From Bifidobacterium asteroides (GTDB taxonomy: Bacteria; Actinomycetota; Actinomycetes; Actinomycetales; Bifidobacteriaceae), in contig NZ_CP132384.1 of NCBI RefSeq assembly GCF_030758775.1, forward strand, positions 248,001 to 312,000: 64,000 nt of DNA. Direction: 5' to 3'. The position numbers were made by a program, and so were the translations under genes. The notes below the pieces were generated by a model, which made no database searches, was not told the origin of the DNA, and was given only the letters and a program-made list of their open reading frames with translations. This document shows positions 1 through 64,000 of the stretch, in pieces (position 1 is the stretch's first letter; each line of letters begins with the position of its first letter).

Positions 1-440
1 AAAGTGCGCACTATGTCATTGTCTGCATCGTGGTCGTCGCCGGGGTTGTTGTCGTTGTCGAAAGGAGCCGTGCCAGTGGAGCGGGATGCTTGGGACAGTG
101 TGGTGACCACGGCGTCGTCGGTGTCCAGCATGTCCTTGATTGCCGATTTGGTGGTCGGCCCTGTGCTGGGTTGTATGGGCGCGGCCTGGCTCGATGAGGT
201 TGACTCCGACTTCTGAGCGGTTTGGGCTGCCCCGGACGCGGCGGTGTTTAACTGTGGAGTCGAGGTTTGGGTCGACGTGGACGATGTCTGCTGTGCTTGT
301 GTCGTTGCATATGTTGATGTGGAGGTGGAGGTCTGGGCATCAGCTGTCTGTCCACCATCGGCTAAGGCCATAGTGGGTATTAACGTGGCCATAGCCAACA
401 GGCCGGCCAGGACTTTTCCGCTCAAATTACCCTTTGCCAC
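1..440 (-). CDS. Secreted surface protein, N-terminal part (runs off left edge)
   Basis: The frame opens with GTG at 438-440, preceded by AAGGAG about five bases upstream, and stays open to the window edge (146 codons seen). It begins VAKGNLSGKVLAGLLAMATL and continues to TMALADGG, a typical signal peptide with a likely signal-peptidase site after ALA. A roughly 80-residue Ser/Thr/Gln/Ala-rich low-complexity stalk follows, then an acidic stretch reading FDNDNNPGDDHDADNDIVRT. The NDIVRT-type opening resembles the start of very large LPxTG-type surface proteins of actinobacteria; this is a family impression, not a proof. Function would be at the cell surface (adhesion or wall-associated display). 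The rest of the gene, including any sortase motif, lies outside the window. Confidence 0.7.
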   Translation of the reverse strand, partial: MAKGNLSGKVLAGLLAMATLIPTMALADGGQTADAQTSTSTSTYATTQAQQTSSTSTQTSTPQLNTAASGAAQTAQKSESTSSSQAAPIQPSTGPTTKSAIKDMLDTDDAVVTTLSQASRSTGTAPFDNDNNPGDDHDADNDIVRT

Positions 441-646
441 GTTTCTCCTTTTGAGCGCCGACGACCGACTGGGGCGTCGGGCCGGGCATCCCCTTCGGGT
501 CATCCGGTCGACTGTCTACGATGGTTCTCAAGTCATCCGATAAAAGTGCTGTGGAACAGTATACAGAATCCTTGGCTATGATTCCGCTATTGCTGTGCGT
601 CTCCGGAGAAAAAAGGGTCAACAATGGACAGAGCAAGGAGGCCCGC

Positions 647-1897
647 ATGAGTGAACGGGATCATCGTGAGCCTTCGGCGGTCGGTCCTCCAGGTCACGGA
701 ATGCGCGAGCGGTCGACCGTTTACGGGTTTTTCATCATCATGGGCATCGGTACTTCGGCCTGGATTTCTCGACTGCCAACAGTCAAGGCAAGTCTCGGTC
801 TGCAGCCTTCGGGCCTGGCTCTGATGACCATCCTGGGAGGCTGCGGCGCTCTGGTCGGCATGCTGGTCTCGGGTGTATTGACTGATCGGCTGGGCGTGCG
901 GCGGGCCATGCTGCTGGCAGCCTCCACCTGGTGCCTGGGCATGGTAATCGCGGCCTTGGCTGTCACTCTGCGCTCGGTGCCCGGGGTGGTTTTGGGACTG
1001 CTCTTCAATTCGGCGGGGATCAGCCTCTGGGGAACGGTCAACACCGTCGAGGCGGGTGCAGTGGAGCGCTTCTCCTCTCGGTCCATAATGCCGCGTTTTC
1101 ATGCCTCATATAGTTTGGGCATGTTTCTTGCCTTGGGACTGGGCTCGCTCCTGTCTCATCTGGGTGTGGCCATAGGTGCGCACCTAGCAGTCAATGCGCT
1201 GGTCAGCCTGGCTCTGGTGATCGCCTGCGTTCTGCTCTGCCCGGCTCAGCCTCTAGGGGATTACAAGGGCGGCGCTGACGACCGACGTTCGGATCAGCAG
1301 GCGGGTTCAGGGCAATCGTCCGCCTTCGGCAAGCAGTTGGCGGCCTGGGGCGATGCCCTGGTGCTCATGCTTGCCCTGATCAACGTGGCCCTGGAGGCCA
1401 GCGAGGGTGCCGTCAACGACTGGAGCGGTATTGGCCTGGTCGATGCCTTCGGCGTCCCTGAGTCTCAAGCCGGTCTTGCTCCCACGATTTTCGCTGCAGC
1501 CATGATCGTTTCAAGGCTGTTGGGGACACATCTGATCGAGCGGTTGGGGAACATGCGCTCGCTGGTCCTGACCCTCCTGGTCTCGGCTCTGGGCATCCTG
1601 GTCTATGCTCTTTCGCCCTCTTTTGTGTTGAGCCTTGTGGGCACTGGAATTTGGGGTGTCGGAGCTGCTCTGGGCGTACCCATTGTTACTACTTTGGCAA
1701 CCAAGGATCCAGCCGTGGCGGCCCAGCGTGCTTCGGTCATCTCCACTGCCTACTACGGGGTCTCCTGGATCATCCCTCCGGCTATTGGATTCCTGGCCGA
1801 CCATACCGGTGTCAGGCCGGCGCTGTTGCCCTTGGCGTTCTTGCTGGTGGCGGTTACCCTCCTGGTGCCCCCGGTGTCTAGGCTCACTCGGGAATGA
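647..1897 (+). CDS. MFS transporter, YbjJ-like
   Basis: This 416-residue integral membrane protein has about twelve hydrophobic segments. It opens with a charged N-terminus (MSERDHRE) and a first helix containing GIGTSAWISRLP, characteristic of the YbjJ-type branch of the major facilitator superfamily. A loop of about 30 hydrophilic residues (near DYKGGADDRRSDQQAG) separates the two six-helix halves. The reading frame extends back to 521, but ATG 647 has a clear AAGGAG six bases upstream and gives a normal MFS length. Substrate cannot be read from the sequence. It is divergent from the surface-protein gene and convergent with the DNA glycosylase gene. Confidence 0.8.
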   Translation: MSERDHREPSAVGPPGHGMRERSTVYGFFIIMGIGTSAWISRLPTVKASLGLQPSGLALMTILGGCGALVGMLVSGVLTDRLGVRRAMLLAASTWCLGMVIAALAVTLRSVPGVVLGLLFNSAGISLWGTVNTVEAGAVERFSSRSIMPRFHASYSLGMFLALGLGSLLSHLGVAIGAHLAVNALVSLALVIACVLLCPAQPLGDYKGGADDRRSDQQAGSGQSSAFGKQLAAWGDALVLMLALINVALEASEGAVNDWSGIGLVDAFGVPESQAGLAPTIFAAAMIVSRLLGTHLIERLGNMRSLVLTLLVSALGILVYALSPSFVLSLVGTGIWGVGAALGVPIVTTLATKDPAVAAQRASVISTAYYGVSWIIPPAIGFLADHTGVRPALLPLAFLLVAVTLLVPPVSRLTRE

Positions 1898-2055
1898 CGC
1901 CCTTCGGTTGGCAAAACTCCGCCAACCGGTTGTCGGGCGAAGCACAATCTTTGGGCAGATACTCGGATTCAAACAGCCGTTCCCAAATATTGCCGTACAC
2001 GTCAGTGAATTTTATGGCCACAGCAGCCAGTCGACACCGGCCCTGAGGATCGCCT

Positions 2056-2421
2056 TTAGGGCAAATGGATGCCCTTGCCCGCCAGATTCTCCAAGCATTC
2101 CTGCAGATAGGCTGCATCGTGCTCGGGGTAGATGGGGTTCGTCAACGGCACGGCAGTCAGATCCTTGTATGGCGGGCAGTGCCTGCCGCGGTAGAACGGA
2201 TCATACCAGGCGGGATCAGGAAGGTAGCCGCGCTCGCGCATCGTTGCCATGACTAATAGATGAAATTGAAAGAGCTTATATGGGCAGTGGTCGAAGACAT
2301 AGTCAACGGTGGCATGCTGTCGACCCCATCCAAGGCCCCGCAGGGCGGTGATCTCCCTATGCTGGCCCAGCAGCTGCTGTCTGGGAAGCAGCCGGATCAA
2401 ATCTTGATGCCACAGTCGCAT
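2056..2421 (-). CDS. Pyrimidine dimer DNA glycosylase / endonuclease V-like protein
   Basis: This 121-residue protein starts MRLWHQDLIRLLPRQQLLGQ and continues HREITALRG...GRQHATVDYVFDH. That is the conserved pattern of the Pyr_excise (T4 endonuclease V-like) family in bacteria, where the RE pair in HREI corresponds to the catalytic region of T4 EndoV. The family removes UV-induced cyclobutane dimers by a glycosylase/AP-lyase reaction. The length is normal for the short bacterial members. It is a single gene; about 150 bases separate it from the converging MFS gene, with no other coding region I can support there. Confidence 0.75.
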   Translation of the reverse strand: MRLWHQDLIRLLPRQQLLGQHREITALRGLGWGRQHATVDYVFDHCPYKLFQFHLLVMATMRERGYLPDPAWYDPFYRGRHCPPYKDLTAVPLTNPIYPEHDAAYLQECLENLAGKGIHLP

Positions 2422-2448
2422 GACGCCCCCTCGTTGAGGGCATAAGTG

Positions 2449-2509
2449 AACCCCTCCTTCAGCCTAGCCGCTTGTATCACTGTGAAGCGGACTGGCAGAA
2501 GAAGGGGTT
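2449..2509. terminator. Long imperfect hairpin downstream of the SDR gene
   Basis: Outer arms AACCCCTCCTTC and GAAGAAGGGGTT (one mismatch) and inner arms AGCCGCTT and AAGCGGA form a long stem in the gap between the ends of the SDR gene and the upstream side of the glycosylase gene. No strong T-run follows. A terminator for the minus-strand SDR gene is the simplest reading. Confidence 0.5.
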
Positions 2510-2533
2510 GGGGCAATTCCTTACTGGAACTCC

Positions 2534-3274
2534 TTACTGGGCGATGAATCCGCCGTCCACAACGAATTCGGCACCCAGCGCGAACTTGGATTCGTCGCTG
2601 GCCAGGTAGACGCAGATTTCGCCGATGTCCTGGGGCTCGCCGATATGACCCAGGGGCGTCAGCTTGCTCATCCTGTCCTCAAGGCTCTGGCTGATCAGAG
2701 GGGTCTTGATGAATCCGGGATGGACCGAGTTGATGCGAACACCGTAGTTGTTGTTGGCGGAATCCAGAGCGGCGGACTTGGTCAGCAGCCTGGTGCCGCC
2801 CTTGCTGGCGTTGTAGGCTCCGGCCCGGCTCAGGCCCACGAAGCCCTCGATGGAGGAGATGTTGATAATGGATCCGCCGCGGCCTTTCATGACCCGCATG
2901 CCATGCTTGGTGCCCAGGAAGGTTCCGTTCAGGTTGATAGCGATGATCTTCTTCCAGTCATCGTAGCTTTCCTCGTCCATGGTGACGCCTTTGTCGCCGA
3001 CGCCGGCGTTGTTGACCACGGTGGTCAGCTGGCCCAGCTCCTTTTCAACGGTGTCGATGGTAGAGACCCACTGGTCCTCGTCCGTCACGTCCAAGGTGTG
3101 GAAGACGACCTGCCCGGGATGCTCCTGCATGAAGCTGCGGGAGGCATCGGTCTCCTTGATGTCGGTAAGGGCCACCTTGGCCCCCTCGCGGACGAAGCAT
3201 TCGGCGATGCCCACGCCCATGCCGCCGGTTCCTCCGGTGATGATGGCTACCTTACCTTGTAGACGATCAGTCAT
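2534..3274 (-). CDS. SDR alcohol dehydrogenase, Lactobacillus (R)-ADH-like
   Basis: This 246-residue classical short-chain dehydrogenase/reductase has the NAD(P) motif TGGTGGMG near residues 13-20, NNAG, the catalytic Ser in INISSIEGF and the YNASK motif near residue 154. It resembles the (R)-specific alcohol dehydrogenase of Lactobacillus brevis closely over its length, including SIEGFVG, HPGFIKTPL, IGEP.DI..ICVYLAS and the C-terminal VDGGFIAQ; in the family the terminal Gln helps bind magnesium. The acidic residue after beta-2 (LTDIKE) suggests NADH preference. ATG 3274 follows AAGGAG by five bases; an in-frame GTG at 3280 sits inside that ribosome site. Ketone/aldehyde reduction is the likely role; the natural substrate is unknown. 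Confidence 0.85.
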   Translation of the reverse strand: MTDRLQGKVAIITGGTGGMGVGIAECFVREGAKVALTDIKETDASRSFMQEHPGQVVFHTLDVTDEDQWVSTIDTVEKELGQLTTVVNNAGVGDKGVTMDEESYDDWKKIIAINLNGTFLGTKHGMRVMKGRGGSIINISSIEGFVGLSRAGAYNASKGGTRLLTKSAALDSANNNYGVRINSVHPGFIKTPLISQSLEDRMSKLTPLGHIGEPQDIGEICVYLASDESKFALGAEFVVDGGFIAQ

Positions 3275-3280
3275 ATCCAC

Positions 3281-3694
3281 TCCTTTATAGAGATGTGCTG
3301 TCGTATTTCATCGTATGCTATGGCATGCCCATACTCCCATACTGATGGTTGCTGCATGAGCCATTCGGGATGATACGTCTCCTGCGGTTGGTATGTGGAT
3401 TTGTATTACTGCTTCGCCAAGCCTGCTGGCTGTAACTCGATGAGATTTTTCGACCTCAAAAGCGATGCTATATGGCGTAAATCAGCATGATGCCAACTGT
3501 ATTGTTCACGAATTAGTTTGGGTTAATAACGTATCCGCACTCATCGGCCTTTGTAGCTTAGTACCTTATCTTTGAACAAGCAGCGATACAGAAATTACTG
3601 TAAAAATTATTTCATGTATACAGGCTCTCTATCCTGTGGCCATCGACCAGTGGAAGAGAGCCAGTTGTCAGAGCTGTTACCATGATCAGCGCGC
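3281..3694. other. AT-rich intergenic stretch with a hairpin at 3623-3662
   Basis: No supported gene lies here. The stretch is visibly richer in A and T than the flanks and should carry the SDR promoter on the minus strand. A hairpin with perfect arms GGCTCTCT (3623-3630) and AGAGAGCC (3655-3662) lies just past the remnant transporter's stop codon and could have been its terminator. Confidence 0.5.
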
Positions 3695-4640
3695 TCAAGG
3701 TGAGCAGTATGGCACAACCATGTGGCGGTCAACAATTATTTCCCAGAGGATCGCTGCGACGGCTGAGGCTGCGGAACCGTCCATCTGTACGCAGGCATCA
3801 ATCTCCGTATAGTCCAAGGTTCCGAAGCCCGAGCGCACCAACAGAGGTGTTTCGACCGTCGTGCAGGTATATACGGAATCCAAATCCGAAAGAACCGAGC
3901 AGCAGCAGGATGCCCTGGTTGGTGAAAGCTCGCAAAGATGCCCATCAGTCCGCTACTGATCTCCCCCCCCCCTAAACCAAGGACCGCATTCCGGTCGTTG
4001 ATGAATCCAAGTGTGATCTCGCCGATTGCTTGTCCAATCATGCAGGAGGAGGCAATCAGACCTGCCATGGAGGCCATGGAGGGAATGGATGTCGCATAGG
4101 GGGGGGGCAGGAATTGGTAGACAGTCTGATCAATGGTGATCAGTACGCAGAATATCTCCAAGGATCAGAAAGCCGGGGTACGCATGGCCTGATGCGCTGT
4201 TAGCCCTTGCTCGTGGGTTTTGCTGCAGATCTAGGTCTGATGGATGTGAGCGGACGACGAATATGGTAAATGGAAGAGCGGCGACCTGGATGATAAGTCC
4301 AACGGTCAGGCATCTACGTCTCCATCCGTCGGGTGCGGATTGGATGATCAAGTTGCCTAATTGGTTGAAAATAGCACCACCTACACCTGTGAAGACCATG
4401 CACAAACCTATATTGAATCCGATGCGCTTGCAGAACCATGCGTTGATCAAGATGGGTACGGCTAGGTAAAGTACAGCCGGCATGCCCACGCCCATGATGA
4501 ATCCGCAGACGTAGAACTGCCAGACAGCCTAAAACCAGCAAAAGGATGCTTGCGCTTAGCATAGCGCGCAGGTCGAATTGCGTGGGATGATACCAATATG
4601 TTGTTGCGGAATCCGCGATGAGGATGCCAATATGGGCACG
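3695..4640 (-). pseudogene. Decayed MFS transporter (OFA-like) with frameshifts
   Basis: Read in the minus direction, at least four frame segments stitch into one transporter. One segment has MLSASILLLVLG and, after a shift near 4520, FIMGVGMPAVLYLAVPILIN and KRIGFNIGLCMVFTGVGGAI. After a shift near 4150 comes IDQTVYQFLP and IGQAIGEITLGFINDRN. After shifts near 3880-3940 comes NQGILLLLGSFGFGF, then VETPLLVRSGFGTLDYTEI to a stop at 3695. The TPLLVR.GFG..DYT pattern is typical of the C-terminal half of oxalate/formate-antiporter-type MFS proteins. No start codon or N-terminal helices can be found. A C10 run (3963-3972) and a G9 run (4099-4107) lie inside. Multiple shifts argue for real decay rather than a single sequencing error. 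Confidence 0.75.
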
Positions 4641-4684
4641 AATTATCCTAATAGGATTTTTGAATGTTGAAGAGTAGCGAACAC

Positions 4685-5536
4685 TCAGTAATCACCGCTT
4701 TGACGGCGGTACTGTATAGGAGTCATACCTACTTGATGTTTGAAAGTGGTGCACAGGATTGATATCGAAGAGAATCCGCACTGTTTGCGGATTTCGTCCA
4801 GGGAAAGGTCGCTGTTGGCAAGTAGGAACTTGGCCACATCAATACGTGAAGCAGTGATATATGCGTGAGGTGTCAGACCTGTTTGTTTTTTGAAGATGCG
4901 AATAAAGTGGTATTCGCTCATATATGCCCGTTCTGCCAGTGAGCTCACCGTTAGTGACTGATTGAGATTATCGGCGATGTATGCTATCGAGTCATCGATG
5001 GTATGTGAGCGCTTTGCTGTGACTCCAGGCTTGTTCTCTACAGCAAATTCCGTGAGCAGATCGGTAATATGACGAGCCATCTCCGGTTCGGAGTATCCAC
5101 CTTGATCCGTGGCCATATCGTGGATTTCACGCAACTGAGTCCGCGCATATGAAGGGTTGCGAAGGGTAATTACGTTTCCAAGTTTTGCTGTGATCAAATC
5201 ATAATACGGTCGTGCCGTTATTCCATCGAAGTGCATCCACAACACGTCCGTTTTAGTGTCAGTCCCATAACGATGGCGGGAATAGCAGTCAACGAGAACG
5301 AATTGATCAGCCACGGCCCGCAAATGACCTGCAGGCAGATCCAAATCCATGGATCCTGAGAGCACTAGCATGACGAGAAAACTGTCAAAGGACCGGCGAT
5401 CAAGACGATAGCCGGGCTGGTAGCTGAACATGCCAGATCTGAGCAAGTAAAGAAATGTACGCCGGGCTGTGGCTGAAGGAATTCGCATGACGAAGTCCGA
5501 CTTGGCCAAGTCGATGAAGTGCTCGGCGGGTTTCAT
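4685..5536 (-). CDS. AraC-family transcriptional regulator
   Basis: This is a 283-residue regulator. Its N-terminal half (about residues 30-130) looks like a cupin-type AraC sensing domain (PGYRLDRRSFDSFLVMLVLSG region). The C-terminal hundred residues hold two helix-turn-helix units: LTVSSLAERAYMSEYHFIRI followed by FKKQTGLTPHAYI, then LSLDEIRKQCGFSSISILCT and FKHQVGMTPIQYRR. It sits downstream of the sugar transporter, epimerase and DUF5107 genes in the same orientation, with its own 130-base spacer containing a strong hairpin. It is probably the local sugar-responsive activator of those genes. One unusual point is CTTFKHQVG in place of the commoner S..F..F.... pattern. Confidence 0.85.
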   Translation of the reverse strand: MKPAEHFIDLAKSDFVMRIPSATARRTFLYLLRSGMFSYQPGYRLDRRSFDSFLVMLVLSGSMDLDLPAGHLRAVADQFVLVDCYSRHRYGTDTKTDVLWMHFDGITARPYYDLITAKLGNVITLRNPSYARTQLREIHDMATDQGGYSEPEMARHITDLLTEFAVENKPGVTAKRSHTIDDSIAYIADNLNQSLTVSSLAERAYMSEYHFIRIFKKQTGLTPHAYITASRIDVAKFLLANSDLSLDEIRKQCGFSSISILCTTFKHQVGMTPIQYRRQSGDY

Positions 5537-5603
5537 GATTACTGTTCCTCTTTGTCCATATTCCTTAACGATATGCTATAAGTCTGGTCCTTAAGTGGGT
5601 AAG

Positions 5604-5645
5604 GATGATGGCAGGAGCCGTGTGGTTATGGCCCCTGCCATCATC
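5604..5645. terminator. Hairpin between sugar transporter and araC-type gene
   Basis: Arms GATGATGGCAGG and CCTGCCATCATC enclose an 18-base loop whose ends can extend the pairing (GCC/GGC). It lies 25 bases past the transporter stop (minus strand). There is no clear T-tract, so it could be a terminator or an mRNA-stabilising processing hairpin. Confidence 0.6.
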
Positions 5646-5669
5646 AAAATGCCCGTGTAGGGCCCGGTT

Positions 5670-7109
5670 TCAGTTCTCGCTCATGTCTTCTAGCGCCACG
5701 CCGCTGGTTTCGGGCAGGGCCTTGGTGACTAGGAGGAAACCTACTACGCCGAAAAGGGCGAAGATCACGTAGGACCAGCCCAAGCCAATCCCGTCACGCA
5801 TCGAAGGGAACACCCAGTTACAGGCGGCTGAAGCAATCCAGCAGAAGAAAGTCGCCACTGACACTCCTATGGCGCGAATGGAGTTTGGCAGCACTTCGGA
5901 GATGACGACCCACATGCCAGGTGCCCAGGTAGCGGAATAGCAGAACCAGAATACATTGGCTACGATCAGCAAGAACCAGGCCCAGCCTGTGGTCACGTTC
6001 ACTTCACCGTTGACCACTTTGCCGGTGAAGAACCCTACGGCCATAAGCGCCAGACCAATGGTCATGGTTACGGAGCCAATCGTCAGCAGCTTGCGCCGAC
6101 CGATCTTGTCGATGTAGGCCATGCCGATCATGGTTGCAATGAGAGCGAAGATCGTGCGAATGAACGACATATGCAATGCGCTTTGCTCGGAGAATCCGAC
6201 CATCTGCCACATGGACGAATCATAGAACATGATAACGTTCGTACCTTGGAGCTGCTGCAGCATGGCTACTCCGATTGCCACCCACATGACCTTGCGCAAT
6301 CCGAAGCAATCGCCTCTCAGATCAGACAAGCGCGCCGGACGTTCGAGCATGGTTCCACGTATTTCCTGAACCTTGTCGTCGGGATCGGGCTCGCCTGTGA
6401 TTTCGGAGAGGATAGTCCTGGCCTTTTCGTTCTCCCCTTTCATCACCAGGTATCTTGGGGACTCCGGAAGCATCAGTGCCACCACGAACATGAGTATGCC
6501 TGGCAGAGCCATAGTCATCAGCATCCATCGCCAAGCCGCCAGACCCAGCCACCAGGTCTTTTCAGCACCGCCTGCGCCCATCGCATACAGATCATTGAGG
6601 CCTAAAGCTGCTATTTGTCCAAGGACAATGGCGAATTGTTGCATGGAACCTAGCATGCCGCGCAGATTCTGAGGAGCGATCTCCGATATGTATGAAGGCC
6701 CGATGACGGAGGTGAAGCCGACCCCGATCCCTCCTAGGAATCTGAATATGAAGAACACCCAAACGTTGCTTGTCAGGCCCGATACCAAGGCGCAGGCCAC
6801 GAAAAGTATGGATGCGCCGATAAGAACCTTGGTGCGACCGTAGCGATCGGCGAGTTTGCCAGCAAACCAAGCTCCTACAGCGCAGCCGACGAGCGCCGAT
6901 GAAACCGTGAATCCGGACATGAAGCCTGTGACGCCGAATCCGGAATCCGGACTGGTCAGTGCCTTGACGGCGCTATTGATGACGGATGTGTCGTAACCGA
7001 ACATGAATCCGCCGACGGCAGCGGCCGCACAAACGATAATGAGTTTGATCCTATTGCCGTTGGATAAGCCTTTTGCCGGCGGTATGCCGGTTTTAGTTGG
7101 ATGAGACAT
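5670..7109 (-). CDS. Sugar/H+ symporter, MFS sugar-porter family
   Basis: This 479-residue, twelve-helix protein carries the sugar porter signatures: GYDTSVI in helix 1, GKLADRYGRTKVL after helix 2, RFLGGIGVG, PESPRYLV before the central loop, QQLQGTN in helix 7, DKIGRRKLL after helix 8 and the C-terminal LPETSG.ALE. Family members (XylE, GalP, AraE) import pentoses or hexoses with a proton. The neighbouring aldose 1-epimerase and AraC regulator fit uptake of a free aldose; which one cannot be told. It lies 42 bases after galM and probably belongs to the same transcript. Confidence 0.88.
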   Translation of the reverse strand: MSHPTKTGIPPAKGLSNGNRIKLIIVCAAAAVGGFMFGYDTSVINSAVKALTSPDSGFGVTGFMSGFTVSSALVGCAVGAWFAGKLADRYGRTKVLIGASILFVACALVSGLTSNVWVFFIFRFLGGIGVGFTSVIGPSYISEIAPQNLRGMLGSMQQFAIVLGQIAALGLNDLYAMGAGGAEKTWWLGLAAWRWMLMTMALPGILMFVVALMLPESPRYLVMKGENEKARTILSEITGEPDPDDKVQEIRGTMLERPARLSDLRGDCFGLRKVMWVAIGVAMLQQLQGTNVIMFYDSSMWQMVGFSEQSALHMSFIRTIFALIATMIGMAYIDKIGRRKLLTIGSVTMTIGLALMAVGFFTGKVVNGEVNVTTGWAWFLLIVANVFWFCYSATWAPGMWVVISEVLPNSIRAIGVSVATFFCWIASAACNWVFPSMRDGIGLGWSYVIFALFGVVGFLLVTKALPETSGVALEDMSEN

Positions 7110-7151
7110 GTGGGAAACTTCTTTCTATGTTGTTGACGGATCGCTGTTGTT

Positions 7152-8210
7152 TCAAGAGATGATGCTCGTTCGGTAGTAGATCCTGGCGGCAAAAATGTCG
7201 CCTGCTCTCAAGATGGGTTTTATGGGGTCGTCGCTGTTGATGGCGTTGGGTACAAATTCGCACTCAAGCGCTATGCCTTCCCTAGGCCCATAGCAGTGGC
7301 CATCTCTAGCTCGGGTGTTGCTCAGATAGTCACCGGTGTAGATCTGGATTGCGGGTAGATCAGAAAAGACGTCGAGTCGAATGCCGGTCTTCGCGCTGGC
7401 TAGTGTGGCCATATGGCCGAACTGCCGGGGGCTTTTGTCGATCGGATAGGCATGGTTGTAGCCGTGCCCAAGTCTGATCTGGTCGAAAGCCTGATCGCGC
7501 CGCTCACCGATGCTGCAGGGTTTCCTGAAATCCATCGGAGTATCGGCCACGGCCTGTCGAGAGCCTGTTGGTATGGCATCCTCACCGAGGATGGGGCAGA
7601 ACGTATCTGCATTTATCTGCAGTGTGTGATCCAGAATATTGCCAGATCCATCGCCATCCAGATTGAAGTAGGCATGATTGGTGAGATTGCATATGGTGTC
7701 TGTATCCGTGGCGCCTTCGAAAGTTATTTCGAGTCCGTCATCCTGAAGTCTGTAGCATACCGTGATCGACATGGCTCCCGGAAAGCCTTGATCGCCGTCT
7801 GAGGTATCCATCCTCAAGGTGACATGCCGGTCGTCGTACGAATCAGTCGTCCACAGCCGGTGCTCGTAACCGTCAGGGCCGCTGTGGTTGTTGTTCTTGC
7901 CGTCGTTCGCTTCTAATCGGTATGTGCGTCCATTCAGCTGAAACTGGGCATTGGATATTCTGTTGGCATTGCGTCCGATGATGGCACCCAGACAGCAGGT
8001 GTCGGCGCAATAGCTCGCTAAATCCGGGCATCCCAGGACTATTTGCCTAAGTTCTCCTGCACTGTCCGGGGTGAGGAAAGAGACGAGCCGCGCTCCGAAA
8101 TCGGTGATTGTTGCCGATTGTCCCTGTCCGTTCTGGAGCTTGAACAGGTGTGCGACTCTGTCATCGTCTAATCTACCGAATTCGCTGGCAGACATGTCCG
8201 CTGCTTTCAT
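7152..8210 (-). CDS. galM: Aldose 1-epimerase (mutarotase)
   Basis: This 352-residue GalM-type protein interconverts alpha and beta anomers of free aldoses. Visible signatures are GRNANRI, NNNHSGPDG, TNHAYFNLDG with the catalytic acid His near residue 176, IQIYTGDYL, and LECEFVPNAIN with the catalytic base Glu near residue 316. The ATG overlaps the TGA of the DUF5107 gene upstream (ATGA), so the two are translationally coupled. The spacing to the sugar porter is 42 bases. A mutarotase coupled to a large glycan-domain protein suggests the latter releases or handles sugar in one anomeric form. Confidence 0.9.
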   Translation of the reverse strand: MKAADMSASEFGRLDDDRVAHLFKLQNGQGQSATITDFGARLVSFLTPDSAGELRQIVLGCPDLASYCADTCCLGAIIGRNANRISNAQFQLNGRTYRLEANDGKNNNHSGPDGYEHRLWTTDSYDDRHVTLRMDTSDGDQGFPGAMSITVCYRLQDDGLEITFEGATDTDTICNLTNHAYFNLDGDGSGNILDHTLQINADTFCPILGEDAIPTGSRQAVADTPMDFRKPCSIGERRDQAFDQIRLGHGYNHAYPIDKSPRQFGHMATLASAKTGIRLDVFSDLPAIQIYTGDYLSNTRARDGHCYGPREGIALECEFVPNAINSDDPIKPILRAGDIFAARIYYRTSIIS

Positions 8211-11200
8211 GCTGCCGCCTTGGTTGCGGCGGAACTGTTCATCAATATATGTCGATGTGAGAGTTCGTCGCTAAATAGGTTGACCTGGATGTGGCTGGGA
8301 TCTTCGGACATAGCCTTGGCGAGCAGATCCGACGCCTTTTGCGCCTTGCCCAATCCGATGTTGGCTAAGGCCATGACATACAAGCAATGAATGTGGTTCA
8401 TTCTTGTGTAATCTTTGTCGTAGATTACGAAGTCAGGAAGGGATACTGCGAAGTATTCTATAGCTGCTTGATCGTTCAGGTGCTGTTCGCCGAAGTCCAG
8501 CAGGCGGTAGAACCTGGCATTGGCAGGTCCGTGTTCACCCAGTGCAGCATGGGCTAGGCCCTGGTACAGGATCATTTCTGCAGGCTGATCATTATAGAAC
8601 ATTGCCCCCTTGACCTCGTCCGGTCCGATGGTCGCTTGACGGAATTGAGCTTTTGCGGCATCATCATGACCCATGTGTGCCTCGACCAGGCCTAAGAGAT
8701 AATGCAGATCGTTGTCTTTCTGTCCTTCGAGCTTTCCCTCGCCCAGATTTTCTGGGTAGGACTGGGCCTTGGTCAGCAGATCCTTAGCTGTTTGCCAGTC
8801 TTGGGCATTCATTGCGTCCTTTGCCATGAGCGTCAGGCTGATGCGGTATTGGGCTGTGATCTTCCCCTCTCCGCCTTCCCAAGGATGGAAATGTCGCTTG
8901 CCCATCAGTTCATAGGCTTCGCGATAGTTGCCGGTCATGTTGAGCACTGTCAGATACTCGATGTACAAGTCATCTCGCTCTTGAACGGCGTTGAGATTGC
9001 GGCGGTATTCGACCAGACGCTGGCTGTAGGTCCATCCAAGCATCCGGCGGAGTTGATCCAGCTCCAGGAAAATGCTGGAATCTGTTGGATCGAGGCTGAA
9101 GGCCTTTTCCATCTGCTCTAGGGCACCGGCTTGGTCATGTCGCTTGTTATAGTATGCCAGGGATAAATTGCGGTGGACAGTGGGGAAGTTCGGATCGTTC
9201 TGAGCACTGGTCTGCCACAGCTTGATAGCCCTGTCTGATTGAAGCTTGTCGTAATAAAGGCATCCCAGATAATAAGGTGCCTTGGCGTTGGCGCCCATCT
9301 TCATCGCAGTCTGAAGGACCTGAATATCGTCCAAGGTGTTGGGGAAGCAGCAGTAGCTGTCGTCTTCCTCGCCTTTCAGGACAGCTTCCTTGGCTTGGTC
9401 AGTACGATTCATGGCTGCCAGGTAATAGCCTTTGTAGTAGTCCAGCATCGGATCCTGGCCTTTGGCTTGGTTCAGCATGGCCAAGGCTTCATCGTAGGCT
9501 CCGAAGGACGCGTATTCGCGAGCTGCTTTGATGTGGTTCTTCGTGAATCCCCGGGTAAGGTCCAAATCGTGTTTGTTGCCTGTGGTCAGGTAGTGCTCGT
9601 ATTGTGAGACGAAGTCAAATGCGTCCAAGGCGAGGTTCTTCTCCACCTGGCTGGCGGCCTCGTCAGTTCGGCCCAATTTACGCAACAAGTAGGCTTTGAG
9701 CCCTCTAGCCCTGATGTTCTCGGAGTTCTTCACCAGGCTTCTGTTGACGAAGTCCAAGGATTGAGACCAGTCGCCGCGGCGTGCGCTGATTGCGGCGAGA
9801 TAGAAGAAGCCCATTTCTTGCTGGGAATCATCCCAGGTCGACTTGTAAAAGGCATCGTATGCCTGATCTTCCAGTCCCAGATACCAATTGGCCAAGCCGA
9901 GATTGAAGTATGGTTCTGAATCATAGGGGTTGGGGTTACGGCTGGTTATGCGATCGATGGCCTTTTGGAAATGTTCCTTTGCTTTTTCGAATACGCCACG
10001 TCGTAGCAGAAGCAGGCCATAGGCATTGTTGATCCTGGCATCGCCGGGGTCACGTTGCAGTCCTTCCAGATAGTAGGGATCGGGACGATATGTGGCATGG
10101 CGGTACTGTTCGAGATGGGTGCCGATTAGGAATAGCTCCTCATTGGTGGCGACATCGCTCGGTTTGGGTGCGGCTTTTGCGGGGCTGGGCAGTTTGTCGA
10201 TAGTATCTGGTTCCGGAGTGTAAGAGACGAGTTCCTTGCCGGTGTCTTGGTCAGTGACCGATACGGTCATGTCTGTGGGAGCCGCCCCATGAGTGTCGAA
10301 CTCTTCAGTGAGGATATTGACGGGGCTCAGTCGAGTGGTTCGTTCGAGTAGGGTCTCGCCTTTACGATTCGTGACCTTGACCAGACCATGGTCTACAAGG
10401 TGTGTGGCGTACACGGTTACCCGGCCCTGCCCATCCGACAAGCCGCTGCCATCGACGCCTTCGGTCTCTCCGGCGGCTTTCGCGGGATCAACAGGGCCAA
10501 ACTCCATGTTCACAGCAGCATCTAATGTAGCGTTTTTAACCAGACCACAGGCTTTATACGGCATGAAATACTGGGTGAAACGTTTGGTTTCGAAAGGCTT
10601 GAGCCAGCTGAAATCCGGCTGGTTGTCAGTGAATACACCGGTCATGAGTTCGGCATAGGGCCCATTGTCATCGGTCAGGTTCCGATCCCAGGCATGTCCA
10701 AAATCACCGCTACCCCAGACCCACTGCTTCTTGCCGGGACTGATGTGGTGGTCGGCATAATGCAGGATGCCGGCTTGAGCTGCATAATCGTATCCACCAA
10801 CGAAGTCGTACTTGCTTCCAGCAGCCATATAGGAGGTAGGAACGGGGACGTTCTTGTATCTGCCTATGTCCACGCCTTCTGAATAGTCGTGCTTGTAATA
10901 GGTGCCTGTGGCGATAGGATATCTGCTCACGTCGCGTTTGCCGTGATCCATCACCGCTGTCACATCCGGAGGCATGACCGTCTTGGTATGGTCGTTGACA
11001 GATACAGCTGGGTTAGCCCACCAAAGGAAAGTCTGGGGAAGGCTTGTGCCATTGTAGAGATCTCCCGTGATGGCTATGTACGCTTTACCTGGATAGAGGG
11101 CGATTGTAGTGACGACCTCGGTGCCGTACATCTGGTCGACATCATGACATTGGACACCCTTGCCACCATTGGCGAGGTCGACAAGACGGTAATCAACTGG

Positions 11201-11596
11201 ACTGAAAGTAGTAGGGCGATGGTGTTGAGGCCAGTTAAATTCGATGCCTCCCGAGATCCACGGTCCTGTAAGGCCGACCAGTGCAGGCTTGATGACATCG
11301 TTTCGGTAAACGAAATCGTACCCGTTGGTCTTATCCTGGGCATATTGGATTCTGCCCCCTAGCTCGGGGAGCACGGTTACCTTTATATATTCATTCTCAA
11401 TGATGACTGCTTTGTATGACTTGTCTTCCTTGGTGTCTTTGATGGAAGTGATTACAGGGTACGGATAGACCTTGCCCGAGGATCCCTGATAGACGCGTTT
11501 TTCAATAAATTGAGGATTCTTATCCGGTTTGCCGACTCCGTAGGTGGGAATGACCAAGGTGGTGTCCGAAATTTTGACCTGTTCGGTTGACGACAT
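8207..11596 (-). CDS. DUF5107 and tetratricopeptide-repeat protein
   Basis: This is a 1129-residue cytoplasmic protein with no signal peptide or membrane span. Residues about 40-370 form a DUF5107-like domain of the galactose-mutarotase/beta-sandwich type (LPELGGRIQYAQDKTNG, GPWISGGIEFNWPQHHR, FLWWANPAVSVNDHT, WVWGSGDFGHAWDRNLTD). A second beta-rich segment spans about 370-480. From about 500 to 1110 there are many tetratricopeptide-like helical repeats (for example GLLLLRRGVFEKAKEHFQKA and YFNLGLANWYLGLEDQAYDA). ATG 11596 follows AAAGGAG. Conserved His, Glu, Trp and Asp residues in the N-terminal domain would suit carbohydrate binding or catalysis. The operon (galM, sugar porter, AraC) points to intracellular processing of a glycoside; the reaction is not established by anything visible here. 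Confidence 0.75.
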   Translation of the reverse strand: MSSTEQVKISDTTLVIPTYGVGKPDKNPQFIEKRVYQGSSGKVYPYPVITSIKDTKEDKSYKAVIIENEYIKVTVLPELGGRIQYAQDKTNGYDFVYRNDVIKPALVGLTGPWISGGIEFNWPQHHRPTTFSPVDYRLVDLANGGKGVQCHDVDQMYGTEVVTTIALYPGKAYIAITGDLYNGTSLPQTFLWWANPAVSVNDHTKTVMPPDVTAVMDHGKRDVSRYPIATGTYYKHDYSEGVDIGRYKNVPVPTSYMAAGSKYDFVGGYDYAAQAGILHYADHHISPGKKQWVWGSGDFGHAWDRNLTDDNGPYAELMTGVFTDNQPDFSWLKPFETKRFTQYFMPYKACGLVKNATLDAAVNMEFGPVDPAKAAGETEGVDGSGLSDGQGRVTVYATHLVDHGLVKVTNRKGETLLERTTRLSPVNILTEEFDTHGAAPTDMTVSVTDQDTGKELVSYTPEPDTIDKLPSPAKAAPKPSDVATNEELFLIGTHLEQYRHATYRPDPYYLEGLQRDPGDARINNAYGLLLLRRGVFEKAKEHFQKAIDRITSRNPNPYDSEPYFNLGLANWYLGLEDQAYDAFYKSTWDDSQQEMGFFYLAAISARRGDWSQSLDFVNRSLVKNSENIRARGLKAYLLRKLGRTDEAASQVEKNLALDAFDFVSQYEHYLTTGNKHDLDLTRGFTKNHIKAAREYASFGAYDEALAMLNQAKGQDPMLDYYKGYYLAAMNRTDQAKEAVLKGEEDDSYCCFPNTLDDIQVLQTAMKMGANAKAPYYLGCLYYDKLQSDRAIKLWQTSAQNDPNFPTVHRNLSLAYYNKRHDQAGALEQMEKAFSLDPTDSSIFLELDQLRRMLGWTYSQRLVEYRRNLNAVQERDDLYIEYLTVLNMTGNYREAYELMGKRHFHPWEGGEGKITAQYRISLTLMAKDAMNAQDWQTAKDLLTKAQSYPENLGEGKLEGQKDNDLHYLLGLVEAHMGHDDAAKAQFRQATIGPDEVKGAMFYNDQPAEMILYQGLAHAALGEHGPANARFYRLLDFGEQHLNDQAAIEYFAVSLPDFVIYDKDYTRMNHIHCLYVMALANIGLGKAQKASDLLAKAMSEDPSHIQVNLFSDELSHRHILMNSSAATKAAA

Positions 11597-11900
11597 TACC
11601 TGCTCCTTTGTCTTTTAAGGTTATGTCTGGGGGAGTCGAGCGGCCCGAAGCAGCTCCGATGCTGTCTCCTTACGTCTCACACTAAGGCTGGATAATTGGG
11701 TTGCGACCAGTAAAATTGTCCTTTTATTTCGGATTCTTGCTATTAGTAGGGGGATTTGTGGCCTCGTGCCGGTTCGGTCTGTCGATTTTGAAATCACAGA
11801 TTCTGATGGGTAAGTCACAGGCGGCCCATTTGTGACTTGCACTTCCAGCGACTCGAGGTTGTACCATCGGGCCGACTGAACATCAAGGAAAGGTGGGACT
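11597..11900. promoter_or_regulatory. Divergent intergenic region with an inverted repeat
   Basis: No gene lies in these 304 bases between the DUF5107 operon (leftward) and an SDR gene (rightward). A perfect inverted repeat, AAGTCACA (11812-11819) and TGTGACTT (11831-11838) with an 11-base spacer, lies 60-90 bases before the SDR start and is a candidate operator. A possible -35 TTGCAC starts at 11837, overlapping the second arm. The regulator is unknown. Confidence 0.45.
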
Positions 11901-12647
11901 ATGACACTTGCAGATAAGACAGTGTTGATCACTGGAGCTTCGTCCGGCATCGGGGAGGCCACAGCGAGGCTGTTGGCGCAGCGAGGGGCCAAGGTGGTGC
12001 TGGGCGCTCGCCGCAAGGATCGGCTGGATACAATCGTCAACGACATCGTTCAGGCCGGTGGCCAGGCGGCCTCCATGGCTCTGGATGTGACCGATCGGCA
12101 GGCCAATAAGGACTTCGTGGCTTTCGCCAAGGAGCAGTTCGGCGGAGTGGACGTGGTATTCCTCAACGCCGGACTCATGCCTAACTCGCCCTTGTCGGCT
12201 CTGCATGTGGACGAGTGGGATAGGACCATTGACGTCAACCTCAAAGGCGCGCTGTACGGCATTGCTGCGGCCCTGCCGGAGTTCATCGGGCAGCGACATG
12301 GTCAGTTCATCGCCACCTCTTCGGTGGCTGGACTCAAAGCCTATACTGGCGGGGCGGTCTACGGGGCAACCAAGTGGGGTCTGCGTGATCTGATGGAGGT
12401 GCTCAGGATGGAGTCCGCCCAGGAGGGGACGCATATTCGTACCTCTACCATTTATCCGGCGGCCATTAAGACTGAACTACTAGAGACCATCACGGACAAG
12501 CAGACCCTGGCTGATATGAATAAGACCTACGACAGCTACCAGATTGATCCCGAGCGGGTGGCTCAGGTGGTGGTCTTTGCCATTGATCAGCCTGAGGATA
12601 CCAATGTATCGGAATTCACCGTAGGCCCCACCATCCAGCCCTGGTGA
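11901..12647 (+). CDS. SDR family oxidoreductase, YdfG-like
   Basis: This 248-residue short-chain dehydrogenase has TGASSGIG at residues 11-18, an Arg-rich cofactor loop (GARRKDRLD) that suggests NADPH, NAGLMPNSPL, the catalytic Ser in TSSVAGLK and YGATK near residue 154. The layout (PLSALHVDEWDRTIDVNLKG, YPAAIKTELLE) resembles the YdfG/serine-dehydrogenase-like NADP branch. Substrate is unknown. It is a single gene transcribed away from the DUF5107 operon and convergent with the nicotinamidase gene. Confidence 0.85.
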   Translation: MTLADKTVLITGASSGIGEATARLLAQRGAKVVLGARRKDRLDTIVNDIVQAGGQAASMALDVTDRQANKDFVAFAKEQFGGVDVVFLNAGLMPNSPLSALHVDEWDRTIDVNLKGALYGIAAALPEFIGQRHGQFIATSSVAGLKAYTGGAVYGATKWGLRDLMEVLRMESAQEGTHIRTSTIYPAAIKTELLETITDKQTLADMNKTYDSYQIDPERVAQVVVFAIDQPEDTNVSEFTVGPTIQPW

Positions 12648-12665
12648 ATTCCTCCGTCACTGCCT

Positions 12666-13286
12666 TTAGTCGCCGTTGGAGGAAAGAAGACGAATGCCGG
12701 CTTGGGCCATGGCCTTTCGAGCCTCGACGCCCTGATCCTCGCTGACCGGGACAGTCAGATCCTCGCAGACCGTGACCTGGTAGCCCAGCTTCGCGGCATC
12801 TAGGGCCGTCTCCTTGACGCAGTGCGATTCGGCGATGCCGACTATATCCACTTGGTCGATGCCAGCTTGCGCCAAGGCATCGGCCAGGGTGACGCCTGAT
12901 GACTTGGCCGCAGCGAATTCCTCCCTACTCTGGATCCGATCAGTGTTGTCTTCGATACCTTCGAATCCGGAGTAGGCGGCGGAATACTGACCCTTTTTGA
13001 AGTGATGGGTGATACCCAGCCCACGAATACTGGGATGCAGCTCCGCCCCGGGCGAGCCCGCTACGCCGTGTTTGGGCCAGGTGTCCACGAAATCCGGGTG
13101 ATCGGACCAGTGAGATCCAGGCTCGATGTGCCAATCCTGGGTGGTGGCCATGTAGGCGTAGTCCCCGGCATGGTCGTGGACATAGTAAGCGATTTTGCTA
13201 GCCGTGGCGTTGCCTCCCTCGACTCCCAGTTCGCCTCCTTCGCAGAAGGTCGGTTGAACATCCACGACAATCAAAGCCTTGGACAT
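12666..13286 (-). CDS. pncA: Nicotinamidase / isochorismatase family amidohydrolase
   Basis: This 206-residue cysteine hydrolase has the family triad: Asp9 in ALIVVDVQPTF, a Lys near residue 96 in HHFKKGQY, and the nucleophile Cys in AESHCVKETALDAA near residue 153. The metal-site pattern QDWHIEPGSHW is that of PncA nicotinamidases, which convert nicotinamide to nicotinic acid for NAD salvage. The usual ATD.CV is ESHCV here, a mild variation. ATG 13286 has GGGAG eight bases upstream; a GTG at 13295 is less likely. It stands alone between a convergent SDR gene and an unassigned gap. Confidence 0.8.
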   Translation of the reverse strand: MSKALIVVDVQPTFCEGGELGVEGGNATASKIAYYVHDHAGDYAYMATTQDWHIEPGSHWSDHPDFVDTWPKHGVAGSPGAELHPSIRGLGITHHFKKGQYSAAYSGFEGIEDNTDRIQSREEFAAAKSSGVTLADALAQAGIDQVDIVGIAESHCVKETALDAAKLGYQVTVCEDLTVPVSEDQGVEARKAMAQAGIRLLSSNGD

Positions 13287-13634
13287 GGTGATCACTCCCT
13301 TGGTCGATGCTGACGGTAGACAGAAGGAATACCGGTTGAAGCTCCTGGATCATTTCCTCTTATGTATCAGTCTAATTCCCGCAAATACATCGCTCCTTCC
13401 GCTTGAGTGGATGTGGACAAATATGGCGGCGAATCATCATCTTGTGGACATGATGATAAAGGAGGCAGCAAGGGTGATCAGACGTGGTTGTGCGAGGCGG
13501 ATTCATACGGACTTTTGGGGTGTTTGCTCGGTATCCTAAATGCCGGGATTGTACGGGATGATAGCCGGCGCTTACGGGCCGTCCCTTCCGTACGATGACG
13601 GAGCGAGCATCGTTCCAAGGGAGGAGATGCGGGT
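13287..13634. other. Intergenic stretch without a supported gene
   Basis: Short open frames here have no family resemblance and atypical composition. ACGATG and CATCGT arms around a 10-base spacer occur just before the GNAT remnant; significance is unclear. Confidence 0.4.
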
Positions 13635-14405
13635 ATGAGGATCAATGAGTTCGGACAGCTCGTTGGTGATGCGGTTTCGTTTGCAGGGGCCATGATGCCG
13701 AAACCTGTCAACTTGACTGGCAGGACCGTTCTGGTAGTGCCCTTGGAAGAAAATCAAGGCGATGCCTTCTGATGAGCGGATTTTCGGTCCGGATTGTGAC
13801 GAAGCCATCATGACCTATAGCACCCACGACCTCTACCCTGATAGACCAGCATTCGACTCAGACTTCGCATCTATGATTGCAAGCCGGGATCCACTCTTCT
13901 TTGCCATTCTCCGCAAGCCGTCTGCACCTGAATTTGGTGCCGGTCAGTCTGCAGGTGGGAAGGACGCGGATATGAGCGAACATGTGAAGCTTCATGATTC
14001 GTCGGTTCTGTTGGGCATGTATGCTCTGATGCGGATTCGGGCGAATATGGGAAGCGTCGAGATGGGCCATGTCATCTACACCAGGGAGCTGCAAAGAAGC
14101 AGGCATGCTACCGAGGCCCAGTATCTGATGGCTCGGCATGTCTTCGAGGACTTGGGCTATCGCCGATACGAGTGGAAGTGCGACAGCCTCAACGCGCCCT
14201 CCCGGGCGGCTGCGCTGAGGCTGGGATTCAAGGCTGAAGGCCGGTTCAGAAACGATATGGTCTACAAGGGCCGCACTCGGGATACGGATTGGTTTCCATA
14301 ACTGATAGTGAATGGCCGGCCGTAAAAGAGCGGTTGGAGACCTGGCTGGATGACGCCAATTTCGATCAGGATGGCAGGCAGAAGCGCCGTCTGCAAGATT
14401 GCTGA
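13635..14405 (+). pseudogene. GNAT (RimJ/RimL-type) acetyltransferase with two frameshifts
   Basis: A good ribosome site (GGGAGGAG, eight bases) precedes ATG 13635. The frame reads MRINEFGQLVGDAVSFAGAM and [12 protein letters not shown], the usual N-terminus of this acetyltransferase group, but stops at about 13770. The homology continues in the +1 frame from about 13762 ([62 protein letters not shown]) to a stop at 14299. The tail (TDSEWPAVKERLETWL...DGRQKRRL) then resumes in the original frame to TGA 14403. Opposite shifts at the two ends restore the frame. The intact family transfers acetyl groups to amines. As written the gene is broken. Confidence 0.8.
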
Positions 14406-14431
14406 ACTATTGTTGATCTGAATGCAGCCGC

Positions 14432-16705
14432 TTAAGGTTGCATTGCTGAATCCTTGGTAAAGCCGAAATAGGCATTCATGGCTCGGGCTGTGGGAGTGTC
14501 ATTGCGGCGCATCAGTGCAAGAGGAGCCCCTTCAAACAGCACCTTGCCGCCCGCGCTCCCGGCTCCTGGGCCCATGTCGATCACCCAGTCAGCCTGACCT
14601 ATGAAGCGCAGGTTGTGTTCTATGGCGATGATAGTGAGTCCTTTGCTCGCGATGAGTTTGCGCAAGAGCGCAATCTGCTGCAAGATATTGGATTCGTGCA
14701 GGCCACTGGTGGGCTCATCCAAAATCAAGGTCTCACGAATTCCGTCTTTGAGCAGCTTGGCCAGTTTGAGGCGTTGCAACTCACCGCCTGAGAGCGTATC
14801 GAGAGCTTGCCCAATGGATAGGTAAGACAGCCCGACGTCCTCCAGTGCCTTCATGGCTGGCCCCAGTACTTCACGATATTGGTGCATAGCTTCGCTGGCA
14901 GTCAGTTTCAGCACCTGAGCAATGCTGAAACCGCGATATCTGGCAGACAGAGCCTGCGTTGAATACCTGGTTCCATGGCAGCTTTCGCAGACAGTGCTGG
15001 TATCACCCATGTAAGCAATATCCAGGGTGACGACTCCCTTGCCCTTGCAAACCGGACAGGCTCCAGCAGCGTTGAATGAAAAGAGTGAAGGGGATTCACC
15101 TGTGGCCTTGGCGAAGGTCTTACGCAGCGGGTCGAAGACGCCCAAGTAGGTCAACAGGTTGGAGCGTCCACTGGCCTTGATCGGCTTCTGATCCAGGAGT
15201 ATGGCATCGTGCTGAGCCATGAAGCCTTCCCTGATCAGCGTGCTCTTACCTGAGCCGGCCACTCCGGTCACCACAGTCAGCATATGCCTGGGTATTTTGG
15301 CGCGGGCTTCTCTGACGTTATGGGCAGTGACCTTGTCTATTGTGTAAAAGCCATGTGAAGGCGCCGCTGGTTCGCTCACTACGCCTGGATCCGACAGGGC
15401 TCTGCCAGTGGTTGTGCCGCTTTCCAGCAGAGACTGGTAGTCCCCCTCGAAGACGATGCGTCCGCCTGCCCTGCCTGCTCCTGGCCCCATGTCGACGATA
15501 TGATCGGCGATGGCGATGAGCTCGGGGTCATGGTCCACGATCACCACCGTATTGCCCTTGTTCCGCAAGCCCTTGAAGATTTTCTTGATCCCAGTCAGGT
15601 CATGGGGATGCAAGCCAACGCTCGGTTCGTCAAAGATGTAGAGAACATCATTCAAAGGGCTGTTCAGGCAGTTGGCGATTTTCAGACGCTGTCCCTCTCC
15701 TCCGGAAAGCGTAGAGGTGCCACGCTCCAAACTCAAGTAGCCCAGACCAACCGTTATTAGGTTGACTATCTTGCGCTTCAGGTCCTGCAGAATGGTGTCA
15801 GCCTGATCGTCATGAATTTTTCCCAGCCAGTCCTGCAGGTCAGCCACGCTCATGGCAGAACAGTCAGCTATGTTCAGTCCGCCGATCTTGGCTGAGCGGA
15901 CCTTGGCGTTGACCCTGGCCCCTTGGCAGTCAGGACACTGGGCGATTCGTGTAACCTGCTCGAGCTCATGCTGGTATTTGTCGGCGTTTTGGTTGATAAA
16001 GGTCTTGGTGATTCGGGGCACCAATCCCTCAAACATGGCCGTCTTGTGCCAGTTGGGACTAGGGTGTGCCGGTCTTTGCTTCTTCCCGTAGAGCAGGAGG
16101 TCAAGATCACTGCTGGTCCACTCACGTAAGGGCAGATCGTTGTCAAAATAGCCTGAGTCCGTATACCTGGTCAGTCTCCAGCCGCCCGGCTGGAAGGTGG
16201 AAAAGTTGATGGCGCCCTGATTCAGCGAGAGATCCACGTTGAGCAGGCGATCAAGCACTAGGCTGCGTATAGTTCCCAGGCCCTGGCAGGTCGGGCACAT
16301 TCCCGCAGGATTGTTGAAGGAGTACGTCATGGAGTACCCGATGAATGGCTGGGCCATACGGGAGAATAGCAGGCGCAGGGCAGTGTAGATATCAGTGTAG
16401 GTGCCTACGGTTGAGCGAGCATTGCCCGAGAGCTGCTTTTGGGTTACGACAATGGAGAAGGGCAGGTTGTCGATTCGGGCGACTTCCGCAGGTTCATACT
16501 TGGGCAGGAGCTGCTGAATGTAGGAGCTGTAGCTGCGATTGATCATGCGCTGTGATTCGGCTGCCAGCGTGGAAAACACAAGAGACGACTTTCCTGAACC
16601 CGACAGGCCGGTGACCACGGTGATGGCCCTCTTGGGTATGGCCAGCGAGACTTGCTTGAGGTTGTGCGTGGAGGCCCGATCAATAAGAATGTACTCGGTC
16701 CTCAT
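14432..16705 (-). CDS. UvrA-like ABC ATPase (class II paralogue)
   Basis: This 757-residue tandem ABC ATPase is related to excinuclease subunit A but shorter than the housekeeping enzyme (about 940-990), lacking part of the UvrB-interacting region. Visible in order are Walker A GLSGSGKSSL, a zinc-type CPTC and CPDC pair, signature LSGGEGQRLKIAN, a second Walker A GVAGSGKSTL, zinc-finger Cys pairs CPVC and CESC, signature LSGGELQRLKLAK and Walker B LILDEPTSGLH. Similar proteins (UvrA2, DrrC-type) are linked to tolerance of DNA-damaging or DNA-intercalating drugs. Its ATG overlaps the TGA of the MarR gene upstream (ATGA), so the regulator and effector form an operon. Confidence 0.85.
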   Translation of the reverse strand: MRTEYILIDRASTHNLKQVSLAIPKRAITVVTGLSGSGKSSLVFSTLAAESQRMINRSYSSYIQQLLPKYEPAEVARIDNLPFSIVVTQKQLSGNARSTVGTYTDIYTALRLLFSRMAQPFIGYSMTYSFNNPAGMCPTCQGLGTIRSLVLDRLLNVDLSLNQGAINFSTFQPGGWRLTRYTDSGYFDNDLPLREWTSSDLDLLLYGKKQRPAHPSPNWHKTAMFEGLVPRITKTFINQNADKYQHELEQVTRIAQCPDCQGARVNAKVRSAKIGGLNIADCSAMSVADLQDWLGKIHDDQADTILQDLKRKIVNLITVGLGYLSLERGTSTLSGGEGQRLKIANCLNSPLNDVLYIFDEPSVGLHPHDLTGIKKIFKGLRNKGNTVVIVDHDPELIAIADHIVDMGPGAGRAGGRIVFEGDYQSLLESGTTTGRALSDPGVVSEPAAPSHGFYTIDKVTAHNVREARAKIPRHMLTVVTGVAGSGKSTLIREGFMAQHDAILLDQKPIKASGRSNLLTYLGVFDPLRKTFAKATGESPSLFSFNAAGACPVCKGKGVVTLDIAYMGDTSTVCESCHGTRYSTQALSARYRGFSIAQVLKLTASEAMHQYREVLGPAMKALEDVGLSYLSIGQALDTLSGGELQRLKLAKLLKDGIRETLILDEPTSGLHESNILQQIALLRKLIASKGLTIIAIEHNLRFIGQADWVIDMGPGAGSAGGKVLFEGAPLALMRRNDTPTARAMNAYFGFTKDSAMQP

Positions 16706-17139
16706 TGGGCGACTCGCTCCTGGCGTAGCTTGTTGATAAGCCTGTTGGCAAGAGTAGCGAACTCTTCCTGTTCGTCTTTGGACCAGACCTGTCGGGCATC
16801 TTCCTCAAGGGTCTTATGGTGTTGATCGATGATGTCAAGCATGTCCCGGCCATCCTGGGTCAGATTGGTCTCCAGCTCTCGCCGGTCGTGGGCGTCAGGC
16901 ACCTGCCTGATGTATCCGAGATCGCGCAGAGTGCTGAGGTTCTTGGAGACCTTGGATCGGGTTATGCCGAGTCGCTGACCAATCTGTGAGGGCGTGGACG
17001 CTCCTGTGCGCAGAACGGTGAGGATGTCGAACTGTTGCCAGGTGATGTTCCCCGGGTTGACCCTGTTGCGCTCTGCTACGAATTCGCACTGCAGATACAT
17101 GAGAGCATCGTAGAGGGAGGACGGATTATTTGATTTCAT
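16702..17139 (-). CDS. MarR-family regulator, co-transcribed with the UvrA-like gene
   Basis: From ATG 17139 the product is 145 residues (MKSNNPSSLYDALMYLQCEF) with a winged helix-turn-helix: TWQQFDILTVLRTGASTPSQ, IGQRLGITRSKVSKNLSTLR and the wing around DAHDRRELETNLTQDG. The frame is open further upstream to 17358, but the extra residues look non-conserved. No convincing ribosome site precedes 17139 and a TATAAT overlaps it, so the true start could be downstream. MarR proteins are usually autorepressors released by small aromatic ligands; an autoregulated drug or DNA-damage tolerance operon is the likely arrangement. Confidence 0.8.
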   Translation of the reverse strand: MKSNNPSSLYDALMYLQCEFVAERNRVNPGNITWQQFDILTVLRTGASTPSQIGQRLGITRSKVSKNLSTLRDLGYIRQVPDAHDRRELETNLTQDGRDMLDIIDQHHKTLEEDARQVWSKDEQEEFATLANRLINKLRQERVAQ

Positions 17140-17590
17140 TATAGAAACTATATCATATCGGAAACTATCTATCGCCCGGATAGCTTGCTTTTCTCTGAAT
17201 TCGTTCTTGTCTGACTGTATCGACTGATGAAGCCACGTCTCAGGAGGTTCAATATTGGCCTTGTGTTGTTGAAAGAGCTTCTTGCATGAGAGCAGGCGTG
17301 TGTCTGCCTGGTGGATCCCTTGATGCGGTTTAGCAATTTTCTCTGTTGGTCGCTCCAAGGTAAAGGAGGTCTATTGGACTAAAGGCTCGTGATTTGTTGA
17401 CAGCGGCGGTGGGATGGAGTGTCAACTTATCATCCTATCAGTATTGCTTAGCCAATCGGCTATGCAGAACGACGATACTGAGGCCTAAATGCTAGGTAAA
17501 CCAGCATGCCCACCGGTCGGAGAGGCTGAGCTAAGGCTCTTCTTTTGCTCGAGCCTCCTGTATTAAGAACGTTGATGAATAGGTTCTTGT
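17140..17590. promoter_or_regulatory. Divergent MarR/MarR spacer with GAAACTAT direct repeats
   Basis: No supported gene lies between the two MarR start regions. GAAACTAT occurs at 17144-17151 and 17161-17168; the first copy is also part of the small palindrome ATAGAAACTAT. They lie next to the start of the leftward MarR gene and are candidate operators. Further right, GGCTC/GAGCC (17535-17555) and AAGAAC (17565-17570)/GTTCTT (17583-17588) form inverted repeats before the rightward gene. Confidence 0.45.
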
Positions 17591-17601
17591 ATTTCCTTGA
17601 T

Positions 17602-17645
17602 TTGACAGCTAGGCCTTCTTTGTTAAGAATGTAGCATGCTACATT
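17602..17645 (+). promoter_or_regulatory. Promoter with overlapping MarR-type palindrome
   Basis: TTGACA (17602-17607), a 17-base spacer and AAGAAT (17625-17630) give a good sigma-70-type promoter. A perfect 18-base palindrome AATGTAGCATGCTACATT (17628-17645) covers the end of the -10 and the transcription start. It lies about 18 bases before the start of the downstream MarR gene, the expected arrangement for autorepression of the marR-exporter operon. Confidence 0.7.
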
Positions 17646-17663
17646 TTGGAGAGGTGGTATCTT

Positions 17664-18113
17664 TTGGAGCTCTCGGAGAAGCGGCCAGAGGGATTGGTCA
17701 AAATAGCCAACACGCTGCTGGAAAAGCACATGAATGAGTGTGTGCGGAGCATCTTTCCCAATCTGACTGGTCCCCAATTTGTCATGGTCTATTACCTGTA
17801 TGAGCATGAGGGCCTGGAGGTGACGCAGAAGACGGTGGGCGACAGGTTCCGTTTGAGCCATCCCACGGTTCGGGGAGTTGTCAAACGGCTGGTCAAGGCA
17901 GGATGGTTGACGGCAAAGCCTCAGACTGATGACCGACGTCAGATGGTTCTTGAGCTTACCGGACATGCGCGCAATGAGCTGGATGCCCACCAGGTCGAGA
18001 TCCGGCATGCATTGGAGGCCACGGGCAAGCTTGCCTTGAAAGGGTTCGATGAGCGGGAGAGCAGACAGCTGATCGGCTACCTGGAACGGATCATTAGAAA
18101 TATGGAATCCTGA
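17664..18113 (+). CDS. MarR-family regulator of an exporter operon
   Basis: Starting at TTG 17664, six bases after GGAGAGGTGG, the product is 149 residues. An earlier in-frame TTG at 17646 would overlap the operator and lacks a ribosome site. A winged helix-turn-helix is visible: TGPQFVMVYYLYEHEGLEVT, VGDRFRLSHPTVRGVVKRLV, GWLTAKPQTDDRRQMVLELT. The gene is directly followed, 63 bases on, by a DHA2-type drug exporter gene, and an 18-base palindrome covers its promoter. It is most likely a repressor sensing a toxic compound exported by the neighbouring pump, now apparently damaged. Confidence 0.82.
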   Translation: MELSEKRPEGLVKIANTLLEKHMNECVRSIFPNLTGPQFVMVYYLYEHEGLEVTQKTVGDRFRLSHPTVRGVVKRLVKAGWLTAKPQTDDRRQMVLELTGHARNELDAHQVEIRHALEATGKLALKGFDERESRQLIGYLERIIRNMES

Positions 18114-18176
18114 TCTGTTTTTAGTCGGAGCATGCAGGCTTTGGACCGAGCCGGTGAAGGACGGGGAGGATGCGGT

Positions 18177-19611
18177 ATGAATAAGGATGGCGGCAAGGGG
18201 AAAGGCAGCAAAGACGGGGCTAGGGGAAGTCGTACTGCGATGATGGGCACGCTTTTGGCAGGGGCCTTCCTGGCCCTGATGGCCGAGACTTTCCTTAACA
18301 ATGCTCTGCCAACCATTATGGCGGAATTCCATGTGTCCCAATCCACCGCACAATGGCTGAGTACCTCCTATCTGCTGGTGGTGGGGCTGATGATACCCGT
18401 ATCGGCTTGGGTGTTTTCCAATTTCCGGTCCAAGCACACCTTCATAGCCATGATGGCTATTTTCCTGACGGGCTCCTTGGTCTGTATCTTCTCCGAAGGT
18501 CATTTCCTCCTACTGTTGGCGGGCAGAATCATCCAGGCCGTGGCCGCTGGATCGTTGATGCCTTTCATTCAGAATGTGGTACTGCTGCTTTTTCCGCCGG
18601 ATAGGCGCGGTGCGGCCCTGGGTGTGGTGGGCCTGGTGGTGGCCTTGGGTCCTACGGTTGGCCCCACGCTCTCGGGGTTTGTTCTGGAGCATTGGTCCTG
18701 GAGGGCCTTATTTGTGCTGCTTGCTGCCTTGAGCGCCGTGATTCTGGTGGCCTCGTTCTTCCTGGTCTACACGGTCAACCACCAGGTGAGAACCCGGCTG
18801 GAACGTGCCTTCCGTGGTATATTCCTGCCTAGGTTTCGGGCTCATTCTTTATGCCCTGTCCGCCATAGGGGACGCGGGTGGTGCGTCAGTGCTTGACTTG
18901 GGATTGCTGCTTGCTGGCGTGCTGGTAGTAATCCTGTTCTGCCGGCGCCAGCTGCGTCTGGAGTCGCCGCTGGTGAATTTGCGTGTTTTCACGAACGCTA
19001 CTTTCAACCTGACCAGTCTGCTCAGCACCTTGAGCAACATTGCCATGGTAGGGGTGGAGCTGGTGCTTCCCCTGTACCTCCAGAATACGCGCGGGTCAAG
19101 CGCGCTCACCTCTGGTCTGGTCATGCTGCCGGGAGCCATTGTCATGGGCATATTCAACCCGCTCTCTGGTCTGATCTATCAAAGAATCGGAGCGAGGAAG
19201 ATTTCCCTTTTGGGGTACACGGTGCTGCTGGCCGGAACCTTGCCAATGATATGGTTTGGCACCACTACGAGTCTTATTGTGATCGCCTCCTCTTATGCTC
19301 TGCGCCTGGCAGGAGTGGCACTGGTCATGATGACCACTTTCACCGAGGGTATCAACGCACTGCCCGCAGAACTCACAGCCCACGGCAACGCTGCTGCTTC
19401 GACTGTCCGCCAGGTGGGAGGCTCGCTGGGTACAGCTGCAGCCATGATGATCGTCACCATCGGCGCTCAGCGCAGCAGTCTCAGCGGAGCCACTCCAGCC
19501 CAAGCTCTCGACCAGGGCTACCAGTGGGCCTTCATCTTCCTTATGCTCGTAGCCCTAATCGGCCTGTGTGCCTCGCTTTTCCTTAAGCGGCATAAAACTG
19601 AGAATGAGTAA
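18177..19611 (+). pseudogene. DHA2-family (EmrB/QacA-type) multidrug exporter, one frameshift
   Basis: ATG 18177 follows GGGGAGGA by six bases. The first frame encodes the N-terminal half of a fourteen-helix drug/H+ antiporter: FLNNALPTIMAEFHVS, QWLSTSYLLVVGLMIPVSAW, GRIIQAVAAGSLMPF and the antiporter motif GPTVGPTLSGFVL. It then runs into unrelated residues and stops at 18896. The homologous continuation (NVPSVVYSCLGFGLILYAL, LVNLRVF, LPLYLQNTRGSSALTSGL, HGNAAASTVRQVGGSLGTA) is in the +1 frame, which first opens near 18790 and ends at 19611. A single base change in the segment 18785-18800 is enough to explain it. Everything else looks intact, so recent inactivation, programmed slippage or a sequencing error are all possible. 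Confidence 0.8.
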
Positions 19612-20622
19612 GAAAGGTATTTTTTCGCTTTCAAAGCAGGGATCGTTGCTGACATCGATTGACTCATAATGTTAACGAGCAGGATTCTGGATTGGCGAAG
19701 TGAACCTTTGCTGCCAGTGGATACAAGCATTAAGAGATTCATTACAGGCCCCAGACACGCATGCGTAAGAGACGATGAAGATAGAAGAATCAACTTATCC
19801 ATCGTCTTTTGCAGTGCCTGGCAGCCCATTTCGGATCCAGACTGCTTCTCGGGCGCAGACCAACACCATCCGGAATAACTCAAGCCCGAAAAGATACCAG
19901 AATCAGTCAAGCAGGGAAATACCGAGGAGGTAGAAAACAACTATTGTGCAGGGCAAGGCCAGGAATTCGACAAGGAAGAGAAAAGCGTTATCCGATACGG
20001 GGCGAAGGAAGCCCTCGGTAATCGAATCAGTTATGCTCTTGCCGGCGATGCATCCTAAAAATAGCAGAATAATTGCATGCACCGGCGACCATACCCTTGT
20101 GCTAATGCCCGATTGCAGCAAAGGCATGGCGCTTATATAGATGTTCGAAATACAAACTGATTTGAAGCACGTTTTCTCATCGCATAACCTGCAATCTACT
20201 GTGGTTGTACTTAGCGCTTAGACCAGAAGAGGCGCCTATCAGCCTGGCGACCAGAATTGCCAGTGACTTTTCCACCCCGGTCTCGAACCTGCGAGGAAGC
20301 GACCGGTGATTCGCTTAAGTAAGATCACCCGTCGCACAGCATATGGGTGCTAACTTGTAGCTGGTGACGGGCCTGAGCACATCTTCGCCTGCATTTGCCA
20401 TAAGTCTGCAAAGGCATGGCTCTGAACTTTCTCTGTCCCGCTCTGCTCGCAGCCTCTTGTCGCCTCCAGACATTCCTGACTTGCGAGGTGCTTAGATGAT
20501 GAGGCACTTTATCGTAACAAGACCGCCTAGCTCGCTATATTAAACGACCTGCTAAGACCGAACAAAGGGGAAAGCAAGAGGATCGACAGTGCAGAGAATG
20601 GCAATGTCGATATTGTGCGTAC
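19612..20622. other. Gene-poor kilobase between exporter remnant and tRNA-Ser
   Basis: This stretch has lower GC and no recognisable gene apart from a possible small membrane ORF listed separately. A strong hairpin lies at 20299-20335 with arms GCGACCGGTGAT and ATCACCCGTCGC (one mismatch). No transposase remnant, tRNA or known structural RNA motif could be recognised on either strand. Confidence 0.4.
19903..20127 (-). CDS. Possible small two-helix membrane protein, unrecognised
   Basis: This 74-residue frame reads as two hydrophobic helices (VHAIILLFLGCIAGKSI and FLFLVEFLALPCTIVVFYLL) separated by a polar loop. No family is recognised. There is no clear ribosome site before ATG 20127, and it stands alone in a low-GC region. 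It may be a genuine small membrane protein, the remains of a larger one, or chance. Confidence 0.3.
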   Translation of the reverse strand: MPLLQSGISTRVWSPVHAIILLFLGCIAGKSITDSITEGFLRPVSDNAFLFLVEFLALPCTIVVFYLLGISLLD

Positions 20623-20655
20623 AAAAAGAGTCTTGGGCCACTGTCCAAGACTCTG
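20623..20655 (-). terminator. Intrinsic terminator of tRNA-Ser
   Basis: On the minus strand, stem arms AGAGTCTTGG and CCAAGACTCT are followed at once by TTTTTG. It starts two bases after the CCA end of tRNA-Ser, a textbook rho-independent terminator. Confidence 0.9.
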
Positions 20656-20656
20656 C

Positions 20657-20744
20657 TGGCGGAGGATACGAGATTCGAACTCGTGAGGGCGTGAACCCAA
20701 CACGCTTTCCAAGCGTGCGCCATAGACCACTAGGCGAATCCTCC
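20657..20744 (-). tRNA. tRNA-Ser (GGA)
   Basis: An 88-base cloverleaf with a long variable arm typical of serine tRNAs. The acceptor stem is GGAGGAT/ATCCTCC, the anticodon loop in CACGCTTGGAAAGCGTG gives anticodon GGA (reads UCC/UCU), and the T-arm contains GTTCGAAT. The CCA end is encoded. A strong terminator follows directly. Confidence 0.95.
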
Positions 20745-20870
20745 AAGGCTGCAATGAACGGGGTCGTAGCCTACGTGACCCTTATCAAGGCAACTAGGAA
20801 ATAGTAACACAGGGCGGGGATTGCGGGCCAGTTCAGACGTGTCGCCGGCAGTTCCCGCCCTGTTTCTGTA

Positions 20871-22313
20871 TTACTTGATCTGATCCATGGAAAGGCCAAG
20901 AGCCTCAGCCACGCGCTGGCCGTAATCCGGGTCGGCCTGGTAGAACTGCCTGGTCTCGAGAACCTGGATCTCCTGGTCATCGACAGAGCCCAGAGTGTTC
21001 TTGATGGTCTGGATCAGGCGGTCCTTCTCTTCCGGGCTCATCAGCCTGTAGAGACGGCCGGCTGCAGAGTAATAGTCCTTGTCGTAGGGACGGGAGTACT
21101 CGGTTTCCCCTTGGACAGCATCGCCATGCATACGGGCATCGTTGTCCTCCACGGGGCCACCCTTGCTGTTGGGCTCGTAGTTGACCGATCCGTCCTGCCC
21201 CTGGGACATGAACCCATCGCGCTCGTAGTTGTGGACCTCGTTGACCGGACGGTTGATGGGCAGCTGTTCGTAGTTGGCGCCCAGACGGTAACGCTCGGCG
21301 TCCTTGTATCCGAATAGCCGGCCCTGCAGGAGCTTGTCGGGCGACGGCTCGATGCCGGGGACGAAGTTGGCGGGGGAGAAGGCCGCCTCCTCCACATCAT
21401 CGAAATAGTTGGTCGGGTTGGTGTCCAGCACGAACTCGCCTATCTCAATGCGCGGATAGTCCTTCTTGGAGACGACCTTGGTCACGTCGAAGATATCGTC
21501 CTTGTAGTCCAGGCCCTCCTGGTAGGGCAGGATCTGCACGCAGACCTTCCACTTGGGGTAGTCGCCCCGGTCAATGGCATCGTAGAGATCATGCAGGAGG
21601 AAGTCAGTGTCCTCGGAGGCAACCTTGGCGGCGGTCTCATCGGTCATGTTCTTCACGCCCTGCTCGCTCAGGAAGTGGTACTTGACCCAGAACTGCTCGC
21701 CTTTCGCATTGACCCACTTGAAGGTGTGGCTTCCGTAGCCGTTCATATTCCGGTAGCTGGCAGGGTTGCCCCTGTCGCCCATCAGATAGGTGACCTGGTG
21801 CACAGACTCGGGGGAGTGCGACCAGAAGTCCCACTGCATCTCCTGGCTGCGCAGGTGGGTGGCCGGGTCGCGCTTCTGCGAGTGGATGAAGTCGGGGAAC
21901 TTCAGGGGGTCATTGACGAAGAAAATGGGGGTGTTGTTGCCCACCACGTCGTAGTTGCCCTCCTGAGTGTAGAAGCGCAGGGCGAAGCCGCGCACGTCGC
22001 GCAGGGTGTCGGGATAGCCGGATTCGCCGGCCACCTGAGAGAAGCGCAGCAGGATGGGCGTGGTCTTGCCTGCACCGTTGAATACGTCGGCCTTGGTGTA
22101 TGCGCTCATGTCCTTGGTCAAGGTGAAGGTTCCCTTGGCTCCGGCGCCCTTGGCGTGGACTACGCGCTCTGGTATGCGCTCGCGGTTGAAGTGGGCCAGC
22201 TTTTCGAGGAGCTGGTAGTCCTGCATGAGGATGGGTCCGCGGGTGCCCGCCGTCTGGCTATGGTTGTTGTCTGCCCAAGGCTGCCCTTCGTTGGTAGTGA
22301 GTTTGTCGTTCAT
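20871..22313 (-). CDS. katA: Monofunctional heme catalase
   Basis: From ATG 22313 the product is 480 residues, normal for a small-subunit clade catalase that dismutates hydrogen peroxide. Visible elements are the catalytic His in [32 protein letters not shown], the catalytic Asn in [12 protein letters not shown], and the proximal heme segment [20 protein letters not shown] with the Tyr heme ligand. The frame stays open to 22400, but the conserved protein begins near [17 protein letters not shown]; the ribosome site is weak for each candidate. Most bifidobacteria lack catalase; insect-associated ones have it. It lies downstream of mntH in the same direction but is separated by a terminator and an inverted repeat, so it is probably an independent unit. 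Confidence 0.95.
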
Positions 22314-22410
22314 GTCTGCTCGATTCATCTGACATCTGTGATTTTTGCAATTGACGGTCCCAAGCTGGCCAGGTCTGCGACCCAGCTCCTGGTTAACCAC
22401 TCGATCGCTG

Positions 22411-22440
22411 ATAGCAGAACTCTTGATAAAATCCTGCTAT
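22411..22440. promoter_or_regulatory. Inverted repeat upstream of catalase gene
   Basis: ATAGCAG (22411-22417) and CTGCTAT (22434-22440) are perfect arms around a 16-base AT-rich spacer, about 100 bases before the catalase start. It is a candidate operator or promoter-embedded element for peroxide- or metal-responsive control; the cognate regulator cannot be named. Confidence 0.4.
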
Positions 22441-22573
22441 TCTCCACCGTATCTGACAAGGGATGGAGTTGGTGGATATGCGCGCAGAGCGAGAGTCAGA
22501 TATGTCACTAATCAAACCAGTGCTTTATGAAACCTAAGGGTGATGGGTCTGCTGCAGACAGCATTGCAAGAAA

Positions 22574-22614
22574 GCCGCCGCCACTGCCTCATTCATTAGG
22601 CAAATGGCGGCGGC
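22574..22614 (-). terminator. Terminator of mntH
   Basis: Arms GCCGCCGCCA and TGGCGGCGGC with further pairing TGCCT/AGGCA enclose a short loop; on the minus strand the stem is followed by TTTCTTGC. It lies 20 bases past the mntH stop. Confidence 0.8.
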
Positions 22615-22634
22615 TCCCATTAGAGCACTGGCGC

Positions 22635-24077
22635 TCAGAGCATCTGTATCAGTTCGCCCACATCCTGGATGACCAGCTGGAGGTTGAGCCCGGTCAGGAC
22701 AGCCACCACAATCCAAGCCAGGAAGGCCATCCATCGAGGGTTGGCATACTTGCCCATGATTTTCTTGGAGGAGGTGAACCAGACCAGGGGGATCATGGAT
22801 ATGGGCAGGGCAACGCACAGGAAGACCTGGGAGTAGACCAGGAGGCTGTCCAGGGCGGATTCCTTGCCGCCGAAGGCGATGGTGCAGATCAGCACGGGGA
22901 TGATGGAGATCACACGGGTGACCAGCCTGCGCAGCCAGAGGGGGATCCTCATGCGGATGAAGCCCTCCATGACGATCTGTCCGGTCAGGGTGCCGGTGAT
23001 GGTCGAGTTCTGACCGGAGGCCAATAGGGCTACGGCGAAGAGGGTGGAGAGCAGACCGGAGGCGACCGGGCCGGCGATGGTCTTGTCGCCGAGAGCGTTG
23101 TAGAGGGCGGTGAAGGTGTCCAGCCCTTCGCCGTGTCCGAAGAACATGGCCGCCCCCAGCACCAGCAGCAGGCAGTTGACCACGAAGGCGGCGGACAGCT
23201 GGATGTTGGAATCCCAGGTGGCGAAGCGGACCGCGTTGGCAACCTGACGGTCGTCGTTTCGGTCGAAGTCGCGGGTCTGGACGATGGATGAGTGCAGGTA
23301 GAGGTTGTGAGGCATGACCGTGGCACCCACGATGCCCAGAGCCATGGTCAGCTGGCCGTTACCCAGGATGGCCTTGTCGGGGATGAACCCGCGGAAGACT
23401 GCAGGCACGTCCGGCCTGGCCAGGAAAACCTCGTAGAGGAAGACCGCCATGATGACCAGGATCAGCGTGGCTACGATGGCTTCGATGCGTCGGAAGCCGA
23501 TCTTGGTCAGCAGCAGAAGGATGAGCACATCCAGGACGGTCAGCGTCACCCCTAGGATCAACGGAATGCCGAAGAGCAGCTTCAGGGCGATGGCTCCGCC
23601 GATCACCTCGGCGATGTCGGTGGCCATCACAGCCAGCTCCGTGCAGATCCAAAGGACGAAGCTGAGCCGGCGACTGGTGTGCTGGCGGGTGGCCTGGGCC
23701 AGGTCCAGACCAGTCACGATTCCCAGCTTGGCCGACATGTACTGCAGCATCATGGCGATCAGGCTGGAGATGAGGATGACGCTCATGAGCAGGTAGCCAT
23801 ACTGGGCGCCGCCGCCGATGGAGGTGATCCAGTTGCCTGGATCCATGTAGCCGACTGCCACCAGAGCGCCCGGGCCGGAGAAGGCTGCCAGATTCTTCCA
23901 GAAGGAGGAGGTTGAGTTGGGCACGGAGATTGTGGCGTTGATCTCTTCCAGGGAGCGCCCGTTGGCCGTCTCGATAATGGGATGGGATTGGTGCTGCCGA
24001 CTGGACGGCGGAGTCCTGACTTCGGATCCGGCTGGGCTGGCGGACCCTGAGGCGGGTCGGGTCTGAGTGTTCGGCAT
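22635..24077 (-). CDS. mntH: Nramp-family Mn2+/H+ symporter
   Basis: This 480-residue membrane protein has about eleven helices after a roughly 60-residue hydrophilic N-terminal tail. The metal-binding helix-1 motif MDPGNW and the helix-6 motif MPHNLYLHS, diagnostic of bacterial Nramp proteins, are both present, as is [13 protein letters not shown]. The family imports manganese, and to a lesser degree iron, with protons. A 24-base palindrome lies 46 bases before its start and a MntR/DtxR-type regulator is divergently encoded beyond it, pointing to manganese-dependent repression. Next to catalase, it fits an oxidative-stress defence role. Confidence 0.95.
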
Positions 24078-24122
24078 GTCACCTTCCTTGATTCTGGACC
24101 ATGGCGGTCGCGCGGCTGTCTA

Positions 24123-24146
24123 TAGACTTCGACCCTTCGAAGTCTA
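24123..24146. promoter_or_regulatory. Probable MntR operator between mntH and mntR
   Basis: A perfect palindrome with arms TAGACTTCGA and TCGAAGTCTA around CCCT lies in the divergent spacer, 46 bases before mntH and about 107 before the regulator start. Size and symmetry suit a dimeric DtxR/MntR-family repressor. Confidence 0.75.
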
Positions 24147-24252
24147 ATGGCGCTTGATGAAGAATACCAGAGGTGATCTGTGACAATGTCGAAATATGCC
24201 TGCAGGGTTGCTCTCGGATCGCGCCTTGGATCTGTGCTATAGACTGTGGAAC

Positions 24253-24975
24253 ATGGGAATTGCCGAATTGTCTTCCAGCGCCCAGGATTATCTCAAGGTC
24301 ATCTGGGATCTTCAGGAATGGGACAAGGGCCCTGTACAGCCCACTGCGGTGGCCGAAAGGACGGGCATGAAACAGTCGACGGTTTCGGGCGCGCTGGGCC
24401 GTCTGGTCGATGCTGGCCTGGTCACTCACAGGCCTTACGGCAAGGTGGAGCTGACTGAGACCGGTCGTCGCTATGCGGTCACCATGGTCCGACGCCACAG
24501 GCTGCTGGAGACCTTCCTGGTGCAGGTCCTCGGTTACGGCTGGGATGAGGTGCATGAGGAAGCGGACAGCCTTGAGCACGCCGTCTCCGACAAGATGGTG
24601 GACCGCATCGACGAATATCTGGGACACCCCACCATGGATCCGCATGGAGATGCTATACCCTCACCTGAGGGGGACCTGCCGCCAATACCTACAACCACAA
24701 GGCCTCTCTCGGAAGTATCTACAGGGACGACGGTAAGGGTGCAACGAGTCAGCGACGAAGATCCTGATTTCCTCCGATACCTCGGTGAGAGAGGGATAGG
24801 TCCGGGCTGTGTACTAGCTATATCACAAAACAGAAGAGGATTGATTAGTATACGATCAGAGCAAGTTCCTGCGGCTGTACAGCGTGCAGATGAAATGTCG
24901 GATGTTTTAGAACTGATGCCTGATCAAGCCAACCGTATTCAAGTTAGTCTGTTAACGCATAAAGAATCTAAATAG
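24253..24975 (+). CDS. mntR: Mn-dependent DtxR/MntR-family repressor
   Basis: This 240-residue regulator has an N-terminal winged helix (SSAQDYLKVIWDLQEW, TAVAERTGMKQSTVSGALGR, GKVELTETGRRYAV). A metal-binding and dimerisation domain follows (VRRHRLLETFLVQVLGYGWD, EEADSLEHAVSDKMVDRI, GHPTMDPHGDAIP), then a C-terminal SH3/FeoA-like domain of about 85 residues. The H...E.D.LEH pattern is that of DtxR-type metal sites. The frame extends to 24196, but the conserved region starts at ATG 24253. With Mn bound it most likely represses mntH through the palindrome at 24123-24146. Confidence 0.9.
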   Translation: MGIAELSSSAQDYLKVIWDLQEWDKGPVQPTAVAERTGMKQSTVSGALGRLVDAGLVTHRPYGKVELTETGRRYAVTMVRRHRLLETFLVQVLGYGWDEVHEEADSLEHAVSDKMVDRIDEYLGHPTMDPHGDAIPSPEGDLPPIPTTTRPLSEVSTGTTVRVQRVSDEDPDFLRYLGERGIGPGCVLAISQNRRGLISIRSEQVPAAVQRADEMSDVLELMPDQANRIQVSLLTHKESK

Positions 24976-25074
24976 TAAAATCCCGAAAGCGTTGTTATTC
25001 GCCATGCCTCGCCAGCATGTTCAAAGTTGTACTGACAGGGGCGAGGTCCGAAAAAGCGAAGGCAAGGAGCAACT

Positions 25075-27054
25075 ATGATTAGGCGGTTGACAAGATTGAG
25101 CTCACGGGGTGGCCAGGTTTTGAGTATTTCTCCCAATTTTGACAATACTTACGGTGTCTCGGACGCAATAGGTTCGTCGGAGATTTTGGAACAGCCACTT
25201 TCATCAAACCAGACAGATACCGCCGATGAGGTCCAACTTCCTCTAATTAAACGAATTAAGACATCTAAATGGCTGGCATCGTTTCTGGGTATCTGTTTAG
25301 CATTTCTAATTGTTCTGATCTGGTTTCCTAAAAGCCAATCCATGTGGACACTGCCGATTCAGGAGATCGATGCCCCGTCCCACTATTACTTCATCCGCAA
25401 ACTTATGCGCAATGGGGTTTCCGCGGCCCTGACCCTCAATCCGAACGGCTCCTTCTACCCACCCCTCTTCCATCTCCTGGTCTATGCATTGATCAGCATC
25501 TCTTCTATGTTCGGGTCTGGTCTTAATATTTTCGCTTCCTTGAATATCGTATGGATTGTGGCTTCTGGCCTGATTTTTCCTGCTGGCATGGCACTCTGGT
25601 GCTCCTACTTTCTCCAGAAGAGCAGAGGCTGGGGTAAGGAGGTTATCAGCTTTCTGGTCCCCGTTTTGTCAGTGTCTTCTGCTGCTTTTCCTTTCTGGCT
25701 TCTCAGAGCTGGTCCTCTGATCGCCTATGGATTCGCATCCTGCATCCTGCCTTTTCTACTTTATGGAAGTCTCAGGCTTATGGATCTTCTGACCGGGGTC
25801 GATCCTGGGCGGTCTCGAGCCTTGGTCCGTTGGATTCTGATCGTCCTTGCGTTATTCTTAATGATTTGCTTTGCTCAGCCTCGTGTCGCCTTCACATACC
25901 TTGTTCTGGTGGGATTCTTTGCTCTTATCAAGCTTCCCAGGAAGTTTCTTCTCTCCATACTTGCTCTTGTCCTGGCAGCCGGGGGACTCTTCGGCGCATA
26001 TGTCATGTATCGCGACCCAGGCAAGAATTACTTTCACCCGTCCACCTGGTTCCATACTTTCCAGCCCACCCGTTCTTTGTCGGGTGCCTTGGGAATCGTG
26101 ATTGGTGATGGGATGTCCGGATTGGCAGGGGTGAGTATGGGCTTGATGGTCTGCTTGGCTCTTTTTTCTTCTCTATTTTTATCGGAAGAACGCAAATGGC
26201 TTGGGGCTGCCTTAGTGCTGACATTTCTGCTTGTGGGCTTGATATTCGTCTGTAGCGCATCCCTAACCGGGTCTATTGCTAACTTGTTGACGGCTGCTTG
26301 GTACCGGGGGGAGACAAGGACTGTTAGCATGATACCTTTTGCTGTAGTGCCCCTTCTGGCTTTTGGGACGGATTGTCTGCTTGTCAATGGTCCTGACTTG
26401 CTTCGTAGGACGATTCCGTCCGTTGACTGCGCAGCCGAGGGGCTGATGCCTTGGGTGCTTTCGAGTCTGATGGTCATTCTGGTTCTCTTGGCTAACTTTT
26501 CAAACCCGATACGCATCGAAATGGCTGGTCAGATTGCTGACACCACAAGGCTGTTCAGCACTACCCAAGGTGCCCAGCTAACCACCCAGAAGAAGCAGGT
26601 CCTGGATGATTTGGCTACTCGAATCGAGCCTGATGCGGTCGTCATCTCTGATCCCATGAACGGATCAATGTATGGGATGACGCTGAACGGAACCAATATG
26701 CTCTACCCTGTCTATAACCCCATGCACACCAAGCACGGGGCCATCTTTGGGCAGGTGGAAGAGGCTTTCGCTTCGGGTGACAGGAATATTTTGTTAGATA
26801 GAGCCTGCCCTGTTCAGACCAATTACGCTCCCGAAAGTCCTCGCTCTGCACCGACGTCCGTCTATTTCCTGGCGATGGGAGATCAGTCCGACAGTCTGCT
26901 CATGTTTACCTATAAGGATCAGTACCTGCCGTTCCATGACCAGTCGATTATCGATAGATATGTCAACCAAGGCGCTCTGAAGCTGATCCGTGATTACAGT
27001 GATGGAGATTCTGCCAAGACAAATTGGGCTTTGTATAGGCTTGCCTGCCGTTGA
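25075..27054 (+). CDS. Large polytopic membrane protein, DUF6541-like
   Basis: This 659-residue protein has about 50 cytoplasmic residues, a dozen or so hydrophobic helices (from KWLASFLGICLAFLIVLIWF) and a roughly 170-residue C-terminal extracytoplasmic domain. The first outer loop contains QEIDAPSHYYFIRKLMRNG and PNGSFYPPLFHLL, where an acidic pair after helix 1 recalls GT-C glycosyltransferases. It resembles the actinobacterial DUF6541 family found in cell-envelope polysaccharide loci. It probably acts outside the membrane on polyprenyl-linked sugar; donor and acceptor are unknown. GC is lower than in the housekeeping part of the window. Confidence 0.65.
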   Translation: MIRRLTRLSSRGGQVLSISPNFDNTYGVSDAIGSSEILEQPLSSNQTDTADEVQLPLIKRIKTSKWLASFLGICLAFLIVLIWFPKSQSMWTLPIQEIDAPSHYYFIRKLMRNGVSAALTLNPNGSFYPPLFHLLVYALISISSMFGSGLNIFASLNIVWIVASGLIFPAGMALWCSYFLQKSRGWGKEVISFLVPVLSVSSAAFPFWLLRAGPLIAYGFASCILPFLLYGSLRLMDLLTGVDPGRSRALVRWILIVLALFLMICFAQPRVAFTYLVLVGFFALIKLPRKFLLSILALVLAAGGLFGAYVMYRDPGKNYFHPSTWFHTFQPTRSLSGALGIVIGDGMSGLAGVSMGLMVCLALFSSLFLSEERKWLGAALVLTFLLVGLIFVCSASLTGSIANLLTAAWYRGETRTVSMIPFAVVPLLAFGTDCLLVNGPDLLRRTIPSVDCAAEGLMPWVLSSLMVILVLLANFSNPIRIEMAGQIADTTRLFSTTQGAQLTTQKKQVLDDLATRIEPDAVVISDPMNGSMYGMTLNGTNMLYPVYNPMHTKHGAIFGQVEEAFASGDRNILLDRACPVQTNYAPESPRSAPTSVYFLAMGDQSDSLLMFTYKDQYLPFHDQSIIDRYVNQGALKLIRDYSDGDSAKTNWALYRLACR

Positions 27055-27059
27055 TTTAT

Positions 27060-28082
27060 CTAGCGTCTCCCGATAGGTTCAGTTTTACTGACAAGCTCTT
27101 TTTGTGTGTCCTCTTTCTTCGGAACATCCTCAACAGACTTTTCCCTCCTGCGTAGGTAGGTGAAGGTGTTCGTGTTGCGAATGTATGATTTCCGGTCGTT
27201 CCTGGCAAGGATATCCAGGATGACGCCAGTGAAGATACCAAGCAGTCCCATCAAGATCAGGAGCACCGAGCAGACCAATGTGGGAAATCGCATGACTACG
27301 CCTGTCCTCCAGAAATCGATGATGACAGAGATCAGAAATCCTAGGCCTAGCGCAGTCAGGATAGATCCGCAGGAACCGAAGAAGGACATGGGCCGATACT
27401 GCCGTATCATTTGGAAAATTGTAGATAGGACCCTCATCCCGTCACCAAAGGTGTTCAGCTTACTGACCGAGCCATGGGGGCGATCTCGGTACTTGACCGG
27501 CATCTCATAAAGACGAAGATTCTTATCAAGGCTTTGGATTGTCATTTCGGTTTCGATTTCGAACCCGGTCGAGAGGATAGGGAAGGTTTTGACATAAGCG
27601 AAGGAGAAAGCCCTAAAACCGGTCATTATGTCGTTGATGTTGGCATGGAAGCACCAGTTAATGGCTCGTCTTACCAGTCTGTTCCCGAAGTTATGGAAAG
27701 GTCGCTTATTCTCTGTGAAATAGGTTGAGCTGAGCCTGTCGCCGATAACCATATCATAGCCATCGATGATTTTCTGGACCATGGCCGGGGCCTGCTCGGC
27801 AGGGTAGGTGTCATCGCCATCCACCATGATATAGATGTCAGCGTCGATGTCGCAGAACATAGCCCTGGTCACGTTCCCCTTACCTTGTCTTGGCTCGTGG
27901 CGGACTATGGCACCATGTGTTTCAGCTATCGAAGCTGTTTCATCAGTTGAATTGTTATCATAGACATAAATGCGTGCTTCGGGTAGATAGAGGCGAAAAT
28001 CGTCGACTACTTTGCCTACTGTGCTGGCTTCGTTGTAGCAGGGTATAAGCACGGCGACATCCATATGGTTCTCGTTCGACAT
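27060..28082 (-). CDS. GT2 glycosyltransferase, polyprenyl-phosphate sugar synthase-like
   Basis: This 340-residue protein has a soluble GT-A domain (VLIPCYNEASTVGKVVDDF; DNNSTDETA; the DXD-type VDGDDTYP; NDIMTGFRAFS) and two C-terminal membrane helices (about residues 235-255 and 270-295). This is the pattern of dolichol/undecaprenyl-phosphate glucosyl- or mannosyltransferases such as the GtrB and DPM1 relatives. It would make a polyprenyl-phosphate-sugar for the GT-C type proteins encoded on both sides. A GTG at 28088 is the alternative start; neither has a strong ribosome site. It is convergent with the DUF6541-like gene with only five bases between stops. Confidence 0.82.
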   Translation of the reverse strand: MSNENHMDVAVLIPCYNEASTVGKVVDDFRLYLPEARIYVYDNNSTDETASIAETHGAIVRHEPRQGKGNVTRAMFCDIDADIYIMVDGDDTYPAEQAPAMVQKIIDGYDMVIGDRLSSTYFTENKRPFHNFGNRLVRRAINWCFHANINDIMTGFRAFSFAYVKTFPILSTGFEIETEMTIQSLDKNLRLYEMPVKYRDRPHGSVSKLNTFGDGMRVLSTIFQMIRQYRPMSFFGSCGSILTALGLGFLISVIIDFWRTGVVMRFPTLVCSVLLILMGLLGIFTGVILDILARNDRKSYIRNTNTFTYLRRREKSVEDVPKKEDTQKELVSKTEPIGRR

Positions 28083-28145
28083 AGGCACAAATGCAAGTAT
28101 AGCTGACGACCGCGTCTTACGTCCTGAGAACCTTGTGGTACTCGC

Positions 28146-29201
28146 TTAGGCCTGCCTTTTAGCTAGTTCGGGGAAGAAAACGCGATTTATGACAGGTATT
28201 TGGTGGAGATAAAGAGCCATTAGTAGATCAAAGATTAGACGGACAGTGAAGATAATCAGAGTCGCTGCGAGCGAGGTAAATTGATTCAGCACTCGTGGGA
28301 TAATGATTTCCCACGGCAAGACGTCGTCCTCTAGGAGATGCACGCAAAGTATGGCCAGTGTGTATCGGCCCAATTTGGCTAGTACTGAATTTATCAAAGG
28401 CAGGTTTGAATCGATCAACTTAGACAGGCCAACCACGCAGACGGTACCGCCTAATGCACCTAGAAACGTCAGAAGGGGAATTTTCCCGTATTGGTTGACT
28501 GCCATGCTGAAGCCGCTAAATCTCCAAATAGATGCCACCCAAGCAATAGAGGGGATGATCCATAGCCAAGGATACTGGATCAAGATTTTCTGCAGATTGA
28601 GTTGATGGGCTAGGTGACCCAGGTAAACGAAAGTGGCGGCAGCCATGCCTGCTTGGATGCTCCAGGGTAGCCAACCTATGTGGGCACTTGTATAGCCTAT
28701 GGCGAAGAAAAGGGCAATCCAGATAAATGTATAGGGGAGGTGTACTGCCAGGTTGACCAAGAGGTGTGCCCAAAAGAGTGCCAAGAGGAACCATATGGCC
28801 CCTATGCTGTGGTGGACAGACCAGAATAATCCGTCTACCGGTGCCCCGGCACCGTAGATAGAAGCCTTGGTCCAGATCACTAGGGAATTCAGGATGGATC
28901 TGTGTAAAGGCAACGCAAGCAGAACATTGCAAATGATCACCATAAATGAGGTCAATCCGTAGGAAACTAGAAGCTCTCTGATTTCCTTGCGCCAGGCAAA
29001 CTTGCTTTCCGGATGGGAAAAGAACCCTGAAAGTGCGAAGAAAAGAGGCATATGAAAAGAAAAACAGCAACTATAAAAAAGAAACGAAACGTGGTCCATG
29101 CTCTCGGGCCTGTTCACATTGAGTGTGCTGTGTCCCAGAATGACAGCAAGGATGGCGAGCCCGCGCGCGATGTCAAAATACCGAACTCTCACCTTTGCCA
29201 T
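28146..29201 (-). CDS. Acyltransferase 3 family membrane protein
   Basis: From ATG 29201 the product has 351 residues and about ten helices. The N-terminus YFDIARGLAILAVILGHS and FHMPLFFALSGFF are the signature of acyltransferase-3 proteins (OafA, WecH and relatives), with the conserved His in GHS and Arg in ARG. The family O- or N-acylates surface sugars using acyl-CoA, usually acetyl or succinyl groups. Location in the glycan locus suggests decoration of the exported polysaccharide. It is divergent from the next large membrane protein. Confidence 0.8.
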   Translation of the reverse strand: MAKVRVRYFDIARGLAILAVILGHSTLNVNRPESMDHVSFLFYSCCFSFHMPLFFALSGFFSHPESKFAWRKEIRELLVSYGLTSFMVIICNVLLALPLHRSILNSLVIWTKASIYGAGAPVDGLFWSVHHSIGAIWFLLALFWAHLLVNLAVHLPYTFIWIALFFAIGYTSAHIGWLPWSIQAGMAAATFVYLGHLAHQLNLQKILIQYPWLWIIPSIAWVASIWRFSGFSMAVNQYGKIPLLTFLGALGGTVCVVGLSKLIDSNLPLINSVLAKLGRYTLAILCVHLLEDDVLPWEIIIPRVLNQFTSLAATLIIFTVRLIFDLLMALYLHQIPVINRVFFPELAKRQA

Positions 29202-29309
29202 ATTCGTTTTTGATGCCTTTCGCGCTCTTTGCATGCATACAGCAGCATCTGACCGCCCGCCTGCCAGCTTGCTTTCGATGGTTGTGCCCTAAGGCTATCA
29301 TGTCGCATT

Positions 29310-31484
29310 ATGCATTTGCCAAGGTCGAAGACTACTTTTTTGGTACGGACTCTGATCCGGCAGCAACTAGTACCCATATTGTGTGTGTTTCTAGCTTTTT
29401 CGGCAGAGGTTTTCATCTTCAATCTGCCTTATTGGTTGACACGTAACGCCATGCCCATCCAGGCTGTCAATGAGGGTCTGGGTCCAGGTTTGGTTCAGAT
29501 AGGGGATGGAAAGGCCAGGGTTACTGACCCTGCGCAGGCTTGGATGGATATTTCAGCCTCTGATCGAATAGAATACTTGTATCTCAATCCGGGCACTGGC
29601 AGGCAGCAACGTAGCTTAAGTTCGGATGCTAAGAGCTTGAGCTGGACTACTAGTACTAAGAAGCCAACCGAGAGCGGCTGGTACCATTCCACAGCCCCTA
29701 TTATGTTCTCTCCTGACAATGAGATGACCAGGTATTCACACATTGGTGGCGGTGCCACTAATGTTCGGTTGATATATAAAGCCAATGTCAATGACACGTT
29801 TACAATCCCCTCTTTCACTGTTAATCCTCGCGTACCTTTTCGCTTATCTTGGCCGAGAGTAGCCCTAGAAGCAGTCTTGGTTTTGCTGATCATCTGTTTC
29901 CGACCGAATTCCCCTCTTTATAGGCGTCGATTGGCCTCTGGAGATATAGTCTGTTGGGCCGGAATGTTTATTCTTCTGATCATCGAAATATGCGCTGTGA
30001 TCAAATTGTGGTTAATAGCCGGTGGTAGCGATACGCCCATCGGGCTTGACCGGCTAGGTAACGGCCAATTCTTCGACAACGGCCAATATAACCATATGGC
30101 TGATGCGCTCATCAACGGTCACGTTGCTTTAGACATGCCGGTCAACAAAGATTTAGCGGCGCTCTCGAACCCCTATGATACTTGGGCGAGGACTCAGATC
30201 GCAGCGACAGGTAGAGATCGGACGCCGATTCTTTTCGATACGGCCTTTAAATCGGGAAAATACTACAGCTATTTCGGAGTACTTCCTGCGCTCTTTATGT
30301 TTGCTCCATTTAAGATGATTACTGGAGCCGAGCTATCGGTGGGCTCTGCCATCTTAATCCTGGCTTTGATTAACACCATAATGTCTATGGTGGTGGCCAT
30401 TCAGATTGCCCGCCTTTTCTCTCGGTCGAAGTCATCTTGCAGTCTGGGTGCAGTTATGTTGATTAGTTGTGCTATTTTCATGGGTCTACAGATCATAAAC
30501 TTAGTGCCGGTGAGACTCTTTTACCAGATTCCTCAGACCATGGCTCGGGCTTTTGTCCTAATAGCTATTTCTTGTTGGGTACAGTCCAAATTGTCAGGTC
30601 TTAATAAGGCTTGGTTGGCTTTGGGTTCTTTGGCAATGGCAATGACCTTGGGATGTCGCCCTCAATTCATGCTGGCTGCTATTGTGGCCATCCCCCTCTT
30701 CTGGGAGGAGATACGCGGTCTTTGGTTGCAGGGACGGACAGGAGTCCGTGGGCTGGCTAGGGAGGCTGGAGTATGGGCCTGTGCCTTATTACCTGTTCTT
30801 CTGGTTTTCGCACCGCTCTTGGCCTATAACAAGGTACGCTTCGGGTCTTATCTGGATTTTGGGTCGAATTATAATTTAACCGGGTTTGATATGCCCAACT
30901 CCAGCCTTCCTTATACCCAGCTTTTCCCTATGATTTTCCTCTATTTTCTGCAGCCCCCTGTCATTTCTACTTTCTTCCCCCTTGTGGCTAAGACACCACA
31001 GCCACTCCCCCTTTGGGCACCCATGCAGAACAGTTATGGCGGTTATCTAACCACTATTGCTCCCTTTGCGTTGATTCTTTTTTTGTTGCCGAAATGGCGT
31101 GTCTGCCTGAAAACGCATCGGGTGAGTTCACTCTGCTGGTTCTTGGGCTTTTATGCTGTAGTCGTTTTCTTTTTCGACGTGCATGCGGTTGGATACGATG
31201 CACGTTATCTTGTGGATTGGGGTTGGGCTTTAATGCTTCTTTTTGCAATGCTGTTTATGTCCATTGACAGTGAGCGGAAAATAGATGTGCCCAAAAACGT
31301 GGTTTCGACTGGTGAAACTGACTGTGCAGAATGTCTTGGAGCATTTACTGAGCTTTCGCGCGTGATGATTGGATTGGTCACAGCTGGAATGGCTCTGGGG
31401 GTTATCCTCAACCTCCTCCAACTTCAAGCTGTTGAGGGAACCTCACTGTGGTGGGATGTCTATTCCTGGTTCCTCTTTGTGTAG
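29310..31484 (+). CDS. Large membrane protein, GT-C glycosyltransferase-like
   Basis: This 724-residue protein has one N-terminal helix and an extracytoplasmic beta-rich domain of about 150 residues (ASDRIEYLYLNPGTGRQQRS region). Ten or more helices follow, beginning near VALEAVLVLLIICF. The loop DNGQYNHMADALINGHVALD resembles the first outer loop of GT39/GT-C enzymes that use polyprenyl-phosphate sugars, and KYYSYFGVLPALFMFAPF matches a pattern common in that group. Substrate is unknown. Together with the DUF6541-like protein and the GT2 synthase it could build an outer-face modification of the polymer. The N-terminus starts MHLPRSKTTFLV; GC is low. Confidence 0.6.
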   Translation: MHLPRSKTTFLVRTLIRQQLVPILCVFLAFSAEVFIFNLPYWLTRNAMPIQAVNEGLGPGLVQIGDGKARVTDPAQAWMDISASDRIEYLYLNPGTGRQQRSLSSDAKSLSWTTSTKKPTESGWYHSTAPIMFSPDNEMTRYSHIGGGATNVRLIYKANVNDTFTIPSFTVNPRVPFRLSWPRVALEAVLVLLIICFRPNSPLYRRRLASGDIVCWAGMFILLIIEICAVIKLWLIAGGSDTPIGLDRLGNGQFFDNGQYNHMADALINGHVALDMPVNKDLAALSNPYDTWARTQIAATGRDRTPILFDTAFKSGKYYSYFGVLPALFMFAPFKMITGAELSVGSAILILALINTIMSMVVAIQIARLFSRSKSSCSLGAVMLISCAIFMGLQIINLVPVRLFYQIPQTMARAFVLIAISCWVQSKLSGLNKAWLALGSLAMAMTLGCRPQFMLAAIVAIPLFWEEIRGLWLQGRTGVRGLAREAGVWACALLPVLLVFAPLLAYNKVRFGSYLDFGSNYNLTGFDMPNSSLPYTQLFPMIFLYFLQPPVISTFFPLVAKTPQPLPLWAPMQNSYGGYLTTIAPFALILFLLPKWRVCLKTHRVSSLCWFLGFYAVVVFFFDVHAVGYDARYLVDWGWALMLLFAMLFMSIDSERKIDVPKNVVSTGETDCAECLGAFTELSRVMIGLVTAGMALGVILNLLQLQAVEGTSLWWDVYSWFLFV

Positions 31485-31578
31485 ATGATCGAGGGTTTTG
31501 ACCTAGGGTTATTATTCGTATGTATGTTTTTCGAATGTAAAGCATGAATTCGGTTGTTGAGACGAGGTGCCTACAGGT

Positions 31579-33450
31579 ATGCCAACCATGAAATTTGCCA
31601 ACATTATTTTGGAGGCCAACCAGAGGTCAGTGTCCTACCCAGACCTTTACTGCCGTTCTGATCAGCCGGTGATTTACGACGATCATGAGGGCGAATGGGC
31701 TATGTACAGGGCGGGGCTCTATGATTTCAACACATACTTCAATTCCTTATCTGTTATGAAGCTTCGGCGTTACACCCGGTCCACTGGGTATACCCTGCAC
31801 CTGGAGCTACGAGGTGCCGACTGCACGGTTATGCAAACCATGGGCGATGCCTTTGCTGTGCACCCTGTGCCCGTCAAGGAGGTCGAATTCCATGTTGAGG
31901 CATCTGATACTTGGCAGGATCTGGATATTCCATTGAAGGTGACAGACGATATGGTCCTGATCGGGTTCAGCATCGAGACTCAGGGGCAGGTTTATATCCG
32001 TAATGGATACTATGCCCTGGATTATGAGGGCGATGAGCGGTCAGTGGAACTGGCCCTGGCTACCACTACCTTTAAGAAGGAGAGCTACATCACTCACAAT
32101 ATTGGTCTTGTTCGTAAAAAGATTGTTGAATCCGGTGAAGACATTGCGGATCACTTCCATATGTATGTCATTGATAATGGCCGTACATTGGATGCTCCAG
32201 CTCTGACCAGCGAACGGATACGGATTATTCCAAATGACAACGTGGGCGGGGCAGGCGGTTTTACCCGGGGAATGTTGGCTGCTATGGATCAGAAACCCAG
32301 GGCCACCAACATCCTGCTCATGGATGATGATGTGGATGTGTCTCCCGAAAGCATCAAGCGGACCTACAACCTTCTGAGAATCCTCAAGCCAGGCTACGAA
32401 AAGGCCATGATCAGTGGTGCCATGCTCAATTATGAGGTAGGCGAGGACCAATGGGAGGACATCGGGTACATGACGCCTGAAGGTACTTTTTCCCCCTGCA
32501 AGCCTGGTCTGCGTCTAGTGCTCTTTGAAGATTTGATTTACAATGAGCTCTTCAAACCCACCAAAGTTATGAAGGCCAATCTTTATGCAGCTTGGTGGTA
32601 CTGCTGCATTCCTCTGTCGGTCATAGACAAGAATGGTTTGCCTCTGCCGTTCTTCGTGCGTTCCGATGATGCAGAGTACGGAATGCGCTGTAAGACGCCC
32701 TTCATTACAATGAACGGTCTGTGTATCTGGCATATGTCCTTCCATGAGCGTTACAACGCCGCCGTAGAACGGTATCAGACAACTCGTAATACAATGATTG
32801 CCCAAGCGACCACCGGGGTCGCCCAGAGTTCTGACTTCATGCGCGAGCTTCATAACAACATTCGGTTGGAGCTGAAGAAGTTCGGTTATCAGAACGCCGA
32901 ACTTTGTTTGGATGCCTTCGAAGATTTTCTCAAAGGGCCAGGTTTCTTCAGCCAAGTAGGGAAGGCGGAAGAGACCTTCCTCCGGGCGAATCGTGTCAAG
33001 GAGCAGCTGGTGGACTTCGATCAGTTGCAGCGACAGCTGGATGCGGATCCGGAAACGAAGGGGCTCAGATTAAATCAAATCGACCGTCAATTGATTGATG
33101 GGAACAAGCCTCGCACCACGCTGGAGCGCTTGGAGGACTATGTAACCGATAATGGGCAGCGCTATCTTAAGACCCAAGGAAAGGGTTATGCAGTCATTCC
33201 TCTGCTTGGCTGGGTTTATCCGGCGGGGGCGATTCGCGGCAAAAACAAACTTATCGTTCTGGATTGGTACAACCGCAAGGGCGCTGTACGTGTTAAAGAT
33301 CCTGAACGGTATGCCAGGATTAAGAAGCGCTATGCCAGGGATTTGCGCTATTATAGGGCCAATATCAAGAGGATTAGCCGCGACTATGCCCATGATCGTG
33401 CACGGCTGACCTCTCAGAGATTCTGGCGCAAATATCTGAAGATGGACTGA
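31579..33450 (+). CDS. GlfT2-like galactofuranosyltransferase A
   Basis: This is a 623-residue cytoplasmic GT2 enzyme. An N-terminal beta-sandwich domain (to about residue 160) precedes the GT-A domain with NDNVGGAGGFTRGML, the metal-binding MDDDVDV near residue 250, AAWWYCCIPLSV, FVRSDDAEYGMR near residue 360 and the IWHMSFHE histidine near 384. Spacing of these motifs matches mycobacterial GlfT2 (Asp256/258, Asp371/372, His396). GlfT2 polymerises beta-1,5/1,6 galactofuranose from UDP-Galf on a lipid-linked acceptor. The C-terminal 200 residues are helical and basic. ATG 31579 and GTG 31567 are both possible starts. It lies directly upstream of the Wzm/Wzt exporter. Confidence 0.8.
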   Translation: MPTMKFANIILEANQRSVSYPDLYCRSDQPVIYDDHEGEWAMYRAGLYDFNTYFNSLSVMKLRRYTRSTGYTLHLELRGADCTVMQTMGDAFAVHPVPVKEVEFHVEASDTWQDLDIPLKVTDDMVLIGFSIETQGQVYIRNGYYALDYEGDERSVELALATTTFKKESYITHNIGLVRKKIVESGEDIADHFHMYVIDNGRTLDAPALTSERIRIIPNDNVGGAGGFTRGMLAAMDQKPRATNILLMDDDVDVSPESIKRTYNLLRILKPGYEKAMISGAMLNYEVGEDQWEDIGYMTPEGTFSPCKPGLRLVLFEDLIYNELFKPTKVMKANLYAAWWYCCIPLSVIDKNGLPLPFFVRSDDAEYGMRCKTPFITMNGLCIWHMSFHERYNAAVERYQTTRNTMIAQATTGVAQSSDFMRELHNNIRLELKKFGYQNAELCLDAFEDFLKGPGFFSQVGKAEETFLRANRVKEQLVDFDQLQRQLDADPETKGLRLNQIDRQLIDGNKPRTTLERLEDYVTDNGQRYLKTQGKGYAVIPLLGWVYPAGAIRGKNKLIVLDWYNRKGAVRVKDPERYARIKKRYARDLRYYRANIKRISRDYAHDRARLTSQRFWRKYLKMD

Positions 33451-33529
33451 AAATTCGCCTTCTGTGAATAGTGTTTCATAGCATGTCAGGCCGAGTGCTG
33501 AAGTATGGTGGTGCGGTCGTCGATAGGAA

Positions 33530-34372
33530 ATGAACGTGAAACAACTTGTGCAAAAGATCAGGGACCGATACGGGTATGCGCTGACCGTGCTGCGCGGCTT
33601 GGTAAAGACTGATTTCAAGCTGCGGTACCAGGGTTCTTTCCTGGGCATCGCCTGGTCGGTACTCAAGCCGCTTATGCTTTTTTGCGTCATGTATCTGGTT
33701 TTTGCCAGATTCCTGCGTATGTCAGACGGAACAGCGACTTATCCGGTTGTCCTGTTGCTGGGCATCAGCTCCTGGCAGTTTGTGACTGAATCCACGAATG
33801 TGGGCCTGCGCTCCGTGGTAGACCGCGGTGACCTTCTGCGCAAGATACATTTTCCTAACTATATCGTGGTAGTTTCAGCCACGATTGGGGCTATGATTTC
33901 CTATGCCATAAACCTTGTTGTGGTTCTTGTCTTTGCTCTTTTCAGCAGGGTTCACTTCACTTGGCGAATCATCTTCCTGCCGATCAATGTGGCTGAGCTC
34001 TACGTGGTCACTCTGGCCATGACGTTGATCATGGCAACCATGTATGTTTACTACCGCGATATCGCCCACATTTGGGAAGTGCTTCAGCAGCTGATTTTCT
34101 ATGCTATGCCCATTATCTACCCCCTGAAGTACGTGACTGATCGTGGGGGCAGGCTGGCCTTTCTGGCTCGGTTGGAGTTGATTAACCCCATAGCCCAATC
34201 CATTCAGGACATCCGCCACAACTTCATTGCGCCGGAGACTCAGCCTACTATATGGAACCAGTTTCACAGCTTTTGGATTATGATGATTCCCTTGGTGATT
34301 ACCCTAGGTCTGCTTTGGTTTAGTATCTGGCTGTTCCGCCGTAACAGTCGCAAATTCGCGGAGGTCATGTGA
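33530..34372 (+). CDS. wzm: Polysaccharide ABC exporter permease
   Basis: This 280-residue ABC-2 type permease has six predicted helices. It opens with an amphipathic segment leading into LVKTDFKLRYQGSFLGIAWS, typical of Wzm/TagG/RfbA proteins, and contains YYRDIAHIWEVLQQLIFYAM and INPIAQSIQDIRHNF in the second half. With Wzt it moves a completed lipid-linked polysaccharide across the membrane. Its TGA overlaps the ATG of the ATPase gene, so the two are coupled. In mycobacteria the homologous pair (Rv3783/Rv3781) exports the galactan and flanks a galactofuranosyltransferase. Confidence 0.9.
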   Translation: MNVKQLVQKIRDRYGYALTVLRGLVKTDFKLRYQGSFLGIAWSVLKPLMLFCVMYLVFARFLRMSDGTATYPVVLLLGISSWQFVTESTNVGLRSVVDRGDLLRKIHFPNYIVVVSATIGAMISYAINLVVVLVFALFSRVHFTWRIIFLPINVAELYVVTLAMTLIMATMYVYYRDIAHIWEVLQQLIFYAMPIIYPLKYVTDRGGRLAFLARLELINPIAQSIQDIRHNFIAPETQPTIWNQFHSFWIMMIPLVITLGLLWFSIWLFRRNSRKFAEVM

Positions 34373-35667
34373 TGTCTAGCGATGATCAAACCTACGAAGA
34401 AGTCCTGCAACGTTATCAGCAGGCACCAGTGGTTCTTTCCGTTGATCATGTTTCCAAGTACTTTAAGCTCCCCACAGAGCAGGCCACTGGTCTCAAACAG
34501 GCATTCATTAACTGGACCAAGGGCATCAAAGGCTATAAGAAGCAGCAGGTTCTTCAGGACATCAGCTTTGAGGTTCATCAGGGGGAGTTCTTCGGCATTG
34601 TCGGGCGTAACGGTGGCGGCAAATCCACTCTACTCAAGCTGATTTCGCAGATTTATTGCCCCGAGCACGGTTCCATCCACGTGGTCGGCAAGCTGGTCCC
34701 CTTCATCGAGCTGGGTGTAGGGTTTAACCCGGAACTGACTGGCCGTGAGAACGTCTACCTGAACGGAGCCCTGCTCGGGTTCACCAGAGATCAAGTGGAT
34801 GCCATGTACGATGACATCGTTGAGTTCGCTGAACTTGATGACTTCATGGACCAGAAACTTAAGAACTATTCCTCTGGCATGCAGGTCCGCTTGGCTTTTT
34901 CCGTGGCCATCAAGGCCCAGGGGGATATCCTGGTTCTGGATGAGGTCCTGGCTGTGGGGGATGAGGCTTTCCAGCGCAAGTGCGATGATTATTTCACTGA
35001 AATCAAGAAAGACCCTACAAAAACTGTCATCCTCGTCACTCATGATATGGGTTCAGTCAAGAAATACTGTACCCGAGCCATGATGATCGCCGACGGGCGG
35101 GTGGAAGCACTAGGAGATCCAGAGACCGTTTCTCATAAGTACACCTTGGCTAATTTGGAAGCTGAGCGTACAGCGGAGCACGAGATGCAGATTCAGCGTG
35201 GGGGCTACGCCAACGGGTTGAACGATCGCTGTCCTATTCTGAGGACCATTCCAGTTTCCCCGCAGGTGAGTGACGGTACTGGCGTTTTCAAGTTCGATGT
35301 CGAGTACCAGTACGACCAGCCAGGTGATTTCTATCTAGCTGTAGCTCTGCACGATATCAGGCGGGGAGGCATTACCTATGATACAGGCCCAAAAACCATG
35401 CGTATGCGCCGCCACGGCCACCAGATTGTTCACTTCGAGCTTCCGCTGAACGTTTTTAACAATGGTGAGTTCCGTTTGATTACGTCTTTGCGCACTCCCA
35501 ATCCCAACGATCCTCATGGGACGGACGCTGTGGGGGTGGCGCTGGACGAGAACGCCTGTGACTTTGTTATACGAAATAAGCGGAATGGAGAGTATGCTCT
35601 CCTCAGCGATCGGGCACTGACCATAGCTGCCCTGGACCCTGACCAGGTGGACGAAGTGGATGGGTGA
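34372..35667 (+). CDS. wzt: Polysaccharide ABC exporter ATPase with C-terminal domain
   Basis: This is a 431-residue protein. The ATPase domain (about residues 20-265) has Walker A GRNGGGKSTLLK, signature YSSGMQVRLAFS and Walker B ILVLDEVLAVGDEAF, and includes the LGVGFNPELTGRENV segment of O-antigen-type ATPases. A further 150 or so residues (FKFDVEYQYDQPGDFYLAVA, ALDENACDFVIRNKRNGEYA) form a beta-rich tail like the Wzt carbohydrate-binding domain. In enteric O-antigen systems that domain recognises the non-reducing-end cap and couples chain termination to export. ATG 34372 shares bases with the Wzm stop; an upstream GTG 34369 is less likely. Confidence 0.9.
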   Translation: MSSDDQTYEEVLQRYQQAPVVLSVDHVSKYFKLPTEQATGLKQAFINWTKGIKGYKKQQVLQDISFEVHQGEFFGIVGRNGGGKSTLLKLISQIYCPEHGSIHVVGKLVPFIELGVGFNPELTGRENVYLNGALLGFTRDQVDAMYDDIVEFAELDDFMDQKLKNYSSGMQVRLAFSVAIKAQGDILVLDEVLAVGDEAFQRKCDDYFTEIKKDPTKTVILVTHDMGSVKKYCTRAMMIADGRVEALGDPETVSHKYTLANLEAERTAEHEMQIQRGGYANGLNDRCPILRTIPVSPQVSDGTGVFKFDVEYQYDQPGDFYLAVALHDIRRGGITYDTGPKTMRMRRHGHQIVHFELPLNVFNNGEFRLITSLRTPNPNDPHGTDAVGVALDENACDFVIRNKRNGEYALLSDRALTIAALDPDQVDEVDG

Positions 35668-35741
35668 TTCCCGTCTTCGTGCTCGGGATAGGATGATTTT
35701 GAGACGATTCGGCGGCTGTGCCGCGGGAAGGTATTTGACCC

Positions 35742-37844
35742 ATGAAGGTTCAAGAGATGGCAGACACAGGTTTTGAAAGTGTGGTCCGGGTGGTCTTTCC
35801 CGAGCGTGACCAGGAACAGGTGCTTCCTTTGTATGCCATTGACTGGTCACCTTCGCACCTGTCGAATACGGTTATGGATCCACGGACGGATGTGAAGCGC
35901 ATCAGGCTGAATGCTATGAATCAGTCTGAATATCAACGGCTGGTGGGCCAGGCTCTAACGCGGACCGGCGCAGGCGTGACCACCAATGACTTCGACCTTC
36001 TCTCCAGGCGATCTCTGCGTATCCACGCCGGTGGGCGGATCTCACTCTGCACTTTCTTCAACGCCTTCCCAGCCGGTTACTGGCGTCGTTGGACCAGAGT
36101 CGATACCGTCAGGCTGACCCTGATGGTTTGGGGCCGCGGTGAGGTCCGAGTCATGAAATCCAATGGTCGGGGTATCTTCACCTGTGCCGGTTCTGTCCGG
36201 ATCGAGCAGGATGGACAGACGGAACAGGGAGAACACATTGCCCTGGACATACCTATGACTGGTCTGGTTGACGGCGGTTACTGCTGGCTGGAAGCACAAG
36301 CCAGCAAGGGTGATACCTTGACTATCAAGGATGCGGACTGGCAAGTACCCATTCGTGCCAGGACCGCATCCCACCAGACCAGTGTATCCGTCGCTATTAC
36401 TACCTTTAACCGCGCCCCCTATTGCTTGCGGCAGCTGCAGGACCTCGCTGCTGCTACTGAGCTCCGTAGCCGATTGGATACTATATACTGCACTGACCAA
36501 GGTAATGAATTCGTCAATGACCAAGAAGGGTACGGAGCCGTGGCACAGTCTCTGGGTGACCAGCTGACTTATATGCGCCAACGGAATCTGGGAGGGTCAG
36601 GCGGATTTTCGAGGGGCATGTATGAGACGCTCAAAGCCGGTCGGTCCGACTACGTCCTCCTCCTGGATGACGATGCCATTAGTGAGCCGGAGTCTATCCT
36701 TCGTGCAGTTCAGTTCGCCGACTATGCATGCAAGCCCATGCTGGTCGGTGGAGGCATGTTCCACCTAGACAACCGGACCGTCCTCTACACTCAGGGGGAG
36801 CGGCTGAACTGGAAACGTATGTGGATGGAGCCTTCTCAAGGGCTGGGTTACAACCATGATTTCGCCTTGGAGCCTCTTCGTGATTGCCCTGAACGCCATC
36901 AGCGTATTGACGAGGACTTCAATGGGTGGTGGATGTGCCTGATACCAATCAGTGTCATCAGGGAAATTGGTCTCTCCCTACCGGTCTTCATTAAATTTGA
37001 CGATGTTGAGTATTGTCTTCGGGCACAGCATGCCGGCTATCCCACGGTCTGTCTTCCGGGAGTTGCGGTCTGGCATCAAGCTTGGCATGAGAAGGATCCG
37101 GCGCGTACTTGGGAGGAGTACTACACGGAGCGCAACCGGTGGTTGGCCGCCCTTCTCTTAGAACCTGAGTTCCCTGTATCTCGAATCATGACGGAAACCT
37201 TGTATGGGGATGCTAGTCTGGGGCTGCGCTTTACCTATTCAGCTATGGCTCTGCGCAACTTGGCGCTTCAGGATCTTTTGAGAGGGCCACAGTATATCGT
37301 TGAGACTTTCCCCACCAAGCTAGACCAGGTACGCCGCCTCAGGGCGGGCTTCACTGATGCGCAGACTACCAAGGATCTCTGGTCTCTACCGGCTCCTGAT
37401 CATGAGACCATACCCCCGCGTAAACGGCCACAGAGTAGGGAACATCGGATGTTGGTGGCGTTAAAGCTCCTTGCCAAGTCCGTGTTGACTGACCGTGACG
37501 CCACAAGAGACCAGCAGCCTGACACTTCCATAGCAGCTCAGGACGCAGCTTGGACCTGGGTGGCTTTCGATGGCATAGATTCGGCCTTAGTCACTTCGCC
37601 AGATGGCGATTCGGTAGCCTGGCTTAAACGGGACAACAGCGAATTCCGTCGTCTCATGGGTCAGGGTTGCCGTTTAGCTTTGACTATCAGGAAGCACTGG
37701 AAAGAAATTTCGGCCCAATATCGTGATTACGGCCTGGCCTCTCTTGATACTTGGCAGCGAATTTTCGCCAATAGCGGCATGAAGGTGATTCCCTATTCTT
37801 CCGAGAGAGATGGAAAACCCGGGTCCAAGATAGGTAGCGAATGA
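35742..37844 (+). CDS. GlfT2-like galactofuranosyltransferase B
   Basis: This 700-residue GT2 enzyme is closer to canonical GlfT2 than gene A. It has an N-terminal beta domain, VAITTFNRAPYCLRQLQDLA, RQRNLGGSGGFSRGMYETL, LLLDDDAIS near residue 308, FNGWWMCLIPISV, FIKFDDVEYCLRAQHAGY near 418 and GVAVWHQAWHE near 443. The distances between the DDD, DD and H motifs (about 110 and 25 residues) equal those in gene A. It probably extends a galactofuranose chain, using UDP-Galf. The C-terminal 220 residues diverge from gene A. Its TGA overlaps the ATG of rmlB. UDP-galactopyranose mutase is not in the window. Confidence 0.85.
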   Translation: MKVQEMADTGFESVVRVVFPERDQEQVLPLYAIDWSPSHLSNTVMDPRTDVKRIRLNAMNQSEYQRLVGQALTRTGAGVTTNDFDLLSRRSLRIHAGGRISLCTFFNAFPAGYWRRWTRVDTVRLTLMVWGRGEVRVMKSNGRGIFTCAGSVRIEQDGQTEQGEHIALDIPMTGLVDGGYCWLEAQASKGDTLTIKDADWQVPIRARTASHQTSVSVAITTFNRAPYCLRQLQDLAAATELRSRLDTIYCTDQGNEFVNDQEGYGAVAQSLGDQLTYMRQRNLGGSGGFSRGMYETLKAGRSDYVLLLDDDAISEPESILRAVQFADYACKPMLVGGGMFHLDNRTVLYTQGERLNWKRMWMEPSQGLGYNHDFALEPLRDCPERHQRIDEDFNGWWMCLIPISVIREIGLSLPVFIKFDDVEYCLRAQHAGYPTVCLPGVAVWHQAWHEKDPARTWEEYYTERNRWLAALLLEPEFPVSRIMTETLYGDASLGLRFTYSAMALRNLALQDLLRGPQYIVETFPTKLDQVRRLRAGFTDAQTTKDLWSLPAPDHETIPPRKRPQSREHRMLVALKLLAKSVLTDRDATRDQQPDTSIAAQDAAWTWVAFDGIDSALVTSPDGDSVAWLKRDNSEFRRLMGQGCRLALTIRKHWKEISAQYRDYGLASLDTWQRIFANSGMKVIPYSSERDGKPGSKIGSE

Positions 37845-38887
37845 CCACCATGGTCGGCATAGGGAGTGATCAGACTTGCCCCTGCAACCTCATGGTTACT
37901 GGCGGGGCGGGATTCATTGGGAGCAACTTCGTGCGTTGGGTCGGCCAGCACCATCCCAACACAAGGATTGTGGTCTTTGACGCCCTTACTTATGCGGCCA
38001 TTCCTGGTAGCCTTCCCGATACGGGTCCAAATGGCCCTTTTCTGGTCAAGGGCGATATCTGCGATCCTGGAGCCGTAGAGAGGGCTATCAGCGAATACGG
38101 AATCGATACCGTCGTTCACTTTGCAGCCGAGTCCCATAACGACAACGCCATTCAATCTCCCGATCCCTTCATCAAAACCAACATCCAGGGCACCTATATC
38201 CTTCTTCAAGCTGTTCGTCGACATGATTTGCGCTTTCACCATATTTCTACGGATGAAGTCTATGGCGATTTAGATTTTGGTGATTCCAGGCGTTTTGACG
38301 AATCAAGTCCTTACAGGCCTTCCAATCCATACTCGGCTAGCAAAGCAGCTTCGGACCATCTAGTCAGGGCCTGGTGGCGTACCTATGGGACTCGGGTGAC
38401 TATCTCCAACTGTTCTAATAACTATGGACCGCGCCAGCATGTGGAGAAGTTCATTCCCCGTCAGATCACCAATATTCTCGCAGGGATTCGTCCCCGCCTC
38501 TATGGCGAAGGGCGGGAGTCCCGTGATTGGATTCACGTTCAGGACAACTGTGAAGCTATTTGGACCGTTCTGACCCGGGGGATATTGGGATCCACCTATC
38601 TGATAAGTGCGGATAACGAATACAGCAATCGGGAGGTTCTAGCCATGATCCTAGAGGAGATGGGACAGGAACCTGATGCCTTCGACAGAGTACCTAACAG
38701 GCCGGGGGTGGATCGGCGCTATGCCTTGGATTCCAGCCGAATCCAGTCGGAATTGGGTTGGAGGCCTCGACACCATGATTTTCGGCACGGGCTCAGGGAT
38801 ACGATCGATTGGTACGCCTCGCATCAGGATTGGTGGAGGCTCGCCAAAGAAGAAACTGAGCGTCGTTACAAGATCCAGGGGCACTGA
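37841..38887 (+). CDS. rmlB: dTDP-glucose 4,6-dehydratase
   Basis: This 348-residue extended SDR enzyme makes dTDP-4-keto-6-deoxyglucose, the second step to dTDP-L-rhamnose. It has the NAD motif TGGAGFIGSNF, HFAAESHND, the catalytic STDEVYGDL (Thr-Asp-Glu) and YSASKAASDH with the Tyr-Lys pair, NCSNNYGPRQ and GRESRDWIHV. About 15 extra residues precede the usual start (MTTMVGIGSDQTCPC). The ATG overlaps the stop of the galactofuranosyltransferase gene, so rhamnose supply is coupled to glycan assembly. rmlA, rmlC and rmlD are not in the window. Confidence 0.92.
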   Translation: MTTMVGIGSDQTCPCNLMVTGGAGFIGSNFVRWVGQHHPNTRIVVFDALTYAAIPGSLPDTGPNGPFLVKGDICDPGAVERAISEYGIDTVVHFAAESHNDNAIQSPDPFIKTNIQGTYILLQAVRRHDLRFHHISTDEVYGDLDFGDSRRFDESSPYRPSNPYSASKAASDHLVRAWWRTYGTRVTISNCSNNYGPRQHVEKFIPRQITNILAGIRPRLYGEGRESRDWIHVQDNCEAIWTVLTRGILGSTYLISADNEYSNREVLAMILEEMGQEPDAFDRVPNRPGVDRRYALDSSRIQSELGWRPRHHDFRHGLRDTIDWYASHQDWWRLAKEETERRYKIQGH

Positions 38888-38955
38888 GTGTAGCTTGCTG
38901 CTTTGTTTCTGAGACAAGGTCGGGACTAGTGTATATTCTTAATAAGTTACTGGGT

Positions 38956-39024
38956 GGCTGTCCTGACTTTGGACAGCCAGATCTGGTAATCTGCTACACC
39001 CTCCTGTCACGGAAGGTCCGTGAC
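38956..39024 (+). promoter_or_regulatory. rpsF leader with two hairpins
   Basis: Two stems lie before rpsF: GGCTGTCC/GGACAGCC (38956-38978) and GTCACGGA/TCCGTGAC (39006-39024). The second ends ten bases before the rpsF ribosome site. Leaders of rpsF operons in many bacteria contain an RNA bound by the S6:S18 complex, with a conserved CCG; a CCG is present in the second hairpin. Autoregulation is an inference. A possible -10, TATATT, lies at 38932-38937. Confidence 0.45.
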
Positions 39025-39048
39025 CTGTAAGTCCAAAGGAGGTGGGTG

Positions 39049-39345
39049 ATGTCTGCGCACAAGTATGAATTGATGTTCATTGCCGATCCGGCCATGGATG
39101 AGCGCTCGCTGAAGAAGCTGACCGACCAGTATCTCGAGGTGGTCACCAAGGAAGGCGGCTCCGTCGACAACATCGACGTCTGGGGCCGTCGCAAGCTGGC
39201 CTATGAGATCGACAAGCACAAGGAAGGCAACTACGTGGTGGTCGAATACACCTGCGAGCCTTCCGCCAGCGCTGAGCTCGATCGTGTGCTCAACCTGAAC
39301 GAGTCCGTCATCCGCACCAAGATCCTTCGCAAGGATGACAAGTAA
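39049..39345 (+). CDS. rpsF: 30S ribosomal protein S6
   Basis: This 98-residue protein begins MSAHKYELMFIADPAMDERS and carries the S6 features KEGGSVDNIDVWGRRKLAYEI and KHKEGNYVVVEY. S6 binds S18 on the small-subunit platform, and rpsR lies two genes downstream. ATG 39049 follows AAAGGAGG by six bases; the GTG three bases earlier is disfavoured by spacing. It is the first gene of the operon rpsF-ssb-rpsR-rplI. Confidence 0.97.
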   Translation: MSAHKYELMFIADPAMDERSLKKLTDQYLEVVTKEGGSVDNIDVWGRRKLAYEIDKHKEGNYVVVEYTCEPSASAELDRVLNLNESVIRTKILRKDDK

Positions 39346-39468
39346 GCAAACAGCAAAAGGACATCGAAGCGTCGGCTGACATCCAGTTCTCGCGTCGAAG
39401 GTCCAAGGGTGCGGGATTCGCCCCAGTAGGCCCATTCCCAAGTCCTCACTCCGAGGAAAGGTCGTGAC

Positions 39469-40086
39469 ATGGCGGGAGATACATACATCACCGTGGTGGG
39501 TAATCTCACTGCGGATCCGGAGGTGCGTACGACCTCCAACGGAGGCACGGTGGCCAATCTGACCATCGCGTCCACGCCCAGGCAGTTCAACAGGAACTCG
39601 GGGCAGTGGGAGGACGGCGACTCGCTCTTCATGCGTTGCTCGGCTTGGGATTCTACATACAGTCCCATGGCCTCCAACATTCAGGCCAGCCTGACCAAGG
39701 GCATGAGGGTAATAGCCCAGGGTCGTCTGGTGCAGCGCTCCTATCAGGATCGCGAGGGCAACAACCGCACGGTTGTGGAGCTGCGTCTGGACGAGATCGG
39801 ACCTGCACTGACACGGAACACCGCTCAGGTCACCAGGAACGCCAACACCGGTGGCGGAGGATCTCGTGGCGGTTTCGCCGGCTCCAGCAACGGCGGCTAC
39901 CAGGGTGGGGCATCCTACCAGGGCGGCACCGGCGCGGCATCGGCCCCTATGGGTCGTCAGCAGCCAGCGCAGAGCCAGCAGGCCCCGGCCCAGGATCCTT
40001 GGTCATCGACCGGATCTGGCGATTCCTTCGGATCCTTTGGGTCCACCGGCGAGTTCGGTGGTTCTGGAGACGATCCCGAGTTCTGA
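39469..40086 (+). CDS. ssb: Single-stranded DNA-binding protein
   Basis: This 205-residue SSB has an OB-fold in residues 1-110 (DTYITVVGNLTADPEVRTTS, SLFMRCSAWD, LTKGMRVIAQGRLVQRSYQD, VVELRLDEIGP). A Gly/Gln/Ser-rich disordered linker follows, then the acidic tip GGSGDDPEF, which binds partner proteins such as PriA, RecO and Exo I in the family. It coats single-stranded DNA in replication and repair. It lies 120 bases after rpsF and 36 before rpsR. Confidence 0.97.
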   Translation: MAGDTYITVVGNLTADPEVRTTSNGGTVANLTIASTPRQFNRNSGQWEDGDSLFMRCSAWDSTYSPMASNIQASLTKGMRVIAQGRLVQRSYQDREGNNRTVVELRLDEIGPALTRNTAQVTRNANTGGGGSRGGFAGSSNGGYQGGASYQGGTGAASAPMGRQQPAQSQQAPAQDPWSSTGSGDSFGSFGSTGEFGGSGDDPEF

Positions 40087-40122
40087 AGTTTCATAGCGTC
40101 ATCATTCATTTAAGGAGTACCA

Positions 40123-40371
40123 ATGTCACGTAAAAGGCCGCAACCGCCGGTCAAGCCCTTCAAGAAAAAGCCGAATCCTCTGAGGGCTGCCAAGATTCAT
40201 ACCATCGATTACAAGGACGTGGCTCTGCTGCGCAAGTTCATCTCGGACCGGGGCAAGATCCGTTCCCGCCGCATCACCGGCGTCACCGTCCAGGAGCAGC
40301 GCGAGATCTCCAAGGCTATCAAGAACGCCCGCGAGATGGCCCTGCTGCCCTACGCCACCAACGGTCGCTGA
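40123..40371 (+). CDS. rpsR: 30S ribosomal protein S18
   Basis: This 82-residue basic protein has [20 protein letters not shown] and [20 protein letters not shown], the conserved S18 core, and a short basic N-terminus with [15 protein letters not shown]. No zinc-binding Cys motif is present. AAGGAG lies seven bases before the ATG. It is part of the rpsF operon and 15 bases ahead of rplI. Confidence 0.97.
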
Positions 40372-40385
40372 GGGAGGTCAGGATT

Positions 40386-40835
40386 ATGGCAAAGGAAACC
40401 AAGGTTATTCTGACCGATACCGTGACCGATCTGGGTCATAAGGGCGACGTTGTCGGGGTCAAGCCTGGCTATGCGCGCAACTTCCTGATCCCCCAGGGAC
40501 TGGCTTTCGCCTGGTCCAAGGGCGCTGCTGCACAGATCGAATCCCTGCAGAGGGCACGTCGTGCCAAGTCCATGGCCACCCGCGAGGATGCCGTGGCAGC
40601 CAAGACCGCCATCGATGGCCAGACCGTCGAGATCGCAGCCAAGGTGTCTGATTCGGGTAAGCTCTTCGGCGGCATCTCCAATGATGCCATCGCTCAGGCT
40701 CTTCGCCCCTTGGCCGATGTGGATCCCCGCTCCATCTCCGTGGAGACCATCAAGACCACCGGAGAGTTCCCGGCCACCGTGGCCCTGCACCCCGAGATCT
40801 CGGCCGCTTTCACGGTCAAGGTCGTCGCAGAGTAG
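40386..40835 (+). CDS. rplI: 50S ribosomal protein L9
   Basis: This 149-residue two-domain protein has the N-terminal 23S rRNA-binding domain [36 protein letters not shown], a long connecting helix around residues 41-75, and the C-terminal domain with [17 protein letters not shown]. Length is normal for L9. It is last in the operon; a 15-bp-stem terminator follows at 40891-40933. Confidence 0.97.
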
Positions 40836-40890
40836 TAAATCTGACCTATCCCATAACGATCCTTTTTGAAATAGGGATCTGGGCTTAAGC

Positions 40891-40933
40891 AGGAGGCCTT
40901 CCCGCAGCAGGTATATGCGCGGGAAGGCCTCCT
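40891..40933. terminator. Bidirectional terminator after rplI
   Basis: Perfect 15-bp arms, AGGAGGCCTTCCCGC and GCGGGAAGGCCTCCT, enclose a 13-base loop between the ends of converging genes rplI and the tautomerase gene. Confidence 0.9.
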
Positions 40934-40957
40934 TATGCGTTACAGGGGATTACTCGC

Positions 40958-41305
40958 CTAGAAATTGCCGCCATTCCAGCCCCAGTCAGTGGTGGCCGTA
41001 TAGCGGATGTAGGTGCGGTTCTTGGGGATGGACAGCTCAGATTCCAGCGTGTCCATGATGGTCTTGGTCAGGCTTTCCCAGGCGGACTTTGGTACGTCGC
41101 TGCCGAAGACGTTGACCTCGACATAGGCTGCAGGCTTGCTGTCGTCACCGCCGAAATAGATGGGCATGTCCGACTCGAAGGGGCACATGAGCCAGCCCTC
41201 GGACTTGCCGGGGACAGCGGTGATGGCCTTGCCGTAGGCGGTCTTGATCCGTTCGCGCTGTTCGGCGGTGATGGGCGTGCTTACATGGGTATGGATAACG
41301 GGCAT
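40958..41305 (-). CDS. MIF/tautomerase-superfamily protein
   Basis: This 115-residue protein begins MPVIHTHVSTPITAEQRERI, giving an N-terminal Pro after Met removal, the catalytic base of the tautomerase superfamily. The Lys after the first helix, PAAYVEVNVFG and the C-terminal TTDWGWNGGNF match phenylpyruvate-tautomerase/MIF-related proteins of bacteria and animals. The usual reaction is keto-enol tautomerisation of phenylpyruvate-like compounds; the in vivo role in bacteria is unclear. It is a single gene with a shared terminator. Confidence 0.85.
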   Translation of the reverse strand: MPVIHTHVSTPITAEQRERIKTAYGKAITAVPGKSEGWLMCPFESDMPIYFGGDDSKPAAYVEVNVFGSDVPKSAWESLTKTIMDTLESELSIPKNRTYIRYTATTDWGWNGGNF

Positions 41306-41413
41306 GGTGCTTCCTTTCCGGTTCGTCCGGCGTGACCAATCAGGATGACTCGGTCCGCTTGGCGGATGGACGACTATTCCCGTCCCATAGTAGCCTTGAC
41401 CGGGCAGGCTGGC

Positions 41414-41938
41414 TCAGCGCCAGCCGAAGGGCCGATGACGCAGGGACCAGGCCCCCAGACGGTGGGCCACCGAACGCGGGTCGACCGGTTTGCCGGGGGC
41501 GGGAGCATCCAGCAGCCACTTGCGGATCAGGAAGTTCCAGATGGCCACCACCACGGTGGCTGTGATCTTGGCGATGTTGGCGTAGAGCAGGTAACGGGCG
41601 TGCATGGTGGTGATGGCGTCCGGCGGCAGCATGGCAGTGCCCATCCACAGGATCACCTCATTGATCCCCAGGCCGATTACCGAGGAGACCAGAAAGACCG
41701 CCATCTCCATCCACCGGGCCATGTCCTCCCTATGCTTGAAGACGTAGCGCATGCTGGCCAGATAGTTGAAGACCAGGGAGATCGGGAAGGAAATGGCCCC
41801 AGCCAGGACATTGTTCAGGTGTGGCCCCATGATCAGCAGGTTCATGATGCCGATGTCGATCAGAAAGGCGATGACGCCCACGATGCCGAACTTGAGCAGC
41901 TGTCCGATTAATCTACGCACGATAGCCCATTCAATCAT
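41414..41938 (-). CDS. GtrA-family membrane protein
   Basis: From ATG 41938 the product has 174 residues and four helices in the GtrA pattern: LLKFGIVGVIAFLIDIGIMN, ISFPISLVFNYLASMRYVF, FLVSSVIGLGINEVILW and ITATVVVAIWNFLIRKWL. GtrA-like proteins are thought to flip polyprenyl-phosphate-linked sugars for glycan modification. The start is uncertain: a TTG at 41980 with a weak ribosome site is an alternative. It lies 18-60 bases downstream of an MFS gene in the same direction, but functionally may belong with the glycan genes at 25-39 kb. Confidence 0.82.
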   Translation of the reverse strand: MIEWAIVRRLIGQLLKFGIVGVIAFLIDIGIMNLLIMGPHLNNVLAGAISFPISLVFNYLASMRYVFKHREDMARWMEMAVFLVSSVIGLGINEVILWMGTAMLPPDAITTMHARYLLYANIAKITATVVVAIWNFLIRKWLLDAPAPGKPVDPRSVAHRLGAWSLRHRPFGWR

Positions 41939-41998
41939 TCCTGCTGTGCTCGCGGGGTAGCGGGAGCCGCTTGTGCGCAAAAGCCTTACGTTGCGCCC

Positions 41999-43336
41999 TC
42001 AGGCGGGCAGCTCGGTCAGAATGGGTTCCTCGGTGCTGTTGCGGATTTGACGGAACCCTACAAAGGCGATGGCCAGCGAGGTCAGAGCCAGAGTAGTGAC
42101 CACCCCGAACCCGCCTTGGGATCCGTAACGGTCGATGAACTGCCCGGCCACAGCCGAACCCGCCGAGGACCCGATCGAATTCATGGCGCTCAGCCAAGCC
42201 ATGCCCTCGGTGAAGCGGATGGGCGGCACCAGGTGGAGCATGAGCTGGTTGCCGTTGATCCAGGTGGGTGCCTGGCAGACGCCGATGATCAGGTAGATGA
42301 TCATGATGGTCCACAGATTCCTGGCGAACATGAAGGTTCCGATGCCCAGGTTGACCACCAGCAGGCAGAAGTAGAAACGCTTCCAGAGGGGGATGGTCCA
42401 GTTCTTGGCCCCGTAAAGCAGGGCACCGACCAGGGAGCTGAAGGAGAAGCAGGCGAAGACGAATCCGGTCATCTGCTTCATCCCCTGTTCGGTGGCGAAG
42501 GCGATGATGGAGATGGATGCGGCGCTCTGGAAGGCTCCCAGGCCGAACCAGGTGGCGCAGACGGCGATCATGCCGGCGCTCCAGAAGGCGCCACTACGGC
42601 CGTTTCCGCCCTCCTGGTCCCGCAGGCGCGCCACTTGCTGAGCCTGGCGCTCCCGGTACTCTTTGCGGGTGATGCCCTGGGCGCGGGACATGTCCGTCTG
42701 CGAGGGCGGCTCGGTCTCTCGGCAGGATAGGAACATAAAGGCCCCGACCAGCACACAGATCCCGGTAAAGAAGAAGGCCAATACGCCTGAAATGACCGCC
42801 AGGATGGAGGCTAGAGGATTGCCGATCACCCACATGGCCTCGTCGAAGACCCCTGACAGGGACAGGGCCTGATTAGTGGCTCGGTGGTCGCCGCGCAGCA
42901 GATGCGTCCACCGGCTACGGCTCATGGCTCCCCAGGGTGGAATGGCCGCCATGAACGGGGTGACCAGGTAGAGCACCCAGGTGGGGGCGTGGGCGGTGAT
43001 GGCTGTGATCAGGACCGTGGCGGCCACGATCCAGACCAGAACGGTGGGAATGGAGACCTGTCGCTGGCCGAACTTGTCGACCATCTTGCCCAGCATGGGG
43101 CTGACTAGGGCCAGTGCCACGGCTTGGATGGCGGTCAGGGCTCCGGCCAAGGAGTAGCTGCCGTAGTAGTGCTGCACCGAGATGGTGATGGTCATGCCCA
43201 CCATGGGGAAGGGCATGGAGGCGATAACCGACCCCACTGCGAACCGTGCCGTGTGAGGCAGTCGCAGGAGCGCCGAGTATCCCCCGAAGACCCTGTGACC
43301 GGCTTCGACCAGGGCCGCTTTCAATTGCCGTGGCAT
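41999..43336 (-). CDS. MFS transporter, unassigned substrate
   Basis: From ATG 43336, eight bases after GAGGTG, the product is 445 residues with about twelve helices. A hydrophilic central loop (CRETEPPSQTDMSRAQGITR and on) joins the halves. GKMVDKFGQRQVSI after helix 2 is the general MFS loop motif. The C-terminal half includes FIDRYGSQGGFGVV. The upstream frame to 43636 is open but lacks a start with a ribosome site and would overlap the divergent phosphatase gene. Substrate is not evident. Confidence 0.8.
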   Translation of the reverse strand: MPRQLKAALVEAGHRVFGGYSALLRLPHTARFAVGSVIASMPFPMVGMTITISVQHYYGSYSLAGALTAIQAVALALVSPMLGKMVDKFGQRQVSIPTVLVWIVAATVLITAITAHAPTWVLYLVTPFMAAIPPWGAMSRSRWTHLLRGDHRATNQALSLSGVFDEAMWVIGNPLASILAVISGVLAFFFTGICVLVGAFMFLSCRETEPPSQTDMSRAQGITRKEYRERQAQQVARLRDQEGGNGRSGAFWSAGMIAVCATWFGLGAFQSAASISIIAFATEQGMKQMTGFVFACFSFSSLVGALLYGAKNWTIPLWKRFYFCLLVVNLGIGTFMFARNLWTIMIIYLIIGVCQAPTWINGNQLMLHLVPPIRFTEGMAWLSAMNSIGSSAGSAVAGQFIDRYGSQGGFGVVTTLALTSLAIAFVGFRQIRNSTEEPILTELPA

Positions 43337-43549
43337 GGGTTGTTCACCTCGCATTCCTTGAGTGTTTTTGCAGTCCCGAAGCATGTTTTCTCCAGAACCT
43401 TCCAGATGCATGAAAGGGATGTGGGGCTGTTGGGGGACTGCTACAGTGGTAACCATATCGGCGCCTGATGGGTGCCATTGGGATACTGATAATTCTACCC
43501 CCCGCCATGGTCTCTTATCGGGTCTGCCGGGGAGCTTGGGAGGTGGGTC

Positions 43550-44206
43550 GTGCCTGCGACGACCATTCATTTCGTCCGTCATGGCCAGGTTGATAATCCC
43601 GATCATATTCTCTATGAGCGATTGCCGGGATTCCATTTGTCCGCCAGAGGCAGGGCTATGGTCGAAGCGACGGCCCGCTTTATGGCCGAGGCTCCTGGCA
43701 TGCGCGATCTGGAAGCCGTTTACTCATCTCCGCTGGACAGGACCAGGGAGACCACAGCCATCCTGCTTGAGCAGATCAACCCAGCTCGTGTCCAGCACGG
43801 TTTGAAACCATTGGAGCCTGTCTATGACCGTCGTCTGATCGAGGCCGGCAACGAATTCCGCGGCAAGCGTATCGGACGCGGGCAGGGGGCCCTCTGGCGG
43901 CCCTCCAACCTGCGGCTGATCCTGGACCTGCGCCGACCCAGCTGGGGGGAGTCCTATCGGCAGATCGCCCGGCGAGTGGGGGATTTCGTCCGGCAGGTGG
44001 TCCGTAGCCATCCTGATGCGCAGATCATGGCTGTCTCGCATGAGTCGCCCATCTGGTCCTACCGTCATCTTTTGGAGACCGGTCACCCCGAGCACAATAT
44101 GTTCCTTCGAGCCACCGCCCTGGCATCGGTGACCTCCATCACCCTGGATTGTGACACCGGCAAAGTGCTGGGAATCACCTACGCGGACCCGGCGGCAGGC
44201 GTGTGA
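43550..44206 (+). CDS. Histidine phosphatase (phosphoglycerate mutase-like)
   Basis: This 218-residue protein has the nucleophile motif VRHGQ near residues 9-13, YSSPLDRTRETTAIL with the second Arg, an acidic RLIEAGNEFRGK, and the second catalytic His in VSHESPIW. This is the cobC/GpmB-like histidine phosphatase family, which includes many phosphatases as well as mutases. A GTG start at 43550 follows GGGAGGTGG. Substrate is unknown. It sits divergently from an MFS gene and ahead of an uncharacterised gene. Confidence 0.82.
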   Translation: MPATTIHFVRHGQVDNPDHILYERLPGFHLSARGRAMVEATARFMAEAPGMRDLEAVYSSPLDRTRETTAILLEQINPARVQHGLKPLEPVYDRRLIEAGNEFRGKRIGRGQGALWRPSNLRLILDLRRPSWGESYRQIARRVGDFVRQVVRSHPDAQIMAVSHESPIWSYRHLLETGHPEHNMFLRATALASVTSITLDCDTGKVLGITYADPAAGV

Positions 44207-44281
44207 AGACCGCTTGCACGGCCTAGGATGGCTGAGGATACTGTCGTGGATGACTGTCCGAGAACCCGATGAAGGAGCGTG

Positions 44282-45148
44282 ATGATCATGGTGGATGTAG
44301 AGGGAAGCCTGGAGGCCATAGCCGGGCGGCCCGCCGTGGCCCAGGCGGCTGAACAGGGGGCCAGGCTGGTAGACCTTTGGCCCTTGACGAATGCCGAGCA
44401 TCTGGCCAACGACGCCAAGTATGCGGAGGACCTGCAGGTGCGCATCAGCATGGTGTTGGCGCAGTTGATGACGGGAGAGGATGTGACCATCCCCGACGCT
44501 GAATACGTCTATGAGGGCGCTGAGGACATTCCTGGTCGTCCCCAGGATCTGGTGGATGCCCTCATGGCGGCCAACGATGCCATCGAGGCTGCTGCACAGG
44601 CGCAGGAAGACCGGTCCAAGATGCTTGCGGATTTGGCTGAAACCTTGGGCAGCGGCTGGGACCAGGTTCGGCAGCAGGATGTAGCCGCCGGCGTGGCCAA
44701 GGCCGAGCAGTCCTTGAATGACCAGAGCACATCCCCCAAATCTCTGCAGGACAAGGAGGGGGTGGCCCGGGCCCTGGCCACCAGCCTGGCGATTTGTCGT
44801 GATCTGCTCCGGCGTGCAGGCGCTGACCCCGATCACGCAGCGGCCGCTGCGCCGATACTGGTCTATGTCAATGAGCTCAACGAGCGGCTGGGCATTCCGC
44901 GGGCTTTCCTGTCCGGCGAGGATGTCGTCCAGGCGCTGGGATTATTGGATGATCCGGAGGCTTTCGCGGACCTGCTGGCTCCTCTGGCAGGTGCCGAGTG
45001 GGTCCATCATCGTCAGGAGGTGCTCTGGGACCCCGAGGAGGCCAAGCGCAAGGCCAAGGAAGATGACGAGCGCAAGAGCCGCGAGGCCCTGCAGGCCAAG
45101 TTCGCCCATGTGCCCGAGGATCCCAACAAGCCTCCTGTGGAGCTCTGA
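44282..45148 (+). CDS. Conserved-looking protein of unknown function
   Basis: This 288-residue soluble, acidic, Ala-rich protein has no family I recognise. It is predicted mostly alpha-helical, with a region about 60-85 (LMTGEDVTIPDAEYVYEGAE), a helical middle and a highly charged C-terminal helix (PEEAKRKAKEDDERKSREAL) ending PEDPNKPPVEL. GAAGGAG lies four bases before ATG 44282. Codon use matches the housekeeping genes around it, so it is a real gene. It lies 75 bases downstream of the histidine phosphatase and ends at a strong terminator. Confidence 0.7.
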   Translation: MIMVDVEGSLEAIAGRPAVAQAAEQGARLVDLWPLTNAEHLANDAKYAEDLQVRISMVLAQLMTGEDVTIPDAEYVYEGAEDIPGRPQDLVDALMAANDAIEAAAQAQEDRSKMLADLAETLGSGWDQVRQQDVAAGVAKAEQSLNDQSTSPKSLQDKEGVARALATSLAICRDLLRRAGADPDHAAAAAPILVYVNELNERLGIPRAFLSGEDVVQALGLLDDPEAFADLLAPLAGAEWVHHRQEVLWDPEEAKRKAKEDDERKSREALQAKFAHVPEDPNKPPVEL

Positions 45149-45156
45149 GACCTTCT

Positions 45157-45190
45157 GCCCTTCGCCTTGCTATCGTCCAAGGCGAAGGGC
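45157..45190. terminator. Terminator between converging genes
   Basis: Perfect 12-bp arms GCCCTTCGCCTT and AAGGCGAAGGGC surround a 10-base loop between the unknown gene and the DUF805 gene. Confidence 0.9.
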
Positions 45191-45199
45191 TGGCTGGAC

Positions 45200-46198
45200 T
45201 CAGCGATCGAAACGGGCTCCTCGTGGATCGCTGGGTCGGGCCAGCAGAATGATCCCGGCGACGGTTCCGGCGATCATGATCAATGCGCCCAAGCCAAGCA
45301 GGGAGAGCGAAGATCCCGGATGCCCGTCAATAATAGCCACGATGGCGAAGACCAGAGGGATGGCGCCCACCAGCTCGCTTGCAAAGGGCAGGAGTATCCA
45401 GTAGCCGGACATGTTGGTGTCGTGAAGCCGCCGTATGCCTACAGCCAGATTGGGTATGAAAAGTCCAAGGGTGACCAGGAGGGACAGAATCCGTCCCACA
45501 AAGATGGATCCTGAGGTGATGATCGAGATCGCAAGGTCGATGAGAAAGATCATCAGAACAACCCACCAGAATTCCCCGCGGGAGGCCCTCCCGGAGAAGA
45601 CGGAATATTTGACGAAGAAACGCTTGCAAGCGTTTACGAAGTCAATGCCGTACCAGGGTGCGTTCAGTGGCGGCTCGCCGTTGAATCCGGCATCCGCATA
45701 GGGGTAGGCCGGATACTGCGGGACCTGGGGGCCGGGCTGGTAGCTGGCCTGTGGCCAACCCGCGGGCGATTGATAAGGGTTGCCCGGCGCATAGCCAGTC
45801 GGAGGGGTTGCGCCATTGGGCTGACCGTTGGCCTGGCCGGGATTCGGACCTTGACCATAGGGTGCCTGCTGCTGCCCGTAGTACTGCTGACCATAGGGCT
45901 GTTGCTGGTTGTAGCCTGGCTGTTGACCCTGCGGCTGTTGACCGTATGGCTGCCCTTGGTACGGCTGTTCCCGACGGTAATCGTCGGCAGGTCTTTGGGC
46001 TTCGCTGATCGGATGGTACACGTCGCTCTGATCCGAAGCTGCCGGCGCATGGCCGGATTGTCCTGGCTGAGGCTGATTCAGGTAGGCTACGGGCCCTGAG
46101 CCGGTTCCGTCTGCGTGGTCATTCTGGGGCAAGCCGTTGGCCGAACCTTGGTCATTGGGGGTCTGGTTCCCGTTGTTCGTATCATCTGGATGGCTCAT
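45200..46198 (-). CDS. DUF805 membrane protein with Gln/Pro/Tyr-rich tail
   Basis: This 332-residue protein has a cytoplasmic N-terminal half of about 165 residues that is a disordered Pro/Gln/Gly/Tyr-rich tail built from degenerate QPYGQQ-type repeats. The DUF805 domain follows (WYGIDFVNACKRFFVKYSVF, GRASRGEFWWVVLM, PNLAVGIRRLHDTNMSGYW) with four helices. DUF805 proteins are common and functionally undefined. ATG 46198 has a GAGGGA site; the frame extends slightly upstream without one. The repeat-rich tail resembles those of other actinobacterial envelope proteins and may be an interaction surface. Confidence 0.82.
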   Translation of the reverse strand: MSHPDDTNNGNQTPNDQGSANGLPQNDHADGTGSGPVAYLNQPQPGQSGHAPAASDQSDVYHPISEAQRPADDYRREQPYQGQPYGQQPQGQQPGYNQQQPYGQQYYGQQQAPYGQGPNPGQANGQPNGATPPTGYAPGNPYQSPAGWPQASYQPGPQVPQYPAYPYADAGFNGEPPLNAPWYGIDFVNACKRFFVKYSVFSGRASRGEFWWVVLMIFLIDLAISIITSGSIFVGRILSLLVTLGLFIPNLAVGIRRLHDTNMSGYWILLPFASELVGAIPLVFAIVAIIDGHPGSSLSLLGLGALIMIAGTVAGIILLARPSDPRGARFDR

Positions 46199-46320
46199 GG
46201 ATGTCGTCCCTCTCATCTTCTATTGATATTCCTGAATCTGACTTTTCCGTATGTTCCTATTATGGCAGGCCGGTTCTTCCGCTTGATAGCCATGAATAGT
46301 GCAGGGGATGGGGGGACTCT

Positions 46321-47109
46321 TCATTCGTCGTCTGGATTGACCATGTGATCATCGCCTGCATCGCCCAGCAGGAGGCGCTCGATCAGGGTGATCAGGGCCA
46401 GCAGGAGGGCGGTCAGCAGGATGATGACCAAGGTGGCCGAAAAGATCAGCGGTGTTCTGAAGGAATTGAAGGCCGACTGCAGCCATATGCCCAGGCCGTT
46501 TCTGGCGCCTAGATACTCTGAGGTGGCCGCTGTGGCGAAGACATAGGCGGCGCTGATGCGCAGGCCGCCGAAGATCTGTCCTGCGGCCACCCGAAGCTTG
46601 ACGTGCCAGAGGGTCCAGGTCCGAGTCGCCCCGCAGTTCAGGGCCACGTCCTGATAGAAGCGGGGCACGGACTTGAGGCCCCGGTAGGTCTGGACCACGA
46701 TGGGGAAGAGGGCGAAGACGGCCACGATGACTACCTTGCCCAGTGGCTCGAATCCGAACCAGATCACGAACAGGGGGGCGATGGTGATCAGCGGGATCAT
46801 CTGAGCGCCGGCGATCAGAGGGTAGAGGGCATCATGCAGGGTGCGCCAGCTGTAGAGTGCCAGACCGATCACTATCCCCAGGACCGAGGCCAGGAGGAAG
46901 CCCAGCAGACCCTCAAGGGCGGTGATGGCGGTGGCGGGCAGCAGATCCTCTCGGGACTGCACTGTGGCAACCAGGATTCGACTGGGTGCCGGCAGGGCCT
47001 GTTCGCTGACTCCGCCCAGGCGGGCTGCCAGCTCCCAGATGATCAAGAGCGCCAGCAGGGTGAGGGTCGGAGGCAGCGCCCGGGTTCTGCTCTGCTTGCG
47101 TGCCTTCAT
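46321..47109 (-). CDS. ABC transporter permease, thiamine-precursor/taurine type
   Basis: This 262-residue inner-membrane permease of the SsuC/TauC/ThiX group has about six helices. The EAA-type loop reads DVALNCGATRTWTLWHVKLR, leading into AAGQIFGGLRISAAYVF. ATG 47109 overlaps the TGA of the binding-protein gene (ATGA). No ATP-binding subunit is encoded next to it, so the transporter must recruit one from elsewhere. Substrate assignment rests on the binding protein. Confidence 0.85.
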   Translation of the reverse strand: MKARKQSRTRALPPTLTLLALLIIWELAARLGGVSEQALPAPSRILVATVQSREDLLPATAITALEGLLGFLLASVLGIVIGLALYSWRTLHDALYPLIAGAQMIPLITIAPLFVIWFGFEPLGKVVIVAVFALFPIVVQTYRGLKSVPRFYQDVALNCGATRTWTLWHVKLRVAAGQIFGGLRISAAYVFATAATSEYLGARNGLGIWLQSAFNSFRTPLIFSATLVIILLTALLLALITLIERLLLGDAGDDHMVNPDDE

Positions 47110-48209
47110 CGACCGGCTGCCTCCCGAACGTAGCGATCGGTCCACAGGTCCGTGGCCTGAGGAGCCTTGTTGGGATCGCCCTTCTTAGCGTCCCGGTAAG
47201 TGCCTGCCTTGAACTGAAAGTCCAGATAGTCCTGGGCATCCTTGACATTGATCAGTCCGCTGATGCTCTTTTGATTTGGACTGTCAACCCAGTACCCCTC
47301 CTTGACGATGCTCTCCATGGAGCGCTTGGCCAGGGTCGGGTCGATGGCCGACCCCTTGGTCTCCTGGACCAGGATGTCCGCCGCCTGGTCGGGATGGCTC
47401 AGGGCGTAGTCGTATCCCTTCAGACAGGCCTTGACGAATGCCGTCAGGGCGCGACGGTGGCCGGCCTGCTGCAGCCAGGAATTCTTGGCCACGAAGCCCA
47501 GCTGGTCGGGGTTGCCGGGCACTCCCCAGTCGGCCTGGGTGAAGCAGTGCAGGGCCGGGCCCTTGAGCTCGCTCTCCACCCCCTCCCAATTGGCGTAGAA
47601 ACCGGCGAAGTCGCCCTTGCCGCTGGTCAGGGTGGCGAAGGTGTTGGTGCCGCTGGTCACCCGCTTGAAGTCGCCCTTGCCGCCTGCATAGCGGATCATC
47701 TGCTTGACCACGGCCGTCTGTTCGGCCGATCCGAAGCTGACGAAGGTCTTGCCGTCGAAGTCCTTGGGGGTCTGGATGTCGGTGCGCGAGGCCAGCGAGC
47801 ACCAGCGCGCCACGGAATGCTGGCCTATGTTGAAGACCTGCCGAAGGTCGGCTCCCTGGGAGTTGAAGGTGGCCAGGTTGCTCAGCTTGGAGAAGCCTAC
47901 GTCGGCGACCCCGTTCTGAACGGAGGTCTCGGCTCCTGCCTGGGCCGTGGGCAGGATGGTCAGCTTCAGGCCGGCCTTGTCGAAGTAGCCCAGATGCCGG
48001 GCGACATAGATGCCCACATGATTGGTGTTGGGCGTCCAATCCAGCATGAAGGACAGTTTGGAGCCGTCATCGGCCTTGTCGTCTGCCCCCTTGGCCCCGC
48101 AGGCTGCGCTCGTGGCTGCCATGCAGAGCGCAGCTGTTAGGGCGAGCGCCCGCACGATCAGTTTGTGGCCGGGAACTCTCCTGAAGCCACTGTTCCTCGA
48201 CATGCTCAT
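47106..48209 (-). CDS. ABC substrate-binding lipoprotein, NMT1/THI5-like
   Basis: This 367-residue protein has a lipoprotein signal peptide (LIVRALALTAALCMAATSAACG) with the lipobox Cys in SAAC. The mature part is a two-lobe binding fold: FMLDWTPNTNHVGIYVARHL, AGAETSVQNGVADVGFSKLS, FDGKTFVSFGSAEQTAVVKQ. The DWTPNTNH.GIYVA motif is that of THI5/ThiY-type proteins, several of which bind thiamine pyrimidine precursors (HMP or formylaminopyrimidine). Related proteins bind nitrate, taurine or riboflavin, so the ligand is not certain. It is coupled to the permease downstream. Confidence 0.82.
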   Translation of the reverse strand: MSMSRNSGFRRVPGHKLIVRALALTAALCMAATSAACGAKGADDKADDGSKLSFMLDWTPNTNHVGIYVARHLGYFDKAGLKLTILPTAQAGAETSVQNGVADVGFSKLSNLATFNSQGADLRQVFNIGQHSVARWCSLASRTDIQTPKDFDGKTFVSFGSAEQTAVVKQMIRYAGGKGDFKRVTSGTNTFATLTSGKGDFAGFYANWEGVESELKGPALHCFTQADWGVPGNPDQLGFVAKNSWLQQAGHRRALTAFVKACLKGYDYALSHPDQAADILVQETKGSAIDPTLAKRSMESIVKEGYWVDSPNQKSISGLINVKDAQDYLDFQFKAGTYRDAKKGDPNKAPQATDLWTDRYVREAAGR

Positions 48210-48522
48210 CACTGTCACCTTGCCTCTCCGGCACCCCTGGTGCCCATCCGCATCGGGGCCGCTACGGGAAGGTGAGGAGCCCGCGCGACGATCCGGTACG
48301 GTCTTGACCGATGGAATTCTGCGATGTGTGCCACGGCTGCTGCCACCAGCCGCGCGAACAAGACCACTCTAGTCCAAGCCTGCCGGTCCTGCCTCGCCGT
48401 GATGAAAGGTTGCATCGTATGCCTCTATACTGGAAACTCACGAGAGGTCCGTGCGGGCCGGCCGCTGTCGGTCTCGTCCGGAGCAAGACAACCGATCTCG
48501 GTAGGGGTCGACGGAGGTTCCC
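48210..48522. promoter_or_regulatory. Divergent spacer, ABC pair / LacI regulator
   Basis: No gene and no TPP-riboswitch consensus could be found in these 313 bases. An inverted repeat GGCACC (48230-48235) and GGTGCC (48239-48244) sits just before the binding-protein gene and could be an operator. TATACT near 48425 may be a -10 for the rightward regulator gene. Confidence 0.4.
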
Positions 48523-49527
48523 ATGTCGGTGACCATCAGTGATGTGGCCAAGCAGGCGGGCATGTCCGTGTCCACGGTCTCCCAGGCGCTCAACGACAAG
48601 GGACGCATTTCGCCGCCCACCAAGGACAGGGTCCGCAGGGCGGCCATGGAGCTGGGCTACATCCCCGACAGCCGTGCCCGCTCCATGCGTTCCTCGCGCT
48701 CGCATGCCGTTGGCCTGCTGGTTCCCGATATCCGCAATCCTTATTTCTCTGAGCTGGTCTACGCCGTCCAGGACCAGCTCTACTCGGCAGGCTACGCGCC
48801 CTTGATCGGCGTGTCCTCTTGCCAATCCAGCAGGCGGGAGGACTATTACCGCATCCTTCTGTCTCGGCATATGGACGGTGTTTTGGTCGTGCCTGACGGG
48901 CCCACCTCACCCATGTTGCGCACCATGTTGGCAAGGGAATTCCCTGTGGTTTTCGTGGATCGTCCCGACCGGACCCTGCCCGGTGTCCCTTTGGTGGATT
49001 CCGATCCTGTGCCCGGCTTGGAGGCGGCCATGGACGCTCTGGCAGCCAGGGGATGCAGACGAGTGGCCTTTGTCCCGGGCCCGGAGAGCCGCTCCTATAC
49101 TTTTCGCGAGCGTGAGCAGGCTTTTCTGGACTGCGTAGATGTCCGTCAGGGGCTGACAGGATTGGTGGTCCGCCAGGGGTTTGAGGATCGTCCCCGGGCG
49201 GCTGCGACCATGCGCGGCCTGCTTGGCCAAGGGGTTGACGCTGTCATCTTCGGATACTCGGCTGATGCCATCAAGGCCGTCGCCATGGAGTGGGACGGCG
49301 ATCTGCGCTCGCGCGTGCCCATGGTCTCCTTCGACGACTTGGAGGTTTTTCAACTGATCAGCCCCCAGGTGTCGGTCATCTCCCAGCAGGTGGATCGCAT
49401 GGGCCGTCAGGGCGTTGATATGCTCCTATCCATGATCGAGCCGGGGCGGCAGGCTCCGGAGGGCATGGGCGTGGATCGCCGTCTGCGCACCCAAACCCTT
49501 TTCGTGCCCAGGGGTCTGCTGGCCTAG
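48523..49527 (+). CDS. LacI-family transcriptional regulator
   Basis: This 334-residue regulator has the N-terminal helix-turn-helix ISDVAKQAGMSVSTVSQ and hinge helix (SRARSMRSSRSHAVGLLVPD), followed by the periplasmic-binding-like effector domain (NPYFSELVYAVQDQL, HMDGVLVVPDG, RRVAFVPGPESRSYTFRERE, SFDDLEVFQLISPQVSVI). LacI-family proteins usually sense sugars or nucleosides. It is divergent from the thiamine-precursor-like ABC pair, which may be its target, though such a pairing is unusual. Confidence 0.88.
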   Translation: MSVTISDVAKQAGMSVSTVSQALNDKGRISPPTKDRVRRAAMELGYIPDSRARSMRSSRSHAVGLLVPDIRNPYFSELVYAVQDQLYSAGYAPLIGVSSCQSSRREDYYRILLSRHMDGVLVVPDGPTSPMLRTMLAREFPVVFVDRPDRTLPGVPLVDSDPVPGLEAAMDALAARGCRRVAFVPGPESRSYTFREREQAFLDCVDVRQGLTGLVVRQGFEDRPRAAATMRGLLGQGVDAVIFGYSADAIKAVAMEWDGDLRSRVPMVSFDDLEVFQLISPQVSVISQQVDRMGRQGVDMLLSMIEPGRQAPEGMGVDRRLRTQTLFVPRGLLA

Positions 49528-49654
49528 GCCTCTTCCTGGTTGATGCAGGAGTCGGGGCTGGACAAAATACGTGCGTGTCGGGCGGCTGTGTCGTCTCTGT
49601 TGATGACCTCCAATGGCCTTTCGGCCATTTGCCGCCCTTGTCCAGACCCTGCTA

Positions 49655-49674
49655 TTTGTGACACAGTTCACAAA
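49655..49674. promoter_or_regulatory. CRP/FNR-type palindrome upstream of nrdD
   Basis: TTTGTGACACAGTTCACAAA has perfect 7-base arms (TTTGTGA/TCACAAA) with a 6-base centre, matching the TGTGA-N6-TCACA consensus of CRP-family regulators (CRP, GlxR). It lies about 190 bases before the nrdD start. Confidence 0.65.
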
Positions 49675-49715
49675 ACAGATAAATTACTAAATGTAGGTAA
49701 CGAATCATTCTCAGA

Positions 49716-49731
49716 CACTACATATGGTGGT
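49716..49731. promoter_or_regulatory. NrdR-box-like element upstream of nrdD
   Basis: ACACTACATATGGTGG resembles the 16-base NrdR box (ACACTATATATAGTGT-like) at most positions. NrdR represses ribonucleotide reductase genes in many bacteria. Only one box is seen, whereas paired boxes are usual, so this is tentative. Confidence 0.4.
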
Positions 49732-49860
49732 CTCGGCGTGATAGAGTGAGTGCTGTCAGCAAAGAATGACATCCATGTGATTCGCCGTTTCCGGTCTGGA
49801 ATTTGGAAACGCCAAAGCAACTGCACATGAGTAACCGTATGAGTCGTATGAGGAGTGACG

Positions 49861-52272
49861 ATGGATACTGAGGTCATGACCGATAGCGTGAAGGAGCGTG
49901 GCATTTCGGATCGCGATGCTGTCGATGGCATTCTGGTCGAGAAGCGCGACGGCCGGATCGTCGATTTTGATCCCGTCAACATCATGAATGCCATCGAAGC
50001 CGCCTTCAAGGATGTCAAGCACGAGGTCAGCCCTGAGGATCGCCAGCAGATCCGGGGCATGGCCCTGACCGTCCAGTCCGAGATCACCGATCGCTACACC
50101 AACCCGGTCAAGATCGAGGACATCCAGACCCTGGTCGAGCATGCCCTGGTCAATGCCCATCTTTACGAGATCGCTCGCTCCTATACCTCCTACCGTCTTG
50201 ACCGTGACATTCAGCGGGCCAAGGCCACTGATGTCAACGAGGCTGTTCACCGTCTGACCAGCAAGGACGAGACCCTGGTGCGCGAGAACGCCAACAAGGA
50301 CGCCAACGTCTACGCCACTCAGCGCGACCTGCTGGCTGGCGCGGTCTCCAAGGCCTCGGCCTTCGCCATGCTGCCCAAGGATGTCTCCAACGCCCATATG
50401 AAGGGCGACATCCACTTCCACGACGCGGACTACTCGCCCTTTACGGCCGAGACCAACTGCTCCCTGCCTGACTTCGGCGACATGCTGGCCCACGGCTTCG
50501 AGCTGGGCAACGCCATGATGGACTCGCCCAAGTCCATCGGCACGGCCGCCACGCAGATCACCCAGATCATCAAGGACATCGCCGGCTCCCAGTACGGTGG
50601 CCAGACCGTCAACCGCTGCGACGAGATGCTGGACAAGTACGCTCGTCTGGACTACAAGAAGAACTATTCCATGGCTGAGGCTGTCCTGCCGGACGAGGAG
50701 CCCATCGACGTGGCCAAGGATGTCGTCCGCGGCCTCAAGGCTCGGGAGGCTGACTGGCTCCACCTGGACGATCGTGCTCCCATCGGCGAGGATGCCCCCT
50801 TCGATCTGGACGCTCCCCAGATTGTTCGGCTGCGTCAGGTCTATGCCAAGATCCTGACCCGCAAGAACATCTATGATGCCATGCAGACCATGGAGTACCA
50901 GATCAACTCCAACCGTGTCAGCAATGGCCAGACCCCCTTTGTCACAGTGGGCTTCGGCCTGGGCACCTCCTGGTTCGCCCGGGAGATTCAGCGCGCTATC
51001 TTCCTGATTCGCATCCGTGGTCTTGGCAAGGACCGCCACACGGCCATCTTCCCCAAGCTGGTCTTCACCATCAAGCATGGGCTGAACGCCGACGAGGGTG
51101 ATCCCAACTACGACATGAAGCAGCTGGCCCTGGAGTGCTCCACCAAGCGTATGTACCCCGATGTGGTCTTCTATGAGAACCTGATCAAGATCACCGGTTC
51201 CTTCAAGGCCCCCATGGGCTGCCGCTCCTTCCTCCAGGCCTGGACCAACCCGGAGACCGGGGAGGACGAAGAGGACGGCCGCATGAACCTGGGCGTAGTC
51301 ACCGTCAACATCCCGCGTATCGCCCTGGAATCCCGCGGCGACAAGGATCGTTTCTGGAAGATCTTCGACCAGCGCATGGAGGTGGCCCATCACGCTCTGC
51401 AGTTCCGCATCATGCGCTGCAAGCAGGCCACGCCCATCAACGCCCCGACCCTCTACCAATACGGCGCCTTCGGCAGGCTGAAGCCGACCGACAGCGTGGA
51501 CACCCTCTTCCGCAACAGCCGTGCCACTGTTTCCTTGGGTTACATCGGTCTCTATGAGGCCACCAGCGTCTTCTACGGCAAGGACTGGATGAAGGACCAC
51601 TCCTGGGATCCGGAGGGCAAGGAATTCGCCCTGAGCATCGTGCGCCGGATGAATCAGCTCTGCAAGCAGTGGGAGAAGGCTGAGGGATACCACTACTCGG
51701 TCTACTCCACCCCGGCCGAGTCGCTGACCGACCGCTTCGCCCGGATGGACAAGGAGAAGTTCGGCGTTGTCGACGGCGTGACCGACCACGACTTCTACAC
51801 CAACAGCTTCCACTACCCGGTCTGGCTGCGGCCCACGCCCATGGAGAAGCTCAGCTACGAGCGGGACTTCCCTTACCTGGCCTCGGGCGGGTTCATCAAC
51901 TACTGCGAGTTCCCCTCCATGCAGCAGAACCCCAAGGCCCTGGAAGCGGTCTGGGATTACGCCTACGACATCGGCATCGGCTACTTGGGCACCAACACGC
52001 CCATCGATCACTGCTTCGTCTGCGGCTACGAGGGTGACTTCGAACCCACCGAGGAGGGCTTCAAGTGCCCCGAGTGCGGCAATGACGACCCTGACAAGTG
52101 CAACGTGACCAAGCGCACTTGCGGCTACCTGGGCAACCCCGTCCAGCGGCCCATGGTCCACGGCAGGCACGAGGAGATCGCCCACCGCGTCAAGCACATG
52201 GAGGGCGAGACCGGCCACGTGGTCCTCAAGGATGGATCCACCAAGGAGTGGTTCGACGACAAGGCCGAATAA
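49861..52272 (+). CDS. nrdD: Anaerobic ribonucleoside-triphosphate reductase
   Basis: This is an 803-residue class III reductase. An N-terminal ATP-cone (VEKRDGRIVDFDPVNIMNAI) is followed by the barrel domain. The C-terminus carries the zinc site, with Cys pairs in HCFVCGYEG and FKCPECGN, and the glycyl-radical motif RTCGYLGNP near residue 754. It reduces NTPs to dNTPs without oxygen, using formate as reductant in the family. GAGGAG precedes ATG 49861; an upstream GTG 49855 is less well spaced. The activase gene nrdG follows after a hairpin. It is essential for anaerobic growth unless another reductase exists elsewhere. Confidence 0.97.
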   Translation: MDTEVMTDSVKERGISDRDAVDGILVEKRDGRIVDFDPVNIMNAIEAAFKDVKHEVSPEDRQQIRGMALTVQSEITDRYTNPVKIEDIQTLVEHALVNAHLYEIARSYTSYRLDRDIQRAKATDVNEAVHRLTSKDETLVRENANKDANVYATQRDLLAGAVSKASAFAMLPKDVSNAHMKGDIHFHDADYSPFTAETNCSLPDFGDMLAHGFELGNAMMDSPKSIGTAATQITQIIKDIAGSQYGGQTVNRCDEMLDKYARLDYKKNYSMAEAVLPDEEPIDVAKDVVRGLKAREADWLHLDDRAPIGEDAPFDLDAPQIVRLRQVYAKILTRKNIYDAMQTMEYQINSNRVSNGQTPFVTVGFGLGTSWFAREIQRAIFLIRIRGLGKDRHTAIFPKLVFTIKHGLNADEGDPNYDMKQLALECSTKRMYPDVVFYENLIKITGSFKAPMGCRSFLQAWTNPETGEDEEDGRMNLGVVTVNIPRIALESRGDKDRFWKIFDQRMEVAHHALQFRIMRCKQATPINAPTLYQYGAFGRLKPTDSVDTLFRNSRATVSLGYIGLYEATSVFYGKDWMKDHSWDPEGKEFALSIVRRMNQLCKQWEKAEGYHYSVYSTPAESLTDRFARMDKEKFGVVDGVTDHDFYTNSFHYPVWLRPTPMEKLSYERDFPYLASGGFINYCEFPSMQQNPKALEAVWDYAYDIGIGYLGTNTPIDHCFVCGYEGDFEPTEEGFKCPECGNDDPDKCNVTKRTCGYLGNPVQRPMVHGRHEEIAHRVKHMEGETGHVVLKDGSTKEWFDDKAE

Positions 52273-52306
52273 GCTCTGACGAATAAGCTCTGACAAGACG
52301 CAGTTG

Positions 52307-52337
52307 ATGGCGGGCCAGGTAGTTTGCGGCCCGCCAT
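52307..52337 (+). terminator. Hairpin between nrdD and nrdG
   Basis: Perfect 10-bp arms ATGGCGGGCC and GGCCCGCCAT enclose an 11-base loop, followed by TGTC rather than a T-run. It lies in the 83-base gap between nrdD and nrdG and may attenuate or process the transcript to lower activase levels. Confidence 0.65.
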
Positions 52338-52355
52338 TGTCATGAGGAGGACCAG

Positions 52356-53078
52356 ATGACGGACAAACAGGCAGTCATGAAAAAGACGGGCGGCCACCGT
52401 GACTTCGCAGCTGATGAGCAGGGGCGCGGTCCGGGGGTTCCCTCTGCACTGACCAACAATCCCAAGGCCGGCCAGTGGGACGGTCGCCGGCTCAGTCGGG
52501 GAATCGTGGCGGACTACAAGCGTCTGGTCATGACCGACGGCGAGGGGATCCGCTGCTCCCTCTACGTCAGCGGATGCCCCTTCCGCTGCCAGGGGTGCTA
52601 CAACGCCTCCATATGGGACTTCGGCGCCGGGCACCCCTATACCCAGCAGCTTGAAGACCGCATCATCAAGGACCTGTCGCTGTCCTATGTGCAGGGCATC
52701 ACCTACCTGGGCGGGGAGCCCCTGCTCAACACCCCCATGCTGCTGGGCCTTTCGGAGCGGATTCGGCGCGAGTTCGGCCACGAGAAGGATATCTGGTGCT
52801 GGACCGGCTACACCTGGGAGGAGCTGAACCGGCCGGGGGAGACCCCGGACAAGGCCCAGCTGATCTCCTACCTTGACGTGCTGGTGGACGGACGCTACTT
52901 GGAGAATCGGAAGAACAGCCTGCTCCAGTTCCGAGGCTCGGACAACCAGCGGATCATCGACGTGCCACGGTCCTTGGAACAGGGCCAGGTAGTCATCTGG
53001 CCCAAGCTGCACGACCAGACCAGGTTCATTCCCGAGACCTACAGCAAGGACCGTCAGCAGGAGCAGCAGCGGGGCTGA
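52356..53078 (+). CDS. nrdG: Anaerobic ribonucleotide reductase activating protein
   Basis: This 240-residue radical-SAM activase has the iron-sulfur motif CPFRCQGC (C-x3-C-x2-C) near residues 74-81, followed by YNASIWDF, and GGEPLLN as the SAM-binding GGE motif. It generates the glycyl radical on NrdD. About 50 extra N-terminal residues ([17 protein letters not shown]...) precede the usual activase start, longer than the E. coli protein (154 residues). AGGAGG precedes the ATG. Confidence 0.95.
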
Positions 53079-53134
53079 TACCGGCTCCTGCTCTGAATTG
53101 GTCTACGTCGCCTTGCCGGGGCACAATGGGTGTC

Positions 53135-54661
53135 ATGACTGATGAGCATGATCACGACGCTAAACCCGACCTGCCTAAGGATCTGAGGGTCCGTTTCTGC
53201 CCTTCGCCGACCGGCACTCCGCATGTGGGCATGGTCCGCACAGCCCTCTTCAACTGGGCCCAGGCCAGGCATTCGCATGGCACCTTCGTCTTCCGCATCG
53301 AGGACACCGATGCCCAGCGCGACAGCGAGGAGAGCTACCAGCAGATTCTGGAGGCCCTCAAGTGGCTGGGTCTGGACTGGGACGAGGGTGTGGAGGTTGG
53401 CGGCCCGGATGGCCCCTACCGGCAGTCCGAGCGTGGCGACATATACCGCGATGTAGCCCGGCAGTTGCTGGATGCCGGCTACGCCTACGAGTCCTACTCC
53501 ACCGCCGAGGAGATCAAGGAACGCAACCTGGCCGCCGGCCGTCCTGCCGCTTTCGGCTACGACGGCTACGATCGCGACCTGAGCGAGGAGCAGCGTCAGG
53601 CCTTCCGCGATCAGGGCCGGCGACCAGCCCTGCGCGTCCGCATGCCCGACGAGGACATCGCCTTTGACGACCTGATTCGCGGACACATCGAGTTCAAGGC
53701 CGGGTCCGTGCCCGACTATGTGATTGTGCGCCCCAACGGCGATCCCCTTTACACGCTGACCAACCCAGTGGATGATGCACTGATGCGCATCAACGTGGTT
53801 CTGCGCGGCGAGGATCTGCTCAGCTCCACCCCCCGGCAGATCGTCCTCTACCGCTATTTGATGAAGCTAGGCATCGCTCGGGCCATGCCCCTGTTCGGAC
53901 ACCTGCCCTACGTCATGGGCCAGGGCAAGAAGAAGCTTTCCAAGCGCGACCCCGAGTCCAATCTCTTCCTGCACCGGGAACACGGCTTCATTCCAGAGGG
54001 CCTGCTCAACTATCTGGCTCTACTGGGCTGGTCCATCGGCCCCGACCGGGATGTCTTCTCCATGGAGGAGATGGTTGAGCACTTCGACATCCGCGACGTC
54101 AAGGCCAATCCGGCCCACTTCGACATCGATAAGGCCGTGGCCATCAACGCCGAGCACATCCGCATGCTGGAGCCGCAGGACTTCCTGGACCGGTCCCTGC
54201 CTTATCTCAAGCGCGACGGGCTGGTGAGTGCCGAGCGCTGGCAGGATCTGAGCGATCGTGAACAGCGAATTCTGACCGCGGCCGCCCCCTTGGTCCAGCC
54301 TCGAGTGCGTCTGCTGGGCGAGGTCTCCGGCATGGTAGGCAGTCTGCTCAGCCAGGAGGAGTACCTGGAACCCGAGCCGGATGCCCGAAAACAGCTCAAG
54401 GACTCCGCTGGACAGGTTCTGGACCTGGCCATTGCCGCTCTGCAGGATGTGCCAGACCAGGACTGGAAGACCGATCACCTGCACGACCTGCTCACTCAGG
54501 CACTGGTGGATGAGGGCGGCTACAAGCTCCGTCTGGCCTTCGGCCCGGTCAGGGTGGCGGTCTCGGGAAGGCGGGTCTCGCCGCCCCTGTTTGAGTCCCT
54601 GGAGATCCTGGGCAAGGGCACAACACTCCGAAGGATGGCCAACTTGCGCCAAAACCTCTGA
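53135..54661 (+). CDS. gltX: Glutamyl-tRNA synthetase
   Basis: This 508-residue class I aminoacyl-tRNA synthetase has the HIGH-type motif in [18 protein letters not shown], the KMSKS-type motif KKLSKRDPE, and [17 protein letters not shown]. The protein charges tRNA-Glu. In bacteria lacking GlnRS it also mischarges tRNA-Gln for amidation by GatCAB, and actinobacteria generally use that route. The start at ATG 53135 ([12 protein letters not shown]) is chosen over ATG 53126 by resemblance to bifidobacterial homologues. tRNA-Glu and tRNA-Gln genes follow immediately. Confidence 0.95.
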
Positions 54662-54729
54662 GCGGGTATATTTCTTTTTTGTTGTGCTACTGACCTGCTG
54701 AACCGGGTTCGTACGCGGCGAAAAGTGAA

Positions 54730-54802
54730 GCCCCCGTCGTCTAGCGGTCTAGGACTACGCCCTCTCACGGCGCCAACACCGGTCCAAATCCGGTCGGGGG
54801 TA
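54730..54802 (+). tRNA. tRNA-Glu (CTC)
   Basis: A 73-base cloverleaf with acceptor stem GCCCCCG/CGGGGGT (a G-U first pair), anticodon loop CCTCTCACG giving CTC, and T-arm ACCGG/CCGGT. The CCA end is not encoded. It lies 68 bases after gltX. Confidence 0.92.
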
Positions 54803-54843
54803 CGACATGTGGCAATTGTCCAAGCGATTGTCGCACAGCCAAT

Positions 54844-54915
54844 TGGGGTATGGTGTAATTGGCAACACAGGTGATTCTGGTTCATCCATTCTTGGTTCGA
54901 GTCCAGGTACCCCAG
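54844..54915 (+). tRNA. tRNA-Gln (CTG)
   Basis: A 72-base cloverleaf with acceptor stem TGGGGTA/TACCCCA, anticodon CTG within GATTCTGGTTC, and GGTTCGAGTCC in the T-arm. The U1-A72 end pair is the identity feature used for tRNA-Gln recognition by GatCAB in bacteria. It lies 41 bases after tRNA-Glu and is probably co-transcribed. Confidence 0.92.
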
Positions 54916-54938
54916 CGATAGAGACATGAAGTCCCAAG

Positions 54939-54967
54939 GAGCGGAATACCGACACGGTGTTCCGCTC
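54939..54967 (+). terminator. Terminator after the gltX-tRNA unit
   Basis: Arms GAGCGGAA and TTCCGCTC enclose a 13-base loop; TTCTTATTT follows, giving a rho-independent terminator. Confidence 0.85.
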
Positions 54968-54989
54968 TTCTTATTTACGCATTACCATG

Positions 54990-55010
54990 GATTCTAGGGA
55001 TTCTAGGGAT
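54990..55010. repeat. Short tandem repeat GATTCTAGG
   Basis: Two and one-third copies of the 9-base unit GATTCTAGG lie in the 270-base non-coding stretch between the tRNA terminator and the NADH dehydrogenase gene. The rest of that stretch holds no gene; it should carry the promoter of the respiratory genes. Confidence 0.6.
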
Positions 55011-55239
55011 GCTTCTGGTTTGCAAGGCGGCGGTCGGAGGCATCCACCAGAGTTGCCCACGGTGTGAGCAAGCAAACAAAAAGAGGAGGCCCGGCAGACT
55101 GCTATGTCAGAGTTTCCGATGATGGAATCTGATATTTTGAGCATAGAGGCTTGAGTGATGAACCCAATCATCGGCTGATCGGGGAATATCACCCAGTATG
55201 CGAATCATTGTACGATTTTTTCGATAAAGGTGTGTGATT

Positions 55240-56415
55240 ATGACGACAATCATGGTGTTGGGAGCTGGTTATGCTGGTCTTCGCGTGGTCAAGAAGCTGG
55301 CTCATGCAAAGACTGATGCCCATATAGTCCTGGTCAATCAGAACGAGTACCACTACGAGTCCACCCAGCTGCACCAGGTGGCGGCGGGAACCAAGGAACC
55401 GGCGGACGTGGTCTTCGACCTGCGCAAGTCCCTGCCTGATTCGGTGGAGCTGATTATTGACAAGGTGGTTGGCATCGATCAGGACAACCGCAAGGTCAGC
55501 CTGGAGCATCACGATCCTCTGTCCTATGATTACCTGGTCAACGCCCTGGGCTTCGAGTCGGAAACCTTCGGCATCAAGGGTGCCGAAGAGTACGGGTGGC
55601 CGCTCGTTGACGTGGACACCGCCTTGGCGGCCCGCAAGAAGCTGGAACAGACGCTGGCCCGCTACCAGACCAGCCATGATCCGCTGGATCTGAGCATCGT
55701 GGTCTGCGGCGCTGGCTTCACCAGCATCGAGTACCTGGGCGAGTTGGTCTACCGTCTGCCTCAGCTCTCAAAGCGCCTGGGCTTCCCCATGGATCAGGTC
55801 AAGGTGGACTGCATAGAGGCTTCGCCCAAGATTCTGCCTATGTTCAGCAAGGACCTGGTCGACTGGGCTGTGGATTACCTGCGCAAGCGGGGGGTCAACT
55901 TCCACACATCGACTGCTATCACCGAGGTCAGGCAGGATGCTGTGGTCTCCAATGACCAGGAGTTCAAGGCCCATACGATCATTTGGACAACGGGTGTGCG
56001 TGGTAGCCACGTTATTGCCGATTCCGGGTATAATCAGAAGCGTAACCGTGTAGTGGTCAGGGATGATCTGTCGGTGGAGCAGCATCCAGAGGAATTCCTG
56101 GTGGGTGATGTCAGCGCCGTTCCCGACCCCCAATCGGGTCGGCTCTATCCAACCACTGCACAGATTTCGATGGCCCAGGCTGATACCGCGGCCGCGAATG
56201 TCCTCGCCAGAATGCGGGGGCAGGAGCCCCAGCGGTTCACCTACAGAAGCCTGGGGACCGTGTGCTCTCTCGGTCCTCACGATGGGGTTGCCGAAATCGA
56301 CCGTATGGGCACGCTGAAGCTCAAGGGCAAGGTGGTCTCGGTCCTGAAGTGGATCGTGAACGAGCGGTCGGTCCTGGAATTGGCTGACGTGCGTACCATG
56401 TTGGAGAGCAACTGA
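55240..56415 (+). CDS. ndh: Type II NADH:quinone oxidoreductase
   Basis: This 391-residue membrane-associated flavoprotein has the FAD motif VLGAGYAGLRVV at the N-terminus and YHYESTQLHQVAAGT. The NAD-site motif VVCGAGFTSIEYLGEL is near residues 150-165, with VGDVSAVP and YPTTAQISMAQAD for FAD and quinone contact. It moves electrons from NADH to quinone without pumping protons. The sequence recalls the Ndh proteins of lactic acid bacteria. ATG 55240 follows AAAGGTG; a GTG at 55234 is weaker. It lies at the head of the cytochrome bd genes, forming the electron entry of the chain. Confidence 0.92.
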   Translation: MTTIMVLGAGYAGLRVVKKLAHAKTDAHIVLVNQNEYHYESTQLHQVAAGTKEPADVVFDLRKSLPDSVELIIDKVVGIDQDNRKVSLEHHDPLSYDYLVNALGFESETFGIKGAEEYGWPLVDVDTALAARKKLEQTLARYQTSHDPLDLSIVVCGAGFTSIEYLGELVYRLPQLSKRLGFPMDQVKVDCIEASPKILPMFSKDLVDWAVDYLRKRGVNFHTSTAITEVRQDAVVSNDQEFKAHTIIWTTGVRGSHVIADSGYNQKRNRVVVRDDLSVEQHPEEFLVGDVSAVPDPQSGRLYPTTAQISMAQADTAAANVLARMRGQEPQRFTYRSLGTVCSLGPHDGVAEIDRMGTLKLKGKVVSVLKWIVNERSVLELADVRTMLESN

Positions 56416-56469
56416 ACCAGCGTCTCAAGGGACGTAAAGGGCTAGACGACGAGGGAGAGGAGGACGAAC

Positions 56470-56700
56470 ATGATTCAGGTCATGAGGAAGCGGCGCATGT
56501 TCGTCCCGTCCCAGCCTCGGATTGGATCATTCTGGGCGACGATGGCCATCGGCCCTGCGTCCATCGACATCATTGACTACCTCCTGCTCCTCCTCATTCT
56601 GGCGAAGACCGTGGCCGACTGTGGCCTCCGCCAGAATGTTGGAGGCCCCCGTGCCCGTGCGCGGATCGGCAGGAGCGAGAGGAGAGTGGCATTAGCATGA
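56470..56700 (+). CDS. Small membrane ORF coupled to cydB
   Basis: This is a 76-residue frame with an excellent ribosome site (GAGGAGG, seven to eight bases before ATG 56470). Its TGA overlaps the cydB ATG (ATGA), so it is set up for translational coupling. It has one hydrophobic helix (ASIDIIDYLLLLLILAKTVA) flanked by basic residues (MRKRRM at the front, RARARIGRSERR at the end). It does not resemble CydX, CydS or CydH as I know them, and sits before rather than after cydB. It may be a small bd-oxidase partner, a leader peptide, or only a coupling device. A hairpin lies within its 3-prime half. Confidence 0.5.
   Translation: MIQVMRKRRMFVPSQPRIGSFWATMAIGPASIDIIDYLLLLLILAKTVADCGLRQNVGGPRARARIGRSERRVALA
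56595..56638. promoter_or_regulatory. Hairpin inside the small ORF ahead of cydB
   Basis: Arms CATTCTGGCG and CGCCAGAATG (10 bp, perfect) enclose a 24-base loop with further pairing (GTGGCC region). It lies 60-100 bases before cydB. It could be an attenuator coordinated with translation of the small ORF. Confidence 0.5.
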
Positions 56701-57749
56701 GTTTTCTACAAGGTTTGTGGTTCTTTGTCATTGGCCTGCTTTTTGCAGGATTCCTTCTGCTTGAAGGATTCGACTTTGGCGTTGGCATGGCTACCAGGTT
56801 CGTGGCCCGCGATGGTGATGAGCGCGCCACCTTCATGAGGGCTATCGGCCCCCACTGGGATGGCAACGAGGTCTGGCTGATCACCGCCGGCGGCGCTATG
56901 TTTGCTGCTTTCCCACTCTGGTATGCCTCCCTCTTCTCCGGGTATTACCTCCTGCTCTTCCTGGTGCTGGTCTCCCTGATCCTGCGCGGCGTCTCTTTCG
57001 AGTTCGCCTCCCATGCGCTGACCAGCCGTGAGCGTGGTGTCTGGCAGTGGGCCAACTTCATCGGCTCGCTCTTTGCGCCATTCTTCCTGGGCATGATGCT
57101 GACCAGCCTGATCCAGGGCATTCCCATGGATAAGAACGGCGATGCGTGGCCCGGGTTCTTCGACGTGTTCAACTGGCTGTCTGTGGTCGGCGGCATCGCT
57201 GTCGTCTTCTTCAGCTTCGTTCATGGCCTGCACTTCCTGAGCCTGAAGATGGGGGTCATGGATTCCCGTCGGATGCTCAACGTCAGCGAGAAGGCTTACT
57301 GGATCGCCTATCCAGCTCTGGTCGTCTTCGTGCTCCTGGCCATCTTCAACACCGACTTCTACAAGGCGCGTCCCCTGTCCACCTGGCTGATCACCGTAAT
57401 TATCCTGGCCTCGGTTATTGGAGGTCACGTTGCCGTTTTCAAGAAGCATGGCGGCTACGCTTTCACCTGCTCGGGCATCACCCTGATGGCCATCATCGCC
57501 TTTATCTTCAACGGGCTCTTCCCGCGGGTGATGATCGCTGATGATCCGGCCCACAACCTGCTGATTCAGGATGCCTCAGCTTCGCCGCTGACTATGAAGA
57601 TCATGACTGTGGTGCTTTGCATCTTCCTGCCCATCATGCTGGCCTACTTCATCTGGAGCTACTTCATCCAGCGCAAGCGGCTGGACACCGATGGTGCCCA
57701 TCTGGCCTCTCCTGTGGCCCCTTCGGCCACTGTGGCTGAGACCGTCTGA
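56697..57749 (+). CDS. cydB: Cytochrome bd oxidase subunit II
   Basis: This 350-residue subunit has about eight to nine helices: FAGFLLLEGFDFGVGMATRF, WDGNEVWLITAGGAMFAAFP, SLILRGVSFEFA and FVHGLHFLSLKMG. These are conserved CydB landmarks, including the EGFDFG and NEVW motifs. It is paired with CydA to reduce oxygen to water using quinol. Here it precedes the cydDC transporter genes and is separated from cydA by two genes, unlike the usual cydAB order. Its ATG overlaps the stop of a small membrane ORF. Confidence 0.96.
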   Translation: MSFLQGLWFFVIGLLFAGFLLLEGFDFGVGMATRFVARDGDERATFMRAIGPHWDGNEVWLITAGGAMFAAFPLWYASLFSGYYLLLFLVLVSLILRGVSFEFASHALTSRERGVWQWANFIGSLFAPFFLGMMLTSLIQGIPMDKNGDAWPGFFDVFNWLSVVGGIAVVFFSFVHGLHFLSLKMGVMDSRRMLNVSEKAYWIAYPALVVFVLLAIFNTDFYKARPLSTWLITVIILASVIGGHVAVFKKHGGYAFTCSGITLMAIIAFIFNGLFPRVMIADDPAHNLLIQDASASPLTMKIMTVVLCIFLPIMLAYFIWSYFIQRKRLDTDGAHLASPVAPSATVAETV

Positions 57750-57810
57750 AAGTTAAAGGAGGCAGGGGGGCAGTGCTGGCAGGACCGGAGCGCATCCGGA
57801 GGATAATGCA

Positions 57811-59754
57811 TTGATTGACAAAAATCTCTTCCGTTTCGACGGAGTCCGGTCCACATTGGGTCTGCTGGCCGCACTGTCCCTGGTTCAGGGAATAGGCGTG
57901 GTGGTTCAGGCCTATGGGTTGACCCTGGCTCTGGTACGTATTTGGCACCTTCAGAACCTCAAGGTGCTAGTGGTGCCGGTACTGATCTTTCTGGCCGCCT
58001 ACACCTGTCGACAGCTCTGCGATGTGGCCAAGGATCGTTTTGCCACTGACCGTGCCGACGCCATCATAGCCGAACTTCGGCCCCGTATTCAGGACAAGGT
58101 CTTCTCGCTGGGGCCGTCGGCTCTGGCCCGGCGTGGCACGGGCTCGGCCGTAACCATGCTGGTGGATGGGCTTGACCAGGTGCGTACCTACGTGCTGACG
58201 GTCCTGCCAAAGATGATGGATCTCATCTTCATCCCATTGATTGTCTTGGTTGTGGTCTGGACCCAGGATGCAGGTTCCGGGCTCATCCTCCTGCTCATGT
58301 TGCCCCTGCTTATCTTCTTCATGATCATCCTGGGCCTGGCAGCCAGGGATCGTTCCAGTCGGCAGTACGCTCAGTTCCGCAAGCTCAACACCAGATTCAT
58401 GGATACGGTCCTGGGCCTGCCGACCCTGAAGATGCTGGGCATTGACAAGGAGTACGAGGACGAGATCTATTCGGTCTCGGACCGCTTCCGCAAGAGGACC
58501 ATGAGCGTTATCAGGGTGGCCATGACCTCCACCTTTGCTCTGGACTTCTTTGCCACCTTGGCCATCGCCATCATGGCCGTCTTCCTGGGCAACAATCTGA
58601 TCAATGCCAAGGTGGAGCTCTTTCCAGCCCTCCTGGCCCTGATTCTGGCCCCTGAATACTTCATGCCCATCCGCCAGTTCGGAGACGACTTCCACGCCAC
58701 GCTGAACGGCAAGAACGCCTTGGACGATATTGCGGATATGCTGGCGCAACCAGAGCCCAAGCGCTTGGAGGAACTGGACTGGTCCGGGTGGAAGGAGAAC
58801 AGCCACCTGCGTCTGGAAGGAATAGACTTCGCCTATCCTGGCCCCAAGCCGGTGGAGAGCAATGCTTCAGCCGGGGCGCAGATGGATGCCATGGCCAAGT
58901 CCGAGAGCCAAAAGTCAAGCAAGAAGGGCAGCAAGCGCAAGGCATCCAAGGTTCATGACGGTAATGGGGGAGCGGTCTCGGCTGAGGCCGGTTCCACGGC
59001 ATCGCAGGGAACTGAAGTCGAGGCAGCTGTGGATTCTCAGGAGCAGCCTCTGGCGCTGAGCGGCCTGGACTTCAACCTGCACGGCTTTTCCAAGGTGGCC
59101 ATTGTCGGTCGCTCCGGAGCCGGCAAGTCCACGTTGATGGATCTGCTGGCCGGCTTTGACCAGCCCAAGGCAGGCGCCATCGACCTGGATGGTCATCAGC
59201 TGGAGCATTGCAACGTGGCTGCCTGGCAGCGGCACATCAGCTACATTCCGCAGAACCCCTTCATCTTCCACGGCACAGTGGCCGACAACATCCGCTTCTA
59301 CAAGCAGGATGCAGACGATGCCGCCGTGGCCCGTGCAGCCGACCGAGCCGGATTGAGCGACTGGCTGCAAACATTGTCTGACGGTCTGAACACTCGAATC
59401 GGAGAGGGCAACCGAGGCATCAGCGGCGGCCAGGCCCAGCGAATCGCCTTGGCCAGGGGGATCCTTGACCCCTCACGCGAGATTCTGTTCTTTGACGAGC
59501 CCACAGCCCACCTGGACATCGAGACCGAATACGACCTGAAGCAGACCCTGCTGCCCATCATGGACGGGCACCTGGTTGTCCTGGCCACCCACCGGCTGCA
59601 CTGGCTGGCCAACATGGACTGGGTGATCATGCTGGAGCATGGACGAATTGTGGCCCAGGGCGATCCGCGCAAGCTGATTGGTCAAGGCGGACCCTTGGAT
59701 GCGCTGATCGATGAGATGGGAGGGAACCAGATTGCCGACTACCAGCAGGACTGA
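57811..59754 (+). CDS. cydD: Cytochrome bd assembly ABC transporter, CydD
   Basis: This 647-residue half-transporter has six helices, then an ATPase domain with Walker A GRSGAGKSTLMD, ISGGQAQRIALARG and FFDEPTAHLD. CydDC exports glutathione/cysteine-type thiols, or by newer work handles heme, for bd oxidase assembly. Between the A-loop (FAYPGPKP, near residue 349) and the next strand (ALSGLDFNLH, near 414) is a low-complexity insertion of about 60 residues rich in Ser, Lys, Ala and Glu. The start is TTG 57811 (MIDKNLFRFDG) with GGAGG upstream. The end overlaps cydC by 20-44 bases depending on the cydC start. Confidence 0.92.
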   Translation: MIDKNLFRFDGVRSTLGLLAALSLVQGIGVVVQAYGLTLALVRIWHLQNLKVLVVPVLIFLAAYTCRQLCDVAKDRFATDRADAIIAELRPRIQDKVFSLGPSALARRGTGSAVTMLVDGLDQVRTYVLTVLPKMMDLIFIPLIVLVVVWTQDAGSGLILLLMLPLLIFFMIILGLAARDRSSRQYAQFRKLNTRFMDTVLGLPTLKMLGIDKEYEDEIYSVSDRFRKRTMSVIRVAMTSTFALDFFATLAIAIMAVFLGNNLINAKVELFPALLALILAPEYFMPIRQFGDDFHATLNGKNALDDIADMLAQPEPKRLEELDWSGWKENSHLRLEGIDFAYPGPKPVESNASAGAQMDAMAKSESQKSSKKGSKRKASKVHDGNGGAVSAEAGSTASQGTEVEAAVDSQEQPLALSGLDFNLHGFSKVAIVGRSGAGKSTLMDLLAGFDQPKAGAIDLDGHQLEHCNVAAWQRHISYIPQNPFIFHGTVADNIRFYKQDADDAAVARAADRAGLSDWLQTLSDGLNTRIGEGNRGISGGQAQRIALARGILDPSREILFFDEPTAHLDIETEYDLKQTLLPIMDGHLVVLATHRLHWLANMDWVIMLEHGRIVAQGDPRKLIGQGGPLDALIDEMGGNQIADYQQD

Positions 59755-61633
59755 AACCGCCGGAAGAAATGGCACGGGATCGTCGAAGACCTCCCGCCGC
59801 GGCCGCGGGCTGTCAGGCTACATGCATATCTGGCATCGGGACCATTGGTTCTGGCCCTACCTGCGTGAGAACAAGGGGCTGCTTGCCCTGATCTTCTTCC
59901 TGGGGACCATCACCTTCGTGTGCGCGGCTGGACTGATGTTCACATCGGGATTCCTGATCAGCAGGTCGGCCCGCCATCCCTTCAACATCTTCGCCGTATA
60001 CGTGCCGGTGGTCCTTACCAGGGCCTTCGGCATCGGACGACCCACATTCAAGTACATGGAGCGCATCAAGAGCCATGACTGGGTGCTCCGGGTGGTTTCC
60101 AAGCTGCGGGTTCAGCTCTACCGCACCCTCTCGCAGGATGCGGCCTTCCTGAACGAGCATGAGCGCACAGGCACGGTCCTGGGCATGCTCTCGGACGACC
60201 TGGACCATCTGGAGAACTTCTACCTGCGCACCATCTTCCCCACGGTCGTAGCCTACATGATGTGGGTGGTGGTGACCATCGCCGTAGGCGTCTTCTCCTG
60301 GCTGACCTCGCTCCTGCTCTTCCTGCTTTTCGCCCTGATCCTGATCCTGATCCCGCTGGTCTCGCTGGCTTATTCAGACGGGCGTTACGACATGGAGAAG
60401 GCACGGCGGCAGGATCAATACACTGCAGTGACCGAGAGCTACATGGGCCTGGGGGATTGGGTGATTACCCGCCGTCGGCGGCGCTTCGTGGACACGGCGT
60501 CCGGTGACTTCAACGACATCGCCACCGGCCGCAAAGAGCAGAAGCGGTTTGAACGCTGGCGCAACTGCGGCATCCAGATGATTTTCGCCCTCATGGTGGT
60601 GGCTCTGATTGTTGGAGCGGATCTGCGTATGACCAGCTCCACCTCCATTGCGGACTTCGCGGCAGCCGTGGTCCTGGCGGTCTTCCCTCTGGTCGACTGC
60701 TTCATCGTGGTCTCCCAGGCCGTGGCCGAGGTTCCCCTCTACACAGACTCGCTGGACCACCTGAATGATCTGACCGAGCGGGTCGAGTCCCGGCGAATTG
60801 AGCCGAGCGCCCAGACCAGGCTGGAGGGGCCGATCAAGTCAATCGTCTTCGACCATGTCAGCTTCTCCTATGGTCCTGATGACCCCCTGCTGCTGGACGA
60901 CTTCAGCCTGCGAATCGAAGGCGGGCAGCGCGTGGCCCTGCTCGGTCCCAGCGGCGAGGGCAAGACGACGGTCCTTCAGCTGCTCCTGGGCGACCTGCGC
61001 CCCACCAGTGGCCGCATCCTGATCAATGGAATACCGGTCGATGCCTTGCAGGATCAGCGTCCTGAGCTCTTTGGCTACCTGAACCAGCAGGCCTTCCTCT
61101 TCAACACCACCATCGCCTCCAACGTGCGTCTGGGCGCTCCCCAGGCCGATGATGATCAGGTTCGCCAGGCTCTGAAGGCTGTACAGCTGGATCAGGTCGT
61201 AGATGACATGCCCCAGGGAATCGACACGCCGGTGGATGAGGCTGGCGGCCGTCTTTCAGGCGGGCAGCGCCAGCGTCTGGCCCTGGCCAGGATTGTGCTC
61301 AAGCGCACGCCGATCATTCTTCTGGACGAGCCAACCATCGGTCTGGATCCCATAACCGAGCGGCGGCTCATGGCCATGATCTTCAAGGTCAGCCAGGATC
61401 GCACCCTTCTTTGGGTGACCCACCACCTCCAGGGGCTGGAGGAGGCCGACCAGGTCATCTTTATGCAGGATGGTCATATAGCCATGCAGGGTCGACCTGT
61501 TGATTTGTACCATGCGAACGCCCGTTTCCGTGAACTTTATCGCATGGATGTCTCGGACGTGGACAATGGTGCCGGTCAAGGGATATACTTAAAGAAGCAG
61601 TCAGATTCAGATGGACGGAACCCTGTTGAATGA
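59732..61633 (+). CDS. cydC: Cytochrome bd assembly ABC transporter, CydC
   Basis: This 633-residue half-transporter has a basic N-terminal tail, six helices (from LLALIFFLGTITFVCAAGLM, with TSGFLISRSA and the conserved RTFGIGRP-like LTRAFGIGRPTFKYMERI), then the ATPase domain with GPSGEGKTTVL, LSGGQRQRLALAR and ILLDEPTIGLD. Walker A reads GEGKTT. It partners CydD as a heterodimer. TTG 59732 follows GGAGGG and is preferred; ATG 59711 is further upstream in the same frame. Both overlap the end of cydD, so expression is coupled. Confidence 0.92.
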   Translation: MPTTSRTETAGRNGTGSSKTSRRGRGLSGYMHIWHRDHWFWPYLRENKGLLALIFFLGTITFVCAAGLMFTSGFLISRSARHPFNIFAVYVPVVLTRAFGIGRPTFKYMERIKSHDWVLRVVSKLRVQLYRTLSQDAAFLNEHERTGTVLGMLSDDLDHLENFYLRTIFPTVVAYMMWVVVTIAVGVFSWLTSLLLFLLFALILILIPLVSLAYSDGRYDMEKARRQDQYTAVTESYMGLGDWVITRRRRRFVDTASGDFNDIATGRKEQKRFERWRNCGIQMIFALMVVALIVGADLRMTSSTSIADFAAAVVLAVFPLVDCFIVVSQAVAEVPLYTDSLDHLNDLTERVESRRIEPSAQTRLEGPIKSIVFDHVSFSYGPDDPLLLDDFSLRIEGGQRVALLGPSGEGKTTVLQLLLGDLRPTSGRILINGIPVDALQDQRPELFGYLNQQAFLFNTTIASNVRLGAPQADDDQVRQALKAVQLDQVVDDMPQGIDTPVDEAGGRLSGGQRQRLALARIVLKRTPIILLDEPTIGLDPITERRLMAMIFKVSQDRTLLWVTHHLQGLEEADQVIFMQDGHIAMQGRPVDLYHANARFRELYRMDVSDVDNGAGQGIYLKKQSDSDGRNPVE

Positions 61634-61894
61634 CCATCAGGCTGTTTCCCGAGCAATGAATTTTGCACGGTTGTCGGGTCGCCGATCTTGTCGGATGGCT
61701 TCCCGGCCGGTCACCGTGCGCCGTCGGTTCATGGACTGGACGGTGAGGAAACCGGAGCCCGTGGAAGCGACCAGGTCGCGAAGTCGGGGAGAGCTGAAAG
61801 GTTCTTGTGGGCACAAGCCTGGTCATATCTGAATCCGTCCGGATTCGACCCGTGTACCCGCGCCCGACGAACCCTGCAGAGATTGGGAGGAACG
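61634..61894 (+). promoter_or_regulatory. cydA leader with two compact inverted repeats
   Basis: This 261-base gap in an otherwise tightly packed operon contains CTTGTG (61804-61809) / CACAAG (61812-61817) and GAATCCG (61831-61837) / CGGATTC (61840-61846), each with a 2-base centre, 50-90 bases before cydA. These suit an operator or short hairpins of a cydA-specific leader. No gene is supported in the gap. Confidence 0.5.
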
Positions 61895-63388
61895 ATGTTC
61901 ACTGTATTGGGATTGTCTAGATTCCAGTTCGCCATGACGACGATATTCCACTTCTTCTATGTCCCTATGACCATCGGTCTGGCCCTGGCGGTCGCCATCA
62001 TGGAGACCACCTATGTGGTGACCAAGAAGGATGTCTACAAGAAGATGACCATGTTCTGGTCCAAGATCTTCCTGCTCTCCTTCGCGGTCGGCGTGGTCAC
62101 GGGCATCATCCAGGAGTTCCAGTTCGGCATGAACTGGTCCAACTACTCCAGATTCATGGGTGACATCTTCGGTGCCCCCCTGGCCATCGAGGCCCTGCTG
62201 GCCTTCTTCCTGGAGTCCACTTTCATCGGCGTGTGGATGTTCACCTGGAATAGGTTCAAGCCGGCCGTGCATGTGATCTTCATCTGGCTGACCTTCCTGG
62301 GTTCCTCCATGTCGGCCATCTGGATTCTGGCTGCCAATAGCTTCATGCAGCACCCGGTTGGTTTCGAGATCAACCAGGCCACCGGTCATGTGCGACTGCG
62401 CAGCTTCGGTGATGTCATGTCCAATCCCCAGCTGTGGATCGAGTTCCCCCACGTCTTCTTCGCCGCCGTCTGCACAGGGGCCTTCGTGGTCATGGGCTGC
62501 AGCGCCTTCAGCCTGCTGAGAATGCACATGGGGAACAAGGATCAGGCCGTGGCCGCTGTCGAGGCCGACTCCGAGAAGCAGGCCAAGGTCAACCTGTTCA
62601 CCAAGTCCATTCGTCTGGCCGCCCTGCTCGGTCTTATCGGTTCCATCTGCGTGATCACCTACGGTGATTTGCAGGGCAAGTACATCGTGACCGATCAGCC
62701 CATGAAGCTGGCCGCCACCGAAGGCATCTACGAGGACACCGGCGATCCCGCTCCTTGGAATGCCGTGGCTCTGATCAATGAGAAGGACCATAAGATTGAA
62801 GGGTCCGTCGAGATTCCCGGAGCCATGTCACAGCTGGCTTACGGCAAGAAGACAGGCGCCGTCAAGGGCATGAACACCGTCAACAAGGAGTTGCACGAGA
62901 AGTACGATGCCAAGTATGGCAAGGACATGAACTACTACGTGCCGGTCACCACCCTATTCTGGGTCTTCCGTCTGATGGTCGGAATCGGGTTTGCCTTTGC
63001 CCTGATATCAGCATTGGTGCTCTGGTTCACACGTAAGAAGAAGAACACGCTCTTCACCACACGCTGGAAGCTCTGGATCATGGGTATCTTTACTTTCGCC
63101 CCCTTCGCTGCGACGACCAGTGGCTGGCTGGTGACTGAGCTTGGACGCTATCCATGGCTGGTTTATGGTTATCAGACCATTGCCGATGGCGTTTCGCCCA
63201 CCAGCACGGTGCCGAACCTGCTCTTCACCTGCATTGTCTACTTCCTGCTCTTCCTGGTTCTGGGCGGAGTCATGGTCTTCTATACCAGGAGGACCCTGCA
63301 CCAGGGACCCTTCTACAAGCCGGATGACGGCAATGGGCCGCAGCCTGCCAAGGTGCATGGCGCACCAGCTCGGGTGGCCCTGGCCTAA
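61895..63388 (+). CDS. cydA: Cytochrome bd oxidase subunit I
   Basis: This 497-residue quinol-oxidising subunit has about nine helices. It has LSRFQFAMTTIFHFFYVPMT with the heme-ligand His19, an axial His near residue 186 in EFPHVFFAAVCTGAFVV, VITYGDLQGKYI at the start of the quinol loop, and the Met ligand in VFRLMVGIGF near residue 361. GRYPWLVYGYQT follows in the last third. The quinol loop (about 255-350) is of the short type. GGGAGGAACG precedes ATG 61895; the frame is open further upstream but without conservation. It is placed after cydDC with its own leader. Confidence 0.96.
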   Translation: MFTVLGLSRFQFAMTTIFHFFYVPMTIGLALAVAIMETTYVVTKKDVYKKMTMFWSKIFLLSFAVGVVTGIIQEFQFGMNWSNYSRFMGDIFGAPLAIEALLAFFLESTFIGVWMFTWNRFKPAVHVIFIWLTFLGSSMSAIWILAANSFMQHPVGFEINQATGHVRLRSFGDVMSNPQLWIEFPHVFFAAVCTGAFVVMGCSAFSLLRMHMGNKDQAVAAVEADSEKQAKVNLFTKSIRLAALLGLIGSICVITYGDLQGKYIVTDQPMKLAATEGIYEDTGDPAPWNAVALINEKDHKIEGSVEIPGAMSQLAYGKKTGAVKGMNTVNKELHEKYDAKYGKDMNYYVPVTTLFWVFRLMVGIGFAFALISALVLWFTRKKKNTLFTTRWKLWIMGIFTFAPFAATTSGWLVTELGRYPWLVYGYQTIADGVSPTSTVPNLLFTCIVYFLLFLVLGGVMVFYTRRTLHQGPFYKPDDGNGPQPAKVHGAPARVALA

Positions 63389-63425
63389 TGGCCGGCTGAC
63401 CTTAAACACTCCCTTCCCCTTCGGT

Positions 63426-63467
63426 AAATCCCCCGCTTCGGACCGTATGGTCCGGAACGGGGGATTT
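63426..63467 (+). terminator. Terminator after cydA
   Basis: Arms AAATCCCCCG and CGGGGGATTT (10 bp) extend with inner TTCGGACC/GGTCCGGA pairing. It lies about 40 bases past the cydA stop and is followed by GCTGTC, so no long T-run is present on the plus strand beyond ATTT. Confidence 0.85.
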
Positions 63468-63637
63468 GCTGTCATAGGGTGTTTGTCATCAGCGGCTGCC
63501 AGCTGTGGTGAGATTCAGAAAAGAGAGCAATGCCAAGCATGAAGTGGCAGATATGACGGATGTTCGGCTCGTGGCTGATAGGAGGCTGGTCTCACTCGCT
63601 CTAGTTATGCTGCGCCGGTTCCGCCGCGCCGATTCGG

Positions 63638-64000
63638 TCAGACCTGGGCAGTCAGCTTGCTTACAATCCGCTGCAGCAAGCTGCGTATGCCCTCAGACAT
63701 GGGGGAATCCTCCAGGCTGTCTGAAGCCCGCCGCAGATAGTCTTTGGCGGTTTGACGGCTGCTTTCCATCAACTGGGGATGTGCTCTGAGGTAGTCGACT
63801 ACCTGTTCGGGATCGTCCTGCTGGACCAAGGCTCTGAAGTTCTCATCCTTCTGGAACCCCAGCAGAACCGGCAGAGTGTAGATTCCGTCGCGGATATCCT
63901 CCAGCTTGGGCTTGCCGCTGTCACGATCCAGATCAAAATCGTTGATGTCGTCAATGATCTGGAAAGCCATGCCTAGATTGCCGCCGAAGTCTCTGGCGGT
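63638..64000 (-). CDS. Polyprenyl diphosphate synthase, C-terminal part (runs off right edge)
   Basis: The visible 121 residues begin within ARDFGGNLGMAFQIIDDIND and contain the second aspartate-rich motif DDINDFD that binds Mg-diphosphate in trans-prenyl synthases, then KPKLEDIRDGIYTLPVLLGF. This resembles heptaprenyl/octaprenyl synthases of lactic acid bacteria, which make quinone side chains and lie next to cyd and ndh genes there. An alternative is a general geranylgeranyl-type synthase. The N-terminus and first DDxxD motif lie beyond the window. It converges on cydA. Confidence 0.85.
   Translation of the reverse strand, partial: TARDFGGNLGMAFQIIDDINDFDLDRDSGKPKLEDIRDGIYTLPVLLGFQKDENFRALVQQDDPEQVVDYLRAHPQLMESSRQTAKDYLRRASDSLEDSPMSEGIRSLLQRIVSKLTAQV

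Follow-up and report, generated by a model that had tools for sequence, protein, structure and literature searches.

Evidence for a Lactobacillaceae-type cytochrome bd module with a replaced cydA gene in a Bifidobacterium asteroides-group genome

We report that the right end of the window (the whole stretch of 64,000 nucleotides analysed here, from a B. asteroides-group bifidobacterium of the bee gut) most probably carries a Lactobacillaceae-type cytochrome bd chain, in which the first cydA gene was lost after a stage with two copies; we put the probability of this reading at roughly 0.8. The odd gene order of the module seems to result from the takeover of one oxidase gene by a second copy, with the original reduced to a short relic; this exchange of a single oxidase subunit can be traced. 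Comparison of the loci shows the different gene orders, two lineages of cydA, a relic on either side and a nearness to Lactobacillaceae. Bifidobacteria are textbook fermenters, and respiration in B. asteroides has been presented in the literature as ancestral and as lost in mammal-associated species; our comparison points to a Lactobacillaceae-type module instead.

Gene content and gene order

The open reading frames and family profiles bear out the gene order given in the preliminary description: ndh, a small ORF, cydB, cydD, cydC, a 261-nt leader and cydA on the + strand, with a polyprenyl diphosphate synthase (PPS) gene converging on them. The ndh product (55240..56415, + strand, 391 aa; PF07992, 140 bits) is a type II NADH dehydrogenase whose nearest solved relative is an NDH-2, the best PDB match being S. 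aureus NDH-2 5na1 (292 bits, E 5e-86; 290-292 bits for 5na1/5na4), and no NCBIfam equivalog scored above its cut-off for this protein. Cytochrome bd subunit II is encoded by cydB (56697..57749, + strand, 350 aa; TIGR00203, 263 bits with a cut-off of 117, and PF02322, 298 bits). The genes cydD (57811..59754, + strand; TIGR02857, 528 bits, cut-off 435) and cydC (about 59822..61633, + strand, with a predicted start in an ORF that opens at 59711; TIGR02868, 446 bits, cut-off 329) encode the two subunits of the thiol reductant ABC exporter, both above the NCBIfam cut-offs. CydD has an additional low-complexity stretch separating its membrane and ATPase parts.

Subunit I is encoded by cydA (61895..63388, + strand, 497 aa; PF01654, 510 bits, cut-off 26), and both CydAB subunits thus match families above curated cut-offs; the CydA equivalogs NF011677 and NF011609 scored under theirs. 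In the PDB, CydA matches 7d5i and 7nkz (315 bits). Its residues H19, E99, E107, H186, K271, E276, M361, E415 and R418 are invariant among six bifidobacterial CydA sequences, and the same letters are found in the alignment to 7d5i; we take the heme-ligand and quinol-site positions to be His19, Glu99, Glu107, His186, the Met of FRxM, the Lys and Glu of QPxK..E, and ExGRxPW. The window includes the C-terminal part of PPS (63638..64000, - strand, continuing to the right), and the whole protein of 319 aa, which runs beyond the window edge, matches PF00348 with 181 bits. An Rfam scan of 50000-64000 gave just two tRNAs at gathering thresholds.

The module itself is known from B. asteroides PRL2011, where BAST_0290 (cydB), 0291 (cydD), 0292 (cydC) and 0293 (cydA) are the same genes in the same order by locus tag (PMC3447821, available text); the species name of that strain is carried by some of the relatives with cydA last. 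The order, the relic and the second cydA are not discussed in the parts of that paper accessible to us, and as far as these parts go the cydA relic and second copy, the Lactobacillaceae link, the co-occurrence of PPS and the precursor-import picture go beyond it. Elsewhere cydABCD has been noted in bifidobacteria of insects and in a small number of others, as well as in Firm-4 lactobacilli, with a link between niche and oxygen (PMC4449606, PMC5540593, PMC4319941, in excerpts).

Most bifidobacteria do lack cytochrome bd, as had been stated, since any CydA match was found in only 50 of 189 family genomes. The locus was mapped for the window's genome (G000) and for 40 of the 49 other CydA-matching genomes, leaving out G097, G098, G100, G102, G103, G104, G107, G109 and G110. 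The gene order is unusual even within the family: cydA lies immediately 5' of cydB in 28/41 loci and is last in 13/41, an order seen here in 13 close relatives only.

Relationship to Lactobacillaceae

Among the matches listed, CydA shares 55-67% identity with Lactobacillaceae sequences; the best-scoring CydA in the host's order outside the family reaches 43%, and in some further members of that order, likewise from other families, identity rises to 46%, or to 50% over a 200-residue piece. Closer relatives elsewhere may have been missed because the contig scan for relatives used two short motifs, and the results cover the matches listed. Phylogenetic trees of both CydA and CydB, computed as the preliminary description had proposed, side with Lactobacillaceae and place the bifidobacterial proteins away from the sampled actinobacteria. 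Lactobacillaceae were represented by 23 of 67 in these trees and 18 of 67 in a further tree, and actinobacteria outside the family by the 10 best-scoring of 132 matching genomes and by 6 of these, respectively. Bifidobacterial CydB nests within Lactobacillaceae, and a single Lactobacillaceae clade was rejected (p 0.0024). For CydA such a clade was not rejected (AU p 0.139), so the nesting rests mainly on CydB and the shared gene order.

The cyd genes of Schleiferilactobacillus shenzhenensis, Companilactobacillus and Lacticaseibacillus are ordered cydA-cydB-cydD-cydC, often with a converging PPS gene as in the bifidobacterial module, and in S. shenzhenensis ndh is also upstream. Lactobacillaceae differ in that cydA is directly 5' of cydB in 67/67 loci listed; cydA after cydC occurs in 0/63 listed loci with cydC in view, and the odd order is thus not seen in these lactic acid bacterial loci. 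PPS is only 27-44% identical to Lactobacillaceae proteins. The proposal that the chain was acquired from, or is shared with, gut lactic acid bacteria thus stands for lactic acid bacteria (CydA/CydB trees, order and PPS) and finds no support for "gut", the nearest donor-like species among the matches listed being S. shenzhenensis and Oenococcus oeni. To our knowledge, neither is a gut lactic acid bacterium.

Two papers favour an ancestral presence of the cluster in bifidobacteria (PMC3447821, PMC4449606, available text), the former arguing for ancestry and no recent transfer. We consider the published view for B. asteroides, vertical descent with loss in species living with mammals, to be improbable here. 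It would fit the host-like GC of the cyd genes (our own count and excerpts of both papers), and all 21 bifidobacterial CydA rows in the tree fall into a single group (100/98), as would be expected if the family had the gene early on. However, Lactobacillaceae are nearer in CydA and CydB than the actinobacteria covered by the search, which gave 132 matching genomes outside the family; trees that include the 10 of these with the best scores agree, and gene order and converging PPS are shared with Lactobacillaceae. PMC4449606, in its accessible text, uses GC content to infer that the genes were present ancestrally and then lost; our trees put CydB inside Lactobacillaceae. At third codon positions cydA and cydB have a GC content near that of gltX, and the available part of PMC3447821 found nothing to indicate a recent transfer, so any transfer would be old; part of the ancestral view can be reconciled with a single old transfer into an early bifidobacterium and subsequent losses.

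A second copy of cydA

Judged from the trees and the neighbouring loci, the cydA gene that follows cydC is a divergent second copy. In the following, AST denotes the asteroides group and IND the indicum/coryneforme line (G139, G140 and G143); 6 of 13 AST rows were used for the trees of the CydA copies and of CydB, CydC and Ndh, three in the Lactobacillaceae CydA/CydB trees and two in one more. AST and IND group together in the CydB (99) and CydC (100) trees and weakly in the Ndh tree (69). For CydA a single AST+IND clade was rejected (AU p 1.5e-4), and with it the possibility that the AST and IND CydA are recent duplicates of each other.

G143 holds two versions of cydA, one intact and preceding cydB, the other decayed and following cydC, and DNA flanking the decayed copy is homologous to the window (75% identity over 138 nt). 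The leader between cydC and cydA (61634..61894, + strand, 261 nt) is in its 5' part homologous to the region preceding this decayed copy; as a query by itself it matched nothing in the searched loci at E values of up to 1, and an alignment with G143 was obtained with the wider stretch only. GATATAC precedes cydA in 13 genomes as well as the decayed copy in G143, where it may have been retained as part of cydC. A promoter-like TGGACA-18-TATACT at the end of cydC (61560..61589, + strand, 10/12 consensus bases) is a possible cydA promoter; a scan of the region gave 3 such sites vs 3.6 expected, no more than chance.

We infer that the original order was ndh-cydA-cydB-cydD-cydC with converging PPS, as in other family members and Schleiferilactobacillus, and that a second, divergent cydA was placed after cydC in an ancestor common to the asteroides line and the indicum/coryneforme line. 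Reciprocal loss would then have followed: the asteroides line would have lost the first cydA, leaving the small-ORF relic, and used the second, and the indicum/coryneforme line would have kept the first and lost the second. The CydA branching (L049,(L050-54,AST)) agrees with the CydB tree, which favours the second cydA as the vertical copy and the first as the incoming one; counter to this reading, AST, IND, L050-54 and L049 together form one side of a branch of the CydA tree (81/73). In a quick tree the G143 cydA fragments fall inside AST, a position that would agree with G143 having received them by a later transfer.

A simple rearrangement that carried the original cydA to a place behind cydC, without any second copy, would agree with the single CydA match in the window's genome and is highly implausible: a relic of a different, indicum-like cydA sits in the old place, G143 has both the intact copy before cydB and the decayed one after cydC, and the 41-locus order and the rejected AST+IND clade for CydA likewise argue against it.

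The relic upstream of cydB

The small ORF (56470..56700, + strand), which had been listed between ndh and cydB, is a gene relic and no protein gene, i.e. the eroded 3' end of the original cydA, ending in ..ERRVALA and overlapping the cydB start. Its tail resembles the CydA tail of L034-L036 (Smith-Waterman z 13-20 over 200 shuffles for L034/L035), and both its hydrophobic stretch and its terminus align with the last part of the intact G143 cydA. Immediately upstream of the cydB ATG, 28 nt (56669..56696, + strand) are 27/28 identical to the 3' end of intact G143 cydA and nearly invariant across the 13 genomes, probably being retained as the ribosome-binding region of cydB. A functional CydX-like or other small oxidase subunit, which the overlap with cydB, the hydrophobic stretch and a frame open in 10/13 genomes might suggest, is very improbable given this alignment, the lack of any family match, a frame broken in 3/13 genomes (L046-L048) and variable sites spread evenly over codon positions (23/21/21 vs 15/6/135 for cydB, in 8 genomes) where a conserved coding frame would be expected.

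Quinone and heme supply

In the chain as we picture it, NDH-2 would reduce a naphthoquinone with a tail from the neighbouring PPS, joined by MenA encoded elsewhere in the genome, and CydAB would oxidise the quinol with O2, CydDC supporting heme insertion. The NADH-to-O2 module had been called complete, which holds for these enzymes and not for cofactor synthesis, where MenD, MenG and HemE were under cut-off or without match.

Among the 189 family genomes PPS is present in 48/48 with full CydA vs 0/141 others, in keeping with the suggestion that quinone-tail synthesis is encoded alongside; no chain-length equivalog was above cut-off for PPS. Two MenA homologues scored above the TIGR00751 cut-off in the window's genome. 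The menA or other men genes suggested to lie further right were not recognised by eye among the ORFs about 7 kb past PPS. MenD was above cut-off in 1/46 panel genomes (7/14 controls), not in the window's genome, which has two weak matches; MenG/UbiE in 0/46 (10/14 controls), with no match in the window's genome; and the futalosine route (MqnA/MqnD, PF02621) was found in 0/46 and in 4/14 controls. The MenD and MenG results speak against a full men pathway from chorismate in this genome; the accessible text of PMC3447821 lists men genes, including MenF, MenC and MenE, as a menaquinone route. With MenD, MenG and the futalosine family below cut-offs, naphthoate import is therefore expected, and MenA-type enzymes together with PPS are consistent with a (demethyl)menaquinone route that scavenges DHNA. 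UbiA, found in 46/46 panel genomes, was of no use as a respiration marker.

For heme, hemH (ferrochelatase) and hemQ, both above cut-offs, form one cluster with an MFS gene. HemE (TIGR01464) had no match in the window's genome and was above cut-off in 0/46 genomes (6/14 controls); the wider PF01208 matched the window's genome above its low cut-off (40 bits, about half of the profile), as part of 7/13 AST genomes in all. The presence of ferrochelatase and HemQ with HemE below cut-off leads us to expect import of a porphyrin precursor, and the gene set suggests a coproporphyrin-dependent completion of heme. The chain's own synthesis of naphthoate and porphyrin thus appears to be missing. Several Lactobacillaceae species also take quinone and heme from outside (PMC8303990, in part).

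It is an old puzzle, in the literature accessible to us, that no O2 uptake was seen in several bee bifidobacteria that carry cyd genes. Three of those reported not to use O2 were identified, and ferrochelatase and HemQ are both absent from each. If the heme idea is true, heme plus DHNA should switch on O2 uptake in such bacteria. That the swap of cydA was adaptive is doubtful: resident CydB and the CydA of another lineage would make a hybrid oxidase, the new CydA with its own leader altering quinol use, O2 affinity or control, and together with the retained ferrochelatase and HemQ this would make the asteroides group the bee bifidobacteria that actually respire. For PRL2011 an O2 uptake of 6.2 nmol/min per mg dry cells is given in the available text of PMC3447821.

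History of the cyd gene order

The order given in the preliminary description was confirmed: the plus strand carries ndh, a small ORF (56470-56700), cydB, cydD, cydC, a 261-nt leader and cydA (61895-63388), and the gene for a polyprenyl diphosphate synthase (PPS) of 319 aa, entering from the right, points towards them. The contig is single (2,083,947 bases; the window is its 248001-312000). A look for quinone genes further to the right had been suggested; in the ORFs of the ~7 kb beyond the PPS gene, read by eye, leuC, leuD and other unrelated genes were recognised, and no quinone gene.

Among 189 Bifidobacteriaceae genomes, 50 had a CydA match (48 of these at E <1e-160), and gene order was mapped at 41 loci, i.e., the window's locus and 40 others. 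cydA follows cydC at 13 of these, namely the window and its closest relatives (the asteroides group, L002 and L037-L048); the order is ndh-cydA-cydB-cydD-cydC at 27, and cydA-cydB-cydD-cydC with ndh elsewhere at one (L073). A PPS match lies inside the fetched stretch at 36 of the 41 and is out of view in L049, L050, L054, L067 and L069. Two tandem ndh matches stand upstream of cydA in L069, L070 and L072. The arrangement in the asteroides group is explained by two cydA copies, one of them reduced to a relic before cydB.

By its sequence the small ORF is what remains of the 3' end of a former cydA, as argued by a shared ending, alignment scores, a flat codon-position pattern and broken frames. 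In the sister group (L034, L035 and L036) cydA overlaps cydB and its protein ends in NERRVALA; the window's small ORF ends in SERRVALA with the same kind of cydB overlap, and 27 of the final 28 nt of its region match L034. Local alignment of five intergenic regions from the asteroides group with the cydA 3' ends of L034 and L035 gave z scores of 13-20, compared with 0.8-9.3 for L049, L050, L054 and the window's own cydA (200 dinucleotide-preserving shuffles per comparison). In the eight genomes sharing its register, variable sites in the first 180 nt number 23/21/21 at codon positions 1/2/3; the corresponding counts are 15/6/135 for cydB and 25/10/193 for cydA. One variable site falls in the final 48 nt, and L046, L047 and L048 have a broken frame. 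The relic was probably retained for the ribosome-binding region of cydB.

In the sister-group genome G143 (L034) the cydA before cydB is intact. A further cydA survives as fragments after cydC, adjoining the PPS gene; these cover query residues 1-54 and 249-369 with broken frames and are 83% identical to the window, and the DNA around the cydC end and leader start is 75% identical to it over 138 nt. No CydA match was found after cydC in the other two sister-group genomes, G139 (L036) and G140 (L035). The two groups fall together for CydB (support 99), CydC (100) and, weakly, Ndh (69), whereas in the CydA tree the asteroides group joins L049 and L050-L054, cyd loci of other family members (100/100 for the set), with the sister group outside. 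For CydA, a single clade of both groups was rejected (AU p 1.5e-4), as was one also including L050-L054 (p 3.6e-6); both groups, L050-L054 and L049 occupy one side of a branch (81/73). Given the two copies in G143 and this conflict between trees, an ancestor shared by both groups seems to have carried cydA genes of two old lineages, of which each line retained a different one. The FastTree placement of the G143 fragments inside the asteroides group would fit their having been transferred into that genome later, but with its long branch and few columns we give this placement little weight. Standing apart from cydB, cydA could be under separate control, but by count the promoter-like site near it was no better than chance.

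As side observations, CydD (57811-59754) has an additional low-complexity Lys/Ser-rich stretch (~58850-59060) between its membrane and ATPase parts, and CydD length differs among relatives. An inverted repeat with 10-bp GC-rich arms directly 3' of cydA (63426-63467), noted by eye and absent from the output of the scan that gave the promoter-like sites, is a candidate terminator separating cydA from the PPS gene that runs towards it.

Relationship to Lactobacillaceae

Judged by CydA and CydB, the module's nearest kin in the databases searched, among the matches listed, are Lactobacillaceae. A contig scan with six CydA queries gave at least 80 loci, 13 from Bifidobacterium and 67 from Lactobacillaceae among the matches listed; the latter are 55-67% identical in CydA, with Schleiferilactobacillus shenzhenensis at the top (67%). 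A search of 149 genomes of the order gave matches in 132 from outside the family. Identity is 43% for the best-scoring of these, up to 46% for longer matches and 50% in one piece of 200 residues. The CydA tree places bifidobacteria within Lactobacillaceae, beside S. shenzhenensis, with Oenococcus next (100/95, 100/97), and the CydB tree at the same place (99/97, 100/99); Lactobacillaceae as a single clade was rejected for CydB (p 0.0024) and not for CydA (p 0.139). In the Lactobacillaceae loci among the matches listed, cydA immediately precedes cydB in 67/67 and follows cydC in none of the 63 with cydC seen downstream; a PPS-like match converges in 50/67, lying <=2 kb from cydC in 48 of 49 measurable loci, and ndh is in view at only two of the 67. 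S. shenzhenensis itself has ndh-cydA-cydB-cydD-cydC and a converging PPS gene. The CydB of L073 (genome G154) lies among basal Lactobacillaceae with poor resolution, and its cyd genes were perhaps acquired separately and independently.

Third-position GC of cydA (0.80) and cydB (0.77) is near that of gltX (0.80), which argues for an old event. Ancestral presence followed by loss is favoured in PMC3447821, which finds nothing in codon use or GC to indicate recent transfer, and in PMC4449606, which argues ancestral presence from GC. The respiratory module is already known: B. asteroides PRL2011 is reported to have these four cyd genes as BAST_0290 to 0293, which by locus tag follow the window's order (PMC3447821), and cyd genes are reported in bee-associated and some other bifidobacteria (PMC5540593, PMC4449606, PMC4319941). 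What is new is its history, not the kind of system; titles and abstract beginnings in a limited search of open-licence literature mentioned no second cydA, cydA relic or Lactobacillaceae origin in bifidobacteria. Added here are an explanation of the gene order, the nearest kin among the matches listed, and predicted cofactor needs.

Predicted quinone and heme supply

PPS at E <1e-40 occurs in 48 of the 189 family genomes, precisely the set that has CydA at E <1e-160. It occurs in none of the remaining 141, among them G109 and G110, whose CydA is partial or divergent. In a cofactor survey of 46 genomes, the UbiA family was present in all; MenG/UbiE was over cut-off in none (weak matches in 23), MenD in one other than the window's genome (some match in 45), and the futalosine family was found in none. 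In the window's genome two MenA homologues exceed the TIGR00751 cut-off; the genes for these MenA-type prenyltransferases stand side by side behind lysS (L087 7054-9048, G000:C1:1597053-1599047). With PPS and MenA homologues present and MenD, MenG and futalosine genes not over cut-off, demethylmenaquinone is predicted to be formed from DHNA taken up from outside. Respiration-type growth is reported to persist in a Lactococcus menG deletion (PMC8303990). Two UbiA matches were seen in each of the 12 other asteroides-group genomes and one each in G139, G140 and G143. G096, the one genome of the 46 in which MenD exceeds its cut-off, also has three side-by-side ferrochelatase matches and is possibly a fuller respirer.

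Ferrochelatase was found in 18 of the 46 genomes (13/13 of the asteroides group, G126, G015, G096, G101 and a decayed piece in G143) and HemQ in 17 (13/13, G015, G096, G101 and decayed pieces in G143); the decayed hemH and hemQ pieces lie on contig C18 of G143. The window's genome has a single cluster of hemH, an MFS transporter gene and hemQ (L086 8545-11657, G000:C1:1032544-1035656), and HemQ is over the NF008913 cut-off (304 vs 253) and below that of the actinobacterial model NF042928 (70 vs 235). HemE (TIGR01464) had no match in the window's genome and was over cut-off in 0/46 panel genomes (controls 6/14). The wider URO-D family (PF01208) matches 7/13 asteroides-group genomes, the window's included (40 bits over about half the profile, above Pfam's low cut-off); we take these as other family members, not HemE. 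Ferrochelatase and HemQ with no HemE match predict that heme is made from an imported coproporphyrin-type precursor, and our guess is that the MFS protein carries it.

Oxygen use

According to PMC3447821, B. asteroides PRL2011 takes up O2, whereas no uptake was found for B. coryneforme, B. indicum, B. actinocoloniiforme and B. bohemicum. G140 (B. coryneforme LMG 18911), G139 (B. indicum LMG 11587) and G025 (B. bohemicum) have cyd but neither ferrochelatase nor HemQ. G126, perhaps B. actinocoloniiforme, has HemH without HemQ. Published O2 use and the presence of ferrochelatase and HemQ form a correlation over few species.

Electrons would pass from NADH through NDH-2 and (demethyl)menaquinol to CydAB and O2, with CydDC having a role in assembly. 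CydA has the residues expected for the heme and quinol sites. Cytochrome bd generates proton motive force although it pumps no protons; in the bee gut the chain would thus restore NAD+ and draw down O2.
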